From Shinella zoogloeoides (GTDB lineage: Bacteria; Pseudomonadota; Alphaproteobacteria; Rhizobiales; Rhizobiaceae): a stretch of DNA of 64,000 nt. Shown piece after piece: positions 1-64,000 of the stretch. Within the stretch, counting starts at the first letter, position 1, and each line of letters begins with the position of its first letter. Made by a program: the position numbers and the translations under genes. The stretch lies in NCBI RefSeq assembly GCF_022682305.1, contig NZ_CP093528.1, positions 2,617,501-2,681,500 on the forward strand, written 5' to 3'. The notes below the pieces were generated by a model. That model saw nothing but the letters and a program-made list of their open reading frames with translations. It did no database searches and was not told where the DNA came from.

Positions 1-1228
1 GCATGCTGTCGATATGTTGGCGGATATGGGCCGCCTCGGCGGAGGTCGTGGCAAGCGCGATGGCCCGGTCGAAGGCCTGATGCGCCTCGGCATAGCGGCC
101 GAGCTGCTTCAGGAGGCCGCCGCGCAGGCCGTGGAAATAGAAATAGCCGTCCAGCTTCTCCGCCAGCGGCTCGACGAGCGCCAGCGCCGCCTCCGGCCCC
201 TCGCGCCTGGAGACCGCGACGGCCCGGTTGAGCCGCACCACAGGCGATGGCTGGAGGCGCTCCAGTCTCTGGTAGAGCAGGTCGATCTGAAGCCAGTCCG
301 TCTCCGCCGCCGTTCCGGCGCGGGCATGCAGGGCGGCAATCGCCGCCTGTATCTGGAAGGGACCGGGCGCGCGATGGCGGATCGCCTTGTCGATCATCAC
401 CAGCGCCTCGTCGATCAGCGGCCGATCCCAGAGCGAACGGTCCTGATCCTCCAGCGGCACGATCTGCCCGTTCGCATCGAAGCGGGCATCGAACCGCGAA
501 TGCTGAATGAGCAGGAGCGCCGTGAGGCCCATGATCTCCGGCTCGGACGGAAAGAGTTTCAGCAGCAGCCGCGCCAGCCGGATCGCCTCCGCGCAGAAGG
601 GCGTATCCGCCTTCTGCGGCACGCCGGCCGAATAGCCCTCGTTGAAGACGAGATAGATCATCGCAGCCACAAGCCCGAGCCGTTCGGCCCGCGCCGCCGC
701 ATCCGGCGTCTCGAAGGCAATGCCGGCCGCGCCGACCCTGGCCTTGGCGCGGGTGATGCGCTGCTCCATCGCGGCTTCCGAGACGAGGAAGGCCCGCGCG
801 ATCTGCCTCACCGAAAGGCCGGAGACGATGCGCAGCGCCAGCGCGATCTGCTGCGTAGCCGGCAGGTCGGGATGGCAACAGACGAAGAGCAGGCGCAGGA
901 TGTCGTCGCGGTAATGCGCGCCGTCCAGCCGGTCGGCAAGGTCGCTCTCGGTGTCCTCCAGATCGGACAGCATCTCCTCGGGCGGCAGCGGCTGGGTTTT
1001 CACACGCTTGCGCACCTGATCGATGCCGCTGTTACGGCCGACGAAGATGAGCCATGCGGCCGGATCGCGCGGCGGGCCTTTCTCGGGCCATGTCCTCAGC
1101 GCGCGAAGGCAGGCTTCCTGAAAAGCCTCCTCCGCCATGTCGAGGTCACGGAAGTAGCGCAGCAGCGCCCCCATGGCCTGCGGCCGCGCCGAGGTGAGCG
1201 CCAGGTCGATCCAGGCGAGGTCTGTCAT
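1..1228 (-). CDS. ECF RNA polymerase sigma factor with C-terminal DUF6596 (3' end outside window)
   Basis: The minus frame is open from the ATG at 1228 to the window edge, so the C-terminus is missing. The N-terminus (MTDLAWIDLALTSARPQAM) leads into sigma region 2 with the core-binding stretch DMAEEAFQEACLRAL. A region 4 helix-turn-helix follows (LSVRQIARAFLVSEAAMEQR), then a long alpha-helical extension of the DUF6596 type with FNEGYSAG. This architecture is that of the ECF sigma group that travels with YCII/DGPF proteins, and such a gene lies directly upstream: its TGA overlaps this ATG (ATGA). It should direct RNA polymerase to a small regulon. No transmembrane anti-sigma factor is visible nearby; in this group the fused extension is thought to take over control. 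Confidence 0.9.
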   Translation of the reverse strand, partial: MTDLAWIDLALTSARPQAMGALLRYFRDLDMAEEAFQEACLRALRTWPEKGPPRDPAAWLIFVGRNSGIDQVRKRVKTQPLPPEEMLSDLEDTESDLADRLDGAHYRDDILRLLFVCCHPDLPATQQIALALRIVSGLSVRQIARAFLVSEAAMEQRITRAKARVGAAGIAFETPDAAARAERLGLVAAMIYLVFNEGYSAGVPQKADTPFCAEAIRLARLLLKLFPSEPEIMGLTALLLIQHSRFDARFDANGQIVPLEDQDRSLWDRPLIDEALVMIDKAIRHRAPGPFQIQAAIAALHARAGTAAETDWLQIDLLYQRLERLQPSPVVRLNRAVAVSRREGPEAALALVEPLAEKLDGYFYFHGLRGGLLKQLGRYAEAHQAFDRAIALATTSAEAAHIRQHIDSM

Positions 1229-1599
1229 GCGATGGGCACTCCCGGATTGAAGAACTGCAGCGGCCGGATCTCATAGGTCCCGTTTGCCGGATTGGCGGCG
1301 GAAAGCTCGCGGGCGAACTGGATCGCCTCCTCCAGCGTCTCGGCCTGAAGCACGAAGAAACCGAGGAACTGCTCCTTGGTTTCGGCGAAGGGACCGTCCA
1401 TGACGATATCGTCCGTCGCGCCCTTGCGCACGGTGACGGCCGCCGTCGTCGGCATCAGCCGCGCGACGGGGCCGAGCTTGCCGGCCTCGGCATAGCGCTG
1501 GTTGACGGCGCCGAGATCGGCCATGACCTTGTCGTCCAGCTCCTTTGACCAGGCGCAGACTTCACTTTCGGCATCGTAACAAAGAACGGCATACAGCAT
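1225..1599 (-). CDS. YCII/DGPF-domain protein
   Basis: This 124-residue single-domain protein has the diagnostic DGPFAETKEQ signature near its middle, followed by GFFVLQAETLEEAIQFAREL, the typical core of YCII-related (DGPF) ferredoxin-fold proteins. The start ATG at 1599 fits the family start (MLYAVLCYDAE). The stop overlaps the start of the downstream ECF sigma gene by four bases, so the two are translationally coupled. DGPF proteins are the usual genomic partners of this sigma group and are presumed cytoplasmic accessory proteins. The molecular function is not established. Confidence 0.92.
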   Translation of the reverse strand: MLYAVLCYDAESEVCAWSKELDDKVMADLGAVNQRYAEAGKLGPVARLMPTTAAVTVRKGATDDIVMDGPFAETKEQFLGFFVLQAETLEEAIQFARELSAANPANGTYEIRPLQFFNPGVPIA

Positions 1600-1694
1600 G
1601 GTAAACTCCCGTTGGCTGAAAGACGTAGAAGTAGCGTCTCAGCCGACAGGGCGCACCGGATTATTTTTGATTTTTGCCAGGGCGTTCCAGCGGT

Positions 1695-2123
1695 TCAGAT
1701 CTTGAACACATCATCCTGCCGGAACACGATGACATAGCCGCCGGTCGCCTCGGCTTCGCGCGCCCAGTCCCGCAATTGCGCGTGATAAGGCTCGCGCCGC
1801 CAGATATCGGGATGGTCGGGATCGACCAGAACCGTGATCTGCGGCCCCTGCCGATAGACCATCATGTGCGAGCGCGACGGTTCCCATATCTCGGCAAATC
1901 CCGCATCGGTCATCCAGAGGCAGAGAAAGTCACGGCAGACCGAGGGCCGGTCCACATAGATCGAGCATCCCTTCCCCGCGACGCAATGGCGGCACCAGAC
2001 ATTGGCCGGCTTGTCGAACAGGTCGATATCGGGCAGCCGGCAGCAGAGCGTACAGGTGCCGCAGGACCGGCCGGCAACAACGTTGGGAGATGATGGCATG
2101 GCCGGTGCATAGCATCCGGCCAT
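1695..2123 (-). CDS. YkgJ-type cysteine-cluster (putative metal-chelating) protein
   Basis: This protein of about 142 residues has an N-terminal cysteine array: GRSCGTCTLCCRLPDI, then WCRHCVAGKGC and a later CRDFLC. The spacing is that of the YkgJ / zinc- or iron-chelating domain family. The rest is a small alpha/beta region with no transmembrane segment. I chose the ATG at 2123, which has AAGG four bases upstream. An alternative ATG at 2099 gives 134 residues and also keeps all cysteines. It lies 26 bp downstream of glpK on the same strand and may be cotranscribed. Its role is unknown; metal binding is inferred from the cysteines. Confidence 0.8.
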   Translation of the reverse strand: MAGCYAPAMPSSPNVVAGRSCGTCTLCCRLPDIDLFDKPANVWCRHCVAGKGCSIYVDRPSVCRDFLCLWMTDAGFAEIWEPSRSHMMVYRQGPQITVLVDPDHPDIWRREPYHAQLRDWAREAEATGGYVIVFRQDDVFKI

Positions 2124-2149
2124 CGAACCTTGAAGGGAGGCGCGACGAT

Positions 2150-3640
<1,491 letters not shown>

Positions 3641-3831
3641 GCTTTCCTCCCGGTGAAGAGCCGCTCCCAGGCCCTTCGGAATCTTCAATACGATGCAAAA
3701 ACGAATGTCAAAGGAAAATAAAACGCAAGTCGCGCTTCGTCCCCGGCGGAACTGTAGCGCGCAAAACACAATTGTCATCGCTCGAGTTTTCGGCGTAGGC
3801 TACCGCAACGCAGCATATCGGGAGAAACAAG

Positions 3832-4605
3832 ATGAAGAGCGTCGTCATCACCGGCTCCACCAGCGGCATCGGCCTTGCCATTGCCAGCGCCTTCGCGCAA
3901 AGCGGCGCCAATGTCGTCATCAACGGTTTCGGCTCGGCGGAGGAGATCGAGGCTATCCGGGCGAAGCTCGACGGTCTCGGCAAGGGCCGCGTGCTCTACC
4001 ATCCCGCCGACATGACGAAGCCGCACGAAATCTCCGACCTCATCCAGACGGCGGTGGAGGAATTCGACGGCGTCGATATCCTCGTCAACAATGCCGGCAT
4101 CCAGCATGTCGAGAAGATCGAGGATTTCCCGGTCGAGAAGTGGGACCAGATCATCGCGATCAACCTGTCCAGCTCGTTCCACACCATCCGCTGCGCCGTG
4201 CCGCATATGAAGCGCAAGGGCTGGGGCCGCATCGTCAACGTCGCCTCCGCGCACGGTCTCGTCGCCTCGCCCTTCAAGGCGGCCTATGTGGCGGCCAAGC
4301 ATGGCGTCATGGGCCTCACCAAGACGGTCGCGCTGGAGGTCGCCGAGAACGGCATCACCGTCAACGCCATCTGCCCCGGCTACGTGCTGACGCCGCTCGT
4401 CGAGCAGCAGATCCCGGCGACTGCAAAAGCCCGCGGCATCAGCGAGGCCGAGGTGAAGACCGACGTCATGCTGAAGTTCCAGCCGACCAAGGAATTCGTC
4501 GGCACGGACGAGGTGGCGGCCATCGCCATGTTCCTCGCCTCGGATGCGGCCAAGTCGATCAACGGCACCCACATCTCCGTCGACGGCGGCTGGACCGCGC
4601 AATAG
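3832..4605 (+). CDS. bdhA: 3-hydroxybutyrate dehydrogenase (SDR family)
   Basis: This 257-residue classical short-chain dehydrogenase should oxidise D-3-hydroxybutyrate to acetoacetate with NAD in poly-hydroxybutyrate mobilisation. It has the nucleotide-binding TGSTSGIG at residues 7-14, NNAGIQHVEKIEDF (typical of BdhA), NVASAHGLVASPFKAAYVAAKHG with the catalytic Ser and the Tyr-x3-Lys, and the C-terminal SDR end GTHISVDGGWTAQ. The ribosome-binding site GGGAGAAAC sits just before the ATG. It is divergent from glpK and convergent with the DUF1127 gene. A related SDR with other hydroxy-acid specificity is possible but less likely. Confidence 0.95.
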   Translation: MKSVVITGSTSGIGLAIASAFAQSGANVVINGFGSAEEIEAIRAKLDGLGKGRVLYHPADMTKPHEISDLIQTAVEEFDGVDILVNNAGIQHVEKIEDFPVEKWDQIIAINLSSSFHTIRCAVPHMKRKGWGRIVNVASAHGLVASPFKAAYVAAKHGVMGLTKTVALEVAENGITVNAICPGYVLTPLVEQQIPATAKARGISEAEVKTDVMLKFQPTKEFVGTDEVAAIAMFLASDAAKSINGTHISVDGGWTAQ

Positions 4606-4615
4606 CCGCGCCCTC

Positions 4616-4789
4616 TCAATGACGACCGTCGAGATAGCCGAGATCCCGCTTGATGTGATCGGACACATGGCGGGGGTCGAAATGCGGCCGGCGCTTGCGC
4701 CGCCGCAAAAGGCGCGCCACCCTTTGCCAGAAACTTTTCTTGCGGGGGTGCGTCGCGTCGGCAATGGCCCGGTCGGCGGTGCATGTCAT
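4616..4789 (-). CDS. DUF1127-type small basic protein
   Basis: This 57-residue protein is rich in Arg and Lys (KKSFWQRVARLLRRRKRR) and ends in HVSDHIKRDLGYLDGRH. That end matches the C-terminal DUF1127 pattern of a short helix followed by RD(I/L)G. The start at 4789 has GAGG eight bases upstream. A longer frame open upstream to 4987 would overlap the LysR gene antisense and is rejected. It is divergent from the LysR gene and ends 10 bp from bdhA. DUF1127 microproteins of alphaproteobacteria have been linked to RNA turnover and to phosphate and carbon metabolism; the role of this copy is unknown. Confidence 0.8.
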   Translation of the reverse strand: MTCTADRAIADATHPRKKSFWQRVARLLRRRKRRPHFDPRHVSDHIKRDLGYLDGRH

Positions 4790-4895
4790 GGTCAAACCTC
4801 GAAAATTCCATCCATTGCTTGCAGCCTGCGCCGGAAAATGATGGAATTCCAATCGAACCTTCGTCTGAACCCATAAAGAGAGCTTGGCCTTGAAG

Positions 4896-5783
4896 ATGTC
4901 GCGCGCCTTCCCGCTCAATGCGCTCCGCGTCTTTGAGGCAGCCGCGCGGCACGGCAGCTTCACCCGCGCGGGCGACGAATTGGGCATGACGCAGACGGCC
5001 GTCAGCTACCAGATCAAGCTGCTGGAGGAGACGCTGGGCGAGACGCTTTTCCTGCGCCAGCCGCGACAGGTGGCGCTGAGCGAGGCCGGCGAACGGCTTG
5101 CGCCGAAGGTGGCGGAAGGGCTCGCGAAACTGGCGGAGGCTGTGTCGGACCTGCGCGGGGCGAGCGAGCAGAAGTTGCACATCCACTCCACGCCCACCTT
5201 CGCCCTGCAATGGCTGAGCCGCACCATCGGCGATTTCCAGCTCAGGCACCCCAACATCGCGGTGCGCCTTTCCACCTCGCAGGACGTGATCGATTTCGCC
5301 AAGGAAGAGGCCGATGTCGCCGTCCGCTGGGGCATGGGCGACTGGCCGGGCCTTGCCGCCCATCGGGTCATGCGCATGGATTTCGCGCCCATGCTGAGCC
5401 CGAAGCTCGCCGAGACCATCGGCGGCGTGAAGGAGCCGGCCGACCTTCTGAAGCTTCCGATCATCAGTGCGCGGGATATCTGGTGGCGCACCTGGTTTTC
5501 GGCAGCCGGCATCGACAATCCGAATCTGGAGCGCTTTCCGCCGAACGAGCTGGGCACGCAGACCATCGATGCGCAGATCGCCATGGCCGGGCAAGGCGTC
5601 GCCATCCTCAGCCCCGGCCATTTCCGCAGCGAGATTGCCGCCGGCCAGCTCTACCAGCCCTTCGACCTCACCTGCAACGATGGCCGCGACTACTGGCTCG
5701 TCTATCCGGAAAACCGCCGCAATATCCAGAAGATCCGGGCATTTCGGGACTGGATTCTCGCGGCCATGCCGCAGGAGGTCTGA
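4896..5783 (+). CDS. LysR-family regulator, GcvA-like
   Basis: This protein of about 295 residues has an N-terminal winged helix (FPLNALRVFEAAARHGSFTRAGDELGMTQTAVSYQIKLLEE) and a substrate-binding domain of the GcvA subgroup, ending in FRDWILAAMPQEV. PLNALRxFEAAARHxSFTxAxxEL is the GcvA-type hallmark. I use the ATG at 4896; TTG codons at 4884 and 4890 are in frame, and a purine-rich AAAGAGAG precedes them. It is divergent from the DUF1127 gene and next to the ureide operon, either of which could be its target. The inducer is unknown. Confidence 0.9.
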   Translation: MSRAFPLNALRVFEAAARHGSFTRAGDELGMTQTAVSYQIKLLEETLGETLFLRQPRQVALSEAGERLAPKVAEGLAKLAEAVSDLRGASEQKLHIHSTPTFALQWLSRTIGDFQLRHPNIAVRLSTSQDVIDFAKEEADVAVRWGMGDWPGLAAHRVMRMDFAPMLSPKLAETIGGVKEPADLLKLPIISARDIWWRTWFSAAGIDNPNLERFPPNELGTQTIDAQIAMAGQGVAILSPGHFRSEIAAGQLYQPFDLTCNDGRDYWLVYPENRRNIQKIRAFRDWILAAMPQEV

Positions 5784-5828
5784 TCCCGTCCGGGGAGCGG
5801 CCGGGGGATGGCCGCTCCGCAAGCCCTT

Positions 5829-6323
5829 TCAGGGCTGCTCGATGACGAAGGGCGTATCGAAGAAGTGTTCGATCACGTTGTTGCCGCCACCGAGACGGTC
5901 GACGACGAGGAAGTCGCTCACCGCGCCGATGGCCATCAGCGGATGATGCCAGACGTTGCGGCCGTAGTTGACGCCCTGGCGTCCGCCGGCGAGGAAGACC
6001 TGCGGCCGGCCGGGCCTGCCACCCTCGTCCGCCGCCACGACCACCAGCCACGGCCGGTTGTCGATGGGCGAGAAACTCTGGCTGCCGAAGGGATGGCGCT
6101 CCATCATACCGATGGCATAGGGGAAGCTGCGCGGGCTGCCGCGGAAGATGTTGATGATGACCTTCGCATCCTCGCCCACCGCCTCGGCCACGGCGAGCGC
6201 GTTGTAGCGCTCTGTCGTGCCGCCGTTGATGTAGCGCATGGCGGCGGGATCGGTCTCGATCACGCTGCCGAAGGGGGCGAAGGCTTCCTTGGTGAGGGGC
6301 TGGATCGTCAGTTTTTCAGCCAT
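5829..6323 (-). CDS. allA: ureidoglycolate lyase
   Basis: This 164-residue cupin-fold enzyme should cleave (S)-ureidoglycolate to glyoxylate and urea, the last step of allantoin breakdown. Family features are [14 protein letters not shown] near the N-terminus, [37 protein letters not shown] in the middle, and the metal-pocket region [13 protein letters not shown] followed by DFLVVDR. It is the third gene of a ureide set: puuE and uraD lie upstream on the same strand, with a 51-bp gap to uraD. Length is normal for AllA. Confidence 0.95.
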
Positions 6324-6374
6324 CGGACAGCCCTCCCGGGGAGAGGAAGGGCGGTCGTCGGTAATCAGGCATCG

Positions 6375-6872
6375 TCAATCTCCGGGGAGCAGAGCATTCA
6401 AGCGCAGGAGCGCAATGCGCTCCACCTGGGCTTTCGCGGTTTCGAATTCCTCATCGGCCGTATTGCCGATGCGTGTCTCGAAAGCGGCAAGGATGTCGCT
6501 CTTGTCAAGCCCCTTCACGGCAATGATGAAGGGGAAGCCAAACTTTTCCGTGTAATCGGTGTTGGATCGGGTAAAACGCGCGTGCTCTTCCGGGCTGAGC
6601 CGGTCGAGACCGGCGCCGGCCTGTTCCTTGCGGCTGTCCTCCGTCAATTCGCCGGCGATGGCGAGCTTTCCGGCAAGGTCCGGGTGGGCGCGCAGCACGC
6701 CGAGCTGCTCGGCATGGCTCGCCTTACGGAACGCCTCGGTCAGCGCGCCGTGCACGCCCGCCGCCGTCAGGGGCAGCGCGACGGAACCGGCGTCGAGCGC
6801 CCGCTCTGCGATGAAGGGCGAATGCTCGAAGACGCCGCCGAAGCGGTCGAGGAAATCGGCCCGGTCGATCAT
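6375..6872 (-). CDS. uraD: OHCU decarboxylase
   Basis: This 165-residue all-alpha enzyme should decarboxylate 2-oxo-4-hydroxy-4-carboxy-5-ureidoimidazoline to (S)-allantoin in the uricase pathway. Signature regions are RFGGVFEHSPFIAERA, LGVLRAHPDLAGKLA (with the catalytic His), LTEDSRKEQAGAGLDRL and YTEKFGFPFIIAVKG. Its ATG at 6872 overlaps the TGA of puuE (ATGA), so the two are translationally coupled. The combination with puuE and allA assigns the locus to purine-ureide catabolism. No uricase gene is in this window. Confidence 0.96.
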   Translation of the reverse strand: MIDRADFLDRFGGVFEHSPFIAERALDAGSVALPLTAAGVHGALTEAFRKASHAEQLGVLRAHPDLAGKLAIAGELTEDSRKEQAGAGLDRLSPEEHARFTRSNTDYTEKFGFPFIIAVKGLDKSDILAAFETRIGNTADEEFETAKAQVERIALLRLNALLPGD

Positions 6873-7801
6873 GCGCTCTTTCCCTTCGTCGGATGGTAGT
6901 TCTCGATCCAGTGGCGCGCGATGTCGATGCGGCGCGGGATCCAGACCTTCTCATGGGCGAGCACGTAGTCGACGAAGCGGGCGAGCGCGGCGGCGCGGCC
7001 GGGGCGGCCGACGAGGCGGCAATGAAGGCCGATATTCAGCATCTTCGGGCTGCCTTCCTTGCCTTCCTGGTAGAGCACGTCGAAGGCGTCCTTCAGGTAG
7101 TTGAAGAACTGGTCGCCGGCGTTGAAGCCCTGCGGCGTTGCGAAACGCATGTCGTTCGTTTCGAGCGTGTAGGGAATGATCAGGAAGGGTTCGCCGTCGA
7201 TGCCCGGCACAAAATACGGCAGGTCGTCGGCATAGGAGTCGGACGAATAGACGAAGCCGCCCTCCTCCATGACGAGGCGCAGCGTGTTGTCCGAGGGCTT
7301 GCCCTGGTACATGCCGAGCGGATGCGAGCCGGTCAGTTCCTTGTGCAGGCGCACGGCCTCGCGGATGTGCTCGCGCTCCTTCTCTTCGGAATAGTCCTTG
7401 TATTCCAGCCAGCGGTAGCCGTGGCTGGCGATTTCCCAGCCGGCTTCCTTCATCGCCGCGACGGCTTCCGGATTGCGCGCCATGGCGAGCGTCACGCCGT
7501 AGACCGTGGTGGTGACGTTCCGGCTGGTGAAGAGCCGATGCAGCCGCCAGAAGCCGGCGCGCGAACCGTATTCGTAGATCGATTCCATATTGAGGTTGCG
7601 CTGGCCCGGCCAGGGCTGCGCGCCGACGATTTCCGACAGGAGATTCTCCGACGCCGCATCGCCGTCGAGAATGCAGCTTTCGCCGCCTTCCTCGTAGTTC
7701 ACCACGAATTGCACGGCGATATTGGCATCGCCCGGCCAGCGAACCTGCGGCGGAGTGCGGCCGTAACCGATCAGGTCGCGCGGATAAGTCTTGTCAGTCA
7801 T
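6869..7801 (-). CDS. puuE: allantoinase, PuuE type (polysaccharide-deacetylase fold)
   Basis: This 310-residue member of the cofactor-independent allantoinase family should hydrolyse allantoin to allantoate. Conserved PuuE stretches are YPRDLIGYGRTPPQVRWPG, VNYEEGGE, GVTLAMARNP, EIASHGYRWLEYKDYSEE and IGLHCRLVGRPGR. The start ATG at 7801 has a strong GAGGTGAT ribosome-binding site. The frame continues upstream to 7903, but that part (MLVMDRKRTK...) lacks similarity and would overlap the promoter of the PRC-barrel gene. It is the first gene of the puuE-uraD-allA run. Confidence 0.96.
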   Translation of the reverse strand: MTDKTYPRDLIGYGRTPPQVRWPGDANIAVQFVVNYEEGGESCILDGDAASENLLSEIVGAQPWPGQRNLNMESIYEYGSRAGFWRLHRLFTSRNVTTTVYGVTLAMARNPEAVAAMKEAGWEIASHGYRWLEYKDYSEEKEREHIREAVRLHKELTGSHPLGMYQGKPSDNTLRLVMEEGGFVYSSDSYADDLPYFVPGIDGEPFLIIPYTLETNDMRFATPQGFNAGDQFFNYLKDAFDVLYQEGKEGSPKMLNIGLHCRLVGRPGRAAALARFVDYVLAHEKVWIPRRIDIARHWIENYHPTKGKSA

Positions 7802-7914
7802 TCGATCACCTCGGCAATGGGCGGAACCGTGCACCGGGCGGTGCAATACCCCATGGGAAGGAACCAATAGCGCCTTGGTCCGTTTCCTGTCCATGACAAG
7901 CAAGGAGAAACACT

Positions 7915-8289
7915 ATGGCCATGCAGGACGCAAACATTCGTGAAACGCAGGATCTCATCGCCAGCGACAAGGTCGAAGGCACCAGCGTCTACGGCGCGGA
8001 CGGCAAGCATATCGGCGCGGTGGAACGCCTGATTCTCGACAAGCGCAACGGGCATGTATCCTATGCCGTCCTCAGCTTCGGCGGCTTCCTCGGCATCGGG
8101 CAGGACCACTATCCCCTGCCCTGGAGCAAGCTGAGCTACGACGAAGGCCTCGGCGGCTATCGCGTCGATGTGACGAAGGAACAGGTGGAGCGCGCACCGC
8201 ACTATGAAAGCGATGCCGAATACGACTGGAACCGCCGCAACGGCAAGGTGATCCACGACTATTACGGCGTTCCGCCCTACTGGATGTAA
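7915..8289 (+). CDS. PRC-barrel domain protein
   Basis: This 124-residue protein has a PRC-barrel core: LIASDKVEGTSVYGADGKHIGAVERLILDKRNGHVSYAVLSFGGFLGIG, then YPLPWSKLSYDE. Such stand-alone proteins are common in Rhizobiales and are probably cytoplasmic; their role is unclear (stress or surface sensing has been proposed for relatives). AAGGAGAAAC precedes the ATG. The tail ends HDYYGVPPYWM. It is divergent from puuE, and its stop lies 3 bp from the stop of the convergent FAD oxidoreductase gene. Confidence 0.9.
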   Translation: MAMQDANIRETQDLIASDKVEGTSVYGADGKHIGAVERLILDKRNGHVSYAVLSFGGFLGIGQDHYPLPWSKLSYDEGLGGYRVDVTKEQVERAPHYESDAEYDWNRRNGKVIHDYYGVPPYWM

Positions 8290-8292
8290 GCG

Positions 8293-9471
8293 TCAGATCC
8301 GTCCGGCTTCCTCGAAGTGTGCCGGAACGGTAAAGGAGGGCGGTACGCCGAGCGTGCCGCCCTTTATCTCGTGCAGCACTTCGCGGGCCAGCGCATGCGC
8401 GAGGCCGAAGCTCACCTTGAAGCCCCCGGTCATCAGGCTGACATTCGCATGATCCGGGTGCCGTCCGACCATAGGCTCCCGGCCGATGGCCTTGGGCCGA
8501 AGCCCGGCCCAGCGCTCGGCGACAGGCGCGTCCGCAAGAACCGGCGCCATGGAGCGCGCCTTTTCTATGAGGGCGTCGAGAAGCCCATCGGTGCCATGCG
8601 GATCGGAGAAGCTGTTCTCGCTGGTGCTGCCGATGGCGACGAGACCGTTGTCATGCGGCACGATATAAAGGCCGTCCGCGAAAATCACCGGAAGGGACGG
8701 GTCGACGGCGGCCTTAAGGAAGGCCGCCTGCCCCTTGACCCCGACGCCCGCCGGCTTTGCCAGTGGCGGGCCGAGCGGGGCCAGCAGGGCGAAGGTCTCG
8801 ACGCCGGCCGCCAGCACGCAATGGCCGAAGGCGACCGCGGTTCCGTCGTCAAGACACGCGGTCCCGGCCGCCGTATCCAGGCTCTCGATACCGGCGCCCT
8901 CGCGGATGGAAACGTTCGGCAGCCGTGCAAGCGCCGCGCCGAGGGCGGCAACGAGGCTGCGTGGCGCAAGGCGGGCGGCAAGGTGATCGCGGACAAGCCC
9001 GCAGGCCATCGCCTCGCCGGAAGGCCAGCCATCGACTGGGGCGGCGTCCAGTACCTCGAAGGCGAAGGCGCGGCCGGGTGTGCGCCAGGCCGCGCGGGCA
9101 TCCTCGGCATGGCCGAGCGCGATGTCGCGATTATGGGGTTTTCCCAGCGGGATGAGTCGGCCGGAGCGCCGGTAGCCGGCGGAAAGGCCGGTCTCCGCCT
9201 CCAGCGCCGCAACCTCGCCTTCGAGGGAGACCAGGGCATCGAACTGGAAGGCCTTCTTGGCGTTCCAGCGATCCGGCAGATGCGGCATCAGCGCACCGAG
9301 CAGGCCGCCGCTCGCTCCCGCGCCGATCCGCCGCTTTTCGACGAGCTGGACGGACAGGCCTTGGCGGGCGGCAAAGAGCGCGGTCCAGAGTCCCATGACC
9401 CCGCCGCCGGCGACGAGGAGGTCCACGCCCGGTTGACCGACGGCCTTCCCGCGATTATCGGCTTCTGCCAT
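8293..9471 (-). CDS. FAD-dependent oxidoreductase, DadA/MnmC2-like
   Basis: This 392-residue member of the DAO superfamily has an N-terminal Rossmann FAD motif, LLVAGGGVMGLWTALFAARQG, then GASGGLLGALMPHLPDRW (the MPHLPDRW stretch resembles MnmC oxidase domains) and a C-terminal FAD clamp, WAGLRPKAIGREPMVG...TGGFKVSFGLAHALA. It is divergent from mnmD and their start codons share two bases. In enterobacteria MnmC fuses exactly these two activities, so this may be the separate MnmC(o) oxidase acting on cmnm5-U34 of tRNA. A D-amino-acid or glycine oxidase is the alternative. Possible downstream starts would remove the overlap. Confidence 0.82.
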   Translation of the reverse strand: MAEADNRGKAVGQPGVDLLVAGGGVMGLWTALFAARQGLSVQLVEKRRIGAGASGGLLGALMPHLPDRWNAKKAFQFDALVSLEGEVAALEAETGLSAGYRRSGRLIPLGKPHNRDIALGHAEDARAAWRTPGRAFAFEVLDAAPVDGWPSGEAMACGLVRDHLAARLAPRSLVAALGAALARLPNVSIREGAGIESLDTAAGTACLDDGTAVAFGHCVLAAGVETFALLAPLGPPLAKPAGVGVKGQAAFLKAAVDPSLPVIFADGLYIVPHDNGLVAIGSTSENSFSDPHGTDGLLDALIEKARSMAPVLADAPVAERWAGLRPKAIGREPMVGRHPDHANVSLMTGGFKVSFGLAHALAREVLHEIKGGTLGVPPSFTVPAHFEEAGRI

Positions 9472-10188
9472 GGCTGACCACGATCCTGAACAGACACCGC
9501 CGAGCGAAACGGTCCTCGACTGGCACGAGGGCGATATGCCCTATTCACGCGCCTTTGACGACCACTTTTATTGTCGCAGCGACGGGCGGCTGGAATGCGG
9601 CCATGTCTTCCTTTCGGGCAACGACCTGCCGCACCGCTGGCAGCGTGACGAACCTTTCCGCATCGCCGAACTCGGCTTCGGCACCGGCCTCAACCTGTGC
9701 GAGACCTGGCGTCAGTGGCGCGAGACGGCCCCCGGCGACGCCAGCCTCGCCTTCACCTCCTTCGAGCGTTTTCCGATGGCGCGCGCCGATATCGACCGGG
9801 CGCTGGCGCACTGGCCGGAGATCGACCGGGAACGTGCGGTGCTGACGGCGAAATGGCCGGACGCGCCGCAAGGCCGCATCGAGATCGAGCTTGCGCCGCG
9901 CGTCCACCTTACCGTCGTCTGCGGCACGGCGCTCGACAGCCTGCAACGGGAGGAGGCGCCGTTCGACGCCTGGTACCTCGACGGCTTCGCCCCCTCGCGC
10001 AATCCGGACATGTGGTCGGCGGAACTGATGGCTGAGGTCTGCCGCCTCACTGCCGCGGACGGCCGCTTCGCCACCTACGCCGCCGCCGGCTTCGTGCGGC
10101 GCAACCTGCTTGCCGCAGGCTTCTCGGTGGAGCGCCGGCCGGGCTTTGCGGGAAAGCGCGAAATGCTCTGCGGGGGCAAAGCCACGTC

Positions 10189-10192
<4 letters not shown>
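9470..10192 (+). CDS. mnmD: tRNA U34 methyltransferase MnmD (MnmC methylase domain)
   Basis: This 240-residue SAM-dependent methylase should make the final methyl transfer in mnm5(s2)U34 wobble modification. Family features are LDWHEGDMPYSRAFDDHFY, AECGH-like LECGHVFLSGNDLPHRW, SAM motif I IAELGFGTGLNLCETW, and the active-site region WYLDGFAPSRNPDMWS. It ends with the family-type GFAGKREMLCG. The ATG at 9470 overlaps the start of the minus-strand FAD oxidoreductase. The next in-frame ATG (9537) would cut into the conserved N-terminus, so 9470 is likely right. Its stop shares bases with the stop of the convergent kinase gene. Confidence 0.92.
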
Positions 10193-13842
<3,650 letters not shown>

Positions 13843-13951
13843 GCCAAGTACTCCCCGAAGCGGCACGGATAGAGAGATTCATACCCCTCGGGGAGTATCA
13901 CCAATCCTTGAACGGATGGTTAACCGATCGTTGCCGGAACCCGGGACGCCC

Positions 13952-14404
13952 TCACGCCTCGAACATGATCGAGCGGACGGAGGAGATCAGCTTCTGCGTC
14001 GGCAGGTTGGAGAAATTCCTGTCGATCTCGGCTGTGGTCAACGTACGCGCCCTGTCGGAGAGCTTGCTGCGCAGGTCGCCCAGCGTCTGCGGCGCTGCGC
14101 AGATGACGAGCCGGTCGAAAGCGCCTTCGGCAGCATAGTCATCGATGCGGCCGGCGATCTCGGCGGTGAATTTCTGCTGTTCCTCACGCACCGGATCGCT
14201 GGAATATTCCATGGCGGAACGGCCGGGACCGACGGAGGAATGGCTGCGCCCGGGCCTGTCGGCCATGATGTCCTGCGCCTTCTTCGGCTCCCAGCGAAAG
14301 ATTTCCTGCTCCGGATTCTGCTGGCCGTCCTTCAGCAGGTTTACCCCCTTGAGCAGGCGTGCCTGATTGCCGTCGGCGGCGAGAATCCAGGTCGTAGCGG
14401 TCAT
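13952..14404 (-). CDS. host attachment family protein
   Basis: This 150-residue protein matches the family annotated as protein required for attachment to host cells, known from Agrobacterium. Features are WILAADGNQARLLKG at the N-terminus, DPVREEQQKFTAEIAGRIDDYA and FDRLVICAAPQTLGDLR, ending in a conserved FSNLPTQKL helix. The fold resembles peptidyl-release-factor-like RNA-binding domains, so a role in translation or stress is as plausible as attachment. GGGAGGGAAAC precedes the ATG. It is monocistronic, 109 bp from the kinase start. Confidence 0.87.
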   Translation of the reverse strand: MTATTWILAADGNQARLLKGVNLLKDGQQNPEQEIFRWEPKKAQDIMADRPGRSHSSVGPGRSAMEYSSDPVREEQQKFTAEIAGRIDDYAAEGAFDRLVICAAPQTLGDLRSKLSDRARTLTTAEIDRNFSNLPTQKLISSVRSIMFEA

Positions 14405-14892
14405 GTTTCCCTCCCGTAGCGAGATTCATGGATACGCAGATCGCTTCTGCGCCGGGAAGCATCCAACAGGATTGTGGCAGGATGCGTATCGGTTCAACGC
14501 AGGGCGGAGGCTCAGGTTCCTGATTTCGCAAGGATCGCGGCGCCCTCCTTTCGCAGGTGCGAAAGTAACACTTGACTTTTCGCCACAAAACAACGACATG
14601 AGCCGCAGCGTCGCCCTTCGGCCGCCGCGTGAGCGAGCCAGCGATTTCCCGAACAGGGATGCCAAGAAGGACAAGCGCAAGAGAAGGATCCGCCTCCCAT
14701 TTTGCGGATGACTGCGCAGACGATAGCCAACCAACCCACAAGTTCCCAATTCACGCGGGGTTCTTGACGCCAGACGAAACCGGAAGCGCATGGTGCGTTC
14801 CGGCCTGAAGTAGTTCCAGCAAAAGTGTGACGCGGTTTTGCGTCCGGAACTGCGTTCGGGAAAGTCGTTTGGCGCCCCCGAAAGGTATTGCT
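14405..14892. other. gene-free stretch upstream of the RNA helicase gene
   Basis: These 488 bases lie between the divergent attachment-protein and helicase genes. No frame here resembles a protein. The last 80 bases hold a short Rhizobiales-type repeat (separate entry). A TTGACT at 14572 could be a -35 box, but no good -10 follows at normal spacing. A long 5' leader for the helicase, as often seen for cold-responsive DEAD-box genes, would fit but is not proven. Confidence 0.5.
14813..14854. repeat. Rhizobiales-type interspersed repeat unit
   Basis: The block GTTCCAGCAAAAGTGTG, then CGCGGTTTTGCGTCCGGAAC, has the form of the short repeat scattered between genes in many Rhizobiales genomes (AAAAGTG-GAAGCGGTTTT-CGTCCGGA variants). 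GTTCC and GGAAC at its ends are inverted. It sits directly upstream of the helicase gene. The assignment rests on recall of the family, and only one copy is evident here. Confidence 0.45.
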
Positions 14893-16323
14893 TTGACCAC
14901 TTTCCACGACCTCGGCCTCTCGAAGACCATCGTCGCCACCCTTTCCGCGCTCGGCTTCGAGAAAGCCACGCCGATCCAGGAAAAGGCCATCCCGCTCGTC
15001 CTCGAAGGCTCGGACCTCATCGGCCTCGCCCAGACGGGCACCGGCAAGACGGCCGCCTTCGGCCTGCCGATGATCGAGAAGCTTCTCGCCGACACCCGTC
15101 GTCCCGACCCGCGCAACATCCGCGCCCTCATTCTCGCCCCGACCCGCGAACTGGTGAACCAGATCGCTGATAACCTGCGCGACTTCGTGAAGAAGACGCC
15201 GCTGCGCGTCGTCACCGTCGTCGGCGGTGCTTCGATCAACAAGCAGTCGGAAATGCTGAACCGCGGCACCGACATCCTCGTCGCCACGCCGGGCCGCCTG
15301 CTCGACCTCGTCGCCCGCAAGTCGGTGACGCTGACGCAGGCCCGCTACCTCGTGCTCGACGAAGCTGACCAGATGCTCGATCTGGGCTTCATCCATGACC
15401 TGCGCAAGATTTCGAAGATGGTGCCGAAGAACCGCCAGACGCTGCTCTTCTCGGCCACCATGCCGAAGCTGATCGCCGAGCTTGCCGGCGAATATCTCAG
15501 CAACCCGAAGAAGGTCGAAGTCACCCCGCCCGGCAAGGCCGCCGACAAGGTGGAGCAGTATGTCCACCACGTTCCCGGCAAGGACCAGAAGACGCAGATC
15601 CTAAAGCAGACGCTCACCGCCAACCCGGATGGCCTGTCGCTCGTCTTCTCGCGCACCAAGCACGGCGCCGAGAAGCTGATGAAGCATCTCGACCAGGTCG
15701 GCTTCAAGGCCGCCTCGATCCACGGCAACAAGAGCCAGGGCCAGCGCGAGCGTGCCCTCAAGGCTTTCCGTGACGGCGAAATCCGCGTGCTGGTCGCCAC
15801 CGACGTCGCCGCCCGCGGCATCGACATTCCGGGCGTCACCCACGTCTACAACTACGACCTGCCGGAAGTGCCGGACGCCTATGTCCACCGTATCGGCCGC
15901 ACGGCCCGCAACGGCCGCGACGGCATCGCCATCGCCTTCTGCGCACCGGACGAAGCACATCTCCTGCGTGACATCGAGCGGCTGATGGGCATCAAGATCG
16001 CCGTCGCCAGCGGCGAAGCCCCGGCCGAAGTCAGCACGGCAGGCCCCGGCGGCAAGTCCCGCAAGGGCCGCAACAGCCGTGGCGGCGGCCAGCGCTCCGG
16101 CAACGGCCGCGCCGCCAACCGCCCGGCCCGCCAGCCCTTCGGCGACGGCGCACAGGCCGAAGCCGGCGCGCCGTCCGGCGCCAAGCGCCCGCAGCACGGC
16201 CGCCCCGCCCAGAAGCAGGGCGACCGCCAGAACCGCAACCACGGCGGCAACGGCCAGCCCGGCCGCCCGCAGCGCAGCGGCAAGCCGCGCCGCCCGGAAG
16301 GCCAGCGCCGCGAACAGGCGTAA
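14893..16323 (+). CDS. DEAD-box ATP-dependent RNA helicase, RhlE-like
   Basis: This 476-residue SF2 helicase should unwind structured RNA in ribosome assembly or decay. All core motifs are present: Q motif ATPIQEKAIP, Walker A AQTGTGKTAAF, PTREL, TPGRLLD, DEAD in VLDEADQMLDLGF, SATMP, and HRIGRTARNG. From about residue 375 the tail is a low-complexity basic stretch rich in Arg, Gly, Gln and Asn (RGGGQRSGNGRAANRPARQ), typical of RhlE-type RNA-binding tails. I chose the TTG at 14893, with AAAGG seven bases upstream, because the protein then begins with the family-type TTFHDLGLSK. A GTG at 14827 would add residues encoded in the repeat. Confidence 0.94.
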   Translation: MTTFHDLGLSKTIVATLSALGFEKATPIQEKAIPLVLEGSDLIGLAQTGTGKTAAFGLPMIEKLLADTRRPDPRNIRALILAPTRELVNQIADNLRDFVKKTPLRVVTVVGGASINKQSEMLNRGTDILVATPGRLLDLVARKSVTLTQARYLVLDEADQMLDLGFIHDLRKISKMVPKNRQTLLFSATMPKLIAELAGEYLSNPKKVEVTPPGKAADKVEQYVHHVPGKDQKTQILKQTLTANPDGLSLVFSRTKHGAEKLMKHLDQVGFKAASIHGNKSQGQRERALKAFRDGEIRVLVATDVAARGIDIPGVTHVYNYDLPEVPDAYVHRIGRTARNGRDGIAIAFCAPDEAHLLRDIERLMGIKIAVASGEAPAEVSTAGPGGKSRKGRNSRGGGQRSGNGRAANRPARQPFGDGAQAEAGAPSGAKRPQHGRPAQKQGDRQNRNHGGNGQPGRPQRSGKPRRPEGQRREQA

Positions 16324-16346
16324 GCGGATAGTGCATTGGAATGAGG

Positions 16347-16372
16347 AAACGGCGGGCTTCGGCCCGCCGTTT
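16347..16372 (+). terminator. Rho-independent terminator after the helicase gene
   Basis: A perfect 11-bp stem, AAACGGCGGGC with GCCCGCCGTTT, closes a TTCG tetraloop 23 bp after the helicase stop. The A-rich left arm and T-rich right arm let it work in both directions, serving the convergent EamA gene too. Confidence 0.93.
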
Positions 16373-16386
16373 TCGTTTATGCACCC

Positions 16387-17271
16387 TCACTCGGCCGGCG
16401 CCACATCCTTGCGATTGGTAAGGTACACCCCCGCCACCACGATCACCGTGCCGAGGATCATCGGAACCGTCAGCTCCTCACCAAAAATCGCGGCCGCCTG
16501 CAGCGCCGCGATGGGCGGCACCAGATAGATGAGCGAGGCCGCGCGCGAGACCTGTCCGCGGCGAATGAGGTAGAGCAACAGCAGGATCGCCCCCATCGAG
16601 ATGCCGAGCACCGACCAGGCAAGCAGCGCGAAAAAAGCAAAGCTTATCTCGACATGCGGGGTTTCGAGACCGAGTGCGAGAGGCAGCGTGACGATCAGCG
16701 CACCGACATATTGCAGCGTGGCGACGGCGCGAATGTCGCCGGTCTGGAGGTGCTGCTTCTGATAGATCGTGCCGTAGGTCACGGCGGCCATGCCGAGCAT
16801 GTTGACGAGGATGGCGAGGGCCGGGATTTCCGCCGCGCCCTGACCGAAGAATTTCGGCAGCACGGCGATGAGCACGCCGAAAAAGCCGAGACAGAGGCCA
16901 AGCTTCTGCGTGACGCTCAACCGCTCGCCGATGAAGAACGGTGCCGCCAGCGCCGTCATCAGCGGCTGGAGCGCGGCGATGATCGAGGACAGCGCCGCCG
17001 GCACGCCCTCGCCGATCGCCCACCAGACCGCGCCGAGATAGATACCGTGCAGGAAAACACCGGAGACGATGGCGTGCAGGACGGTGCGTCCGTCGCGCGG
17101 CCAGGAGGCACCGGACGCAACGCAAAGCCCCGCGAACAGGACGGCCGCGGTGAGATAGCGGATGCACAGGAAGGTCAGCGGCTCCGAAAGCAGGGCCGCG
17201 AACTTGGCGACGACCCAACCCGTGGACCAAAGCAGGACGAAAATGGCCGGAGCCAGGCGATCGAGGGACAT
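16387..17271 (-). CDS. DMT-superfamily transporter (EamA, drug/metabolite exporter)
   Basis: This 294-residue inner-membrane protein consists of two EamA repeats, about ten hydrophobic helices in all. The first repeat begins RLAPAIFVLLWSTGWVVAKFA and contains PLTFLCIRYLTAAVLFA. The second contains YGTIYQKQHLQTGDIRAVATLQYVGA and YLVPPIAALQAAAIFGEELTVPMILGTVIVVAGVYL. The substrate cannot be read from sequence; relatives export amino acids or other metabolites. It is convergent with the RNA helicase gene and shares its terminator. Confidence 0.9.
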   Translation of the reverse strand: MSLDRLAPAIFVLLWSTGWVVAKFAALLSEPLTFLCIRYLTAAVLFAGLCVASGASWPRDGRTVLHAIVSGVFLHGIYLGAVWWAIGEGVPAALSSIIAALQPLMTALAAPFFIGERLSVTQKLGLCLGFFGVLIAVLPKFFGQGAAEIPALAILVNMLGMAAVTYGTIYQKQHLQTGDIRAVATLQYVGALIVTLPLALGLETPHVEISFAFFALLAWSVLGISMGAILLLLYLIRRGQVSRAASLIYLVPPIAALQAAAIFGEELTVPMILGTVIVVAGVYLTNRKDVAPAE

Positions 17272-17569
17272 GGGATTTCCGGCAGCACGACAAGCAATGC
17301 GCGAGCGTTAGGGCCTGCCCCTTTGATGGTCAAAGGAATTTCCTTGATGCTTAGGTTCAGACAAAGCCATCGGTGACCATGCTTTCGGCATCTGCCCACC
17401 GTTTCGGCAGAGCGATGCGCCGGTGTGGGCGACACCTCTCGAAAAACCGTCGCGCCGGCCGGTTTCCGCGCACTCAAAGCGGTGTGAGAATTCTTTCCCG
17501 CTAATTGAGCATGGTTCTTGCATTGCCCCAGATCTTGTACTCAAATGACGGAAAATGGGGAACACGCCT

Positions 17570-18979
17570 TTGGCATTTGACGAAATGATGAATGCGGACT
17601 CCGGTTCGCGGCAGCCGTATCAGAACTACCATGAATGGTACGAAGCACAGGATCGGGCGCGCCTGATCGCCAAATCGAGAGACGCCGAAAACCTCTTTCG
17701 AAAAACCGGCATCACCTTCGCGGTCTACGGACACGCAGACAGTTCCGAAAAACTCATCCCCTTCGACATCATACCGCGCATCATCTCTGGCCGGGAATGG
17801 CGCAAGCTGGCCCAGGGCATCGAGCAGCGGGTCATCGCCCTCAACGCCTTCCTCGACGACATCTACCACAAGCAGGAAATCATCAAGGCGGGCCGCATCC
17901 CGCGCGAACTGATCGAGCGCAACGAGGCGTTCCTGCCGCAGATGATCGGCTTCAAGCCGCCGGGCGGCGTCTATACCCACATCGTCGGCACCGACATCGT
18001 GCGCACCGGCGAGGACCAGTTCTACGTTCTGGAGGACAATGCCCGCACCCCGTCCGGCGTCAGCTACATGCTGGAGAACCGGGAAACCATGATGCAGATG
18101 TTCCCGGAGCTGTTTCACCTCAACAAGGTGCGCCCGGTCGAGGACTACCCGAAACTGCTGCGCCAGAGCCTCGCCTCACTCGCGCCGCCCGGCTGTTCGG
18201 GAAAACCGCGCGTCGCGGTGCTGACGCCCGGCATCTTCAACTCCGCCTATTACGAACACGCCTTCCTCGCCGACATGATGGGCGTGGAGCTGGTCGAAGG
18301 CTCGGACCTGCGCGTCGTCGACGGCAAGGTGAAGATGCGCACCACCCGCGGCTACGAGGCCATCGACGTGCTCTATCGCCGCGTCGACGACGACTTCCTC
18401 GACCCCCTCACCTTCCGGCCGGATTCCGCCCTCGGCATTCCCGGCATCATGGATGTCTACAAGGCCGGCAACATCACCATCGCCAACGCCCCCGGCACCG
18501 GCATTTCCGACGACAAGGCGATCTATTCCTACATGCCCGAGATCGTGGAATTCTACACGGGGCGCAAGGCGATCCTGGAGAACGTGCCGACGTGGCGCTG
18601 CTCGGAGGAGGACAGCCTGAAATACGTGCTGGAGCACCTCAGCGAACTCGTCGTCAAGGAAGTGCACGGCTCGGGCGGCTACGGCATGCTCGTCGGCCCC
18701 ACCGCCTCGAAGAAGGAATGCGCGGCCTTCGCCGAAAAGCTGAAGGCCCGACCGGCGAACTACATCGCCCAGCCGACGCTCTCGCTCTCCACGGTCCCGA
18801 TCCTCGTGAAGAAGGGCATCGCGCCCCGTCACGTCGATCTTCGGCCCTATGTGCTCGTTTCCGACAAGGTGCAGATCATTCCCGGCGGGCTGACCCGCGT
18901 GGCGCTGAAGGAAGGCTCGCTGGTGGTGAACTCCAGCCAGGGCGGCGGCACGAAGGACACCTGGGTTCTGGAGGACTGA
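17570..18979 (+). CDS. circularly permuted type 2 ATP-grasp protein
   Basis: This protein of about 469 residues belongs to the circularly permuted ATP-grasp family (COG2308): MAFDEMMN start, PYQNYHEWY, GITFAVYG, PFDIIPRIISGREW, YVLEDNARTPSGVSYMLENR, ELVVKEVHGSGGYGMLVGP and PGGLTRVAL near the end. TTG at 17570, with GGGGAA nine bases upstream, yields the family-type MAFDEM start; the ATG at 17555 is an alternative adding five residues. It is followed after 4 bp by an alpha-E gene and then a transglutaminase gene. This conserved triad is presumed to make or modify an unidentified peptide-like product. Confidence 0.92.
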   Translation: MAFDEMMNADSGSRQPYQNYHEWYEAQDRARLIAKSRDAENLFRKTGITFAVYGHADSSEKLIPFDIIPRIISGREWRKLAQGIEQRVIALNAFLDDIYHKQEIIKAGRIPRELIERNEAFLPQMIGFKPPGGVYTHIVGTDIVRTGEDQFYVLEDNARTPSGVSYMLENRETMMQMFPELFHLNKVRPVEDYPKLLRQSLASLAPPGCSGKPRVAVLTPGIFNSAYYEHAFLADMMGVELVEGSDLRVVDGKVKMRTTRGYEAIDVLYRRVDDDFLDPLTFRPDSALGIPGIMDVYKAGNITIANAPGTGISDDKAIYSYMPEIVEFYTGRKAILENVPTWRCSEEDSLKYVLEHLSELVVKEVHGSGGYGMLVGPTASKKECAAFAEKLKARPANYIAQPTLSLSTVPILVKKGIAPRHVDLRPYVLVSDKVQIIPGGLTRVALKEGSLVVNSSQGGGTKDTWVLED

Positions 18980-18983
18980 GCCG

Positions 18984-19925
18984 ATGCTGGGAAGAACTGC
19001 CAACGGCCTCTACTGGATGTCCCGCTATATCGAGCGGGGCGAGAATATCGCCCGCCTCATCGACGCGGGCCTGCGCATGGCGCTGACACGCTCCGGCTCC
19101 TCCGACGAGGACTGGGACGGCGTGCTGCAAAGCGCCGGCGTGCGCGAGGATTTCGACAGCGTGCACGACAAGCTGACGAGCGCCGACGCCATCGACTACC
19201 TGCTGCGCGACCGCTCCAACCCGTCGAGCGTCATGTCCTGCATCGAGTCCGCGCGCAACAACGCCCGCATGGTGCGCACGGCGCTGACGCGCGAGACCTG
19301 GGAAGCGACGAACGAGTGCTGGATCGAGCTGAAGCAGATCCTCGCCAAGCGCGCCAAGCCCGCCGACATGCCGGAGATCATCGACACGATCAAGCGGCGC
19401 GCCGGCCTCATCCGCGGCGCCTTCCACGGCACGATGCTGCGCGACGACATCTACAATTTCTCGCGCATCGGCACCTTCATCGAGCAGGCGGACAATACCG
19501 CCCGCATCCTCGACGTGAAATACTACGTGCTGCTGCCCGCCATCGCCAAGGTCGGCTCGTCGCTCGACAACAAGCAGTGGGAATCCATCCTGCGCTCCGT
19601 CTCGGCGCACCGCTCCTATAGCTGGGTCTATGACGGCGATTATTCGCCGGCGAACATCGCGGACTTCCTCATCCTCAACGACCGCATGCCGCGCTCGCTC
19701 GCCTATAGCTACGACAAGATCGTCAGCAATCTCGGCTACCTCGCCAAGAGCTACGGCGAGAAGCACGCCGCGCACGAGACGGCCTCCTCGACGCTGATGT
19801 TGCTGCGCAGCCGCAGCATGGAGGACATCATGGAACAGGGCCTCCACGAATTCATCGAGGAGTTCATCGTGCACAACAACCGCCTCGGGGAAGAAATCTC
19901 CGAGGGCTACCGCTTCTACCGTTAG
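18984..19925 (+). CDS. alpha-E domain protein
   Basis: This 313-residue, almost entirely alpha-helical protein of the COG2307 alpha-E family begins MLGRTANGLYWMSRYIERGENIARLIDAG. Other conserved parts are SCIESARNNARMVRTALTRE, FIEQADNTARILDVKYYVLL and MPRSLAYSYDKIVSNL. It always occurs with a circularly permuted ATP-grasp partner, here 4 bp upstream, and usually a transglutaminase, here 14 bp downstream. It is probably a subunit or scaffold of the ligase; biochemistry is unknown. Confidence 0.93.
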   Translation: MLGRTANGLYWMSRYIERGENIARLIDAGLRMALTRSGSSDEDWDGVLQSAGVREDFDSVHDKLTSADAIDYLLRDRSNPSSVMSCIESARNNARMVRTALTRETWEATNECWIELKQILAKRAKPADMPEIIDTIKRRAGLIRGAFHGTMLRDDIYNFSRIGTFIEQADNTARILDVKYYVLLPAIAKVGSSLDNKQWESILRSVSAHRSYSWVYDGDYSPANIADFLILNDRMPRSLAYSYDKIVSNLGYLAKSYGEKHAAHETASSTLMLLRSRSMEDIMEQGLHEFIEEFIVHNNRLGEEISEGYRFYR

Positions 19926-19939
19926 GCCGAGGGTTCGCG

Positions 19940-20764
19940 ATGCGACTGAAGATCAGCCACACGACCGAATACCGCTACGACGATCCGGTGCAATATTCCC
20001 TGCAAAGGCTGCGGCTGACGCCGAAGAGCCAGCCGGGCCAGATCGTGCGCGACTGGAAGACCACCGTGCACGGCGCCCGTCTCGAAGCCGGCTACAGCGA
20101 CCATTTCGGCAACCATGTCGATCTCGTCAGCACGGATGGCGAGCAGGTGGCGATCCGCATCGTCGCCGAGGGCGAGGTGGAGACGGAGGACCGGGCCGGC
20201 GTCTTCGGCCCGCATCAGGGTTTCGTGCCGCTGTGGCTCTTCCTTCGCGAAACGCCGCTGACCAGGCCCGGCAAGCTGATCCGCGACCTCGCAAAGGCCG
20301 CGACGGGCGAGAATGAACTGGCGCGCATGCATGCGCTGATGGCCGCAATCCACGAGACCGTCGCCTACAAACCGGGCGAAACCGCCACCGACACGACGGC
20401 CGAGCAGGCGCTGGAGAAGAAACAGGGCGTCTGCCAGGACCATGCGCATATCGTGCTGTCCGTCGCACGCCATCTCGGCATTCCCGCCCGCTACGTCTCC
20501 GGCTACCTGCTGATGGACGCGCCGGAGCAGACGGCAAGCCACGCCTGGGCGGAAGTGCACCTGCAGGGCCTCGGCTGGGTCGGTTTCGACGCGGCGAACA
20601 ACATCTGCCCGGACGCGCGCTATGTCCGGCTTTCGACCGGCCTCGACTACAAGGACGCCGCACCCGTTTCCGGCATGGTGATGGGCAAGGCGGCCGAGAC
20701 GATGAGCGTTTCCATCACCGTCGAGCCGACCGCCAGCCAGAGCCAGTCGCAAAGCCAGAGCTGA
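19940..20764 (+). CDS. transglutaminase-like cysteine peptidase family protein
   Basis: This 274-residue protein has an N-terminal bacterial transglutaminase-like domain (LKISHTTEYRYDDPVQYSLQRLRLTP) followed by the catalytic core. The triad is visible: Cys in KKQGVCQDHAHI, His in SHAWAEV and Asp in WVGFDAANN. It is third in the ATP-grasp / alpha-E / transglutaminase operon, where it is likely to act as a peptidase or transferase on the product of the other two. The C-terminus ends in a short Ser-Gln repeat (SQSQSQSQS). No signal peptide is evident. Confidence 0.92.
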   Translation: MRLKISHTTEYRYDDPVQYSLQRLRLTPKSQPGQIVRDWKTTVHGARLEAGYSDHFGNHVDLVSTDGEQVAIRIVAEGEVETEDRAGVFGPHQGFVPLWLFLRETPLTRPGKLIRDLAKAATGENELARMHALMAAIHETVAYKPGETATDTTAEQALEKKQGVCQDHAHIVLSVARHLGIPARYVSGYLLMDAPEQTASHAWAEVHLQGLGWVGFDAANNICPDARYVRLSTGLDYKDAAPVSGMVMGKAAETMSVSITVEPTASQSQSQSQS

Positions 20765-20780
20765 AGGCCGCAGCCCTCAC

Positions 20781-21440
20781 CTACCGGGAGGCCATCTGGA
20801 GCAGGCGGCAGAGGTTCACCAGCGCGGCGTCATATCCGCCGCTGCCGATGCCGCGGCAACGCTTGATCATCTGGATACGGTCACGGCGGGGAAGCTGCGA
20901 GAACGCTTGCAGCATCTGCCGGTCGGCTCTCGTGATGCTGTTGCCGCCGGGAGAAACGCCATCGCGCCCGACGCCAAGGCCGATATTCGCATCGAGCAGG
21001 CTCCCACCGCCGACAGTCGCATCAACAGTTGCACCAAGCCCTCCCGCGCCGCCGACCGTGGCGTCGATATCCGCATCCACAAGGCCGCGCGTCCCACCGA
21101 CATCGACCTTGGCGCGGGCATTCACGCCGCTGCCGCCACCGATCGAGGCGGTGGCATCAGAATCGGCAAGCCCTTTCGAACCGCCGACATTCGCCCGGAC
21201 GCCGGCATTGACGCCCCGCGCGCCACCGACGCTGGCGCCCGCCCGCACACCCGCAAGACCGCCGCTGCCGCCAACCGTAGCATTGGCCCCGGTCCTCACG
21301 CTGCCGAGGCTCACCCCGAGGCCGACACTGAGGCCGCCCTTGTCCTGTGCGCCCGCATGGACAGGCACGGCAAGAACTATCGCCGTCAACACGACCGCCG
21401 AAAGCCTGGGGATCGATACCGCATTCGATGCTGCAAACAT
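20781..21440 (-). CDS. secreted glycine-rich repeat protein
   Basis: This 219-residue protein starts with a signal peptide (LSAVVLTAIVLAVPVHAGAQ, cleavage probably after AHAGA or AQ). Residues of about 35-160 form imperfect units of 14-16 residues around (V/I)GG(S/A/T)xG(L/V), with alternating Asp/Asn/Ala-rich turns. The C-terminal 50 residues are different and basic: ADRQMLQAFSQLPRRDRIQMIKRCRGIGSGGYDAALVNLCRLLQ, with two Cys. I do not recognise the family. The repeat could form a beta-roll or beta-solenoid, but that is inference. It is convergent with the transglutaminase gene. Confidence 0.75.
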   Translation of the reverse strand: MFAASNAVSIPRLSAVVLTAIVLAVPVHAGAQDKGGLSVGLGVSLGSVRTGANATVGGSGGLAGVRAGASVGGARGVNAGVRANVGGSKGLADSDATASIGGGSGVNARAKVDVGGTRGLVDADIDATVGGAGGLGATVDATVGGGSLLDANIGLGVGRDGVSPGGNSITRADRQMLQAFSQLPRRDRIQMIKRCRGIGSGGYDAALVNLCRLLQMASR

Positions 21441-21666
21441 GGAAGCCTCCCATCATCGGCCGGTCCGGGATGGATCGGCACCGCATAACGAAAGGTTGCG
21501 CCGCGTCCAGGGTTCCCGCGCCGCCAGGCGGATCGCCGGATAAGGGAAAGGAAGCGTTTTCGCACGTGCACCGCGAGCGCCGCGCTGTGCCGCCCCGATA
21601 CAGATCGGGCGCGGCCTTACTCGGTCGCGCCCGAAAACCGATGATCAATGTGGCAGCGCCGCCGCC

Positions 21667-23100
21667 TTACGCCAGCGTATAGGCGGTCTTGACGGTCGTG
21701 TAGAACTCGTTGGCGTAGCGGCCCTGTTCACGCGAGCCGTGGGACGACCCCTTGCGCCCACCGAAAGGCACGTGGAAATCGACGCCCGCCGTCGGCAGGT
21801 TGACCATGACCATGCCGGCTTCCGCATTGCGCTTGAAATGCGTCGCATGCTTGAGGCTCGTCGTGGCGATGCCGGAGGACAGGCCGAAGGGTGTGTCGTT
21901 TGCGACAGCCAGCGCTTCCTCATAATCCTTCACGCGGATAACCGCGGCGACGGGACCGAAGATCTCCTCGCGCGAGATGCGCATGTCGTTGGTCGCTTCC
22001 GTGAAGAGCGCGGGAGCGAGGTAGAAGCCGGGCGTATCGCGTTTCAGAAGCTCGCCGCCGAAGGCAAGCTTGGCGCCTTCCTTCCGGCCAATCTCGATAT
22101 AGTCCGTATCCTGCTTGAGCTGGCTCTCATCGACGACCGGGCCGATATGCGTGCCGGCCTTCAGCGCATCGTCCACGACGACACCCTTGAGGCGCTCGCC
22201 GACGGCAGCGACGAAGCGGTCATGGATGCCTTCCGTCACGATGACGCGCGAGGAGGCCGTGCAGCGCTGGCCGGTGGAGAAGAAGGCCGAGTTGACGGCG
22301 GCTTCCACGGCAACGGTGAGGTCCGCATCGTCCAGCACGACGAAGGGGTTCTTGCCGCCCATTTCGAGCTGGTACTTGCGGTTATGCTCGACGGAGGCGG
22401 CGGCGACGCGCTTGCCGGTGCCGGTGGAGCCGGTGAAGGTGATGGCGTGCACATCCGGGCTGTCGAGCATGGTCTGGCCGACGACGGAGCCCTTGCCCAT
22501 CACGAGGTTTAGCACGCCCTTCGGCAGGCCGGCGCGCACGAGGATATCGACGATGGCCCAGGAGCAGCCCGGCACCAGCTCGGCCGGCTTGAAGACGACG
22601 GTGTTGCCGTAGCAGAGCGCCGGCGCGATCTTCCACGCCGGAATGGCAATGGGGAAGTTCCACGGCGTGATGATGCCGACGACGCCGACCGGCTCGCGGG
22701 TGATTTCGACGCCGATGTTCGGGCGTACCGAGGGCAGCGCCTCGCCGGCAAGGCGCAGGCACTCGCCCGCGAAGAAATCGAAGATCTGGCCAGCGCGCAC
22801 CGTCTCGCCGATGCCCTCCGCCAGCGTCTTGCCTTCCTCACGCGACAGGAGGCGGCCAAGCTCGTCCTTGCGCGCGAGGATTTCATCCGCCGTCTTGCGC
22901 AGGATGGCGTGGCGCTCGAGGATGCCCGAGCGCGACCAGGCCGGGAACGCCGCCTTGGCCGCTGCGATGGCTGCCTTGGCGTCCTCAGCCGAGGCGCGGG
23001 CATATTCGCCCACGACATCGTTCGTGTTGGACGGGTTGATATTGCGGATCGAATCCGAGCCGACCCATTCGCCGGCGATAAGGTTCTGATGGATAGTCAT
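21667..23100 (-). CDS. aldehyde dehydrogenase, probable alpha-ketoglutaric semialdehyde dehydrogenase
   Basis: This 477-residue NAD(P)-dependent aldehyde dehydrogenase has ITPWNFP, the nucleotide-binding TFTGSTGTGKRVA, the general base Glu in YQLEMGGKNP, the catalytic Cys in FSTGQRCTASSR, and EIFGPVAAV. It lies 57 bp downstream of the AraD1-family gene in the chvE-ggu operon. This context suggests it oxidises 2,5-dioxopentanoate (alpha-ketoglutaric semialdehyde) to 2-oxoglutarate, the last step of non-phosphorylative L-arabinose or hexarate breakdown. Substrate is inferred from context; the family also includes succinate semialdehyde enzymes. Confidence 0.92.
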   Translation of the reverse strand: MTIHQNLIAGEWVGSDSIRNINPSNTNDVVGEYARASAEDAKAAIAAAKAAFPAWSRSGILERHAILRKTADEILARKDELGRLLSREEGKTLAEGIGETVRAGQIFDFFAGECLRLAGEALPSVRPNIGVEITREPVGVVGIITPWNFPIAIPAWKIAPALCYGNTVVFKPAELVPGCSWAIVDILVRAGLPKGVLNLVMGKGSVVGQTMLDSPDVHAITFTGSTGTGKRVAAASVEHNRKYQLEMGGKNPFVVLDDADLTVAVEAAVNSAFFSTGQRCTASSRVIVTEGIHDRFVAAVGERLKGVVVDDALKAGTHIGPVVDESQLKQDTDYIEIGRKEGAKLAFGGELLKRDTPGFYLAPALFTEATNDMRISREEIFGPVAAVIRVKDYEEALAVANDTPFGLSSGIATTSLKHATHFKRNAEAGMVMVNLPTAGVDFHVPFGGRKGSSHGSREQGRYANEFYTTVKTAYTLA

Positions 23101-23157
23101 GGCCGAGGCCTCCTGTCTGTCATCTGCGGACCCGATAGAACCGGGTTGCCGCGCAAA

Positions 23158-24153
23158 TTACAATTGGCGGATGACAATCTCTTCTTCTTTGGCGACAGCC
23201 AGCGGATTGCGCAGCGGCAGGCCGAAACCGTCCGCGCCGATCTCGAACACATCGCCCGCTTCCGTGCGGATGCCATCGCCGAAGGAGAGCGTCGCCGTGC
23301 CGAACATATGGACATGGATATCGCCGGGCGCACGGAACAGGCCGTACTTGAAGTGATGGTATTCGAGATTGGCGAAGGTATGGGACATGTTCGCCTCGCC
23401 GGAGACGAAGGGCTTTTCCCAGAGAACCTTGCCGCCGCGCACGATGCGCGAGAAGCCGCGGATATCATCCGGCGCGGCGCCGACGCGGATTTCCGGGCCG
23501 AAGCTCGCCTGCCGCAGCTTGGAATGGGCGAGGTAGAGATAGTTGATCCGCTCCGTCACATGGTCGGAGAATTCGTTCGACACGGCAAAGCCGATGCGGA
23601 ACGGCGAACCATCGGAGGCGATGACGTAGATACCGGCCATTTCCGGCTCCTCGCCGCCGTCGAGCGCGAAGGAGGGCGAGGTCAGCGCGCTGCCCGGCGC
23701 GACGGCCTGGGTGCCGTTGCCCTTGTAGAACCATTCCGGCTGCACACCCTTCTCGCCGGCCTTCGGCTTGCCGTTCTCAAGACCCATGCGGAACATCTTC
23801 ATGGAGTCCGTCAGCGTCTCCTCGGCGGCTTCCGAAGTCTTCTTGTGCATGGAATCGCGCGTTGCGGCGGAGCCCAGATGGGTGAGGCCCGTACCCGTCA
23901 GGTGCAGGTGCGCGGCATCGGGATGCGTGATCGGCGACAGCAGCCGGCCCTCGGCATAGGCCGCATCGAGATCGACTTCATCGCCAAGCCCTCTGGCCTC
24001 GACGGCCGCCTTCAGCGATTTCCCGCCATCGGCCGCTTCCATGGCGAGCGCATAGACACTCTCCGCACCCTTCACCGCACGGCCCCTGCCGCCCTCCTCG
24101 CGCACGACCACGGTGATCGAACCATCGGCATTCCCTACCTGCGAAATCAGCAT
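23158..24153 (-). CDS. gguC: AraD1/GguC-family enzyme, probable 2-keto-3-deoxy-L-arabonate dehydratase
   Basis: This 331-residue protein belongs to the AraD1 (GguC) family, with a fumarylacetoacetate-hydrolase-like C-terminal domain. Conserved parts are LLSPITHPDAAHLHLTGTGLTHLGSAATRD, PEWFYKGNG, the acidic metal region EEPEMAGIYVIASDG, and FAVSNEFSDHVTE. It should dehydrate 2-keto-3-deoxy-L-arabonate to alpha-ketoglutaric semialdehyde, which the downstream dehydrogenase would oxidise. The ribosome-binding site GGAAGGAAAC precedes the ATG. It is fourth in the chvE-gguA-gguB-gguC-dehydrogenase operon, 127 bp after gguB. Confidence 0.93.
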   Translation of the reverse strand: MLISQVGNADGSITVVVREEGGRGRAVKGAESVYALAMEAADGGKSLKAAVEARGLGDEVDLDAAYAEGRLLSPITHPDAAHLHLTGTGLTHLGSAATRDSMHKKTSEAAEETLTDSMKMFRMGLENGKPKAGEKGVQPEWFYKGNGTQAVAPGSALTSPSFALDGGEEPEMAGIYVIASDGSPFRIGFAVSNEFSDHVTERINYLYLAHSKLRQASFGPEIRVGAAPDDIRGFSRIVRGGKVLWEKPFVSGEANMSHTFANLEYHHFKYGLFRAPGDIHVHMFGTATLSFGDGIRTEAGDVFEIGADGFGLPLRNPLAVAKEEEIVIRQL

Positions 24154-24280
24154 TTCCGTTTCCTTCCATCAGCGGGCCTGACGACAAAGCTCCGCACTTG
24201 CGGCGAACGAAGGTCCCCGCTCTGGCCACATCCGCGGCCGGTCAAACACGTTTGCGATATTGCGGCTGACCGGTTCCCGG

Positions 24281-25489
24281 TCAGCCCTTGTTCTTGTTGT
24301 AGACGTCGAAGAACACGGCGGCGAGCAGCACCAGGCCCTTGATGAGCTGCTGGTAGTCGATGCCGATGCCCATGATCGACATGCCGTTGTTCATCACACC
24401 CATGATGAAGGCGCCGATCACCGCGCCGGTGATCTTGCCCACGCCGCCGGAAGCCGAGGCCCCGCCGATGAAGCAGGCCGCGATCACGTCCAGCTCGAAG
24501 CCGACGCCGGCCTTCGGCGTCGCCGAGTTGAGGCGGGCCGCGATGATCATGCCGGCGAGCGCGGCAAGCGCGCCCATGTTGACGAAGGTGTAGAAGGTCA
24601 GCCGCTCGGTATTGATGCCCGAAAGCTTCGCCGCCTTCTCGTTGCCGCCCATGGCGTAGATGCGCCGGCCGATGGTGGTGCGGGTCGTCACGAACGTATA
24701 GAGCGCGATCAGGACGCCCATGACGACGAGGACGTTCGGCAGGCCGCGATAGGTCGAGAGCTGGAAGCCGAGGAAGATCGCCACGGCGCTGATGATCGCC
24801 ATTTGCACGGCGAAGAACGCGAAAGGCTCGTTCTCGGTCTCATGCAGCGCGTTCATGCGCCGCTCGCGAAGGCCCGCATAGATGGCGTAGGCGACGAGCG
24901 CCAGCACGACGACGAGGGCGAAATAGTTCTTGATGAGGCTGGTGGCCGGGTCGGTGATCGACAGGAAATCCGGCACGAAGCCCGTGGAGAGGATCTGGAA
25001 CTCCTTCGGGAACGGACCGACCGGGCGGCCGCCGAGCACGACATAGGTCATGCCGCGGAAGACGAGCATGCCCGCGAGCGTCACGATGAAGGACGGTATC
25101 TTCTGATAGGCGACCCAGTAGCCCTGCGCCGCGCCCATGACGGCGCCGACGATAATGCAGAGCGGCACGACCACGATGGCCGGCAGCCCCCATTTCACCA
25201 GCATGATCGCCGATATGGCACCGATAAAGGCGACGATGGAGCCGACCGACAGGTCGATATGCCCCGCCACGATGATCAGCAGCATGCCCAGCGCCATGAT
25301 GACGATGAACGAGTTCTGCAGCACCAGGTTGGTGATGTTGACCGGGCGGAAAAGCACGCCGTTGGTGATGACCTGGAAGAAGATCATGATCACGACCAGT
25401 GCAACGAGCAGGCCGTATTCACGGATGTTCTTCCTGAGATATTCCCCCACCGAAGGCTGGGTCGTCTTGGTCGCGGTATCGGTGGACAT
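24281..25489 (-). CDS. gguB: multiple-sugar ABC transporter permease GguB
   Basis: This 402-residue inner-membrane permease has ten or more hydrophobic helices. It has the sugar-permease (RbsC/XylH-like) signature [20 protein letters not shown] and the late loop IAACFIGGASASGGVGKITGAVIGAFIMGVMNNGMSIMGI. It should form the channel for sugars delivered by ChvE. Its ATG overlaps the gguA stop by one base (TAATG), so translation is coupled. In Agrobacterium gguAB import galactose, arabinose and related sugars together with ChvE. Confidence 0.96.
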   Translation of the reverse strand: MSTDTATKTTQPSVGEYLRKNIREYGLLVALVVIMIFFQVITNGVLFRPVNITNLVLQNSFIVIMALGMLLIIVAGHIDLSVGSIVAFIGAISAIMLVKWGLPAIVVVPLCIIVGAVMGAAQGYWVAYQKIPSFIVTLAGMLVFRGMTYVVLGGRPVGPFPKEFQILSTGFVPDFLSITDPATSLIKNYFALVVVLALVAYAIYAGLRERRMNALHETENEPFAFFAVQMAIISAVAIFLGFQLSTYRGLPNVLVVMGVLIALYTFVTTRTTIGRRIYAMGGNEKAAKLSGINTERLTFYTFVNMGALAALAGMIIAARLNSATPKAGVGFELDVIAACFIGGASASGGVGKITGAVIGAFIMGVMNNGMSIMGIGIDYQQLIKGLVLLAAVFFDVYNKNKG

Positions 25490-27024
25490 TAGTGTTTCTC
25501 CCCGGAGCGCATGATGGCGCGCATGATGGATTCCTGGCTTGCTTCCGCCTTGGAAAGCTCGGCCACGATGCGTCCTTCGTTCATGACATAGATGCGATCG
25601 CAGGTCCCGAGCAGTTCCGGCATCTCCGACGAGATCATCAGGATGCCCTTGCCCTCGGCGGCAAGCTGGTTGATGATGGAATAGATTTCGAACTTCGCGC
25701 CGACATCGATGCCGCGTGTCGGTTCATCGAGGATCAGAACCTCGGGATTGGTGAAGAGCCACTTCGACAGCACAACCTTCTGCTGGTTGCCGCCCGAAAG
25801 ATTGACCGTCTCCTGATAGATCGAATGCGAGCGGATGCGCAGCTTCTGGCGGTAGCCCGAGGCAACCTTGGCCTCCTCATGCGTGTCGATCACGGTCGCC
25901 CTCGAAACCGCCTTGAGATTGGCGAGCGTCGTGTTGTGCATGATGTTGTCGATCAGCACGAGGCCGAGATGCTTGCGGTCCTCGGTCACATAGGCAAGGC
26001 CGGCGTCGATGGCCTTGGGGATCGTGCTCACATCCACCGGCTTGCCGCGCATGGTGACGTCGCCGGTGATCCTGTGGCCCCAGCTCTTGCCGAAGAGGCT
26101 CATCGCCGTCTCGGTGCGCCCTGCGCCCATCAGGCCGGCGATGCCGACGACTTCGCCGGCGCGCACGCTGAAGCTGATATCGTGCAGGAACTGCCGGTCG
26201 CGGTGCTGCTGGTGGAAGACGTTCCAGTTCTTCACTTCCAGCAGCGTCTCACCGATCTTCGGGTCGCGCGGCGGGTAGCGGTCTTCCATCTCGCGGCCGA
26301 CCATGCCCTTGATGATGCGGTCTTCCGAAATGTCCTCGTGGTGACAGTCGAGCGTCTCCACCGTGCCGCCGTCGCGCAGGATGGTGATCTGGTCGGCGAC
26401 CTTTTTGATCTCGTTCAGCTTGTGCGAGATGATGATGGAGGTCATGCCCTGCGTGCGGAACTCCATGAGCAGCTTCAGCAGCGCGTCGGAGTCCTTCTCG
26501 TTGAGCGAGGCCGTCGGCTCGTCGAGGATGAGCAGGCGCACCTTCTTCGACAGCGCCTTGGCGATCTCCACGAGCTGCTGCTTGCCGACGCCGATATCGG
26601 TGATCAGCGTGCCCGGCGGCTCCTTGAGGCCGACCTTGTCGAGCAGTTCCTGCGTGCGGCGGAACGCCTTCTTCCAGTCGATGATACCGTTCGTCGCGAC
26701 CTCGTTGCCGAGGAAGATGTTTTCCGCAATCGAGAGCAGCGGCACAAGCGCCAGCTCCTGATGGATGATGATGATGCCCAGATGCTCGCTGTCGGAGATC
26801 GTGGAGAAACGGCGCACTTCGCCGTCGAAATGGATTTCGCCCTCGTAGGAGCCGGCCGGATAGACGCCGCTCAACACTTTCATGAGGGTGGATTTGCCGG
26901 CGCCGTTCTCACCGACAAGCGCGTGGATTTCGCCTTCGCGGACCTTCAGGTTGACGTTGTTCAGCGCCTTCACGCCGGGGAACGTCTTCGTGATGCCACG
27001 CATTTCCAGAAGGGTTTTGCTCAT
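25489..27024 (-). CDS. gguA: multiple-sugar ABC transporter ATP-binding protein GguA (two ATPase domains)
   Basis: This 511-residue fusion of two ABC ATPase domains energises sugar uptake. Domain 1 has Walker [17 protein letters not shown], signature [13 protein letters not shown] and Walker [14 protein letters not shown]. Domain 2 has the degenerate [16 protein letters not shown] and a complete signature, [17 protein letters not shown], then [16 protein letters not shown]. This asymmetric pattern is typical of the RbsA/MglA/GguA carbohydrate group. It follows chvE after 125 bp that contain a terminator-like hairpin and overlaps gguB by one base. Confidence 0.97.
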
Positions 27025-27102
27025 ATACCAGTTTCCAGCGGCCTTCCGCCGTCATCTAGGCGGCGGAATCGAGCCTAGTCGCTCTGCGATCCGGAGAAAA
27101 GA

Positions 27103-27127
27103 GGGTTCGCGCACAGGACGCGAACCC
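27103..27127 (-). terminator. attenuating hairpin between chvE and gguA
   Basis: A perfect 9-bp inverted repeat (GGGTTCGCG / CGCGAACCC, seven-base loop) lies just after the chvE stop and is followed on the minus strand by TCTTTTC. Read from chvE it looks like a leaky terminator or 3' stabiliser, which would let the periplasmic binding protein be made in excess over the permease components. Confidence 0.72.
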
Positions 27128-27149
27128 CCGGAGAGTGATGAGAGAACGA

Positions 27150-28223
27150 TCAGTTCTTGAGCTGGTCGGCCGTGTAGTAGGCCGAGTCCGTGACGAGGAT
27201 CTTCTCGGCATTGGACTTGTCGACGGCGACGGGCTTCAGGAGGTAGGACGGAATGACCTTGACGCCGTTGTCGTAGGTCTTGGTGTCGTTCACTTCCGGC
27301 TCCTTGCCTTCCATGATCGCGTTGACCATGCCGACCGTGACCTTGGCGAGTTCGCGCGTGTCCTTGAAGATCGTCGAGTACTGTTCGTCAGCCAGGATCG
27401 ACTTGACGGACGGAAGCTCGGCGTCCTGACCGGTGACGACAGCCATCGGCTGGTCGCCCGAGCCGTAGCCGACGCCCTTCAGGGCCGACAGAATGCCGAT
27501 GGAGAGGCCGTCATAGGGCGACAGGACGCCATCGACGCGGCCATCGGTGTAGGTCGAGGAGAGCAGGTTTTCCATGCGGGCCTGCGCGACGGCACCGTCC
27601 CAGCGCAGCGTGCCGACGGTTTCCATGCCGGTCTGGCCCGACTTGACGACGATCGCGCCGCTATCGATCAGCGGCTGGAGGACCGACATCGCGCCGTCAT
27701 AGAAGAAGAAGGCGTTGTTGTCGTCCGGCGAACCACCGAACAGCTCGACGTTCCACGGCTTGGTGTCCGGGAACTTGGCCTTCAGGCCGTCGACGAGGCT
27801 GGTGGCCTGCAGGACGCCGACCTGGAAGTTGTCGAAGGTGGCATAGTAATTGACGTTGCCCGAGTCGCGGATGAGGCGGTCGTAGGCGATGACCTTCACG
27901 CCGGCGTCGGCAGCCTTCTGGAGAATGTCGGAGAGCGTCGTGCCGTCGATGGCACCGATGACCAGGACCTTGGCGCCCTTGGTGACCATGTTCTCGATCT
28001 GGGCGAGCTGGTTCGGAATGTCGTCGTCAGCGAATTGCAGGTCCGGCGTGTAACCGGCTTCCTTGAACAGCTTTTCCATCGTCTCGCCGTCGGAAATCCA
28101 GCGGGTCGAGGTCTTGGTGGGCATGGAGATGCCAACCACGCCCTTGTCCTGGGCAAAGGACGGCGCAACGAACGACGCGACGCTGATGGCAGCGGCGGCG
28201 AGAAGCGAAGTGATCATTTTCAT
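27150..28223 (-). CDS. chvE: periplasmic multiple-sugar-binding protein ChvE
   Basis: This 357-residue type I periplasmic binding protein has a signal peptide ([22 protein letters not shown]). The mature part begins [18 protein letters not shown] and includes [54 protein letters not shown] and [18 protein letters not shown], close to Agrobacterium ChvE. It binds aldose sugars for uptake through GguAB; in Agrobacterium it also presents sugars to the VirA sensor. The ATG at 28223 has GGGAGAGA upstream; the longer frame to 28364 lacks a signal and overlaps the promoter. It is divergent from gbpR. Confidence 0.97.
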
Positions 28224-28423
28224 TGAAAGGTCTCTCCCTTGTGCGCACTGGCCGAGATTGCAGCCAGGCATTGTTCTGTGCGCGATGGGGTCGCCGTCAG
28301 GCGGTGGCCTCGGCTGGACGGATGGAAACCCGCCGGCCCCACTCCCAAAGCCCCCAGCGCACATTCGCGCAACGTCTACCGAATTGCCATACCTGTCAAA
28401 TGCAATGAACTTCTAAATCGATA

Positions 28424-28443
28424 CCATAGTTGATATGTTATGG
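28424..28443. promoter_or_regulatory. candidate LysR-type operator between chvE and gbpR
   Basis: CCATA-N10-TATGG is an inverted repeat in the chvE/gbpR divergent region, 33 bp before the gbpR ATG chosen here. Position and symmetry fit a GbpR binding site controlling chvE and gbpR itself. No matching second copy was found, so this is a candidate only. Confidence 0.4.
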
Positions 28444-28476
28444 AGGAAATATACTATTTTTACGGATACGAGACCC

Positions 28477-29481
28477 ATGCGCCTTGACGACACCGGAGAT
28501 CAGTTCCTCCCCGACGAGAGCCTCGACAGCCTGGAGGGGGTCGGCCTCCTGCGCAGCGGGCTGAAGCTCAGTCACCTGCGCATGATCGTGGCCATCGAGG
28601 CGCACAAGCAGGTGAGCGCGGCGGCCGATGCGCTCAACATATCCCAGCCCGCCGCCTCGCGCATGCTGACGGAAATGGAGACGATCCTCAAGGCCCAGCT
28701 TTGCGAGCGCGTCTCGCGCGGCGTCACGCTCACCGCGTTCGGCCGGGCCTTCGCCCGCCGGGCGCGCACTATCCTGCTTGAGCTGCGCGAGGTCGATCGC
28801 GAGCTTTCAGCGCTGAAATCGGGCACCGGCGGCTCGGTCTTCCTCGGTTCGGTGACGGCCCCGGCCATCAGCCTCGCCGTGCCGGCGATCCAGCAGGTCA
28901 GCGCCGCCTATCCGGGCATCGAGGTGAATGTGCGCGTGGAAACGAGCAACGTGCTTGCCCGCGAACTGCTCGCCGCACGGCAGGATTTCATCATCGCCCG
29001 CGTGCCGGATGACCTCAATCCCCGCCTCTTCAACGTCACCGAGATCGGCATCGAGAAGGCCTGTCTTATCGTGCGCAAGGGCCATCCGCTGACGGAAAAG
29101 CCCGCCGTCGGCCTTGCCGACCTGCCGGGCTACGACTGGGTGTTCCAGCCGGCGGGCACGCTGCTGCGGCGGCGGATCGAGGAACTGTTCATCGCGGCCG
29201 GCGTGCCGCTGCCCGCGACCGTCGTCAACACATCGTCGATCCTGCTCACCACCGCCATCGTCTGCGGCTCGAACGCCATTGCCCCCGTCGCCCGCGACAT
29301 GGCGAATTTCGTCGCGGATGTCGGCGCGCAGGCGGGCGAGATCGTCATCCTCGACACGGATTTCGAGATCGACATCAAGCCCTACAGCCTCATCTCGGTC
29401 AAAGGCCGGGCGCTCCCACCGAGCGCCAAACTGCTCTATGATCTCATCTGGCAGCGAAGCCGGATGGTCGCGCCGGACTGA
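28477..29481 (+). CDS. gbpR: LysR-family regulator GbpR
   Basis: This protein of about 334 residues has an N-terminal winged helix (LKLSHLRMIVAIEAHKQVSAAADALNISQPAASRMLTEME) and a LysR effector domain. Divergence from chvE is the arrangement of gbpR in Agrobacterium, where the galactose-binding-protein regulator activates chvE in response to sugars. I chose the ATG at 28477; the frame is open to 28435, but that would place the CCATA-N10-TATGG candidate operator inside the gene. The C-terminus (LLYDLIWQRSRMVAPD) is normal. Confidence 0.9.
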   Translation: MRLDDTGDQFLPDESLDSLEGVGLLRSGLKLSHLRMIVAIEAHKQVSAAADALNISQPAASRMLTEMETILKAQLCERVSRGVTLTAFGRAFARRARTILLELREVDRELSALKSGTGGSVFLGSVTAPAISLAVPAIQQVSAAYPGIEVNVRVETSNVLARELLAARQDFIIARVPDDLNPRLFNVTEIGIEKACLIVRKGHPLTEKPAVGLADLPGYDWVFQPAGTLLRRRIEELFIAAGVPLPATVVNTSSILLTTAIVCGSNAIAPVARDMANFVADVGAQAGEIVILDTDFEIDIKPYSLISVKGRALPPSAKLLYDLIWQRSRMVAPD

Positions 29482-29495
29482 GTGGAGGAAGACAG

Positions 29496-29978
29496 ATGTT
29501 CGGCATGACCGTTTTCGAATCCGTGCTGGAACGGCTGAAGGCCGAGGCGCGCGAAGCCGCGGAGGATGCGGAGGAACGCGAAGAGGATTCAGGCGAGCGG
29601 CGGATACTTGGCCTGACCTCGGGTTTTGCCGGCCTTGGCGCGACAGGCGCCTTCGTTTCCGGCGCGCAGGCCGCAGCCGCCTATCTCGATCTCTACGAGG
29701 CCCCGAAGCCTCCGGAGCCGGTCAGCCCGCCGCCGGCTCCGCCGCATCTCCTGCGCACGACGCCAGAGGAGATCGCCGCGGACCTCGCCCTGACGGGCCG
29801 GGAGGATATCGACGCTCTCACCGCCCGCCGCCGCAGTTTCGCGCGAGAGAACCATCCGGACCGCGCACCGGCGGAATTGCGCGGCAACGCGACGCTGCGC
29901 ATGAAGATCGCCAACATGCTGATCGACGAGACGATCCGGCGGATCGAGGTGGAGAAGAGCCTCGGACTTTCGGGTTAG
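29496..29978 (+). CDS. small J-domain-like protein
   Basis: This 160-residue protein has an acidic, Glu-rich coiled N-terminus (residues 8-35), a hydrophobic Ala/Gly segment near 40-65 that may dip into the membrane, a Pro-rich linker (PPEPVSPPPAPPH), and a C-terminal domain. In that domain LTGREDIDALTARRRSFARENHPDRAPAELRG carries an HPD tripeptide after a basic helix, as in J-domains. It follows gbpR by 14 bp with a GAGGAAGAC ribosome-binding site. Stimulation of an Hsp70 partner is inferred from HPD only; the domain is shorter than a full J-domain. Confidence 0.72.
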   Translation: MFGMTVFESVLERLKAEAREAAEDAEEREEDSGERRILGLTSGFAGLGATGAFVSGAQAAAAYLDLYEAPKPPEPVSPPPAPPHLLRTTPEEIAADLALTGREDIDALTARRRSFARENHPDRAPAELRGNATLRMKIANMLIDETIRRIEVEKSLGLSG

Positions 29979-30205
29979 CCCGCGCCGTCGCCACCCTCGC
30001 CCGCCGGCTTTTCGGCAGCGGCAGAGGGTTTGAAGAAGAGGATCAGATGGGCGAAGGCATAGGCCGTCACGGCAAGGAAGATCATGCCCCAGGTCTGCTG
30101 GCCGTTGTAGAATTCCACGGTTGTCCATGCCGCGCAAAGCCCGACCAGAAGCAGCCGCCGCCAGAGCGGGCGGTAGAACGGATGGTCGGGATCGATGAAC
30201 TTCAT
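29975..30205 (-). CDS. small membrane protein, DUF3329-like
   Basis: This 76-residue protein has a conserved N-terminus (MKFIDPDHPFYRPLWRRLLL) followed by two hydrophobic segments (LLLVGLCAAWTTVEFY and WGMIFLAVTAYAFAHLILFF) and an Ala/Gly-rich tail. GAGGAGACGTTC before the ATG is a good ribosome-binding site. The pattern is that of small DUF3329-like membrane proteins of rhizobia; function unknown. Its stop overlaps the stop of the convergent J-like gene. Confidence 0.75.
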   Translation of the reverse strand: MKFIDPDHPFYRPLWRRLLLVGLCAAWTTVEFYNGQQTWGMIFLAVTAYAFAHLILFFKPSAAAEKPAGEGGDGAG

Positions 30206-30287
30206 GAACGTCTCCTCATGCCTCAGCCCGTGTACATAAGGGCTTTTCGCCCGCAAGGAAACCGCACCGCCGAAGAATGGAACGATC

Positions 30288-30321
30288 TTGACGTCGCGAA
30301 CGAAAACGGAATAAAAATTCC
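30288..30321 (+). promoter_or_regulatory. iolG promoter with IolR-type operator
   Basis: TTGACG at 30288 is followed after 17 bp by ATAAAA, a fair sigma-70 promoter. Overlapping the -10 is GGAATAAAAATTCC (30308-30321), an exact GGAA-N6-TTCC palindrome, the motif reported for the RpiR-type repressor IolR of Sinorhizobium meliloti upstream of inositol genes. It lies 127 bp before the inositol dehydrogenase gene. Confidence 0.7.
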
Positions 30322-30448
30322 AAAGAATGCAAGCCACGATCCTCCCGTTCCGTTTCGACGTCATCGGCGCGGGAGGCCCCCTGACGCCGAGACCATCCGC
30401 GAGGCCCGCCAGGCCCGCCCTATTCGCCATCACCGGAACGAGGAAAAC

Positions 30449-31441
30449 ATGACTGTGAGATTTGGCCTTCTCGGCGCAGGCCGCATCGGCAAGGTGCATG
30501 CCAGGGCCGTCACCGGCAATCCCGATGCGGTATTGGTCGCCGTCGCCGACGCCTTCCCGGCGGCAGCCGAGGCCATTGCCGCACAATATGGCTGCGAGGT
30601 GCGCAGCATCGAGGCGATCGAGGCGGCTGGCGACATCGACGCCGTCGTGATCTGCACGCCGACCGACACCCATGCCGATCTCATCGAGCGTTTCTCCCGC
30701 GCCGGCAAGGCGATCTTCTGCGAAAAACCCGTCGATCTCGATATCGACCGCGTGCGCGCCTGCATCAAGGTGGTCGAAGAGACCAAGGGCAAGCTGATGG
30801 TCGGCTTCAACCGCCGCTTCGATCCGCACTTCATGGCCGTGCGCAAGGCCATCGACGATGGCCGCATCGGCGATGTCGAGATGGCGACGATCACCTCGCG
30901 CGATCCCGGCGCGCCGCCGGTCGACTATATCAAGCGCTCCGGCGGCATCTTCCGCGACATGACGATCCACGATTTCGACATGGCCCGCTTCCTGCTCGGC
31001 GAAGAGGTGGCCACGGTCTCGGCGACCGCCGCCGTGCTGGTCGATCCGGAGATCGGCAAGGCCGGTGACTATGACAGCGTCTCGGTCATCCTGCAGACGA
31101 AATCCGGCAGGCAGGCGATCATCTCCAATTCCCGTCGCGCCACTTATGGCTACGACCAGCGCATCGAGGTGCACGGCTCGAAGGGCATGGTCTCAGCCGA
31201 AAACCAGCGTCCGGTCTCCATCGAGATCGCCAATGGCGAGGGCTATACCCGCCCGCCGCTGCACGACTTCTTCATGACCCGCTACACCGAGGCCTATGCC
31301 AACGAGATCGCGAGCTTCATCGCCGCCATAGAGAAAGGCGCCGCCCTTTCGCCCTCCGGCACCGATGGTCTCGCCGCCCTGGCGCTCGCCGATGCGGCCG
31401 TGAAATCGGTGGAAGAAAAACGCCAGATCTCCGTCGCCTGA
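30449..31441 (+). CDS. iolG: inositol 2-dehydrogenase
   Basis: This 330-residue Gfo/Idh/MocA oxidoreductase should oxidise myo-inositol to 2-keto-myo-inositol with NAD. It has an N-terminal Rossmann motif, GLLGAGRIGKVHARAV, the EKP lysine in FCEKPVDLD, FNRRFDPHF, and the active-site stretch GGIFRDMTIHDFDMARFLLG with its Asp/His pair. AGGAAAAC precedes the ATG at 30449; the frame is open far upstream but with no similarity there. An IolR-type operator overlaps its promoter. Other iol genes are not in the window, so the pathway is dispersed, as in S. meliloti. Confidence 0.95.
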   Translation: MTVRFGLLGAGRIGKVHARAVTGNPDAVLVAVADAFPAAAEAIAAQYGCEVRSIEAIEAAGDIDAVVICTPTDTHADLIERFSRAGKAIFCEKPVDLDIDRVRACIKVVEETKGKLMVGFNRRFDPHFMAVRKAIDDGRIGDVEMATITSRDPGAPPVDYIKRSGGIFRDMTIHDFDMARFLLGEEVATVSATAAVLVDPEIGKAGDYDSVSVILQTKSGRQAIISNSRRATYGYDQRIEVHGSKGMVSAENQRPVSIEIANGEGYTRPPLHDFFMTRYTEAYANEIASFIAAIEKGAALSPSGTDGLAALALADAAVKSVEEKRQISVA

Positions 31442-31464
31442 CGGACACCGTCTCCCAAGCAACT

Positions 31465-31495
31465 GGCCGGGCGACTGCGTCGTCCGGTCTTTTTT
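31465..31495 (+). terminator. Rho-independent terminator after iolG
   Basis: An 11-bp stem with two G-U pairs (GGCCGGGCGAC / GTCGTCCGGTC), a TGC loop and six T residues follows the iolG stop by 23 bp. Confidence 0.9.
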
Positions 31496-31507
31496 ATGGC
31501 AGGGCGC

Positions 31508-32728
31508 CTACTCCGCCCCCGTCCGGGCCGCGATGATATCGTGGTCCATTTCCGCAAGCGCCCGGTCGAGATGGCCTTCCAGCACCAGCGTCGCCTCCTC
31601 CGGCACGACGGTGATCGGCGGCGCGCCGAACAGGCGCACCTGCTGCGATTGCCCCAGTCCCTCTTCCAGCCCGCGCTGGAGAAGATCGAAATAGCGGGTG
31701 CCTGGCCCGGTGATGGCGATCGGCATGGACTCGTACAGGCTCACCATGCGCGACAACCCCTGCCCCAAGGCAAGACCGGCCTGCCGGAAGGCATATTCGG
31801 ACATGCGATGCCCCTGCCGGGCGCGCAGCGCGATCTTGTCCATCTCCGCGAGCGGCACGAACTTCGCGGGGATCGTATCCGGCGGCACTTCGAAGGCCGT
31901 GCGCAGGATACCGTAGAAACCGGCGGACGCCTCGATGCAGCCCTGCGCGCCGCAGCGGCAGAGCTTGCCATCCGACGCATTCAGCATATGCCCGAAATTC
32001 GGCGCGGTGACGGAGAGTTCCCCCATCCGGTCGAACCGCGCGATGCCCAGCCCGATGCTGTGGCCGAGCGACAGCGCGGCGACAGCGGTCAGATTTTCCG
32101 CCCCCGCCTTCTCCATGCGCAACGCCATGGCATGGGCGACAAGCAGCGTCTCGTTGCTGAGAAGGATTTTTGCCCGCCAGCGCGGCTCGAGCAGGGCCGC
32201 GAAATCCACCTGCTCCGCCCCGAAGACCGGCGACCAGACGAGCCGCGCGGAGGCCGGATCGACCAGCCCCTTGCTGCTGATGGAGACGACCAGCACCTCC
32301 TCCCGCGCGATACGCGAGCGGTCCGCCAGCCTGTCGAGCGCGGCGACGAAGGCTTCCGCGAAGGGCCGCGTCGAGCTGTCCGCATGATTACGCACCTCCT
32401 CGAAACGGTCGATGAGCGTGCCGCCGTAATCCGCCAGCGAATATTGCACGAGATCGGAGGCGATGCGCACGGCGACGAGATAACCCGCACCGCGCCGCTG
32501 ACCGAAGATGACGCGCGGCCGCCCGCGCGAGGCGGCGGTCTGCTGTTCGCGCCGTTCCAACACCTCGGCCTTTTCCAGTTCCGCGGTGATGGCCGAGACC
32601 GTCGCCGAGGCAAGGCCGGTGTGATGCGAGATATCCGTATGCGCAAGCGGCCCGTGCCGACGCAGCGACGCAAGGACGAGCGCGCTGTTCTGCTGACGCA
32701 CAAGCTCCGTGCTCGACTTCACCAGCAT
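31508..32728 (-). CDS. ROK-family transcriptional regulator (XylR-like)
   Basis: This 406-residue protein has an N-terminal winged helix-turn-helix ([42 protein letters not shown]) and a ROK sugar-kinase-like domain with [16 protein letters not shown] and the zinc motif [14 protein letters not shown]. The start ATG at 32728 is preceded by GGGAACGGA; the longer frame from 32800 lacks similarity. It is divergent from xylF, and the intergenic region holds a perfect 21-bp palindrome, its likely operator. Repression relieved by xylose or a related sugar is inferred from context. Confidence 0.92.
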
Positions 32729-32817
32729 CGTCCGTTCCCGCCCACCTTCACAAGCTGCAACACATGCCCCTCCCAAAGCATCTGTCTGGCCGTCATTCAA
32801 GGCCTTTCGAACCTGTG

Positions 32818-32867
32818 TTGACAGCCTCGAAAAGTTCTGACATCTATTTTCTCGACTGTCGAGAAAA
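32818..32867 (+). promoter_or_regulatory. xylF promoter and perfect palindromic operator
   Basis: TTGACA at 32818 with CATCTATTTT about 17 bp downstream is a good promoter. Starting at 32847 lies a perfect 21-bp palindrome: half-site TTTTCTCGAC, one central T, then the exact complement GTCGAGAAAA. It overlaps the expected -10/+1 region, the classic position of a repressor site, and probably binds the divergent ROK regulator. Confidence 0.82.
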
Positions 32868-32973
32868 AAGTCCCGGCATCGTCGGGAGGGGCATCGAGAC
32901 AGTATTATCGTGGCCGGTCGTGAATTGGGCGGGAGGTTCGCCCGGGCGGCCGGTGTTCACTTGGGAGGTTATC

Positions 32974-34017
32974 ATGAAGTCCGTTTTGAAGCTGATGGCA
33001 GGGGCTGCCATCATCGTTTCCCTGCATTCCGCCGCAGCGCACGCCAAGGACCTCGTCGTCGGCGTTTCCTGGTCGAACTTCCAGGAAGAGCGTTGGAAAA
33101 CCGACGAAGCCGCCATCAAGGCAGCGCTCGAGGCCTCCGGCGACAAGTACATTTCCGCTGACGCCCAGTCCTCTGCCGCAAAGCAGCTCACCGACATCGA
33201 ATCGCTGATCGCCCAGGGCGCCAACGCCATCATCGTTCTGGCGCAGGATAGCGACGCCATCGGCCCGGCCATCGAGAAGGCCGCTGCCGAAGGCATCCCG
33301 GTCGTCGGCTACGACCGCCTGATCGAGAACCCGGCCGCCTTCTACATCACCTTCGACAACAAGGAAGTCGGCCGCATGCAGGCCCGCGAAGTGTTCAAGG
33401 TGAAGCCGGAAGGCAACTACGTCTTCATCAAGGGCAACTCGGCCGACCCGAACGCCGACTTCCTCTTCGCAGGCCAGCAGGAAGTACTGAAGGAAGCCAT
33501 CGATGCCGGCAAGATCAAGAATGTCGGCGAAGCCTACACCGATGGCTGGAAGCCGGAAAACGCCCAGAAGAACATGGAGCAGTTCCTGACGGCGAACGAC
33601 AACAAGGTCGACGCGGTCGTCGCCTCGAACGACGGCACGGCCGGCGGCGCGATCGCTGCGCTGACCGCGCAGGGCCTTGCCGGCTCCGTTCCGGTCTCCG
33701 GCCAGGACGCCGACCACGCCGCGCTCAACCGCGTCGCGCTCGGCACGCAGACGGTCTCCGTCTGGAAGGACTCCCGTGAACTCGGCAAGCGCGCCGCGGA
33801 AATCGCCGCCCAGCTCGCCGGCGGCAAGACCATGGACCAGATCGACGGCGTGACCACCTTCAGCGGCGGCCCGAAGGGCGTCGAGATGAAGTCGGTCTTC
33901 CTCGCTCCGCTGCCGATCACCAAGGACAACCTGAACGTCGTCATCGACGCCGGCTGGATCTCCAAGGATGCAGCCTGCCAGGGCGTCGCGGCCGGCTCGG
34001 TCGCAGCCTGCCAGTGA
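32974..34017 (+). CDS. xylF: D-xylose-binding periplasmic protein
   Basis: This 347-residue periplasmic binding protein has a signal peptide ([24 protein letters not shown]). The mature part tracks Xyl[109 protein letters not shown] and [30 protein letters not shown] precedes the ATG. It is first in a binding protein / permease / ATPase operon. A related pentose as substrate is possible. Confidence 0.94.
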
Positions 34018-34052
34018 GCCGGATCGACCGGTAACGACCTGACCATCACCAG

Positions 34053-34078
34053 GCGCCGCAACGACACCGTTGCGGCGC
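34053..34078 (+). terminator. hairpin between xylF and xylH
   Basis: A perfect 10-bp stem (GCGCCGCAAC / GTTGCGGCGC, six-base loop GACACC) follows the xylF stop by 35 bp without a T tract. It is more likely a 3' stabiliser or partial attenuator than a full terminator. Confidence 0.6.
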
Positions 34079-34219
34079 TTGCGCAAGATGGACAGCGGGC
34101 GGAGGATAGGGCGACGGCCCGTCCTCGAGCGGGATGGAGAAAGGGTGAGCCGGCTTGCCGCGCAACCCGCCCGACGCCCGGACGACACGTTCAACAAAAG
34201 TGAGGGGGACGGCAAAGCG

Positions 34220-35533
34220 ATGGCCGACATCACAAATACCGCACATGCCAACCGCGCGCGATCGGCGAGCGAGAATCCGGTGAAGCGCTTCTTTCGCGCG
34301 ACCGAGATCGATACGCGTCTGCTCGGCATGGTCGGCGCGCTGCTGATCATCTGGATCGGCTTCAACATCCTGTCCGGCGGTCTCTTCCTGACGCCGCGAA
34401 ACCTGTGGAACCTTTCCGTCCAGACCGCCTCCGTCGCCGTGATGGCGACCGGAATGGTGCTGGTCATCGTCACACGCAACATCGATCTTTCGGTCGGCTC
34501 GATCCTCGGCTTCGTCGGCATGATCATGGGCGTGCTGCAGGCGGAGCTGCTGCCGCAGCTCATCGGCTTCAATCACCCCGCCACCTGGGTCGTCACGCTC
34601 ATTGCCGGCCTCATGCTCGGCGCGGCCATCGGCGCGCTGCACGGCTCGATCATCGCCTTCCTCAACGTGCCGTCCTTCATCGTCACGCTCGGCGGCCTCC
34701 TCGTCTGGCGCGGCGCCACCTGGTTCGTCACGAGCGGGCGCACCGTCGCCCCCATGGACGCCACCTTCCGCCTCATGGGCGGCGGCACCGAAGGCTCGAT
34801 CGGCGCGGCGGCAAGCTGGATCGTCGGCGCCCTCGCCTGCATCGCCATCGTGGCGACCATCGCCAACTCCCGCAAGCAGCGCAAGCGCTTCGGCTTCCCG
34901 CTGCGCCCCATGTGGGCCGAATATTTCCTGGTCGCGGTCGGCTGCGCGCTGGTGCTCGGCGCCGTCGCGGTCGTCAACGCCTATCCCTGGCCGGTCGCCA
35001 TCGCTCGCAAGTTCGCGGACGCCAACGGCATCGCCTGGCCGGAGGGCGGCCTGTTCATCCCGCACGGCATCGCCATCCCCGTGCTGATCGCCATCGTCGT
35101 CGGCATCGTCATGACCTTCATCTCGACGCGCCTGCGCTTCGGCCGCTACGTCTTCGCCCTCGGCGGCAACCCCGAGGCGGCGGAACTAGCCGGCATCAAG
35201 ACCCGATGGGTCACGGTCAAGATCTTCGCGCTGATGGGCATGCTCTGCGCCGTCGCCGCCGCCATCTCGACGGCCCGCCTCAACGCCGCGACCAATGCGC
35301 AGGGCGAGCTGGACGAGCTTTACACCATTGCGGCCGCGGTCATCGGCGGCACGTCGCTCGCCGGCGGCATGGGCACAATCGCTGGCGCCATGCTCGGCGC
35401 CCTCGTCATGCAATCGCTGCAATCGGGCATGGTGCTGGTCGGCATCGATACCCCGTTCCAGCGCATCGTGGTCGGCATGGTCCTCGTCGTCGCCGTCTGG
35501 CTCGACACGATCTACCGCGCCCGCGCCAAGTAA
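34220..35533 (+). CDS. xylH: xylose ABC transporter permease
   Basis: This 437-residue inner-membrane permease has about ten hydrophobic helices and the family signature [21 protein letters not shown], then [36 protein letters not shown] and [36 protein letters not shown]. Length and central insert agree with XylH rather than the shorter RbsC. The ATG at 34220 is chosen because the upstream extension of the frame (34070 on) overlaps the hairpin region and lacks similarity. GAGGGGGA lies somewhat far upstream (about 12 bases). Confidence 0.93.
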
Positions 35534-35547
35534 GAGGAGCCCACCCA

Positions 35548-36333
35548 ATGACGGACACCCGTACGCCCCTCGTGGAGATGAAGAACATCTCCATCTCCTT
35601 CGGTGGCATCCATGCCGTGGACAATGCCTCGGTCGATCTCTACCCCGGCGAGGTCGTCGCCCTGCTCGGCCATAACGGCGCCGGCAAGTCGACGCTGATC
35701 AAGATCCTCTCCGGCGCCTACCGGCGCGACAGCGGTGAGATCCTGATCAACGGCGAGCCTGCCGACATCGGCAATCCGCGCGACGCCAAGAAATACGGCA
35801 TCGAGACGATCTACCAGACGCTGGCCGTCGCCGACAATGTCGACGCCGCCGCCAACCTCTATCTCGGCCGTGAGCTGCGCACCCCCTGGGGCACGCTCGA
35901 CGACGTGGCGATGGAAGCCAAGACCCGCGAGGTCATGGGCCGCCTCAACCCCAACTTCCAGCGCTTCAAGGAGCCGGTGAAGGCGCTCTCCGGCGGCCAG
36001 CGCCAGTCGGTGGCGATCGCAAGAGCCATCCTCTTCAACGCCCGCATCCTCATCATGGACGAGCCGACCGCCGCGCTCGGCCCACAGGAGACGGCACAGG
36101 TCGGCGAACTGATCAAGCAACTCAAGAAGGAAGGCATTGGCATCTTCCTGATCAGCCACGACATCCACGACGTCTTCGACCTCGCCGACCGCGTCTCGGT
36201 GATGAAGAACGGCCAGGTCGTCGGCCACGCCCGCACCGAGGACGTGACCAAGGACGAGGTTCTCGGCATGATCATCCTCGGCAAGGTCCCGGAAAAAGCC
36301 ATCCCCGGCCCTGGCGCCATGCAGACCGCCTGA
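35548..36333 (+). CDS. xylG: sugar ABC transporter ATP-binding protein (single-domain, XylG-like)
   Basis: This 261-residue ABC ATPase has Walker [18 protein letters not shown]-loop [10 protein letters not shown], signature [15 protein letters not shown] and Walker [16 protein letters not shown]. It has one ATPase domain, about half the size of E. coli XylG; single-domain versions are usual in alphaproteobacterial XylF/FrcB-type systems. It follows xylH by 14 bp with AGGAG before the ATG. Two copies should power XylH. Confidence 0.92.
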
Positions 36334-36342
36334 CCAGACACC

Positions 36343-36370
36343 AAAGCCGCCGGCCCCACCCGGCGGCTTT
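36343..36370 (+). terminator. terminator after xylG
   Basis: A perfect 10-bp stem (AAAGCCGCCG / CGGCGGCTTT) with an eight-base loop, followed by CCCTTTC, lies 9 bp after the xylG stop. Confidence 0.85.
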
Positions 36371-36491
36371 CCCTTTCACGCCCACAGCAAACCACCCAAG
36401 AGATTGCCCCATCCCGCAATTTCCCGATTGAAGCCCGCCCCTACCTAGGCTAAGACCCTCTCATCGGACAGGCGATTCATCGCCGTGGGAT

Positions 36492-36568
36492 GCACCCGTA
36501 GCTCAGCTGGATAGAGTGTTGGATTCCGATTCCAAAGGTCACAGGTTCGAATCCTGTCGGGTGCGCCA
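36492..36568 (+). tRNA. tRNA-Arg (anticodon CCG)
   Basis: This 77-base cloverleaf has acceptor GCACCCG paired with CGGGTGC, D-arm GCTC-AGCTGGATA-GAGT, anticodon stem TTGGA/TCCAA with loop TTCCGAT (anticodon CCG, reading CGG), T-arm ACAGG-TTCGAAT-CCTGT, discriminator G and an encoded CCA. Its 3' end is shared with the last codons and stop of the antisense integrase gene and is the insertion site of the island. Confidence 0.97.
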
Positions 36569-38203
36569 TTTCCGTTCAAAACTGCGAACACCGGGCCAAA
36601 ATTTTTTGCTGCCAGTCATAGCTTGGTGGATAGCGGCCTTGCTCCCGATGATTTTGACCTGTTTGTCCCCGACTTCGACCTGATCGACGACCGCCTGAAT
36701 GTAGGCCTTGCGGAACGGGATGTCGCCGGATGTGATATTCTCGCGCATCATCCTGCCGAACTCTTCGACGACGGCGGGCGGGATGTCGGAAGCGGGCACC
36801 GCATGCGTCCTTGCGCGATCGAGGGAGGCCTGAATACGCTCACGGTCGATCTTGAGGCCGGCGATGCGTTCCCGCAGAATGTCGTCCATCTCGGCGATCC
36901 CGTCCTCGATCATGGTGTAAATACGCTTGAGGCGTGTTTCGACCTCCGTCAGTTCGCCTTGCAGACGAATGATCCGGCCATCGACCTCGGCAGCTTTCGC
37001 GGCGCGGTCGGCGGAGATGGCGGCGAGCATTTCGGTAAGGCGGGTGGAGGTGAGGAGACGATCCGACAGATGCTCGACGACCAGTTCGTCGAGCGTGTCC
37101 ATGCGGATGGAGCGGCCGGTGCAGACGCTCTTGCCGGCGCGGGCGGCGTTGGAGCAGGTGTAGTAGCGATGAACGGTCCCGTTCTTCGATGTGCCCGTGC
37201 GCAACGTCATGCCGCCCCCGCATGTGGCGCAGGTGGCCAGCCCCGTCAGCAGGATCGGCCCCGTGACGACACGCGGCGGCGTCACCTTCGGGTTCCTGAC
37301 CTTCAGCATCGACTGCACCGCCTCGAACTCGTCGCGCTCGATGATCGCGGGCACGGCGACGATCACATGCTCGGAGACGGGCTTTGCCTTCAGCGTGCGC
37401 GAATCCCGCCGGTTGAAGGTTAGCTCACCGATATAGGTGCGGTTGGTGAGAATGCCGTGCAGCGTGCCGACGCCGAAACGGGCGCCGCGCTTCGTGCGCT
37501 CGCCCATGGCATTCAGCCGCTTGACGATCTCCTTCGTGCCGAGCGGCCCCGACCTGCCATCGCCGGTATGATAGAGACGGAAGATCATGCGAACGGTCTC
37601 AGCCTCCACGGGATCGATCGCAAGCTGCTTCTTGGCCCTGTTGCCGCGCCGCTCGACCTCGACGGCGCGATAGCCGAGGGGAACCGGAGAGCCATTGTAA
37701 AAACCCTGCCGCGCGTTTTCCTTCATCGCGCGGATGACGTGCTTGGCGTTTTCCTTGCTCTGATACTCGTCAAAGAGAGCAAGCACCTGACGCATCATGA
37801 CTTGCGCCGGATCGTCGCCAAGCTCCTGCGTGATGGAGACCAGCCGGACATCGGCCTTGGCAAGGCGACGGATATACATTTCCAATGCGAACGAATCGCG
37901 GAAGAAGCGGCTGTAGCTGTGAACGACCACGACATCGAATGGCCTGTCCCCATCCGTCGCCCGTTCCATCATGCGCTGGAACTCGGGACGATTGTCATCC
38001 GTTGCCGATGCGCCCGGCTCGACATATTCGTCCACCAGCCGCCAGCCCTTCGAGATGCAGAACGCCGCGATCTGCTTGCGCTGGTCGGGAATGGACAGAT
38101 CGCTCTCGGCCTGGCGCCCCGTCGACACACGCAGATAGGCAACCGCACGCAAGGTCGGCGCAACCACCGTGTCGAACTCTTCGGGCTTCAGCGGCTTTGT
38201 CAT
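36539..38203 (-). CDS. large serine recombinase (integrase)
   Basis: This 554-residue site-specific recombinase has an N-terminal resolvase domain with the nucleophile Ser in [10 protein letters not shown] and catalytic [15 protein letters not shown] recombinase domain follows (GYRAVE...[17 protein letters not shown]), then a zinc ribbon (CATCGGG...[15 protein letters not shown]), a coiled coil near 405-460 and a variable C-terminus. The last nine codons (WRTRQDSNL) and the TGA lie inside the tRNA-Arg gene on the opposite strand, so the gene is completed by the chromosomal target. AGAGGAG precedes the ATG. It should integrate and excise the island. Confidence 0.95.
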
Positions 38204-38282
38204 ATCGAACTCCTCTTCACATCTGGCAAGCGTACCGCGGTATCCGGGGCAATGGAGCCCGGATGCCGGTCATTGGTCCGCA

Positions 38283-38945
38283 TTACCGCGCCATGGCGGT
38301 CATGTCCGCTACCGTCCCGCGCCGAGCGGTGGTACGGGCAGTGCGAACCGCCGCGGTCTTCGTCGGGATATGCGCGGCCGGCGCGACGCGGCGCGTAATG
38401 ACAAACACCTCCTTCACCCGCTTGCGACGACCGGGAGCCTGGTCGGCATCGACGACCTGCCCCTTGCTGAGCGTGTCGCAGAACACCCAGCCGCTGACGG
38501 CGACGACATGGCGTTTGACGCGCACCACGCAGGGATGCGTGCGCTGGAGACCTTCCCGGCCTTCGAGATAGGCGGCAAGGGTCGGCAGTCCTTCGACCGT
38601 GCGCCAGATGCCGACATAGCCGAAGAGGCGCAGCACGGATTCGACCTCGTGCGGATAGGTCCCCATGACGGGCGGCGAGCGATGGCGGCTGGTCCAGTTC
38701 GCGCCATAGCGAACAAGACGGAAGGCATCCCGTACACGCGACACCGGCTCCCCGGTGATCGCCGCCACCGCTGTCGGCCCGCAGAAGGCGCGGCTTTTCG
38801 TGTCGTTGACGACATCGTGCAGGCGGCCGGGCAAGATTGCCGGCACCACGGGAGCGGCGACGGTTGCGTCCGGCTTCTTCCCCGGCGTGCGGCGAATGGA
38901 GCGGGTGATGGAAGAGATGGAGCCGGAGGTAGTCTTTCTTTTCAT
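38283..38945 (-). CDS. putative papain/C39-like cysteine peptidase
   Basis: This 220-residue protein has a basic N-terminal tail and a core with a Cys in a peptidase-like setting, RAFCGPTAVAAITG (Cys55). Further on, VKRHVVAVSGWVFCDT provides His146 and Asp157 at the spacing expected of papain-like folds such as C39 or bacterial transglutaminase relatives. No signal peptide is seen. It lies 80 bp upstream of the integrase gene on the same strand. The function is unknown; it could process an element protein or act in defence or toxicity. The family call is from motif shape only. Confidence 0.6.
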   Translation of the reverse strand: MKRKTTSGSISSITRSIRRTPGKKPDATVAAPVVPAILPGRLHDVVNDTKSRAFCGPTAVAAITGEPVSRVRDAFRLVRYGANWTSRHRSPPVMGTYPHEVESVLRLFGYVGIWRTVEGLPTLAAYLEGREGLQRTHPCVVRVKRHVVAVSGWVFCDTLSKGQVVDADQAPGRRKRVKEVFVITRRVAPAAHIPTKTAAVRTARTTARRGTVADMTAMAR

Positions 38946-39367
38946 GGATTACATCCTGTAGTTGTTGATGAGGGCGCAGAACGCCTGTGAACGGGTGCTG
39001 TGCCCGGCGTCTGCATGGTCAAGGGGAAGCGCCGGGCGTGGAACGACCGCGAGTATGCGGTTTCAAGTCCGGCAATGAAGCGGGAGGAAGTGGATTATCC
39101 GGAAGGCATGATTGATATCTCCTTTGGTTACGAGACCCATTTAGGGTTTTTCAACGTGGAGGTAAGTCTGCCATGCAAAAATTTTTGCATTTTTTACTGT
39201 AAATATTCGCAAGGCGACCAGAAATCCCAGTATATCTAGCGTTAATTACAATTTTAGCGAACATTTTATCTCAATGATTACTGTAATCCCTTGAATCTTC
39301 CCGGCTCATCCGGAGACGTGGCGCCAGTCGCTCGATCCAATTCGGCGATATCAGCCCGCGCCCGTCA
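38946..39367. other. gene-free AT-rich segment with an 18-bp palindrome
   Basis: These 422 bases separate the putative peptidase from the relaxase module. The part from about 39100 to 39290 is markedly AT-rich against a GC-rich background. A perfect palindrome lies at 39173-39190, ATGCAAAAA-TTTTTGCAT. A 79-codon plus-strand frame (39000-39239) has no family resemblance. The region is a candidate origin of transfer, excision-control or promoter site. Confidence 0.55.
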
Positions 39368-39595
39368 TCACCGGCCGATCCCGGTCAGGAGATGGCTGAC
39401 GGCCTCGGACAGGAAGCTCTCGATCACCGCAACCTCCCCACCTGTTGCCGGCATAGGGTCCGGCCAGTCGCTGGTGACGGTGAAGCGGGCCTTGTCCGTC
39501 CCGTTGCCGCGTGTCGCCTTCCGGCGAACGGGTCTTGCAACACCAGGGCGGTAGCGGATCGTCGGGCGTGTCGTCGTGGCCGGCTCAGAGCGCAT
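39368..39595 (-). CDS. small protein overlapping the relaxase stop
   Basis: This 75-residue basic protein begins MRSEPATTTRPTIRYRPG and has a more acidic C-terminus (GGEVAVIESFLSEAVSHLLTGIGR). Its ATG lies 11 bp inside the end of the relaxase gene, the overlap pattern used throughout this module. That supports translation, though the family is not recognised. It is perhaps an accessory mobilisation protein. Confidence 0.5.
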   Translation of the reverse strand: MRSEPATTTRPTIRYRPGVARPVRRKATRGNGTDKARFTVTSDWPDPMPATGGEVAVIESFLSEAVSHLLTGIGR

Positions 39596-42248
39596 GATCG
39601 AACTCCCAGCCTGTACGGCGGGTCCGCCGTGTGGGAGGAGTGGATGGCGGTGGAGGAGCCTCCTGCTCGATGACGTTGGCCGTGGAGCGCAACGTGCCGG
39701 CGACATCGAGCGTCGTTTCCTTGACGTGCCGAACGGCAAGCCGCTCCGCCAGCCAGTCACGGCGGGCTACCGGATCGCGTGCGTCCGACGCGCTCGCGCC
39801 TGCGTGCATTTCGGCATCGATGCGCATGCGATCGACGACGAGGGCTGTTTCCCTGCGGGCACGGCTGGCAGCGACATAGATGTCGTGGCGGTCGAAGGCC
39901 GGTGTCAGAAGGACCGCAGTCTTGTCGACCGTCATGCCCTGTGCGCCGTAGATCGTCGAGGCATAGGCCCAGCCGAGCTTCGCGCGGCCATGCTCGTCGG
40001 CGATGTCGGCTGTGCTGAAGCGGACAGTCCGTTCCCCGATCCGCGCCTCGATCACAACCTTGCTGGCAGGCGTTGAAGATGCGCCTTCCTCCGTCATGAA
40101 CAAGTTCATGATGGTCCCGACCGTACCGTTGACGACACCGAGACCGTCATTTCGCGTCAGGAACCGGATACGGTCGCCGGAGGCGAGCGCCAGGCTGGTG
40201 GCATGGCCGGACGGCGTGACGGCCGTAACAACCATGTCCTCGCCCGTGACGATGCCGTGACTCCTTAGCCGTCCGCGCACCTCCTGGCCGATCGCCGCGA
40301 CCTCCGCATTGGTCCGGGCCAGGATCAGCGCGGTTTCGGGATGCGCCCCGAGCAAAGTATCCTCGACCCTATCGACCACGGCGCGGATGGCCGCCGTCTG
40401 GCCGTCAACCTCCGTCAACAGGCCACGGTCGGCAAAGGCATTGAGAGCCGCTTTCGCATCGCCCGCGCCGAACGCCGTGACGGCTTCGCGTGCCCAGGCG
40501 TCATGCTGGCGCACGATCGTCGTCACCTTCGCTGTATCGACGGCATGCGCCACAAGCCGCAGGCCCGAGCCCGCACCGATCGCCTGGAGCTGGTCACGGT
40601 CGCCAGCGAGCAGAACCTTCGCACCGGCATCCCGCGCATGGGAAAGCAGATCGTGCATCTCCCGCGACGACAGAAGCCCGGCTTCATCGACGATCAGCAC
40701 CGTGCGCGCATCGAGGAAGGGCTTGCCATGCTGCGCCAGCGCCAGCCAGGAGGCCGTTGCGCGGGATTCGATGGCAAGATCGTCACGAAGGGCATTGGCG
40801 ACCCGCCAGGCCGTTGCGGCGCCCACAACGCGATAGCCGGCGCGCTTCCAGGCTTCCACGGCCGGCGACAGTAGCGTCGTCTTGCCCGTGCCGGGTGCGC
40901 CTTCGACAACGGCGATCCGTCGGGAACGGGTCGCGTCCAGAACGGCAACCGTCTGCTCCTCGCTCAACCCCTTCCGGCCGCATTTGGCTCGAAGCTTCTC
41001 CTGATCGACCGCGAAGCCTTCCGTCGCCGCGAATCCAGCCGCCATCTCGACGATGTCGCGTTCGATCCGGATCATCTCCGGTGTCGAGTAGCGCGGAAGG
41101 CCCAGCCGGTCGCGGCCGATTTCGACGAAGAGACCGTCGGCGAGAAGCCGATCGACCTCCGCCTCGACGCGCTCCGCGCCAAACCCCGTGCCGACCAGAA
41201 CCTCGCCGACCGCGCGGAAGAGGTCGCGGCGATCGAGAACGCTGCGGGTTTCCGTGAGGCTGGCGGGCAAGATTGCCAGGCGTTCGGCGAGAACGGTTTC
41301 GGGAGACCGGCCGTCGAGTTCATACCCGGCCGCCGCCGACAGAGAGGTTTCGACATCGAAGCCGATACGCGAAGCGGCCATCGACCAGGCTTCCTCGCGA
41401 GACAGGCTGCCGGCCGTCTTTGCGGCGCGCGTGGTCTTTGCGACCGCGGCAGCCAATGCGGCGGCGTTGCCGCTCTCCACACCGGCCAACGCCAGTTCCT
41501 CGACAATCTCCTGCCTGCGGGCCGAGAAGTACTGAATGGCATCGTCGCCAATGCCGACGATCTCGAATATTCCATTCTTACCGATACGGTCGAGCAAGAA
41601 GCCCGCATCCATCACGCCTGCTGCGAGGGCCGCGTGATAGACTGCTCCCGCCGCCATTTTCCAGTCGCGCAAAACCGTCGAATGCAATGCACCGACCGAA
41701 CCGTCGCCGCGTGTGGCGAGATTGAGCACGACGCAATGGGTGTGAAGATTGGGATCGGCGAAGGTCACGCCGTCGGCATGTTCGGCCGGACGGCTTTCGC
41801 CATGGCGGAACGTCGCCGCCGTCAGCGCCACCCGTTCGATCCGTTCGCCGCCACGTCCACGGCGGGCAAAGGCAGCTTCGCGCTCCAGCATCTCCAGCGT
41901 CTGCCGCACGGCACGCGTATGGGCAGCTTCGATCGCCTGACGGGTTTGCTCGTCGCCCAGCGCCCAGACAAGCGAGACCGAACGGGGAGCCGAGAGCGTC
42001 ACGTCGAAGGCCGGCACCCGATCGAGCCGGCCACCGCCGTTCGTGATCAGCGACTGTCCGTCCGCATCCTTGCCGGCGAACAGGCGCTCGAACAGGTCGG
42101 CATCGACAAGAGCACTATCCGTCAGTCCGTGATCGCTGCCCGGCGCATACCAGACACCGCGCGGCTCGCTGCCGCCTTCCTTCGCGTAATATGCCGTCTG
42201 TCTCGAATAATATCCCGCGCTCGCTGCCGGGTTCCAGGTCGCAACCAT
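39585..42248 (-). CDS. MobF-family relaxase/helicase (TrwC/TraI type)
   Basis: This 887-residue protein should nick oriT and unwind the transferred strand. The N-terminal relaxase domain has clustered tyrosines (residues 13-14 and 20-21), VSLVWALGD, and the metal-binding three-His motif including NLHTHCVV near 168. A TraI-type helicase follows with Walker A GAPGTGKTTLL near 451, VDEAGLLSS, AGDRDQLQAIGAG and a late YASTIYGAQGMTV. GGAGACGAG precedes the ATG. The shared AAACC-N3-GGGGCGACT motif lies 46 bp upstream. It is shorter than plasmid TraI (about 1750) but close to TrwC. Confidence 0.95.
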   Translation of the reverse strand: MVATWNPAASAGYYSRQTAYYAKEGGSEPRGVWYAPGSDHGLTDSALVDADLFERLFAGKDADGQSLITNGGGRLDRVPAFDVTLSAPRSVSLVWALGDEQTRQAIEAAHTRAVRQTLEMLEREAAFARRGRGGERIERVALTAATFRHGESRPAEHADGVTFADPNLHTHCVVLNLATRGDGSVGALHSTVLRDWKMAAGAVYHAALAAGVMDAGFLLDRIGKNGIFEIVGIGDDAIQYFSARRQEIVEELALAGVESGNAAALAAAVAKTTRAAKTAGSLSREEAWSMAASRIGFDVETSLSAAAGYELDGRSPETVLAERLAILPASLTETRSVLDRRDLFRAVGEVLVGTGFGAERVEAEVDRLLADGLFVEIGRDRLGLPRYSTPEMIRIERDIVEMAAGFAATEGFAVDQEKLRAKCGRKGLSEEQTVAVLDATRSRRIAVVEGAPGTGKTTLLSPAVEAWKRAGYRVVGAATAWRVANALRDDLAIESRATASWLALAQHGKPFLDARTVLIVDEAGLLSSREMHDLLSHARDAGAKVLLAGDRDQLQAIGAGSGLRLVAHAVDTAKVTTIVRQHDAWAREAVTAFGAGDAKAALNAFADRGLLTEVDGQTAAIRAVVDRVEDTLLGAHPETALILARTNAEVAAIGQEVRGRLRSHGIVTGEDMVVTAVTPSGHATSLALASGDRIRFLTRNDGLGVVNGTVGTIMNLFMTEEGASSTPASKVVIEARIGERTVRFSTADIADEHGRAKLGWAYASTIYGAQGMTVDKTAVLLTPAFDRHDIYVAASRARRETALVVDRMRIDAEMHAGASASDARDPVARRDWLAERLAVRHVKETTLDVAGTLRSTANVIEQEAPPPPSTPPTRRTRRTGWEFDHAL

Positions 42249-42294
42249 CGTCTCGTCTCCATGTCTGAGACGATGGTCGCGTCACCTGCGCCGC

Positions 42295-42314
42295 AAACCG
42301 GGGGGGCGACTCCA
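42295..42314 (-). repeat. shared upstream motif, copy 1 (before relaxase)
   Basis: AAACCGGGGGGGCGACTCCA on the plus strand, 46 bp before the relaxase ATG. It is identical over 20 bases to the copy at 46778 and shares AAACC-N3-GGGGCGACT with the copy at 45632. All three lie 46-54 bp upstream of a minus-strand start codon, so a common promoter or operator is likely. Confidence 0.75.
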
Positions 42315-42325
42315 CCAATTTGAGG

Positions 42326-44083
42326 TTATCGGGTTTCGTGAACGAGGTTTACCGGGCGCAGGACGGGCCAGCGGCCGACCGGCCACGATAGCCGTGCGAT
42401 ATCGCCATGCCCGACGACAAGCGCATGCACGCACGCCTTTCCACCCAGACCGGCATGGAAACCCAGCGCGCTCGACAGGGCCGCCGGATCGACGACCGGG
42501 ATATCTTTCGTCCGCGCCTCCAGGCGAGCGCGGCCATTCGCATCCCGTCCCACGTCCTCAAACCAGCGAACGCTTCGCGTGCCGATCCAGGTCGCAGAGA
42601 TTTCCGACGCGGTGCTGCCGGAAGCGACCCTGCCGACGATCTTCGTTGCAAAATTGTCGGTCAGCGCCTGCGCCGTCTCGCGGCCGTAGATATCGCGCAA
42701 CTGTGCCGGTGACTGGATCGCCGCGACGAGGCGGATGCCGGCGGACCGCCCGATCGCCGCAAGCCGGGGAACGGCAGCGCAACGGCCGATCTGCGGCAAC
42801 TCGTCGAGGACGATCCAGATCGGCGCGGGGTCTTCCTGGGATGCCTCGGAGACAACGGCGTCGGCCACGAGTTTCAGGACAAGGCGGGCAATCGTCGCCG
42901 AAAGCTGCGGCTGCCGCTGTGACTGGCGCAACAGAAGGGTATTCGGGCCACGCCCGGTTGCCCATTCGCGGATCGACAGGGATCGATCGTTTCCTCCCTT
43001 CCTTCCGGTTCGTGCGCAAACCCGCACGATCTGGCCGGTATTGGCGACCATCACCAGATAGAAGGACATGGCCTGCTTCAATGTCGCGTCATTCGTCACG
43101 TCGATGAACGATGCTTCGGCCGGATGGTCCGCCACCAGCAAGTCGTGAAGCTCGGCAACGGGTTTGCGCAGCAGCATGTCAAGATGATGCCAGCCCCACA
43201 CGGCCCGGCGGGCTGCGGCCTTTGCCTGGAGAACCTCGACAAGCGCCGCCAGCACCCGCTGCGCCCCGGCGCTCCAGGACGGATCGGAGGTTTCCGGAAT
43301 GAGTTCCATCGCCAGTTCCATCGCGTCGTCGGCGGTGCGAATGTCGCGGCCGATATCCCAACGGGCGCAACGCTGGTCATCGGTGGAAAGAAGCACGAAT
43401 GCGTCCGAAGGCCAGCGGGCAGTCATGTCCCCCTTCACGTCGAGCGTCAGCACTCGGTCGCCGAGTTTCAACGCTCCGTCGAGGATGCCTTGCAGGATCG
43501 TCGTCTTGCCGGCGCCGGTTCCGCCAACGAGCAGCAAATGCTCCGTTTCAAGCTGCCGTGGCATGGGCAAGCCGTCGACAAGTGCGATGCCGGATGTGTT
43601 GTCACCGTAACGGCGCGCCCATTCCGCCTTGAGGCTTCGCACGGCTCCGCTACCTGCCCGCAACCGCAAACCGTCGATATGTTGGACAGCGGGCCTACCA
43701 ATCGCCGATGCCAGCATGGAGGCGCGCAGTTTAGCATAGACGATAATACCGACCAGTCCGGCGCCGATTGTTCGCACGGCAAGGCTCGGTCCGATGCCAA
43801 GGTCGATAACGGCAAGAACCGTTCTCTCCGGAAAGGCGATAAGGCCTGACAGTATATCAAGTACCCCGTGGCCCGCCCCTGCGAAGACGAGGGAGTGAAA
43901 GAGCCCGAGGAGCGCAGGCAGGTTTACCGCCATCGGCCGGTCTGCATGATGCAGCCATGCGGTCGGCGGCGCTAGCATCAGTACAAGCGCAAACGCCGTG
44001 GTAGCGATGACAAATCCGGCCATGGTGGAAAGAACAGATACGAGCCGTTCCGGCTTGCGCGGTGTCAGAGGATGCAGGTGCAT
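42326..44083 (-). CDS. type IV coupling protein (TraD/TrwB/VirD4-like ATPase)
   Basis: This 585-residue protein has two or three N-terminal membrane segments (VLSTMAGFVIATTAFALVLML and LGIGPSLAVRTIGAGLVGIIVY). It carries a RecA-like ATPase with Walker A VGGTGAGKTTILQG near 188 and Walker B PIWIVLDELPQIGR near 423, then SPAQLRDIYG. It should link the relaxase-DNA complex to a type IV secretion channel at the inner membrane. No such channel is encoded in the window, so a helper plasmid or ICE would be needed. It starts 11 bp after the 211-residue gene. Confidence 0.93.
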   Translation of the reverse strand: MHLHPLTPRKPERLVSVLSTMAGFVIATTAFALVLMLAPPTAWLHHADRPMAVNLPALLGLFHSLVFAGAGHGVLDILSGLIAFPERTVLAVIDLGIGPSLAVRTIGAGLVGIIVYAKLRASMLASAIGRPAVQHIDGLRLRAGSGAVRSLKAEWARRYGDNTSGIALVDGLPMPRQLETEHLLLVGGTGAGKTTILQGILDGALKLGDRVLTLDVKGDMTARWPSDAFVLLSTDDQRCARWDIGRDIRTADDAMELAMELIPETSDPSWSAGAQRVLAALVEVLQAKAAARRAVWGWHHLDMLLRKPVAELHDLLVADHPAEASFIDVTNDATLKQAMSFYLVMVANTGQIVRVCARTGRKGGNDRSLSIREWATGRGPNTLLLRQSQRQPQLSATIARLVLKLVADAVVSEASQEDPAPIWIVLDELPQIGRCAAVPRLAAIGRSAGIRLVAAIQSPAQLRDIYGRETAQALTDNFATKIVGRVASGSTASEISATWIGTRSVRWFEDVGRDANGRARLEARTKDIPVVDPAALSSALGFHAGLGGKACVHALVVGHGDIARLSWPVGRWPVLRPVNLVHETR

Positions 44084-44094
44084 GGTCTCGTCTC

Positions 44095-44730
44095 CTATCG
44101 ATAGAGTTTCGCGACGCCGCGCCAGACGACGACCAATGTTCCGCGGGAAAGCGGCTCGTCAGGCGCAGTGGTGAGGTGGCGGTTGGGTCGAACGAGGTCA
44201 CCGGCCGGCATGTGCAGCCGACCCGCAAGCTGGCGGAGGGTGGTTTGAGGGCTACCCGTTCGGTAGAGGCAGCCGTCGACATAAGCGTCCAGCCTCCGGC
44301 ACACTGGCCAGGCAGATACCTGGATCGGCCGCATGCTATTGCCCGTCATCCGCTCCACAAGCGGCCATGACCGGTCAAAGACAGGGCCGGCGGCAAGCAG
44401 GGCAACGCAGACAACCCATATCGGCCAGCGGCGCCGTACCTTCCGGGGCGCCTCGACGGGTTTCGGTGGGGTGGACGGCGCGGTGGCGCTCGTGCGCGCC
44501 GTCACGCCGGCGGGAATATCCCGACGCATCGACACCAGCATCTCGAAGCCCTCCGGCCCCAGCATGGCGAATGACGACGGCGGCACTTTCACCAGTTGCT
44601 CCAGCGGCAGACGGGCAAGCTGCGAGGCAATCTCGCGCCGCCCGGCCTGCCCCTCCGCCATCGCGGTCGTTATCCGGGCGCCAAAGGCGCGCTGGTCTAT
44701 CGGACTGGTTTTCGTCGGTTCAGCCTTCAT
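44095..44730 (-). CDS. single-pass membrane protein of the mobilisation module
   Basis: This 211-residue protein has a soluble N-terminal part with REIASQLARLPLEQLVKVPPSSFAMLGPEGFEMLV, a basic stretch, then one membrane helix (RRWPIWVVCVALLAAGPVF). Its outer C-terminal domain (TLRQLAGRLHMPAGDLVRPNRHL) resembles a LysM-like unit. Its ATG overlaps the ParA-like gene by 11 bp and its stop is 11 bp from the coupling protein start, so it belongs to this transfer operon. The family is not recognised; a role at the coupling-protein interface is inferred from position. Confidence 0.7.
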   Translation of the reverse strand: MKAEPTKTSPIDQRAFGARITTAMAEGQAGRREIASQLARLPLEQLVKVPPSSFAMLGPEGFEMLVSMRRDIPAGVTARTSATAPSTPPKPVEAPRKVRRRWPIWVVCVALLAAGPVFDRSWPLVERMTGNSMRPIQVSAWPVCRRLDAYVDGCLYRTGSPQTTLRQLAGRLHMPAGDLVRPNRHLTTAPDEPLSRGTLVVVWRGVAKLYR

Positions 44731-45580
44731 CGACGGCCTCCGTCCGGTTGCCGGTGACACTCGCCATGGTGCTTTTCGCGGCCGCCAGGAAGGCCGCGAC
44801 ATCGCCCCGCAGAACCTTCGCCGCCGGGCGGCTACGCCCGGTCCAGGCGCGGATGTCATCAATTTCTGCCGCCACGACATCGATCGGTCGCTTGCCGGCC
44901 GCCTCGAACGGCTGCCACGATCCCGGCGCGATCGCCGGGATATCGATTGCACCGAGTTCGAGGCAGAGCGGTTCAAGCCCGCCCTTCCAGAGCAGATCGG
45001 CGGGCGAGTTCGGATAGAAGCGGAACGGCCCGTCCCTCCGGTTGAGAACAATATGGCGCGTCACCGAGGGTAGGATGCGTCCGATCGCATGCGCGGTACG
45101 AACAGCGCCCCGCATCGCTTCCGGTTCCGCCGTCGTCGGGATCAGCCAGCGGGCACACACACCCGCCTCGATCAGGTCCGCGTCGAGATCGACCAGCGCC
45201 AGATATTCCTCAATCACCGTCTGCTGCGGGCCGCCGATATCGACGATCATAGGCACTCTGGAAATCAACGCCGTCTCGAACGCCGAATAGAACGGATCGA
45301 ACGCGGCGACGATGGCTGTTGGATCACGCCGCAGATCGTCCATGCTGGCCGGAAGCACTGTCGTGACCCGCCCCGGATATAGCGCGGGCAACCGGTTCTG
45401 GTCGTCGATCTGCACGATCGTCGCCGCGATCGCATCCACCTCCATCAGATCGGCGAGAACGGTTGTAATAAAGGATTTTCCGACGCCGCCTTTGTCCGAC
45501 CCGATGAAGGTGACAAGCGGTTGCGATGGTCGAGCCGCGGTTGCCGTTGCGGTCGAGGTTCGGTTTGGTTTCTGGCTCAT
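44720..45580 (-). CDS. ParA/MinD-like P-loop ATPase
   Basis: This 286-residue protein has a deviant Walker A GSDKGGVGKSFITT (residues 27-39) and IVDIGGPQQTVIEEYL as the Walker B/switch region. Stand-alone ParA-like ATPases of this kind sit beside relaxase genes in rhizobial mobilisable elements and may help position the relaxosome or stabilise the excised circle. No ParB partner or centromere repeats were seen. A perfect AGGAGGTATCC ribosome-binding site precedes the ATG at 45580; the longer frame from 45619 is rejected. Motif copy 2 lies 51 bp upstream. Confidence 0.85.
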   Translation of the reverse strand: MSQKPNRTSTATATAARPSQPLVTFIGSDKGGVGKSFITTVLADLMEVDAIAATIVQIDDQNRLPALYPGRVTTVLPASMDDLRRDPTAIVAAFDPFYSAFETALISRVPMIVDIGGPQQTVIEEYLALVDLDADLIEAGVCARWLIPTTAEPEAMRGAVRTAHAIGRILPSVTRHIVLNRRDGPFRFYPNSPADLLWKGGLEPLCLELGAIDIPAIAPGSWQPFEAAGKRPIDVVAAEIDDIRAWTGRSRPAAKVLRGDVAAFLAAAKSTMASVTGNRTEAVDEG

Positions 45581-45631
45581 GGATACCTCCTGTGTTGGAG
45601 CACAGGAGCATTCCGCCACATCCGGCAGGAC

Positions 45632-45650
45632 AAACCCCTGGGGCGACTTA
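45632..45650 (-). repeat. shared upstream motif, copy 2 (before ParA-like gene)
   Basis: AAACCCCTGGGGCGACTTA matches AAACC-N3-GGGGCGACT at the same distance from the start codon (51 bp) as the other two copies. Here the middle also forms the palindrome CCCCTGGGG. Confidence 0.68.
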
Positions 45651-45739
45651 CGGTATTTCGACGGAGTGCCGTCGGAATCGAAAACAGCCGGCGGTTTCCC
45701 GCCGGCCGTTGCTCATATTGCGCCGTGAACGATCACCCG

Positions 45740-46723
45740 TCAGGCCGCTTGCGCCAGCCGCCCCGCAAACAAATTACGGTAGATGCCAGCAAGGATCGCC
45801 GCCGTCACCGGCACAGGCCAGGAATTGCCGACCAGCTTGTATTTCTGGAGATCGGTCAGAGCTTTGCCGGCAACCGAGACCCCGTCGAACCAGTCGTCGG
45901 GAAACCCCTGAGCCCGCAACGCTTCCAGTGGTGTCGGACGGCGCACGACCAGCCCCAGCCCTGCAAACTCCTGCACGACGAGAAAGTCCAGCTCGTGACC
46001 GCGCATGCCCGGCCGGTTCATGCCCGCCCCGCTCGCCATCAATGTGCCGAGCCGCGGCGGATGCAGGACAGAAGCGCTTCCAGAAGCGGCATCGGCAGAC
46101 GGTAGCCGTGCCGTTCCGCACGCCTCAGCACCCCGGCCGCCGCACGCGGCGTCAGCGAGTATTTCAGAAGGCGATCCGACGGCATCTCCGCGACGTCCGA
46201 GAATGAACAGCCGCTTTCGACGCTGTGGCAGGACTTGCGCGGCATCGATGACGAGATGGTCAACCGTGTACCCGGAGCCGACAAGTCCGCTACGCAATTC
46301 GTTGAACGCCTTGCCGCCGTGGAGGGTTTCGTACTGCGCGACGTTCTCGAAGAGGACGTAGCGGGGGCGCACGTCTGCGACGATCCTGACGATGTCGGAT
46401 GTGACGTCACGCCGGTCTTCGACGCCGCGCTGGCGCCCCGCGACCGAATACGGCTGGCACGGGATGCCCGCGATGAGGATGTCGATGGTTTCATGATGAT
46501 TGCTCCAGTTTGCAAGGGTAAGATCGCCGAGGTTCGGCACGGTTGGGAATTTACGGGAAAGGACGGCTGAGGCGATGGGGTCGATTTCGGCCACGGCCGC
46601 GACCTCATGAGGAATGCCGGCATGGTCGAGCGCGGCAACGTCCCCGCCGATGCCGCTGCACAGGCTAAGAATCCTGAGCGGCGGCAGCCCGGCGTTGTCG
46701 TGTGCTGGATGTTTGGTCTGCAT
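45740..46723 (-). CDS. DNA (cytosine-5) methyltransferase, apparently orphan
   Basis: This 327-residue C5-methylase has motif I LRILSLCSGIGGDVAALDHAG, the catalytic Cys in GIPCQPYSVAGRQRG near 89, motif VI ENVAQYE, motif VIII QRRKRLF and the C-terminal motif X KYKLVGNSWPVPV. No restriction enzyme gene is adjacent, so it probably protects or marks the element, as phage- and ICE-borne methylases do. I use the ATG at 46723, which has GGAGATCAGCA upstream; another in-frame ATG at 46741 is possible. Motif copy 3 lies 54 bp upstream. Confidence 0.93.
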   Translation of the reverse strand: MQTKHPAHDNAGLPPLRILSLCSGIGGDVAALDHAGIPHEVAAVAEIDPIASAVLSRKFPTVPNLGDLTLANWSNHHETIDILIAGIPCQPYSVAGRQRGVEDRRDVTSDIVRIVADVRPRYVLFENVAQYETLHGGKAFNELRSGLVGSGYTVDHLVIDAAQVLPQRRKRLFILGRRGDAVGSPSEILADAACGGRGAEACGTARLPSADAASGSASVLHPPRLGTLMASGAGMNRPGMRGHELDFLVVQEFAGLGLVVRRPTPLEALRAQGFPDDWFDGVSVAGKALTDLQKYKLVGNSWPVPVTAAILAGIYRNLFAGRLAQAA

Positions 46724-46768
46724 TGCTGATCTCCAGTGCATGATTGCACAAGACCAGCGTGGCGTGGC

Positions 46769-48520
46769 TCATTCCGGAAACCGGGGGGGCGACTCCATGA
46801 ATTTCAGAATCGGGGTCGCCCACATCGTTTCATGCCGCTGTCTGCGGCTTTTTCCACCGGCGTAACTACCCCTTGCCGGCGGCTTCCTGCTTATGCTTTC
46901 CAGCATTTCGTCGATAAGCGGCTGCGCAGCCGCGGCAATCTTTTCCACGCGCTCTTCGATCGGTAGCGTGGGTTTCATCTGCGGAAACCGCGGGAAGGTT
47001 ATCGAAGACGTACGCCACTGCTCTTTCTCATAGGCGCCGTGCAGCAATCGCCAGTCCATCTCTTCCCGCCAGAGATGGATGACCCTGATCGTCGCTTCCA
47101 GGCGCAGGGATTCTGGATCGTTCACGTTCGACTGGCGACGAACTTCGCGAAGCGCGGCCTCCAGAAACGCCAGCGCGCAATTCAACTGATATCTGGTGCT
47201 ACGGTAGGAAACGGCCATCCTTATATGTTCGTGAACAAGCAACTGCTCTGGCCGGACACCCTTTTGGTTGATGCCGATATTCCCGATGCCGGTGTTACGC
47301 TCGGCATGGAGTTTTTCCGCGGGCGACCCAAAAAGCTCAAATTCGAGTTCGCCCCGCGTATGGGTCGCTTCGACGATGGAGTATATCAGCGCCCTCGTGG
47401 CCTTCCGCGGCGATCCGTTTTCCGCAGGCCATATCCGATTGAGCACATCGTTGATCAGCGTCCATGTCGCGGGAGCTACATAGGATCGGGTCGTGCGCCG
47501 GCCCATTCCCGTCGGATTGATATCCTTGTCGTATTGCTGTTCGATCCGCTCGACGATCGTCTGCAAGGCCTCCTTGAATCCGGGCGGGTTCCTGGCCGCC
47601 ACGAGCCGCAATCCTGCCTGCCGCTCGCCAAGGTCGCCCGCCTTCAGGATCGGCTCGATAATCCCGGCCGCCAGGCGGCTGGCGGCAGTGACTGTTCCTG
47701 GCTCAACCAGGACTACCCGGAAGAGCGACGAAGCCTCCTCCGCCAGGAACTCAAGGAAAATATGGAATGCTCGATCGCTATGGCCTTCCATCTCGTTCCC
47801 GAGGACAGCAAATTTTTCCGGGAGGAGCTCCGCGAAGATGTCGCCCAGGACCGGAAACCAGTATCGAACCAGATGCGGTATCAAGCCGTCCCTGCCCGGC
47901 AGCGCCGTCAGATGACGGATCATATCCGACACCATGCCCGCCAGCGCTTCCCTGTCCGCTTTCATGCAGACCATCTCGATAAAGCTCGGCAGGATCGCGG
48001 GCTTGACGAGGCCGGTCGGGCTCTCATTCAGGACATGTTTCAGGTCCTGACGCGCTTGCCGGTCATCGGCGGGAACAAAGACGGATCGTCCGGCAGGGAT
48101 CGTGGCAGCTCTTCTGCTCACATCGACCTCAACGGGAGTGTATTGTGTCTCGGCAAACGGGAAGCCGCCGAGAAGCGCCTCGATCGATGCCGCCTCGAGT
48201 TCCGCCAGACGCCGTAACCAGCGCTCGATGAAGCGGATTGAATAGTTTGAAAGCTCCGCCAACTGCCCCGATATTACCGACACTCTGGGAACCAGAACCT
48301 CCTCCGCCCGATCCAGGCGGTAAATCGTGGCCGTCGCCATTAGGTCGCCGGCAACCGCCGTCAATGCGGTGCTAAAATCCTTCGAGCCGATCGTCTGCCC
48401 CTGCAGTGTCAGAAGCTCCCGATAGGCGCTCCTGATATCGGCGATGAATGCCTTCTCCGTCAGAGCCGCTATAAGGTCCTCTTCGGATGTGATTTCTTGT
48501 TGGCTCTGCTCTTGCGGCAT
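46769..48520 (-). CDS. conserved unknown protein, 583 residues
   Basis: This predominantly alpha-helical soluble protein has no motif I recognise. Landmarks are an acidic N-terminus (QSQQEITSEEDLIAALTEKAF), a Leu-rich helical middle, YDKDINPTGMGRRTTRSYVAPATW and TRALIYSIVEATHTRGELEFELFG. Its ATG shares one base with the stop of the 137-residue gene (TGATG), so the two are coupled. Its last codons run through motif copy 3, the presumed control site of the methylase gene downstream. A role in element replication or transfer is only a guess from position. Confidence 0.75.
   Translation of the reverse strand: MPQEQSQQEITSEEDLIAALTEKAFIADIRSAYRELLTLQGQTIGSKDFSTALTAVAGDLMATATIYRLDRAEEVLVPRVSVISGQLAELSNYSIRFIERWLRRLAELEAASIEALLGGFPFAETQYTPVEVDVSRRAATIPAGRSVFVPADDRQARQDLKHVLNESPTGLVKPAILPSFIEMVCMKADREALAGMVSDMIRHLTALPGRDGLIPHLVRYWFPVLGDIFAELLPEKFAVLGNEMEGHSDRAFHIFLEFLAEEASSLFRVVLVEPGTVTAASRLAAGIIEPILKAGDLGERQAGLRLVAARNPPGFKEALQTIVERIEQQYDKDINPTGMGRRTTRSYVAPATWTLINDVLNRIWPAENGSPRKATRALIYSIVEATHTRGELEFELFGSPAEKLHAERNTGIGNIGINQKGVRPEQLLVHEHIRMAVSYRSTRYQLNCALAFLEAALREVRRQSNVNDPESLRLEATIRVIHLWREEMDWRLLHGAYEKEQWRTSSITFPRFPQMKPTLPIEERVEKIAAAAQPLIDEMLESISRKPPARGSYAGGKSRRQRHETMWATPILKFMESPPRFPE
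46778..46797 (-). repeat. shared upstream motif, copy 3 (before C5-methylase)
   Basis: This copy is identical to the 20-base motif at 42295. It lies 54 bp before the methylase ATG and inside the last codons of the upstream 583-residue gene. Confidence 0.75.
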
Positions 48521-48933
48521 CAATCTTTGTCCTTCCCGGACCTGATGTCGGCTGCGCGTCGGATGCGCTCGGCAACATCGGTGAGCGCTAGTCGGTCTGC
48601 TTGCATGTTGGCTGGAGCGGAATGCCGGGTCCTGTCGGGTCCGACCGGCGTAACGGTTGCGACAGGCGCCGGTGGTCGTGCCTGCTGTGATCGTTGTATC
48701 CGGGAGACCATCGCTCTGACCACCTGCGCACTGACGATGCCGCCTGACTTCGAGCGCCAGCCGGCATCGCTGAGAATCATGGCGATCTGGTCCCAGCTCG
48801 CCCCCTGGTTTCGCCAGCCGGTGATTGTCGCAAGATGGTCGCGTAGCACACGTGCAGCCGGCAGCGGACCGAGCGCGGTGCATGATGCCGCGACGATCGC
48901 GCGCGCCTTTCGCGTCTCGTCCCGCTTGTTCAT
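48520..48933 (-). CDS. small helix-turn-helix-like protein
   Basis: This 137-residue protein has a central helical region, ITGWRNQGASWDQIAMILSDAGWRSKSGGIVSAQVVRAMVSRI. It reads as a DNA-binding helix-turn-helix of the type seen in element-borne accessory proteins (recombinase or replisome helpers). The N-terminus is basic (MNKRDETRKARAIV) and the C-terminus Pro- and Ala-rich, then charged. GGAGGGAGA lies about 10 bases before the ATG. It is first in a two-gene unit with the 583-residue gene. Confidence 0.7.
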   Translation of the reverse strand: MNKRDETRKARAIVAASCTALGPLPAARVLRDHLATITGWRNQGASWDQIAMILSDAGWRSKSGGIVSAQVVRAMVSRIQRSQQARPPAPVATVTPVGPDRTRHSAPANMQADRLALTDVAERIRRAADIRSGKDKD

Positions 48934-49250
48934 CGCCAGTCTCCCTCCATCATGCTGGCGCGGAAAGCCGTCGGCCGCAAACACAGAACCGCCATGACCG
49001 CATCAATCGACGGAGAAGTGTTGCGGTAACCTCCCGATACGGCGCACCCGTGGAAAGCGTGTTACGAAAACGTCTAAAATTCTATGCATATGCCGTTTCG
49101 TTACTGTCGATGCCAATGCACACAACGCGGTTGGCGCTCAGCACCTCGGTCGGCAGCATCGCCGCTGTTTCGATTCGTTTCCAAAAGATTCAAAATGTTG
49201 CAATCACACCTGTGCATCTGCGATGCGAACTGACAGCCCTCTGATTAGAG
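48934..49250. other. gene-free stretch between the mobilisation module and the MBL remnant
   Basis: These 317 bases contain no frame with family resemblance. The right part (about 49060-49220) is less GC-rich than its surroundings and should hold the promoter of the minus-strand 137-residue gene. I see no strong repeat or terminator. Confidence 0.4.
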
Positions 49251-49856
49251 CTACGACGGGCCTTGATGGCCGTCTGGCATTCGATTCGGTGACGGGAACG
49301 CCGGCGATGAAGCAGAGACCTTGCGATCCGAACATTCCGGGCGGAGCGCAGGGATGTGCCCGGTCTTGGAGAAACCGGGAACGTACTGGCCCGCGTCGGT
49401 GATGAGGTGCGCCCGCGACTCCAGCGACAGACCCTGCTTTGCCAACCAGTCGGCCAACTTCTTCGGGCGGGAGAAGACACGGATGCCGTAGCCCTGCCGC
49501 AGCCGGTGGCGTGCTTCTTGCCTGACGATCCGGGTGCCGTCCTCGCAGCTATCGTCCAGGATGGCGGCGGAGGGAACCCACAATTCCTTGATCTTGATAC
49601 GGCCTTCGCTCTGGTATTTCGCGGCGTGGTCGAGCCAGAAGAAATCGCCCGCCCCGCAACAGTGATCGTCGTCCAGATGGGTAAAGCAGACGACGCCGTA
49701 GTTGTTCCAACCAGCGGCCCGCAGGTCGGCCTTCAGGTCGACAGGAAGGTCAATCCGCTTGTCATAGGGGTTGTTATCGTTCCGTATATCGGCCAGCACA
49801 TATCTGGCGTGGCGTGAGCCGATGGTGGTGTTGACTGGAGCTTCGGCAGAAAGCAC
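49251..49856 (-). CDS. metallo-beta-lactamase-fold protein, probably truncated
   Basis: This frame of 201 codons begins with GTG at 49856, just after an in-frame stop. The core is VLADIRNDNNPYDKRIDL and VVCFTHLDDDHCCGAGDFFWLDHA, a variant of the MBL metal motif (HxxxDH), then IKIKELWVPSAAILDD, as in stand-alone ComEC-like MBL hydrolases near defence genes. The usual N-terminal strand before the metal motif is missing, and the C-terminal 35 residues (from GHIPALRPEC) read like out-of-frame sequence. A decayed gene is the most likely interpretation. Confidence 0.55.
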   Translation of the reverse strand: MLSAEAPVNTTIGSRHARYVLADIRNDNNPYDKRIDLPVDLKADLRAAGWNNYGVVCFTHLDDDHCCGAGDFFWLDHAAKYQSEGRIKIKELWVPSAAILDDSCEDGTRIVRQEARHRLRQGYGIRVFSRPKKLADWLAKQGLSLESRAHLITDAGQYVPGFSKTGHIPALRPECSDRKVSASSPAFPSPNRMPDGHQGPS

Positions 49857-49976
49857 GGGCTGGCACTATAGAACGGGTTATTCGTCGCTGAACCACGACG
49901 CAGGGAGCCCTCGGCACTCCCCCGGCCCCATCGACCATTGGGCGTGTCTGCCCCTTGGAACCCAGCCGTCTCCAGC

Positions 49977-50010
49977 GGGGCAAGGGGAGCGTTCCTGCTC
50001 CCCTTGCCCC
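49977..50010. repeat. strong 14-bp perfect hairpin
   Basis: GGGGCAAGGGGAGC and its exact complement flank the loop GTTCCT. The hairpin lies in the 250-bp gap between the MBL remnant and the restriction operon, with no T tract on either side. It could be a transcript boundary, a regulatory RNA structure or a recombination remnant. Confidence 0.65.
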
Positions 50011-50058
50011 CATGACCGAGGAGCTATCGCGCCCCTCTGGACATCCGCGACAATCCGG

Positions 50059-50087
50059 TTGCGAAAATCAGCCAATTTGGCCAATAT
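50059..50087 (+). promoter_or_regulatory. candidate promoter and operator of the restriction operon
   Basis: TTGCGA (50059) and CAATAT (50082) are 17 bp apart. Between them sits GCCAA-T-TTGGC (50071-50081), a perfect small palindrome suited to binding a dimeric Phd-type regulator. The first gene, phd-like, starts 20 bp downstream. Confidence 0.5.
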
Positions 50088-50106
50088 GACCCAGCCTGAG
50101 GGGAGA

Positions 50107-50307
50107 ATGATGAAAAGCCTATCCGCAGCCGAGGCGAAGAACGCCTTTGGTCATCTCATTGATCTCGCTCGTCACGAACCTGTGCTGATTGAAAAACACA
50201 ATCGTCCGGTGGTCGTGGTTATCAGCATCGAAGAATACGACCGGTTGATGGGCGGGGCCTTTTCCCATCCTCAGGTGGACAACACGCAACCAAAGGGTAA
50301 GGCATGA
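50107..50307 (+). CDS. Phd/YefM-family antitoxin-like protein without a toxin
   Basis: This 66-residue protein has the Phd/YefM N-terminal DNA-binding fold: MKSLSAAEAKNAFGHLIDLARHEPVLIEKHNRPVVVVISIEEYDRLM. The usual C-terminal toxin-binding tail is short (HPQVDNTQPKGKA), and no RelE, Doc or PIN toxin follows. Its TGA overlaps the ATG of the SNF2 helicase gene (ATGA), so it is the leader of the defence operon and probably its transcriptional regulator. GAGGGGAGA precedes the start; ATG codons at 50107 and 50110 are both possible. Confidence 0.88.
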   Translation: MMKSLSAAEAKNAFGHLIDLARHEPVLIEKHNRPVVVVISIEEYDRLMGGAFSHPQVDNTQPKGKA

Positions 50308-53300
50308 AACTTCTCCGCAATTCGGGGAACGAGCGAGTTCTTGACCGCCTTCAGTCGTGGCTGTCTCCCGGCTCAGCGGTTGATCTCATGTCACCCGATT
50401 TCTCACTTTATGCGTTCGCCGAAACGCATGACCAGCTCAAGAAGGCTGGACGGTGCCGTATCCTGCTTGGCTCCGACACTTCCATTACGGGTTCCCTTTA
50501 CGGCGGACCAGGGGACATTACCGCGCGCGGCAAGCTGCAAAGTCGCTGGCTCGCCAAAATTGCCGGTGAATGGCTGGACAAGCACGCCGAGGTTCGTCAC
50601 GCCCCGGCTACGCCGCCCCAATCCATGATTGTCATTTCCAACGACGACAATCGCCACGTCCTGACGGGCACATGCCCGTTCACAACCGAAGGGCTGGGCG
50701 TGACGCCGGGCGACCGGCTCGGCTTAGTCCAGTTTTCCGATACGGATGCGGAGGCGGCGGCTTTTGCTGACTGGTTTCAGTCGAGCTGGGGCAGCGTAAA
50801 GCCGGGGGCGAGTACACTTGCCGCTAATCTCGATGATGCGGCGAGCCATCGCCCGCCGTCGCTCCTTTATTTCAAGGTGCTCTACGAGCTGTTTCGTGAC
50901 ATCGGCGACGAGCTTGACGAGGAGCGGATCATCAAATCCGCCACCGGCATTCGTAACACCACCGTCTGGAACAAGCTTTTCAAGTTCCAGCGTGACGGCG
51001 TTGTCGGTGCCATCGACAAGCTGGAACGCATCGGCGGTTGCATTATCGCCGACAGCGTCGGCCTTGGCAAAACCTTTGAGGCCCTTGCCGTCATCAAATA
51101 TTATGAGCTGCGCAACGACCGCGTTCTTGTTCTCTGCCCCAAGCGCCTGCGCGACAACTGGACGCTCTATAAGGCCAACGACCGCCGCAATACCCTTGCG
51201 TCCGACCGCTTCAATTATGACGTGCTCAATCACACTGACCTGTCGCGCGACGGCGGCATGTCCGGCGACATCGACCTCAGCCATGTGAATTGGGGCAACT
51301 ACGACCTTGTCGTGATCGACGAGTCCCACAACTTCCGCAACAAGGCGACCCATAAAGACCGCGATACCCGTTACGACCATTTGATGAAGCGCATCATCAA
51401 GGCAGGCGTCAAAACCAAGGTGCTCATGTTGTCGGCCACGCCGGTCAACAATCGCCTTGCCGACCTCAAGAACCAGATCGCTTTCATGACCGAAGGCAAC
51501 GACCTCGCCCTCATGGGCCATGGCATCCAGAGCATCGAGGCCACCATCCGCAAGGCGCAGACACAGTTCAACCGCTGGTTAGACCTGCCCGAGGCCGAGC
51601 GCCGCCCGGCACGGCTGATGGACATGCTCGGCTTCGACTATTTCAAGCTGCTGGACCTGCTGACCATCGCCCGCTCCCGCAAGCACGTGCAACGCTATTA
51701 CGGCACCGAAGAAACCGGCCAGTTCCCGGAGCGCCTGCCGCCCGTCAACATCAAGGCCGACGTGGACCTTGCCGGAGAGTTCCGGCCTATCCGCGAGATC
51801 AACAACGAAATCAGACGGCTCACGCTCGCGGCCTATGCGCCGCTGCGCTACGTCCTGCCGCACAAGCAGGCCGTCTATGACGAGAAATACAGCACCAAGA
51901 TCAGGGGCGGTGAGAGCTTTTTCCGGCAGGTGGACCGCGAAGAAAGCCTCATCCACCTGCTGCGCGTCAATATTCTCAAGCGCATGGAAAGCTCGGTCGC
52001 GTCCTTCGCGCTCACCATCAAGCGCCAGCTTGCCGATGTGAACGCGCTCTTGGCGAAGATCGATGCCCACGATGAAAGCGTGGACGAGGTTTCCATCGAC
52101 GATGTCGATATAGACGATCCTGCTTTTGAGGCTCTGCTGATAGGGCGCAAGGTCAAGGTCTTGCTCCACGACGTTGACCGCGTTCGCTGGCGGCAGGATT
52201 TGATCGAGGACCGCAATCGCCTTGCCACGCTACTGTCCGCCGCGCAGGCCGTCACGCCGGAACGCGACGCCAAGCTGGCGGCATTGAAAGACGTGATCGC
52301 TCGCAAGGCCGCAGCCCCGATCAACGCCGGGAACCGCAAAATCCTGTTGTTCACCGCTTTTGCCGATACGGCGGATTATCTCTACGCGCAGCTTGCGAGC
52401 TGGGCGAAGGACGAGCTTGGGCTTGAAACCGCCGTTGTATCCGGCACGGGCGCGAACAAGACAAGCCTGCGCGGGCTGCGTGGCGACATGAGTTCGATCC
52501 TCTCGGCCTTTTCTCCACGCTCGAAAGAGCGCCCGGATGAAATGAGCGCCGAAGGCCAGATCGACCTGCTGATTGCCACCGACTGCATTTCCGAAGGGCA
52601 AAACCTTCAGGACTGCGACTTCCTTACCAATTACGATATTCACTGGAACCCCGTGCGGATCATCCAGCGGTTCGGGCGCATCGACCGCATTGGCTCAACC
52701 AACACCCGCATCCAGTTGGTCAATTTCTGGCCCAACATGGAGCTGGACGAATATCTCGACCTCGAATCCCGCGTCAGCGGGCGCATGGTGCTGCTCGACG
52801 TGTCCGCGACCGGCGAGGAAAACGTCATCGAGTTTCAGGCCGGAAACCAGATGAACGATCTCGAATATCGCCGCGCCCAACTGCAAAAATTGCAGGACAC
52901 GGTGATCGACCTTGAGGATTTGTCCAGCGGCGTTTCCATCGCCGATCTTACACTCAACGATTTCCGCATCGACCTTGCCGGATATATGCGCGAGCACCGC
53001 GAGCGGCTGGAAACCCTGCCGCCCGGCACTTATGCCGTGGTGCCTGCGCCAGATGCATCCGCCCCAGAAAATGATCTGCCGTCCGGTGCCATTTTCTGCC
53101 TGCGCGCCGTTGGCGAGGCGGCGGAACGCGCCGCCGAACCCGGCTACCCGCTGAGTCCCAATTTCGTCGTCCATGTCGGCGACGAAGGCGAGGTGCTTCC
53201 CTATACGCAGGCGAAACAGGTGCTCGACCGGCTCAAGAAGGCCGCCATCGGGCGCGACCTGCCCGATGCCGAAGCCTGCACGCGCTTCGACAAAGCCACC

Positions 53301-53501
53301 AGATACGGGCGCGACATGGAGGATTATCAGGCGCTTCTTGCACGCGCCGTCGCCTCCATCGCTGGCAAGAGCGAGGAACGCGCCGTCGCCAGCCTATTTA
53401 GCCCCGGCGGTACTCACGCCCTGAAAGGCGAGTTTGCCGGTATCAACGACTTCGAGGTTGTCGCCTTTCTTGTCATCCTGCCCGAAACGGAGGCCACATG
53501 A
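50304..53501 (+). CDS. SNF2/HepA-type helicase with degenerate PLD-like N-terminus
   Basis: This 1065-residue protein has an N-terminal 180 residues resembling the phospholipase-D-like module of SNF2-PLD proteins. The expected HxK...GSxN is replaced by MIVISNDDNRHVLTGTCPFT, so it is probably inactive as a nuclease. The SNF2 ATPase follows: motif I IADSVGLGKTFEAL near 250, DESHNFRN near 339, LSATPVNNRLADLKNQ, and motif VI RIIQRFGRIDRIGS near 787 after EGQNLQDCDFL. A C-terminal regulatory domain completes it. It should translocate on DNA. It is the second gene of the operon; its stop overlaps the DUF4391 start (ATGA). Confidence 0.92.
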   Translation: MKLLRNSGNERVLDRLQSWLSPGSAVDLMSPDFSLYAFAETHDQLKKAGRCRILLGSDTSITGSLYGGPGDITARGKLQSRWLAKIAGEWLDKHAEVRHAPATPPQSMIVISNDDNRHVLTGTCPFTTEGLGVTPGDRLGLVQFSDTDAEAAAFADWFQSSWGSVKPGASTLAANLDDAASHRPPSLLYFKVLYELFRDIGDELDEERIIKSATGIRNTTVWNKLFKFQRDGVVGAIDKLERIGGCIIADSVGLGKTFEALAVIKYYELRNDRVLVLCPKRLRDNWTLYKANDRRNTLASDRFNYDVLNHTDLSRDGGMSGDIDLSHVNWGNYDLVVIDESHNFRNKATHKDRDTRYDHLMKRIIKAGVKTKVLMLSATPVNNRLADLKNQIAFMTEGNDLALMGHGIQSIEATIRKAQTQFNRWLDLPEAERRPARLMDMLGFDYFKLLDLLTIARSRKHVQRYYGTEETGQFPERLPPVNIKADVDLAGEFRPIREINNEIRRLTLAAYAPLRYVLPHKQAVYDEKYSTKIRGGESFFRQVDREESLIHLLRVNILKRMESSVASFALTIKRQLADVNALLAKIDAHDESVDEVSIDDVDIDDPAFEALLIGRKVKVLLHDVDRVRWRQDLIEDRNRLATLLSAAQAVTPERDAKLAALKDVIARKAAAPINAGNRKILLFTAFADTADYLYAQLASWAKDELGLETAVVSGTGANKTSLRGLRGDMSSILSAFSPRSKERPDEMSAEGQIDLLIATDCISEGQNLQDCDFLTNYDIHWNPVRIIQRFGRIDRIGSTNTRIQLVNFWPNMELDEYLDLESRVSGRMVLLDVSATGEENVIEFQAGNQMNDLEYRRAQLQKLQDTVIDLEDLSSGVSIADLTLNDFRIDLAGYMREHRERLETLPPGTYAVVPAPDASAPENDLPSGAIFCLRAVGEAAERAAEPGYPLSPNFVVHVGDEGEVLPYTQAKQVLDRLKKAAIGRDLPDAEACTRFDKATRYGRDMEDYQALLARAVASIAGKSEERAVASLFSPGGTHALKGEFAGINDFEVVAFLVILPETEAT

Positions 53502-54268
53502 TGGCGGGTGCGGACTTCCTCGCCATTGTCAACGCGCTGGGACTTCCGCCCGGCGCGCGTGTCGATTCCCGCGTCCCCAAAAAACTGCTGATCGAGCAAG
53601 GCGCGCCGACGGCCGCCGACAAACGCGCCATTCAGGACGGGATCGACGAATTGCAGTGGTTCGCCGCCTGCAAGCCCGCCACCATCGGCGTTCCGGCATT
53701 TTCCGACGATACCCGCGAATATCTTGAGATTGCCGTTGTCGGCTGCGCTTTCCGTGCCGGTGCGAAGGCGTCGCGGCTGATCGAGCTGATCCACCGCGCC
53801 ATTCCCTATCCGGTACTGCTTGCCACCACCGACGAGAGCGGCCTTGCCGTGTCGGCAGCGCACAAGCGCCACGCGCAGAACGAGGCAGGCCGCATCGTGA
53901 TCGAGCAGGTTATCATGGCAAGCGGTTTGCGGGCCGACGCCGTGGATTCCGTGCAGGTCGCGTTCCTGAAAAGCCTCGCGCTGGCACAACAGCCGCGCAC
54001 CGACCTGTTCGGCCTCTATGCGGGATGGATTGCACGGATCGAAGCCGTCAACGCCGCCCGCCTGACGGGCGCGTTTGCTCCGACCGACGATCAGGAAGCC
54101 ATCGACCGCCGCCGCGCCGCGCTCGACGCGCATGTGCGGCTTACCAAAGAAATCGAAGGTCTGCGCGCCAAGGCCAAGCGCGAGAAGCAGCTTAGCCGCC
54201 GCGTGGACCTCAACCTCGAAATTCAGCGCCGCGTGGCCGATCTCACTGGAATTGCGAAATGGCTGTAG
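53498..54268 (+). CDS. DUF4391-family protein
   Basis: This protein of about 256 residues begins MMAGADFLAIVNALGLPPGARVDSRVPKKLLIEQGAPTAADKRAIQDGI, with ELQWFAACKPATIGVPAF and YLEIAVVGCAFR. That is the pattern of DUF4391, a family found between the helicase and methylase genes of type III-like restriction loci. A C-terminal coiled coil (EIEGLRAKAKREKQLSRRVDLNLEIQRRV) suggests an assembly role. Biochemical function is unknown. It overlaps the helicase stop and the PLD gene start (10 bp). Confidence 0.85.
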   Translation: MMAGADFLAIVNALGLPPGARVDSRVPKKLLIEQGAPTAADKRAIQDGIDELQWFAACKPATIGVPAFSDDTREYLEIAVVGCAFRAGAKASRLIELIHRAIPYPVLLATTDESGLAVSAAHKRHAQNEAGRIVIEQVIMASGLRADAVDSVQVAFLKSLALAQQPRTDLFGLYAGWIARIEAVNAARLTGAFAPTDDQEAIDRRRAALDAHVRLTKEIEGLRAKAKREKQLSRRVDLNLEIQRRVADLTGIAKWL

Positions 54269-55263
54269 TGGCGAAGAACCAAGGTCCAAGAGCGATTGTA
54301 GGACCGCTCGTCTCCGACATCGCCAGCATCAGTGGCGATGACGTGACCTTGGCCACGGCATTCTACACAAGCGGCGCCTTGGATGTTTTGAATATCAAGG
54401 CCAAGCGCCTCCGCCTGTTGATGCGACTCAACACTCAATCAGTTGCAGACTGGGCAGTGGGTTCGCTCGACCCTCTCGCGCTCCGAGCATTCATCCAAAG
54501 GCACAAGCAAACATGTGGAGAAGTCTCGCTGCTCATCAGCCCCACTGCCCATGCAAAAATCTACAGCGGTCAAAACGGCTATCTCGTCGGCAGCGCCAAC
54601 CTCAGCACCCGCGCCTTATCTGGGAGCGCCGCGGAAATTCTTTGGTTTGAAAGTGATGATGAACGAAAGCGAGCGATGGACGCCGCTGTTCAGGATTACT
54701 CGCAAAAATTCAGCCCGTGCAGTATCGCTCAGCTGGATGCCTACATTGCTGCGAATGAGGTCAAAGCCAAGGAACTCTCAAAAAAGATCCCCCGAGAGAT
54801 GTTCACCGATGAAGAAGATCGCCTCCCCAGAGGGATTCTGCGACCCGCACGCCTGGGCGACTACGATGCGTTTCTGGGCTGGCTCTCGAAACACACCAGC
54901 CCGGCTGCAAAGGAGGTGCTGGCACGAGCTAATGGCAAGTCGAACCTGAGTGGTCATATTCGACAAGCGTTTTTCGGGCTTCGGCAGTTTTTGCTTGGTG
55001 CTCCGGACGTCATGTATCACTTTACTAAGGTCGATCCAGATAGCTATTCTTTCTCGAGCGACGTCTCCACCGCTTCCAAGCTCGGCTCATTCGTCACCAA
55101 ACATGCCCGTGACGAAGGCCCGTTTTCTCCCAAGAAGTGGCAAACCTACCTGCCAAAGAGCGCCGGGGGTAAGCAGGTAACTGGGGGCGCAACATCTGGT
55201 AACTTGAACCGTATGCTCCCGCTAATTGCGCGCTATCTGACTGTGAGAATTGGAAAAATATAG
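54259..55263 (+). CDS. phospholipase-D-like (HKD) putative nuclease
   Basis: This 334-residue protein has one intact HKD-like motif, AHAKIYSGQNGYLVGSANLSTRAL (residues 96-119), as in PLD-family nucleases such as Nuc and BfiI, where a dimer forms the active site. The N-terminal stretch ISGDDVTLATAFYTSGALDVL is typical of the fold; the C-terminal 150 residues are unassigned. Its base composition is clearly lower in GC than the genes to its left, and it shares this with the first part of mod. It may supply nuclease activity that the degenerate N-terminus of the helicase lacks. Confidence 0.82.
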   Translation: MAVVAKNQGPRAIVGPLVSDIASISGDDVTLATAFYTSGALDVLNIKAKRLRLLMRLNTQSVADWAVGSLDPLALRAFIQRHKQTCGEVSLLISPTAHAKIYSGQNGYLVGSANLSTRALSGSAAEILWFESDDERKRAMDAAVQDYSQKFSPCSIAQLDAYIAANEVKAKELSKKIPREMFTDEEDRLPRGILRPARLGDYDAFLGWLSKHTSPAAKEVLARANGKSNLSGHIRQAFFGLRQFLLGAPDVMYHFTKVDPDSYSFSSDVSTASKLGSFVTKHARDEGPFSPKKWQTYLPKSAGGKQVTGGATSGNLNRMLPLIARYLTVRIGKI

Positions 55264-57200
55264 TGACTGAAAGTTGTGCCCAGATGGAAAAAATCAAAAA
55301 GGGCGATGCACTCGCTCAAAGCCAGAACCTAATCGAACAGAACATCGCCAGCTTACGGGAGATTTTTCCAGCGTTGCTCGTGGAGGATGGTGACGGCGGG
55401 TATGCTGTTGATATTGAGCTTCTCAAGCAACTCGTCGGCGATGCGACATTATCGACCGCCGACGAAAAGTACGGGCTGTCTTGGTATGGAAAACGCCAAG
55501 CCCGTCAAATTGCCTTGACACCATCTACAGGAACACTTTTGCCGTGCCCCGATGAAAGTGTCGATTGGCAAGACTCTAATAACCTTCTCATCGAAGGGGA
55601 CAATCTTGAAGTTCTAAAACTCTTGCAGAAGAGCTACAATCGAAAAATCAAAGCCATCTATATAGACCCGCCTTACAATACGGGACGAAACCTAATTTAT
55701 CCGAATGATTATCAAGACGGAGTTCAAGCGTATTTAGAGGTGACGGGTCAGATCAAAGGCGGAAATAAGCTTCAAAGCAATCCAGAATCAGGCGGGCGAT
55801 TTCATACCAACTGGCTATCTATGATCTACCCGCGCTTGAAGCTCGCGCGGAACCTGCTTGCGCCAGATGGCGTCCTCATCGTGACGATAGACGACAATGA
55901 GGTAAGTCAACTTGGCGTCGTTCTGCGCGAAGTGTTTGAAGAGGGGAACTTCGATCACGTCTGCGTTCCTGTCATCCACAATCCACGAGGTGTTCAAGGC
56001 AAGAACTTCTCCTACGTTCATGAGTATGCCTATTTTGTATATCCGGCTGGAACCAAGGCAATTTGTGATCGTAAAATTGAGGATGAGAATGTTGACTGGT
56101 CTCACCTCCGAAATTGGGGGTCAGAGTCAGAACGATCTGACGCGAAAAACTGTTTTTACCCCATTCTCGTCAAGGATGGGACAATCATCGGATTCGGTGA
56201 CGTCTGCCCAGATGAATTTCACCCTCGCCAGACTGAGGTGGTCGAAGGTATTTCCTACGTTTACCCAATCGACAAGGCTGGGGTGGAGCGCAAATGGCGT
56301 TATGCACGGCAATCGGTTGAGGCGATTGCTTCCATGCTGCGCGCCAAGCAAACCAGCTACGGATATGAGATCGAACTCGGAAAAACCTTTGGCCTCTACC
56401 GCACTGTGTGGAACGATAAGAGGTATGACGCCAACGATAACGGGACAGGGCTAGTCGGCGACCTCGTCCCGGGTTCACCGTTCACATTTCCTAAGAGTCT
56501 TTGGGCCGTCTATGATAGTCTGCTCGCCGCAACCGGGAATGACCCCGACGCTATAGTTTTAGACTTCTTCGCTGGCAGTGGCACTACCGGCCATGCCGTC
56601 ATGGAGTTGAACAAGGATACAGGCGGAAATCGGCGGTTCATCCTCGTCCAGTTGCCAGAACCTGTTGAGGACAACAAAAAATTCCCTACGATCTTTGAAG
56701 TCACCAAAGCGCGTATTAAGGCGGCGGGAGAACGCATCAAGGCCCAGTCTCCCATGTTCACGGGCGATGTTGGCTTTCGCGTTTTTAAGCTCGCGTCGTC
56801 CAACATTCGCGCGTGGGAACCCGAACCGACCGACCTGGAAGGCACCTTGCTCGCCAATGCCGAGCATCTTGTAGCGGGCCGCACCGAACAGGATGTGCTC
56901 TATGAGCTGTTGCTCAAGCTGGGCCTCGACCTGTGCGTTCCCATCGAGAAGAAGGACGTTGCCGGGAAGGCCGTCCATTCCATCGGCGGCGGAGCACTGT
57001 TCGCTTGCCTTGCCGATGGTCTTACTACCGACACGGTTGAAGCCGTCGCCAATGGCATCGTCGCATGGTGGAAGGAACTCGCGCCCGCCGTTGACACCCG
57101 TGTCGTGTTCAAGGATTCCGGCTTTGCCGATGACGTAGCCAAAGCCAACATGGCGGCAATCCTCAATCAGAACGGCATCCTCGACGTGAGGAGCCTGTGA
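55263..57200 (+). CDS. type III restriction-modification N6-adenine methyltransferase (Mod)
   Basis: This protein of about 645 residues is a beta-class amino-methylase: the catalytic AIYIDPPYNTGRN (near 135) precedes the SAM motif VLDFFAGSGTTGHAV (near 434), with a target-recognition region between. WLSMIYPRLKLARNLLAPDGVLIVTID is typical of Mod. It should methylate adenine in an asymmetric site to protect the host and, with Res, form the restriction complex. GTG at 55263 overlaps the PLD stop (TAGTG); the ATG at 55284 is an alternative. Composition shifts from AT-richer (to about 56760) to GC-rich in the C-terminal 145 residues, so the gene looks mosaic. Confidence 0.93.
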   Translation: MTESCAQMEKIKKGDALAQSQNLIEQNIASLREIFPALLVEDGDGGYAVDIELLKQLVGDATLSTADEKYGLSWYGKRQARQIALTPSTGTLLPCPDESVDWQDSNNLLIEGDNLEVLKLLQKSYNRKIKAIYIDPPYNTGRNLIYPNDYQDGVQAYLEVTGQIKGGNKLQSNPESGGRFHTNWLSMIYPRLKLARNLLAPDGVLIVTIDDNEVSQLGVVLREVFEEGNFDHVCVPVIHNPRGVQGKNFSYVHEYAYFVYPAGTKAICDRKIEDENVDWSHLRNWGSESERSDAKNCFYPILVKDGTIIGFGDVCPDEFHPRQTEVVEGISYVYPIDKAGVERKWRYARQSVEAIASMLRAKQTSYGYEIELGKTFGLYRTVWNDKRYDANDNGTGLVGDLVPGSPFTFPKSLWAVYDSLLAATGNDPDAIVLDFFAGSGTTGHAVMELNKDTGGNRRFILVQLPEPVEDNKKFPTIFEVTKARIKAAGERIKAQSPMFTGDVGFRVFKLASSNIRAWEPEPTDLEGTLLANAEHLVAGRTEQDVLYELLLKLGLDLCVPIEKKDVAGKAVHSIGGGALFACLADGLTTDTVEAVANGIVAWWKELAPAVDTRVVFKDSGFADDVAKANMAAILNQNGILDVRSL

Positions 57201-57712
57201 TGAGCACGGAAAGTTTCGTCACCTTCGCCTACGGCTCCAACATGCCCGCCGCGCGCTTGCGGGAGCGGTGCCCTTCCGCGCCCGCAATCGGCATCGCTGA
57301 ACTGTCCGGCTATGAATTGCGCTGGCACAAGCGCAGTCGGGACGGGTCGGGCAAGTGCGATATTGCCGCCAGCGCCGCCGGTGATTCCGTGCTTGGCGTA
57401 CTCTATGAGATCGCGGCGCACGACAAACGCGCGCTTGACCGCGCCGAAGGCTTGGGCGTCGGCTACGAAGAAATCGAGATCGAGGTTCTTTGCGGCGGCA
57501 GTCCGATACCAGCCAAGGCATATAGAGCGACCGATACCGATCCCGCGCTTCGCCCCTATACATGGTATCGCGCCTTGGTCATCGCGGGCGCGCGGGAACA
57601 CGGTCTTCCCGCATCCTATATCACGAGGCTGGTATCCGTGCCTGCCGACGAGGATCAAGACCGCGCGCGCCACGACGAGCGCATGGCTTTGATCGCGGAG
57701 GTGCGGGCATGA
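57200..57712 (+). CDS. gamma-glutamylcyclotransferase (AIG2/GGCT-fold) family protein
   Basis: This 170-residue protein begins MSTESFVTFAYGSNMPAARLRERCPSA, where FAYGSNM is the substrate-loop signature of the gamma-glutamylcyclotransferase fold. LGVLYEIAAHDKRALDRAEGLGVGYEE contains the conserved acidic residue position, and YTWYRALVIAGAREHGLP follows. In the cytosol such enzymes release 5-oxoproline from gamma-glutamyl peptides; inside a restriction operon its substrate is unknown. GAGGAG lies before the ATG at 57200, which overlaps the mod stop (TGATG). Its stop overlaps the res start (ATGA), so it is fully embedded in the operon. Confidence 0.88.
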   Translation: MSTESFVTFAYGSNMPAARLRERCPSAPAIGIAELSGYELRWHKRSRDGSGKCDIAASAAGDSVLGVLYEIAAHDKRALDRAEGLGVGYEEIEIEVLCGGSPIPAKAYRATDTDPALRPYTWYRALVIAGAREHGLPASYITRLVSVPADEDQDRARHDERMALIAEVRA

Positions 57713-60690
57713 AACTGCATTTCGAGCCGAACCTCGACTATCAGCACACCGCCATCGAATCCGTCTGCGACCTGTTTCGCGGGCAGGAGATCAACCGCAC
57801 CGAGTTTACCGTCACCCGCCAAGCAGGCGGCGGCGCGCAGCAGGAGCTTGGCCTTGTCGAAAACGCGCTCGGCATCGGCAACCGCCTGACCCTGTTGGAC
57901 GATGAAATCATCTCCAACCTCAATGAGATTCAGCTTCGCAACGGCCTGCCGCCGTCAACCGGCCTCGCCTCTGGCGACTTCACCGTGGAAATGGAGACGG
58001 GCACCGGCAAAACCTATGTCTATCTGCGCACCATCTTCGAGCTGAACAAACGCTTCGGTTTCACCAAATTCGTGATCGTGGTGCCGTCCGTCGCCATCAA
58101 GGAGGGCGTCTACAAGACCCTCCAGATTACCGAGGACCATTTCAAGGGCCTCTATTCCGGCCAACCCTTCGATTATTTCCTCTACGACTCGTCGAAGCTG
58201 GGGCAGGTGCGCAATTTCGCTACCAGCCCGACCATCCAGATTATGGTCGTGACCGTGGGCGCAATCAACAAGAAGGACGTGAACAACCTCTACAAGGACA
58301 GCGAAAAAACTGGCGGCGAAGCGCCTATCGACCTGATCCGCGCCACGCGCCCCGTCATTATCGTGGACGAGCCGCAAACCGTGGACGGCGGCCTGAAAGG
58401 GCAAGGCAAACAAGCGCTCGACGCCATGAATCCGCTTTGTACATTGCGCTATTCCGCAACCCATGTTGACAAGCACCACATGGTATACCGGCTGGATGCC
58501 GTGGATGCCTATGAGCGCAAGCTGGTTAAGCAGATCGAAGTGGCCTCGCTCGAAATCGAGGGTGGGCATAACAAAGGCTATCTGCGTTTCCTTTCCGCCA
58601 GCAACAAGGGCGGTGCCGTTATCGCCAAGGTCGAGATCGACGTGCAGCGGGGTGGACAGGTTCGCCGCAAGGAAGTCACCGTGCAAGATGGTGACGACTT
58701 GGAGGATACGACGGGCCGCGCCGTCTACAAGGATTGCCGCATTGGCGAAATCCGGGTCGCGGGCAAAGATTCTCTGCTCGAAGTGAAAACCGCCGGGTCG
58801 GAATCCTTCCTCGCCGTGGGGCAAGCCATCGGCGACGTGGACGCCGACGCCGTCAGGCGGCTCATGATCCGCCGCACCATTACCGAGCATCTTGAGAAAG
58901 AACGCCGTCTTGCGCCGCTCGGCATCAAGGTGCTTAGCCTGTTTTTCATCGACGCCGTGGAGCACTACCGTTCCTACGACGAGGATGGAAACACGGTGAA
59001 AGGCAAATATGCGGCAATCTTCGAGGAAGAGTATCGCCGCGCCGCCAAGCTCCCCGAATATGCCAGCCTGTTCAGGGACGTGGACCTCGAAACCGACGCC
59101 GGAGAAGTGCACGATGGCTATTTCTCCATCGACAAGAACAAGCGATGGACCGACACCGCCGAGAATAATCAGGCCAACCGTGACAGCGCCGAACGCGCCT
59201 ATAACCTCATCATGAAGGACAAGGAGAAGTTGCTCAGCTTCGACACGAAGCTCAAGTTCATCTTCTCCCACTCCGCGCTGAAAGAGGGTTGGGACAATCC
59301 CAACGTGTTCCAGATTTGCGCGCTGCGCGAAATCGGCACCGAGCGCGAACGCCGCCAGACCATCGGGCGCGGCCTGCGCCTCAGCGTCAACCAGCAGGGC
59401 GAACGGCTGCGCGGTTTCGAGATCAACACGCTGACCGTAATCGCCACCGAGAGCTACGAAGCCTTCGCCGAAAACCTACAGAAAGAGATCGAGGCTGATA
59501 CCGGCATCCGTTTCGGCATCGTCGAGAAACACCAGTTCGCGGCTATCTCCGTCCAGCAAGAGGACGGCACCCTCGCCATGCTAGGATTTGAGGAATCCGC
59601 CGCGATCCACGAGTATCTCAAAAACGCCGACTTCATCGACGCCAAGGGCAAGGTGCAGGACAAGCTGCGCACGGCGCTGAAAGAGGGGACGCTTACGCTC
59701 CCCGATGAGCATGCCGCACACCTTCCGCAGATCAAGGAAGTCCTACGTAAAATCGCCGGTAAGCTCGACATCAAAAACGCCGACGACCGCAAAGCCGTGC
59801 GCGTGCGCAAGGAAGTCTTGCATAGCGCCGAGTTTCAGGCGCTATGGGATCGCATCAAGCACCGGACGACCTATCGCGTTCACTTCGACAACGCCAAGCT
59901 GATCGAGGATTGCACCAAGGCTATTTCCAATGCGCCGCCGATCACCAAGGCGAAGGCCGTCATCCGCAAGGCCGACCTTGCTATTGGCCAAGGCGGCGTG
60001 ATCGCTACCGAAACCTCGACTTCTGGCCCCGTGACCATCGAGGAAGGCGATATTGTTCTCCCCGACGTGCTGACCGATCTTCAGGACCGCACCCAGCTTA
60101 CGCGCCGCAGCCTTGTCACCATCCTGACCGAGAGCGGCAGGCTTGGCGATTTCAAGCGCAACCCCCAAGCTTTCATCGAACTGGCGGCGGAAACCATCAA
60201 CCGCACCAAGCGCCTCGCGCTCGTGGACGGCATCAAATACCAGCGGATCGGCGACGATCATTTCTACGCGCAGGAGCTATTCGAGCAGGAGGAGTTGACC
60301 GGCTATCTGAAGAACATGCTTCAGGATACGCAGAAATCCGTGTTCGAGCATGTCATCTACGACTCCGGCGGTGTCGAGCGCACCTTCGCCGAGCAGCTTG
60401 AAAAGAACGAGGCGGTGAAGGTTTACGCCAAGCTGCCGGGTTGGTTCAAAGTCCCCACGCCCCTCGGCACTTACAATCCCGATTGGGCGGTGCTGGTGCA
60501 GGTGGACGGCGCGGAACGCCTGTATTTCGTTGTCGAGACGAAAGGCAGTCTGTTCACCGACGACCTGCGCGACAACGAAGCCGCGAAGATCGCCTGCGGC
60601 GAAGCGCACTTCAAGGCGCTTGCCGTTGACGAGAATCCAGCCCGCTACATCAAGGCCACGAAGATCGACGACCTCATGGAGTATTGCTGA
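57709..60690 (+). CDS. type III restriction endonuclease subunit (Res)
   Basis: This 993-residue SF2 helicase-nuclease begins MKLHFEPNLDYQHTAIESVCDLF. It has Walker A VEMETGTGKTYVYLR near 94, motif II IIVDEPQTVDG near 221, RYSATHVDKHH, and motif VI RRQTIGRGLRLSVNQQG near 550. The C-terminal PD-(D/E)xK nuclease has NPDWAVLV and FVVETKGS near 923-943. With Mod it should cut unmodified DNA after ATP-driven translocation. The ATG at 57709 overlaps the GGCT stop; the frame's upstream extension is antisense-free but overlaps GGCT and is rejected. Confidence 0.95.
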   Translation: MKLHFEPNLDYQHTAIESVCDLFRGQEINRTEFTVTRQAGGGAQQELGLVENALGIGNRLTLLDDEIISNLNEIQLRNGLPPSTGLASGDFTVEMETGTGKTYVYLRTIFELNKRFGFTKFVIVVPSVAIKEGVYKTLQITEDHFKGLYSGQPFDYFLYDSSKLGQVRNFATSPTIQIMVVTVGAINKKDVNNLYKDSEKTGGEAPIDLIRATRPVIIVDEPQTVDGGLKGQGKQALDAMNPLCTLRYSATHVDKHHMVYRLDAVDAYERKLVKQIEVASLEIEGGHNKGYLRFLSASNKGGAVIAKVEIDVQRGGQVRRKEVTVQDGDDLEDTTGRAVYKDCRIGEIRVAGKDSLLEVKTAGSESFLAVGQAIGDVDADAVRRLMIRRTITEHLEKERRLAPLGIKVLSLFFIDAVEHYRSYDEDGNTVKGKYAAIFEEEYRRAAKLPEYASLFRDVDLETDAGEVHDGYFSIDKNKRWTDTAENNQANRDSAERAYNLIMKDKEKLLSFDTKLKFIFSHSALKEGWDNPNVFQICALREIGTERERRQTIGRGLRLSVNQQGERLRGFEINTLTVIATESYEAFAENLQKEIEADTGIRFGIVEKHQFAAISVQQEDGTLAMLGFEESAAIHEYLKNADFIDAKGKVQDKLRTALKEGTLTLPDEHAAHLPQIKEVLRKIAGKLDIKNADDRKAVRVRKEVLHSAEFQALWDRIKHRTTYRVHFDNAKLIEDCTKAISNAPPITKAKAVIRKADLAIGQGGVIATETSTSGPVTIEEGDIVLPDVLTDLQDRTQLTRRSLVTILTESGRLGDFKRNPQAFIELAAETINRTKRLALVDGIKYQRIGDDHFYAQELFEQEELTGYLKNMLQDTQKSVFEHVIYDSGGVERTFAEQLEKNEAVKVYAKLPGWFKVPTPLGTYNPDWAVLVQVDGAERLYFVVETKGSLFTDDLRDNEAAKIACGEAHFKALAVDENPARYIKATKIDDLMEYC

Positions 60691-60691
60691 T

Positions 60692-60868
60692 ATGGGCGAT
60701 GTGCCGCCTGACATTCTAGCTGCAATCAAGGCCGCCGCGAAAGAGGAGTGGCCCGACAACCGCGATATGCAGGAATATTGTATCGAGGAGGAACCAGAGG
60801 TTATCTGGCTATCGTCGGTTTGGACTTTGGTCGCTCTCTGCCGATGTCAGGCGTTTAGGTTAACATAG
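60692..60868 (+). CDS. small type-III-operon tail protein, probably 3'-truncated
   Basis: This 58-residue frame starts 1 bp after the res stop: MGDVPPDILAAIKAAAKEEWPDNRDMQEYCIEEE. The pattern AxxEWPxxxxMQ-Y-IE is that of a short conserved protein at the end of many restriction operons and other gene pairs. After IEEE the sequence (PEVIWLSSVWTLVALCRCQAF) no longer looks like the family, and GC content falls. The gene was probably cut at its 3' end by a recombination event at the island's right side. Confidence 0.6.
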   Translation: MGDVPPDILAAIKAAAKEEWPDNRDMQEYCIEEEPEVIWLSSVWTLVALCRCQAFRLT

Positions 60869-61191
60869 ACACGTACCCCGTCGATATTAGAAGTATATAT
60901 CAATGACATAGGAGTTCTTATCTTTGTCTGTAACGGCGCGCCATGAACTTCTTTCTGGACTGCCACAAAAGTGCGGACTAGTCACGGGCACACCACAGGT
61001 CCATCCTAACGCGAGGGCGAATACCGTCTTGCTTACACCGGGAGAAGTTCTCTCGCATGGTGCCGGGCGTGTGGTTCTCGCGCTAATCCCAGTTGGGGTA
61101 GTTGGTGACGAAGGTCAGCATCCAGCCCTGCACTGGATTGTTTGCGTGGGTTATGTAGGCACCTCGATCAATGATGCCGGGTTGCCCCGTG
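60869..61191. other. gene-free junction segment
   Basis: These 323 bases lie between the truncated operon tail and the stop of the DUF3431-like gene. The first 100 bases are AT-richer. No attachment-site copy of the tRNA end, terminator or clear inverted repeat was found. A minus-strand frame from 61083 ends in GAYITHANNPVQGWMLTFVTNYPNWD, which could be a remnant of another gene but is unassigned. Confidence 0.4.
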
Positions 61192-61971
61192 TCAAAGCGG
61201 CGGCGGCAGGAGTTTCGGCAGGACGAATTTTTCGCCAAAAAGATGAAGCCACAGACGCTCCAGGATGTAGCCGTAAACGGCGACCCCGGATACGGAGAGG
61301 TTGCGCAGGGTCTCGATGGCCTCTGCCGGAACCGCGGCGACGCGCCGGTTGCGCACGGCGAAGATGGCGCCGTAGGAGAAGACGCCCACCATATGCCGGG
61401 CGGCCTCTTCCGCCATGGCGCCGAGGCCGGCGAGGTGCAGGAAGTGGCTGGCGATGTTCGTGCCGTCCGGCAGGCCACCGTGAATGGCGCGGTAGACGTT
61501 GCCCATGCCCCAGGCCCCCTGGTCGATAAAGTCGATCGGCCCCCAGGTCAGAAGCGAGAAACGTTCGAGGCGCACGCGCGGACGGCCGAACAGACCGCGC
61601 TCGTATTCCGACAGGAGAAGCGGCGGCGGCACCTTCTTCTCCGCGATCCATTGCCACGACATGGGCTGCAGGTCGTCCCAGTTGCGCCAGGTGTGCAACA
61701 GGCCGATGAAGTCGGGGCTGTGCTCAAAGGGGGCGGCTTGCGCGTAGACGGTGAAATCGTCGTCGTCCCGCCGCTCGGTGAGCATGTGGTGCAGATAGGT
61801 TTCCGATTCCCGCCCCTCGTTTGGCCGGTCTATGATGACGGAAGCACGCCGAATGACATCGGGGGATTGGATCCGGTCACCCTTGTTGTAGATGACGACC
61901 TCGAAATCGTCCGGGATGAGCTTGATCCACTCCAGCGGTTCGGAATAACGCGCAAGCACGATACGGTTCAT
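61192..61971 (-). CDS. DUF3431-like protein
   Basis: This 259-residue soluble protein has the DUF3431-type order VVIYNKGDR, then NEGRESETYLHHMLT and DFTVYAQAAPFEHSPDFIGLL. These proteins are thought to be glycosyltransferase-like or surface-polysaccharide associated; function is not established. GGAG lies six bases before the ATG at 61971. Codon use is like the chromosome, so it may be outside the island or older cargo. Its C-terminus ends in FVLPKLLPPPL. Confidence 0.7.
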   Translation of the reverse strand: MNRIVLARYSEPLEWIKLIPDDFEVVIYNKGDRIQSPDVIRRASVIIDRPNEGRESETYLHHMLTERRDDDDFTVYAQAAPFEHSPDFIGLLHTWRNWDDLQPMSWQWIAEKKVPPPLLLSEYERGLFGRPRVRLERFSLLTWGPIDFIDQGAWGMGNVYRAIHGGLPDGTNIASHFLHLAGLGAMAEEAARHMVGVFSYGAIFAVRNRRVAAVPAEAIETLRNLSVSGVAVYGYILERLWLHLFGEKFVLPKLLPPPL

Positions 61972-62115
61972 GAAAAGCTCCGGCGATAGGAAATAGGAAG
62001 GAACGTCAGGTTCGGAATTCTCGGGCCGGACGGCAACTGCTCCAGCCTGTGCAACAAAGAACTTGCTGGTGGATCGAAGCAGGAAGCCTGCCGTTCCACC
62101 ACGAGAACGGCAGCC

Positions 62116-62553
62116 CTACCGTTCGGCATTCTTGAGACCCCGGATGAATGTCCGCAAGTCACACTCGGTCCTCGGCACACGCTTCACACTAAAAACGCTT
62201 CCGAGAACGGAGGAGCCAAAATGTGGTGAACGCAGATTTCTGGGATATCTCATGGCGAAGAGACTCCCTTCTCCGCGAATGACCGCCTCTACGAGATCTT
62301 CCGACATGGTCGTTATGGTGCAGTAGTCACATAGCGTAAGCGGCAGGGTGGCGGTCTTGCCAACCATACAGAACCGGGCGGCGACAGTTGCTGGAATAAC
62401 CTCCTCGGATTCGAAGCCGCACGGCTCGATCCCGAAGAACTGTGTGTAAAGATCAGCAATAAGCTGGAATATCTCCTTGCTGAAAAACTGCCCTTCCGTA
62501 ACCGCCCGATTGCGACCGCCTGTCGGGAATGTCCAGGCTCGTTTATGAGCCGT
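62116..62553 (-). pseudogene. 5'-truncated gene fragment beside the IS66 element
   Basis: The minus frame is open from an in-frame stop at 62554 to the TAG at 62116 (145 codons) and reads like real protein: FPTGGRNRAVTEGQFFSKEIFQLIADLYTQFFG, ESEEVIPATVAARFCMVGKTATLPLTLCDYC, EDLVEAVIRGEGSLFAMRYPRNLRSPHFGSSVL. The first possible start is internal (62367), in the middle of the coherent region. The IS66 element begins within a few dozen bases of the open end, so insertion of the IS most likely removed the 5' part. The family is not recognised. Confidence 0.6.
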
Positions 62554-62596
62554 CTATAACGACGTCGTTAGCGACGTGTTTTAGGCGAGGTCTGCG

Positions 62597-62977
62597 ATGC
62601 GCGTGGAAATTCTCGGCGATGAACGTCGCCGACGTTGGAGTGATGAGAGCAAGCTGGAGGTCGTGCTGTCGGTAGGCATCGACGGTGCGTCGGTGACGGA
62701 GGTTGCGCGCCGGCATTCGGTGACGCGGCAGCAGGTTTACACCTGGCGGCGTGAATTGCGGAAGAAAGGCTTGCTCGCGCCGCCATCGACGACGGTGTTT
62801 CTGCCGCTGGACATGCCACCTCTCGGGGGCAGCAAAGAGGCTCCGGCTTTTGATGGCATGCAGGCTTTGCCTGCGATGATGGAATTGCACTTACGCTGCG
62901 GGCGAAGCCTTCGCTTCAGTGGCGATCTTGATGTGGTTGCACTGAAGCGCCTGATCCGGGCAATCGAGGCGGCATGA
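62597..62977 (+). CDS. tnpA: IS66 accessory protein TnpA
   Basis: This 126-residue protein has an N-terminal helix-turn-helix (RRWSDESKLEVVLSVGIDGASVTEVARRHSVTRQQVYTWRREL) of the IS3/IS66 OrfA type. It is required for IS66 transposition and presumably binds element DNA or aids the transposase. Its TGA overlaps the tnpB ATG. Length is normal for the family. Confidence 0.92.
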   Translation: MRVEILGDERRRRWSDESKLEVVLSVGIDGASVTEVARRHSVTRQQVYTWRRELRKKGLLAPPSTTVFLPLDMPPLGGSKEAPAFDGMQALPAMMELHLRCGRSLRFSGDLDVVALKRLIRAIEAA

Positions 62978-63321
62978 TCGGGCCTGGGACAGGTGTTCGT
63001 GTTTATCTCGCCTGCGGTGTCACGGACATGCGCAAGGGGATCGAGGGGCTGGCAGCTCTTGCCCAGGATGTGCTGCGCCAGAAGCCGACGGGAGGCGCGG
63101 TCTTTGCGTTTCGGGGCAAGCGGGGCGACCGTTTGAAACTTTTGTATTTTGATGGCCAGGGGTTCTGCCTCTATTACAAGGTTCTGCAGAAAGGTCGGTT
63201 TCCCTGGCCGTCGGCAGCAGATGGGACAGCCCGGTTGACGTCTGCTCAACTGGCGATGCTGTGGGAAGGGATTGATTGGCGACGACCCGACTGGGGCGCT
63301 CCTCCAGCCCGTGTTGGTTGA
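62974..63321 (+). CDS. tnpB: IS66 accessory protein TnpB (Orf2 family)
   Basis: This 115-residue protein is typical of IS66 Orf2: GVRVYLACGVTDMRKGIEGLAALAQDVL, GAVFAFRGKRGDRLKLLYFDGQGFCLYYKVLQKGRFPWP and a C-terminal LTSAQLAMLWEGIDWRRP. It overlaps tnpA by 4 bp and lies 63 bp before tnpC. Its biochemical role in transposition is not known. Confidence 0.95.
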   Translation: MIGPGTGVRVYLACGVTDMRKGIEGLAALAQDVLRQKPTGGAVFAFRGKRGDRLKLLYFDGQGFCLYYKVLQKGRFPWPSAADGTARLTSAQLAMLWEGIDWRRPDWGAPPARVG

Positions 63322-63384
63322 TTTTATCCCACTGAATCTGCGTGTTTTTATGGATATTGAGCCTGACCTGTGGTAGTCAGGTTC

Positions 63385-64000
63385 ATGTCGAATGTTAGCC
63401 AAAATCTTCCCGACGATCCGGCCTTCCTGAAGGCGATGATCGCGTCGCTTGAGGCGAAGAACGCGAAGATGTCGGCGACCTTGCAGGCGCATGATCAGTT
63501 GATCCAATCCCTGCGGCTACGCATCGCCAGGCTCAAGAAACATGGCTTCGGCAAGTCATCGGAAAAGATCGAACGGGAAATCCAGCAGTTGGAACTGGCC
63601 CTGGAGGACCTGATGATTGCCGCCTCGGAAAGCAGAGCCGAGCCGCTCGCCGAGGTCAAGGAAACGGAGCTTGGGCCTCCTGAGGCAAGCAAGCCGGAAA
63701 AGACCATGCGACGCCGTCCGCGCGTGTCGGACAAGGCTGCTCGCGAGCGCAGGGAACTCGACCCCGGAACGCACTGCCCCGCTTGTGGTGGCGAATTGCG
63801 GCTTGTTGGTGAAGACGTCAGCGAAATCCTCGACATGATCGCCGCACAGATGAAGGTCATCGAGGTTGCTCGGCTGAAGAAGTCCTGCCGTTGCTGCGAG
63901 AAGATGGTGCAGTTGCCCGCGCCCAGCCGTCCGATACCGGGCAGCATGGCGGGCGCAGGACTGCTCGCCTACATCCTGGTCTCGAAGTTTGACGACCACC
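63385..64000 (+). CDS. tnpC: IS66 transposase TnpC (N-terminal part)
   Basis: The frame is open to the window end, giving the N-terminal 205 residues. It has a leucine-zipper coiled coil (SLEAKNAKMSATLQAHDQLIQSLRLRIARLKKHGFGKSSEK), a zinc-binding domain (CPACGGELRLVGEDVSEILDMI, then CRCCEKM), and the beginning of the catalytic domain (LLAYILVSKFDDH). The DDE residues lie beyond the window. The start ATG at 63385 fits the family start MSNVSQNLPDDPAFLKAMI. Confidence 0.94.
   Translation, partial: MSNVSQNLPDDPAFLKAMIASLEAKNAKMSATLQAHDQLIQSLRLRIARLKKHGFGKSSEKIEREIQQLELALEDLMIAASESRAEPLAEVKETELGPPEASKPEKTMRRRPRVSDKAARERRELDPGTHCPACGGELRLVGEDVSEILDMIAAQMKVIEVARLKKSCRCCEKMVQLPAPSRPIPGSMAGAGLLAYILVSKFDDH

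Follow-up and report, generated by a model that had tools for sequence, protein, structure and literature searches.

A four-gene locus in Shinella zoogloeoides joins a SNF2-family helicase and a DUF4391 protein to a predicted type III restriction-modification pair

Type III enzymes cleave DNA in the presence of ATP and two unmethylated sites arranged head to head, and modify it by N6 methylation on one strand; systems of the EcoP1I type function without a helicase or DUF4391 partner. The window analyzed here, a 64,000-nucleotide stretch of Shinella zoogloeoides DNA, contains Mod and Res genes within a run of eight tightly packed open reading frames, taken as one eight-gene system in an earlier sequence-only reading. 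The locus raises the question of which genes belong together and what those other than Mod and Res might contribute to restriction. The features are as follows.

50107..50307, + strand: Phd/YefM-type small regulator, 66 aa (Pfam PhdYefM PF02604, 7e-14)
50304..53501, + strand: core gene 1, SNF2-family helicase, 1065 aa (Pfam SNF2-rel_dom and Helicase_C; N-terminal PLD-like region without HxK)
53498..54268, + strand: core gene 2, DUF4391 protein, 256 aa (Pfam PF14335, 9e-69)
54259..55263, + strand: slot A insert, HKD-like protein P0004, 334 aa (one motif, HAK...GSANLS)
55263..57200, + strand: core gene 3, type III Mod, 645 aa (N6_N4_Mtase; PADLOC MTase_III, 565 bits)
57197..57712, + strand: slot B insert, gamma-glutamylcyclotransferase/AIG2-like protein (GGCT), 171 aa (PF13772, AIG2_2, 8e-15; PF06094, GGACT, 8e-9)
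57709..60690, + strand: core gene 4, type III Res (RE_endonuc, 7e-36; ResIII; PADLOC REase_III, 1309 bits)
about 60692..60868, + strand: tail reading frame, 58 aa, without a family match

Adjacent genes overlap by 4 nt (Phd/helicase), 4 nt (helicase/DUF4391), 10 nt (DUF4391/HKD protein), 1 nt (HKD protein/Mod), 4 nt (Mod/GGCT) and 4 nt (GGCT/Res), and the tail frame begins 1 nt past the end of Res. The starts of Phd, Res and the tail are inferred from residue counts; the listed Res frame opens at 57562, and its start was set to 57709 since family homology begins at residue 50. These junctions, with the Pfam and PADLOC matches, bear out the tight overlapping run of named families described earlier, apart from the PLD half of the helicase and the tail frame.

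Mod of the window matches EcoP15I Mod (4zcf_A) at 1.5e-51 and its translation carries DPPY and FAGSG motifs, while Res matches EcoP15I Res (4zcf_C) at 1e-69 and combines an SF2 helicase with a PD-(D/E)XK nuclease whose PD...ETK stretch is present and aligned. Under loose patterns, and with stand-alone loci included, PD...ExK is found in 127 of 128 Res proteins, DPPY in 138 of 138 Mods and an F-G-S motif in 118 of those 138. By its predicted proteins the window contains a type III locus, with an N6-adenine type III Mod and an SF2 plus PD-(D/E)XK Res. In common with EcoP1I and EcoP15I this locus has the two subunits, their motifs and the mod-then-res order (that of the P1 record included), but it adds the upstream SNF2 helicase and DUF4391 as well as two cargo slots.

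The order helicase-DUF4391-Mod-Res is invariant among the complete loci (127 of 127) of a set of 172 non-redundant loci, from which sister-class loci (see below) and duplicates were dropped and for which L154-L180 were not used. Survey loci were picked non-randomly, by likeness to the helicase or DUF4391; one survey step took the best 80 of 570, and one survey's count of 53 is a lower bound, DUF4391 having been overlooked in at least two plasmids. Core loci occur in many bacterial phyla and one archaeon and are carried by chromosomes, plasmids and viral contigs alike; the helicase-DUF4391 gap is at most 60 nt in 148 of 156 cases (exactly -4 in 83). Among 398 Pseudomonadota genomes, a strong Res match is present in 22 of the 23 that bear DUF4391. 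The same sample holds 42 strong type III Res matches, a count that excludes 24 weaker ones and two fragments of DUF4391; 18 of the 42 lie within 12 kb of a same-strand DUF4391, and at most 22 belong to the DUF4391-linked branch. Because the core order recurs in every complete locus, the gene run is beyond chance, and the core unit is helicase, DUF4391, Mod and Res. The proposal that helicase and DUF4391 belong with Mod and Res is upheld by this fixed order and by the co-occurrence with Res, and the order extends well outside Rhizobiales, to the archaeon as well. The constancy of the four-gene order suggests that more than Mod and Res may be needed for activity.

Mod and Res may not strictly require the helicase-DUF4391 pair, since EcoP1I-type enzymes work without it and stand-alone Mod-Res loci are interspersed among four-gene loci in the Res tree. 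In that tree L175 and L178 carry the four-gene label by default, while L173, L174 and L176 are marked as stand-alone, though DUF4391 lies on another contig of their genomes. In a 43-row tree P1 Res clusters with five stand-alone Res proteins in a starred 6-row clade. Mod-Res without a family helicase in the 5.5-10.5 kb upstream is found in L156, L162, L163, L167 and L170-L172. These loci, together with the pairing of the helicase family with a different methyltransferase, would fit two independent modules on a shared promoter, an ordinary Mod-Res system and a separate helicase-DUF4391 system. We regard such independence as quite improbable, given that every complete locus follows the order and that helicase-DUF4391 pairs lacking Mod and Res are seen only near contig ends. 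Incomplete loci for which a contig end is not a simple explanation include L057 (DUF4391 opens the contig and Mod is missing from the 9.6 kb), L099 (Mod followed by Fic and a Tn3 transposase, no Res), L131 (Mod fragmented), L191, L204 and L211 (short stretches of Mod), L216 (helicase and Res, but neither DUF4391 nor Mod) and L226 (Res upstream of the helicase, a Piwi-domain protein downstream). The distant helicases of L230 and L231 lack the other three genes within about 7.5 kb, and in L154, L166 and L180 a different SNF2 helicase, matching PADLOC DrmD at 601 bits in L180, precedes Mod-Res without DUF4391.

The remaining genes do not recur as core, and the eight-gene unit is accordingly rejected in favor of four core genes, two slot inserts (HKD protein and GGCT) and two peripheral frames (Phd and tail). 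Variation is concentrated in two slots, A between DUF4391 and Mod and B between Mod and Res, where gaps of at least 300 nt are common (41 of 147 and 45 of 130, respectively), compared with 7 of 156 at the helicase-DUF4391 junction. Among the 127 complete loci, 57 have such a gap in one or both slots and 70 in neither, which means that cargo cannot be a requirement for the core. Slot genes elsewhere often belong to toxin- or Abi-like families (Fic, Zeta toxin, DarT, macro domain, HipA, Abi_2, RhuM, Schlafen AlbA_2, GmrSD and AAA_13), as seen in a scan of 60 of the 65 cargo frames, the other five lying between helicase and DUF4391. Such contents, and the confinement of large gaps largely to the slots, are compatible with a guard arrangement like the linkage of PrrC to a type I enzyme: helicase-DUF4391 would monitor Mod/Res or DNA intermediates, and a phage block of restriction would release the toxin-like genes. 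This arrangement is unlikely, however, in view of the 70 complete loci without a large slot gap and of the GGCT in the window, which to our knowledge is not a known toxin. Among 122 other loci, GGCT occupies the same slot B in L074 (66% identical) and L079 (57%), and the slot A HKD protein has no relative. The latter also has neither a Pfam match nor a PDB relative; its label derives from the motif read by eye and one weak PADLOC match (ZacB, 6e-4), and it is a probable PLD-type nuclease.

Phd is upstream of the core and peripheral to it: no toxin partner is seen at the window locus, and among 215 other locus stretches a Phd-like frame occurs only in L246, directly upstream of the helicase. 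Small HTH genes occupy the Phd position in some other loci. The tail frame has no homologue in the same 215 stretches, many of which stop short of that position, and its proposed membership in the operon is unsupported.

The helicase had been described as SNF2-PLD, with PLD forming part of a second effector arm. It matches the PADLOC model PDLC01075 'HKD+Snf2' (C3a139) at 388 bits, but residues 184-1057 align to model positions 190-946, leaving the HKD part of the model uncovered; no Pfam PLD match is found, and alignment with homologues that have HxK places no such motif in the window protein. The same motif is absent in all 141 helicases adjoining Mod or Res, whereas every one of the 157 non-sister helicases of at least 1000 aa contains VGLGKT under a loose pattern. 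By sequence the helicase thus keeps its ATPase motifs, while the nuclease motif is gone from the PLD-like region, and an active nuclease there is rejected on the HxK loss. The PLD label therefore fails for the helicase, and with it that part of the effector-arm proposal, although the HKD protein of slot A may yet act as an additional effector in this one locus. As regards exceptions, the L118 helicase fits a loose HKD pattern, but outside the aligned columns; L129 has an aligned HxK on a 3.3-kb contig that shows the helicase alone; and ten other non-sister helicases have H or K alone at the HxK columns.

A sister clade couples an intact-HKD helicase with a single large methyltransferase that contains a DUF4391-like region. 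HxK...GSSN is intact in 8 of 8 of these helicases, in contrast to 0 of the 141 with Mod or Res, and the contrast forms one split in the helicase tree, that is, one event and not many. No Mod or Res is seen beside sister-class helicases, with these limits: a contig end truncates L185 and L236, the methyltransferase of L235 is split over two frames, and in L184 the helicase is followed by a gap of 912 nt. DUF4391 aligns with the N-terminal region of the sister methyltransferase (hhalign 97.3%, E 2e-11, 147 columns), and Pfam DUF4391 matches the sister-class protein P0012 at E 1.2e-6 and 29.0 bits, just below the 29.9 cut-off. The AlphaFold2 model of DUF4391 (pLDDT 96.5, pTM 0.92) has an alpha/beta body with long C-terminal helices. 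Foldseek returned no PDB match at E≤0.001 (178 at E≤10) and searching PDB chains by profile yielded only two weak NADH dehydrogenase matches (0.023 and 0.025), results on which a recognizable nuclease is rejected. Because HxK is lost beside Mod and Res and intact in the clade whose methyltransferase carries the DUF4391-like region, DUF4391 is probably a helicase-to-methyltransferase coupling domain and Res the working nuclease. The fusion of this region to a methyltransferase would also suit a different wiring, in which helicase-DUF4391 aids modification, through Mod access or DNA remodeling, or restrains Res against self-cutting; this is highly doubtful, as the intact nuclease motif in the sister helicase suggests that the ancestral function was restriction.

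The reading we prefer, with a probability of roughly 55%, is that the helicase-DUF4391 pair extends a type III restriction-modification system, with DUF4391 coupling the motor to the Mod complex. Mod would mark host DNA by N6-adenine methylation at an asymmetric site, and DUF4391 would dock the SNF2 motor onto a Mod-containing complex, just as its homologue would within the single polypeptide of the sister-class methyltransferases. The motor would translocate on, or strip, unmodified DNA, thereby activating Res or extending its reach, and Res would perform the cut that the sister-class helicase would make with its own HKD domain. The slot genes, in the window the HKD protein and GGCT, would serve as accessory or back-up effectors that the core does not need.

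No published name for the four-gene set was found in the literature searched, consistent with the earlier failure to match it to a named type, and we judge it, with a function predicted from sequence, to be a new and apparently unnamed variant of type III restriction-modification. DISARM has in common a methyltransferase and a SNF2 helicase somewhat like DrmD, a partial likeness (150 bits for the window helicase, cut-off 610 bits). Among the PADLOC matches listed for nine operon and flank proteins there is no DrmB, and DrmA appears only as a helicase cross-match (25 of 42 helicase matches listed), not as a separate operon gene; the reported absence of drmA and drmB as operon genes is supported by these matches and DISARM is rejected. 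The DUF499-centered BREX-related systems (Type-2 BR/Hma), as far as the available part of the source describes them, resemble the window locus in pairing an HKD+SNF2-type helicase with an N6 methyltransferase and in having a conserved small protein, but have a DUF499 ATPase and DUF3780 where the window instead has a type III methyltransferase and Res (PMC12839542). BREX and BR assignments are rejected, as DUF499 and DUF3780 have no Pfam match among the nine proteins and, among the PADLOC matches listed, PglZ and BrxC are absent and BrxH is only a helicase cross-match. PbeABCD/CxC-ABC ATPase systems share an HKD-SF2 helicase fusion but, in the portion of the source at hand, are built around an ABC ATPase and DndE (PMC10853773); PbeA is absent among the 25 of 42 matches listed for the window helicase and scores 47 bits with a sister-class helicase. 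ARMADA systems are likewise large helicase-centered defense operons, but have YprA-family helicases, and the accessible text of that source describes no Mod-Res pair (PMC12458937).

Surveys that rely on the PADLOC or NCBIfam libraries would probably score these loci as plain type III, because Mod and Res fit standard models and DUF4391 matches no model in either. More tentatively, a large unnamed type III branch (18, at most 22, of the 42 strong Res matches) might be a four-subunit machine in which DUF4391 clamps a dead-nuclease SNF2 motor to Mod-Res and the slots carry interchangeable suicide effectors fired on restriction failure. It would descend from, or have arisen in parallel with, a system that paired a helicase-nuclease with a single methyltransferase, and Res would have taken over the cutting. 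Such a hand-over is directly testable by comparing the sister clade (HKD intact, no Res seen) with the four-gene clade (HKD lost, Res present), and the two slots chart which effectors accompany a restriction system. Should the helicase and DUF4391 prove necessary, a sizable fraction of type III systems would operate unlike EcoP1I and EcoP15I.

The eight reading frames proposed for this operon in the sequence-only reading, together with their overlaps, are present at 50107..60868 of the window. Pfam and PADLOC matches support the assignments of the Phd-type regulator, SNF2 helicase, DUF4391, type III Mod, GGCT/AIG2 protein and type III Res, but not of the last ORF, for which both a family match and homologues in other loci were sought without support. 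The nearest solved structure to the Res is EcoP15I Res (1e-69), with the PD...ETK nuclease stretch aligned, and the nearest to the Mod is EcoP15I Mod (1.5e-51). P0004, the protein encoded between DUF4391 and Mod, matches no Pfam family, and its HKD-like motif was identified by eye. The AlphaFold2 model of DUF4391 (pLDDT 96.5, pTM 0.92) has no match in the PDB at E ≤ 0.001 by Foldseek. G+C content is mostly 0.61-0.68 upstream of the operon and 0.52-0.62 within it. Two features flank the operon:

62597-63321: IS66 transposase genes, less than 2 kb downstream
46769-48883, minus strand: upstream ORF of 704 aa, no Pfam, PADLOC or NCBIfam match at E ≤ 0.001

Similarity to either DUF4391 or the helicase was used to collect relatives in GTDB genomes, plasmids and viral contigs, and HMMs derived from the initial set of relatives served to annotate the loci. 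The first survey yielded 121 non-redundant loci, of which 91 contained all four core genes, in every case (91/91) ordered helicase-DUF4391-Mod-Res on one strand. In an enlarged set of 172 loci, from which the sister class considered below was excluded, 127 are complete and all 127 keep this order; most of the 45 incomplete loci stop at contig ends. Conservation of the order extends beyond Rhizobiales to many phyla, including Pseudomonadota, Bacillota, Actinomycetota, Bacteroidota, Chloroflexota, Planctomycetota and Verrucomicrobiota, and to one archaeon, Methanomethylovorans hollandica. Plasmid records with existing annotation again show the core order, independently of the survey HMMs and with inserts in some, and in Acetobacter and Desulforapulum the order holds as far as Mod, after which Res is broken or partial.

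On an Acinetobacter plasmid (L039:2011-7623), genes for TnsA, a Mu transposase C-terminal domain, TniB and TniQ (Tn7-like transposition) lie directly upstream of the operon. A viral contig (L226:1-6496) has the permuted order Res, helicase, DUF4391, then a Piwi-domain protein, possibly a prokaryotic Argonaute, and L216:4860-12114 is a tandem array of genes for an HNH protein, the helicase and Res that has neither DUF4391 nor Mod. Because three loci (L154, L166, L180) have a different SNF2 helicase just before Mod-Res, that of L180 scoring 601 bits to PADLOC DrmD, a second SNF2-type III association without DUF4391 may exist.

In 148 of 156 loci, helicase and DUF4391 lie no more than 60 nt apart; gaps of at least 300 nt occur between DUF4391 and Mod (slot A) in 41/147 loci and between Mod and Res (slot B) in 45/130. 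When 24 proteins from slot A and 38 from slot B, among them the window's own, were scanned with Pfam, the matches included RhuM (6), Schlafen AlbA_2 (5), Fic (4), GGCT (3), DUF1016 (3), GmrSD, Zeta toxin, AAA_13, DUF2130, KilA-N, PLDc_2, DarT, macro, HipA and Abi_2. Among 122 other loci searched, GGCT occupies the same slot as in the window in two (L074 and L079), and no relative of P0004 was found. Slot A of an Enterobacter plasmid locus (L233:12958-16250) holds a DUF2130 gene and one annotated as an ATP-dependent endonuclease. At L122:3459-5780 the helicase-DUF4391 gap itself holds ORFs that, judged by eye, resemble a membrane protein and a CD-NTase-type nucleotidyltransferase.

The proposed association of DUF4391 with Res recurs among 398 Pseudomonadota genomes, of which 23 encode DUF4391 and 41 contain the 42 strong Res matches (RE_endonuc, E ≤ 2.1e-20). 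Eighteen of the 42 have DUF4391 within 12 kb on the same strand; four more are possible pairs, with DUF4391 on another contig of the genome. Conversely, 22 of the 23 DUF4391-bearing genomes hold a strong Res. Plasmids, too, encode DUF4391 relatives, in no fewer than 53 of the 72,556 records. In a Res tree of 136 rows, four-gene and stand-alone Res are intermixed, with 11 label changes; two of the rows carry a default label, and contig ends truncate several of those counted as "stand-alone". In another Res tree, of 43 rows, the Res of phage P1 (EcoP1I) falls in a starred 6-row clade with five stand-alone Res.

A helicase relative from the window's own genus (G006) has an intact HGK...GSSN motif and a PLDc_2 match, and its gene overlaps by 4 nt that of a 1385-aa methyltransferase (Eco57I/TaqI_C) with a DUF4391-like stretch; neither Mod nor Res was seen at this locus. 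Seven further loci, two truncated where their contig ends, belong to this sister class, and viral contigs hold 51 loci with relatives of its helicase. The N-terminal region of the sister-class methyltransferases aligns with DUF4391 (profile comparison, 97.3%, E 2e-11). The helicase motif is intact in 8/8 sister-class loci versus 0/141 with Mod or Res, a contrast that a Fisher test value overstates, since all eight sister-class helicases lie on one side of a single, fully supported branch (FastTree, 165 helicases) and the contrast is one evolutionary split. Elsewhere it is intact in 1/13 loci with DUF4391 only (L118, outside the aligned columns), 1/7 helicases seen alone (L129) and 0/2 short helicases.

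In the literature covered, which includes PMC12839542, PMC10853773, PMC12458937, PMC2292703 and PMC7784981 and few subscription journals, DUF4391 appears in one paper, as a table entry, and no name for the core set was seen, although a published one may exist. The sequences show the conserved order, the overlap of the genes and the states of the motifs, and also that DUF4391 is homologous to a region linked to a methyltransferase. The core proteins would assemble into a complex in which the motor would act on unmodified DNA and the nuclease role would be handed over to Res, and the slot genes would serve as back-up.
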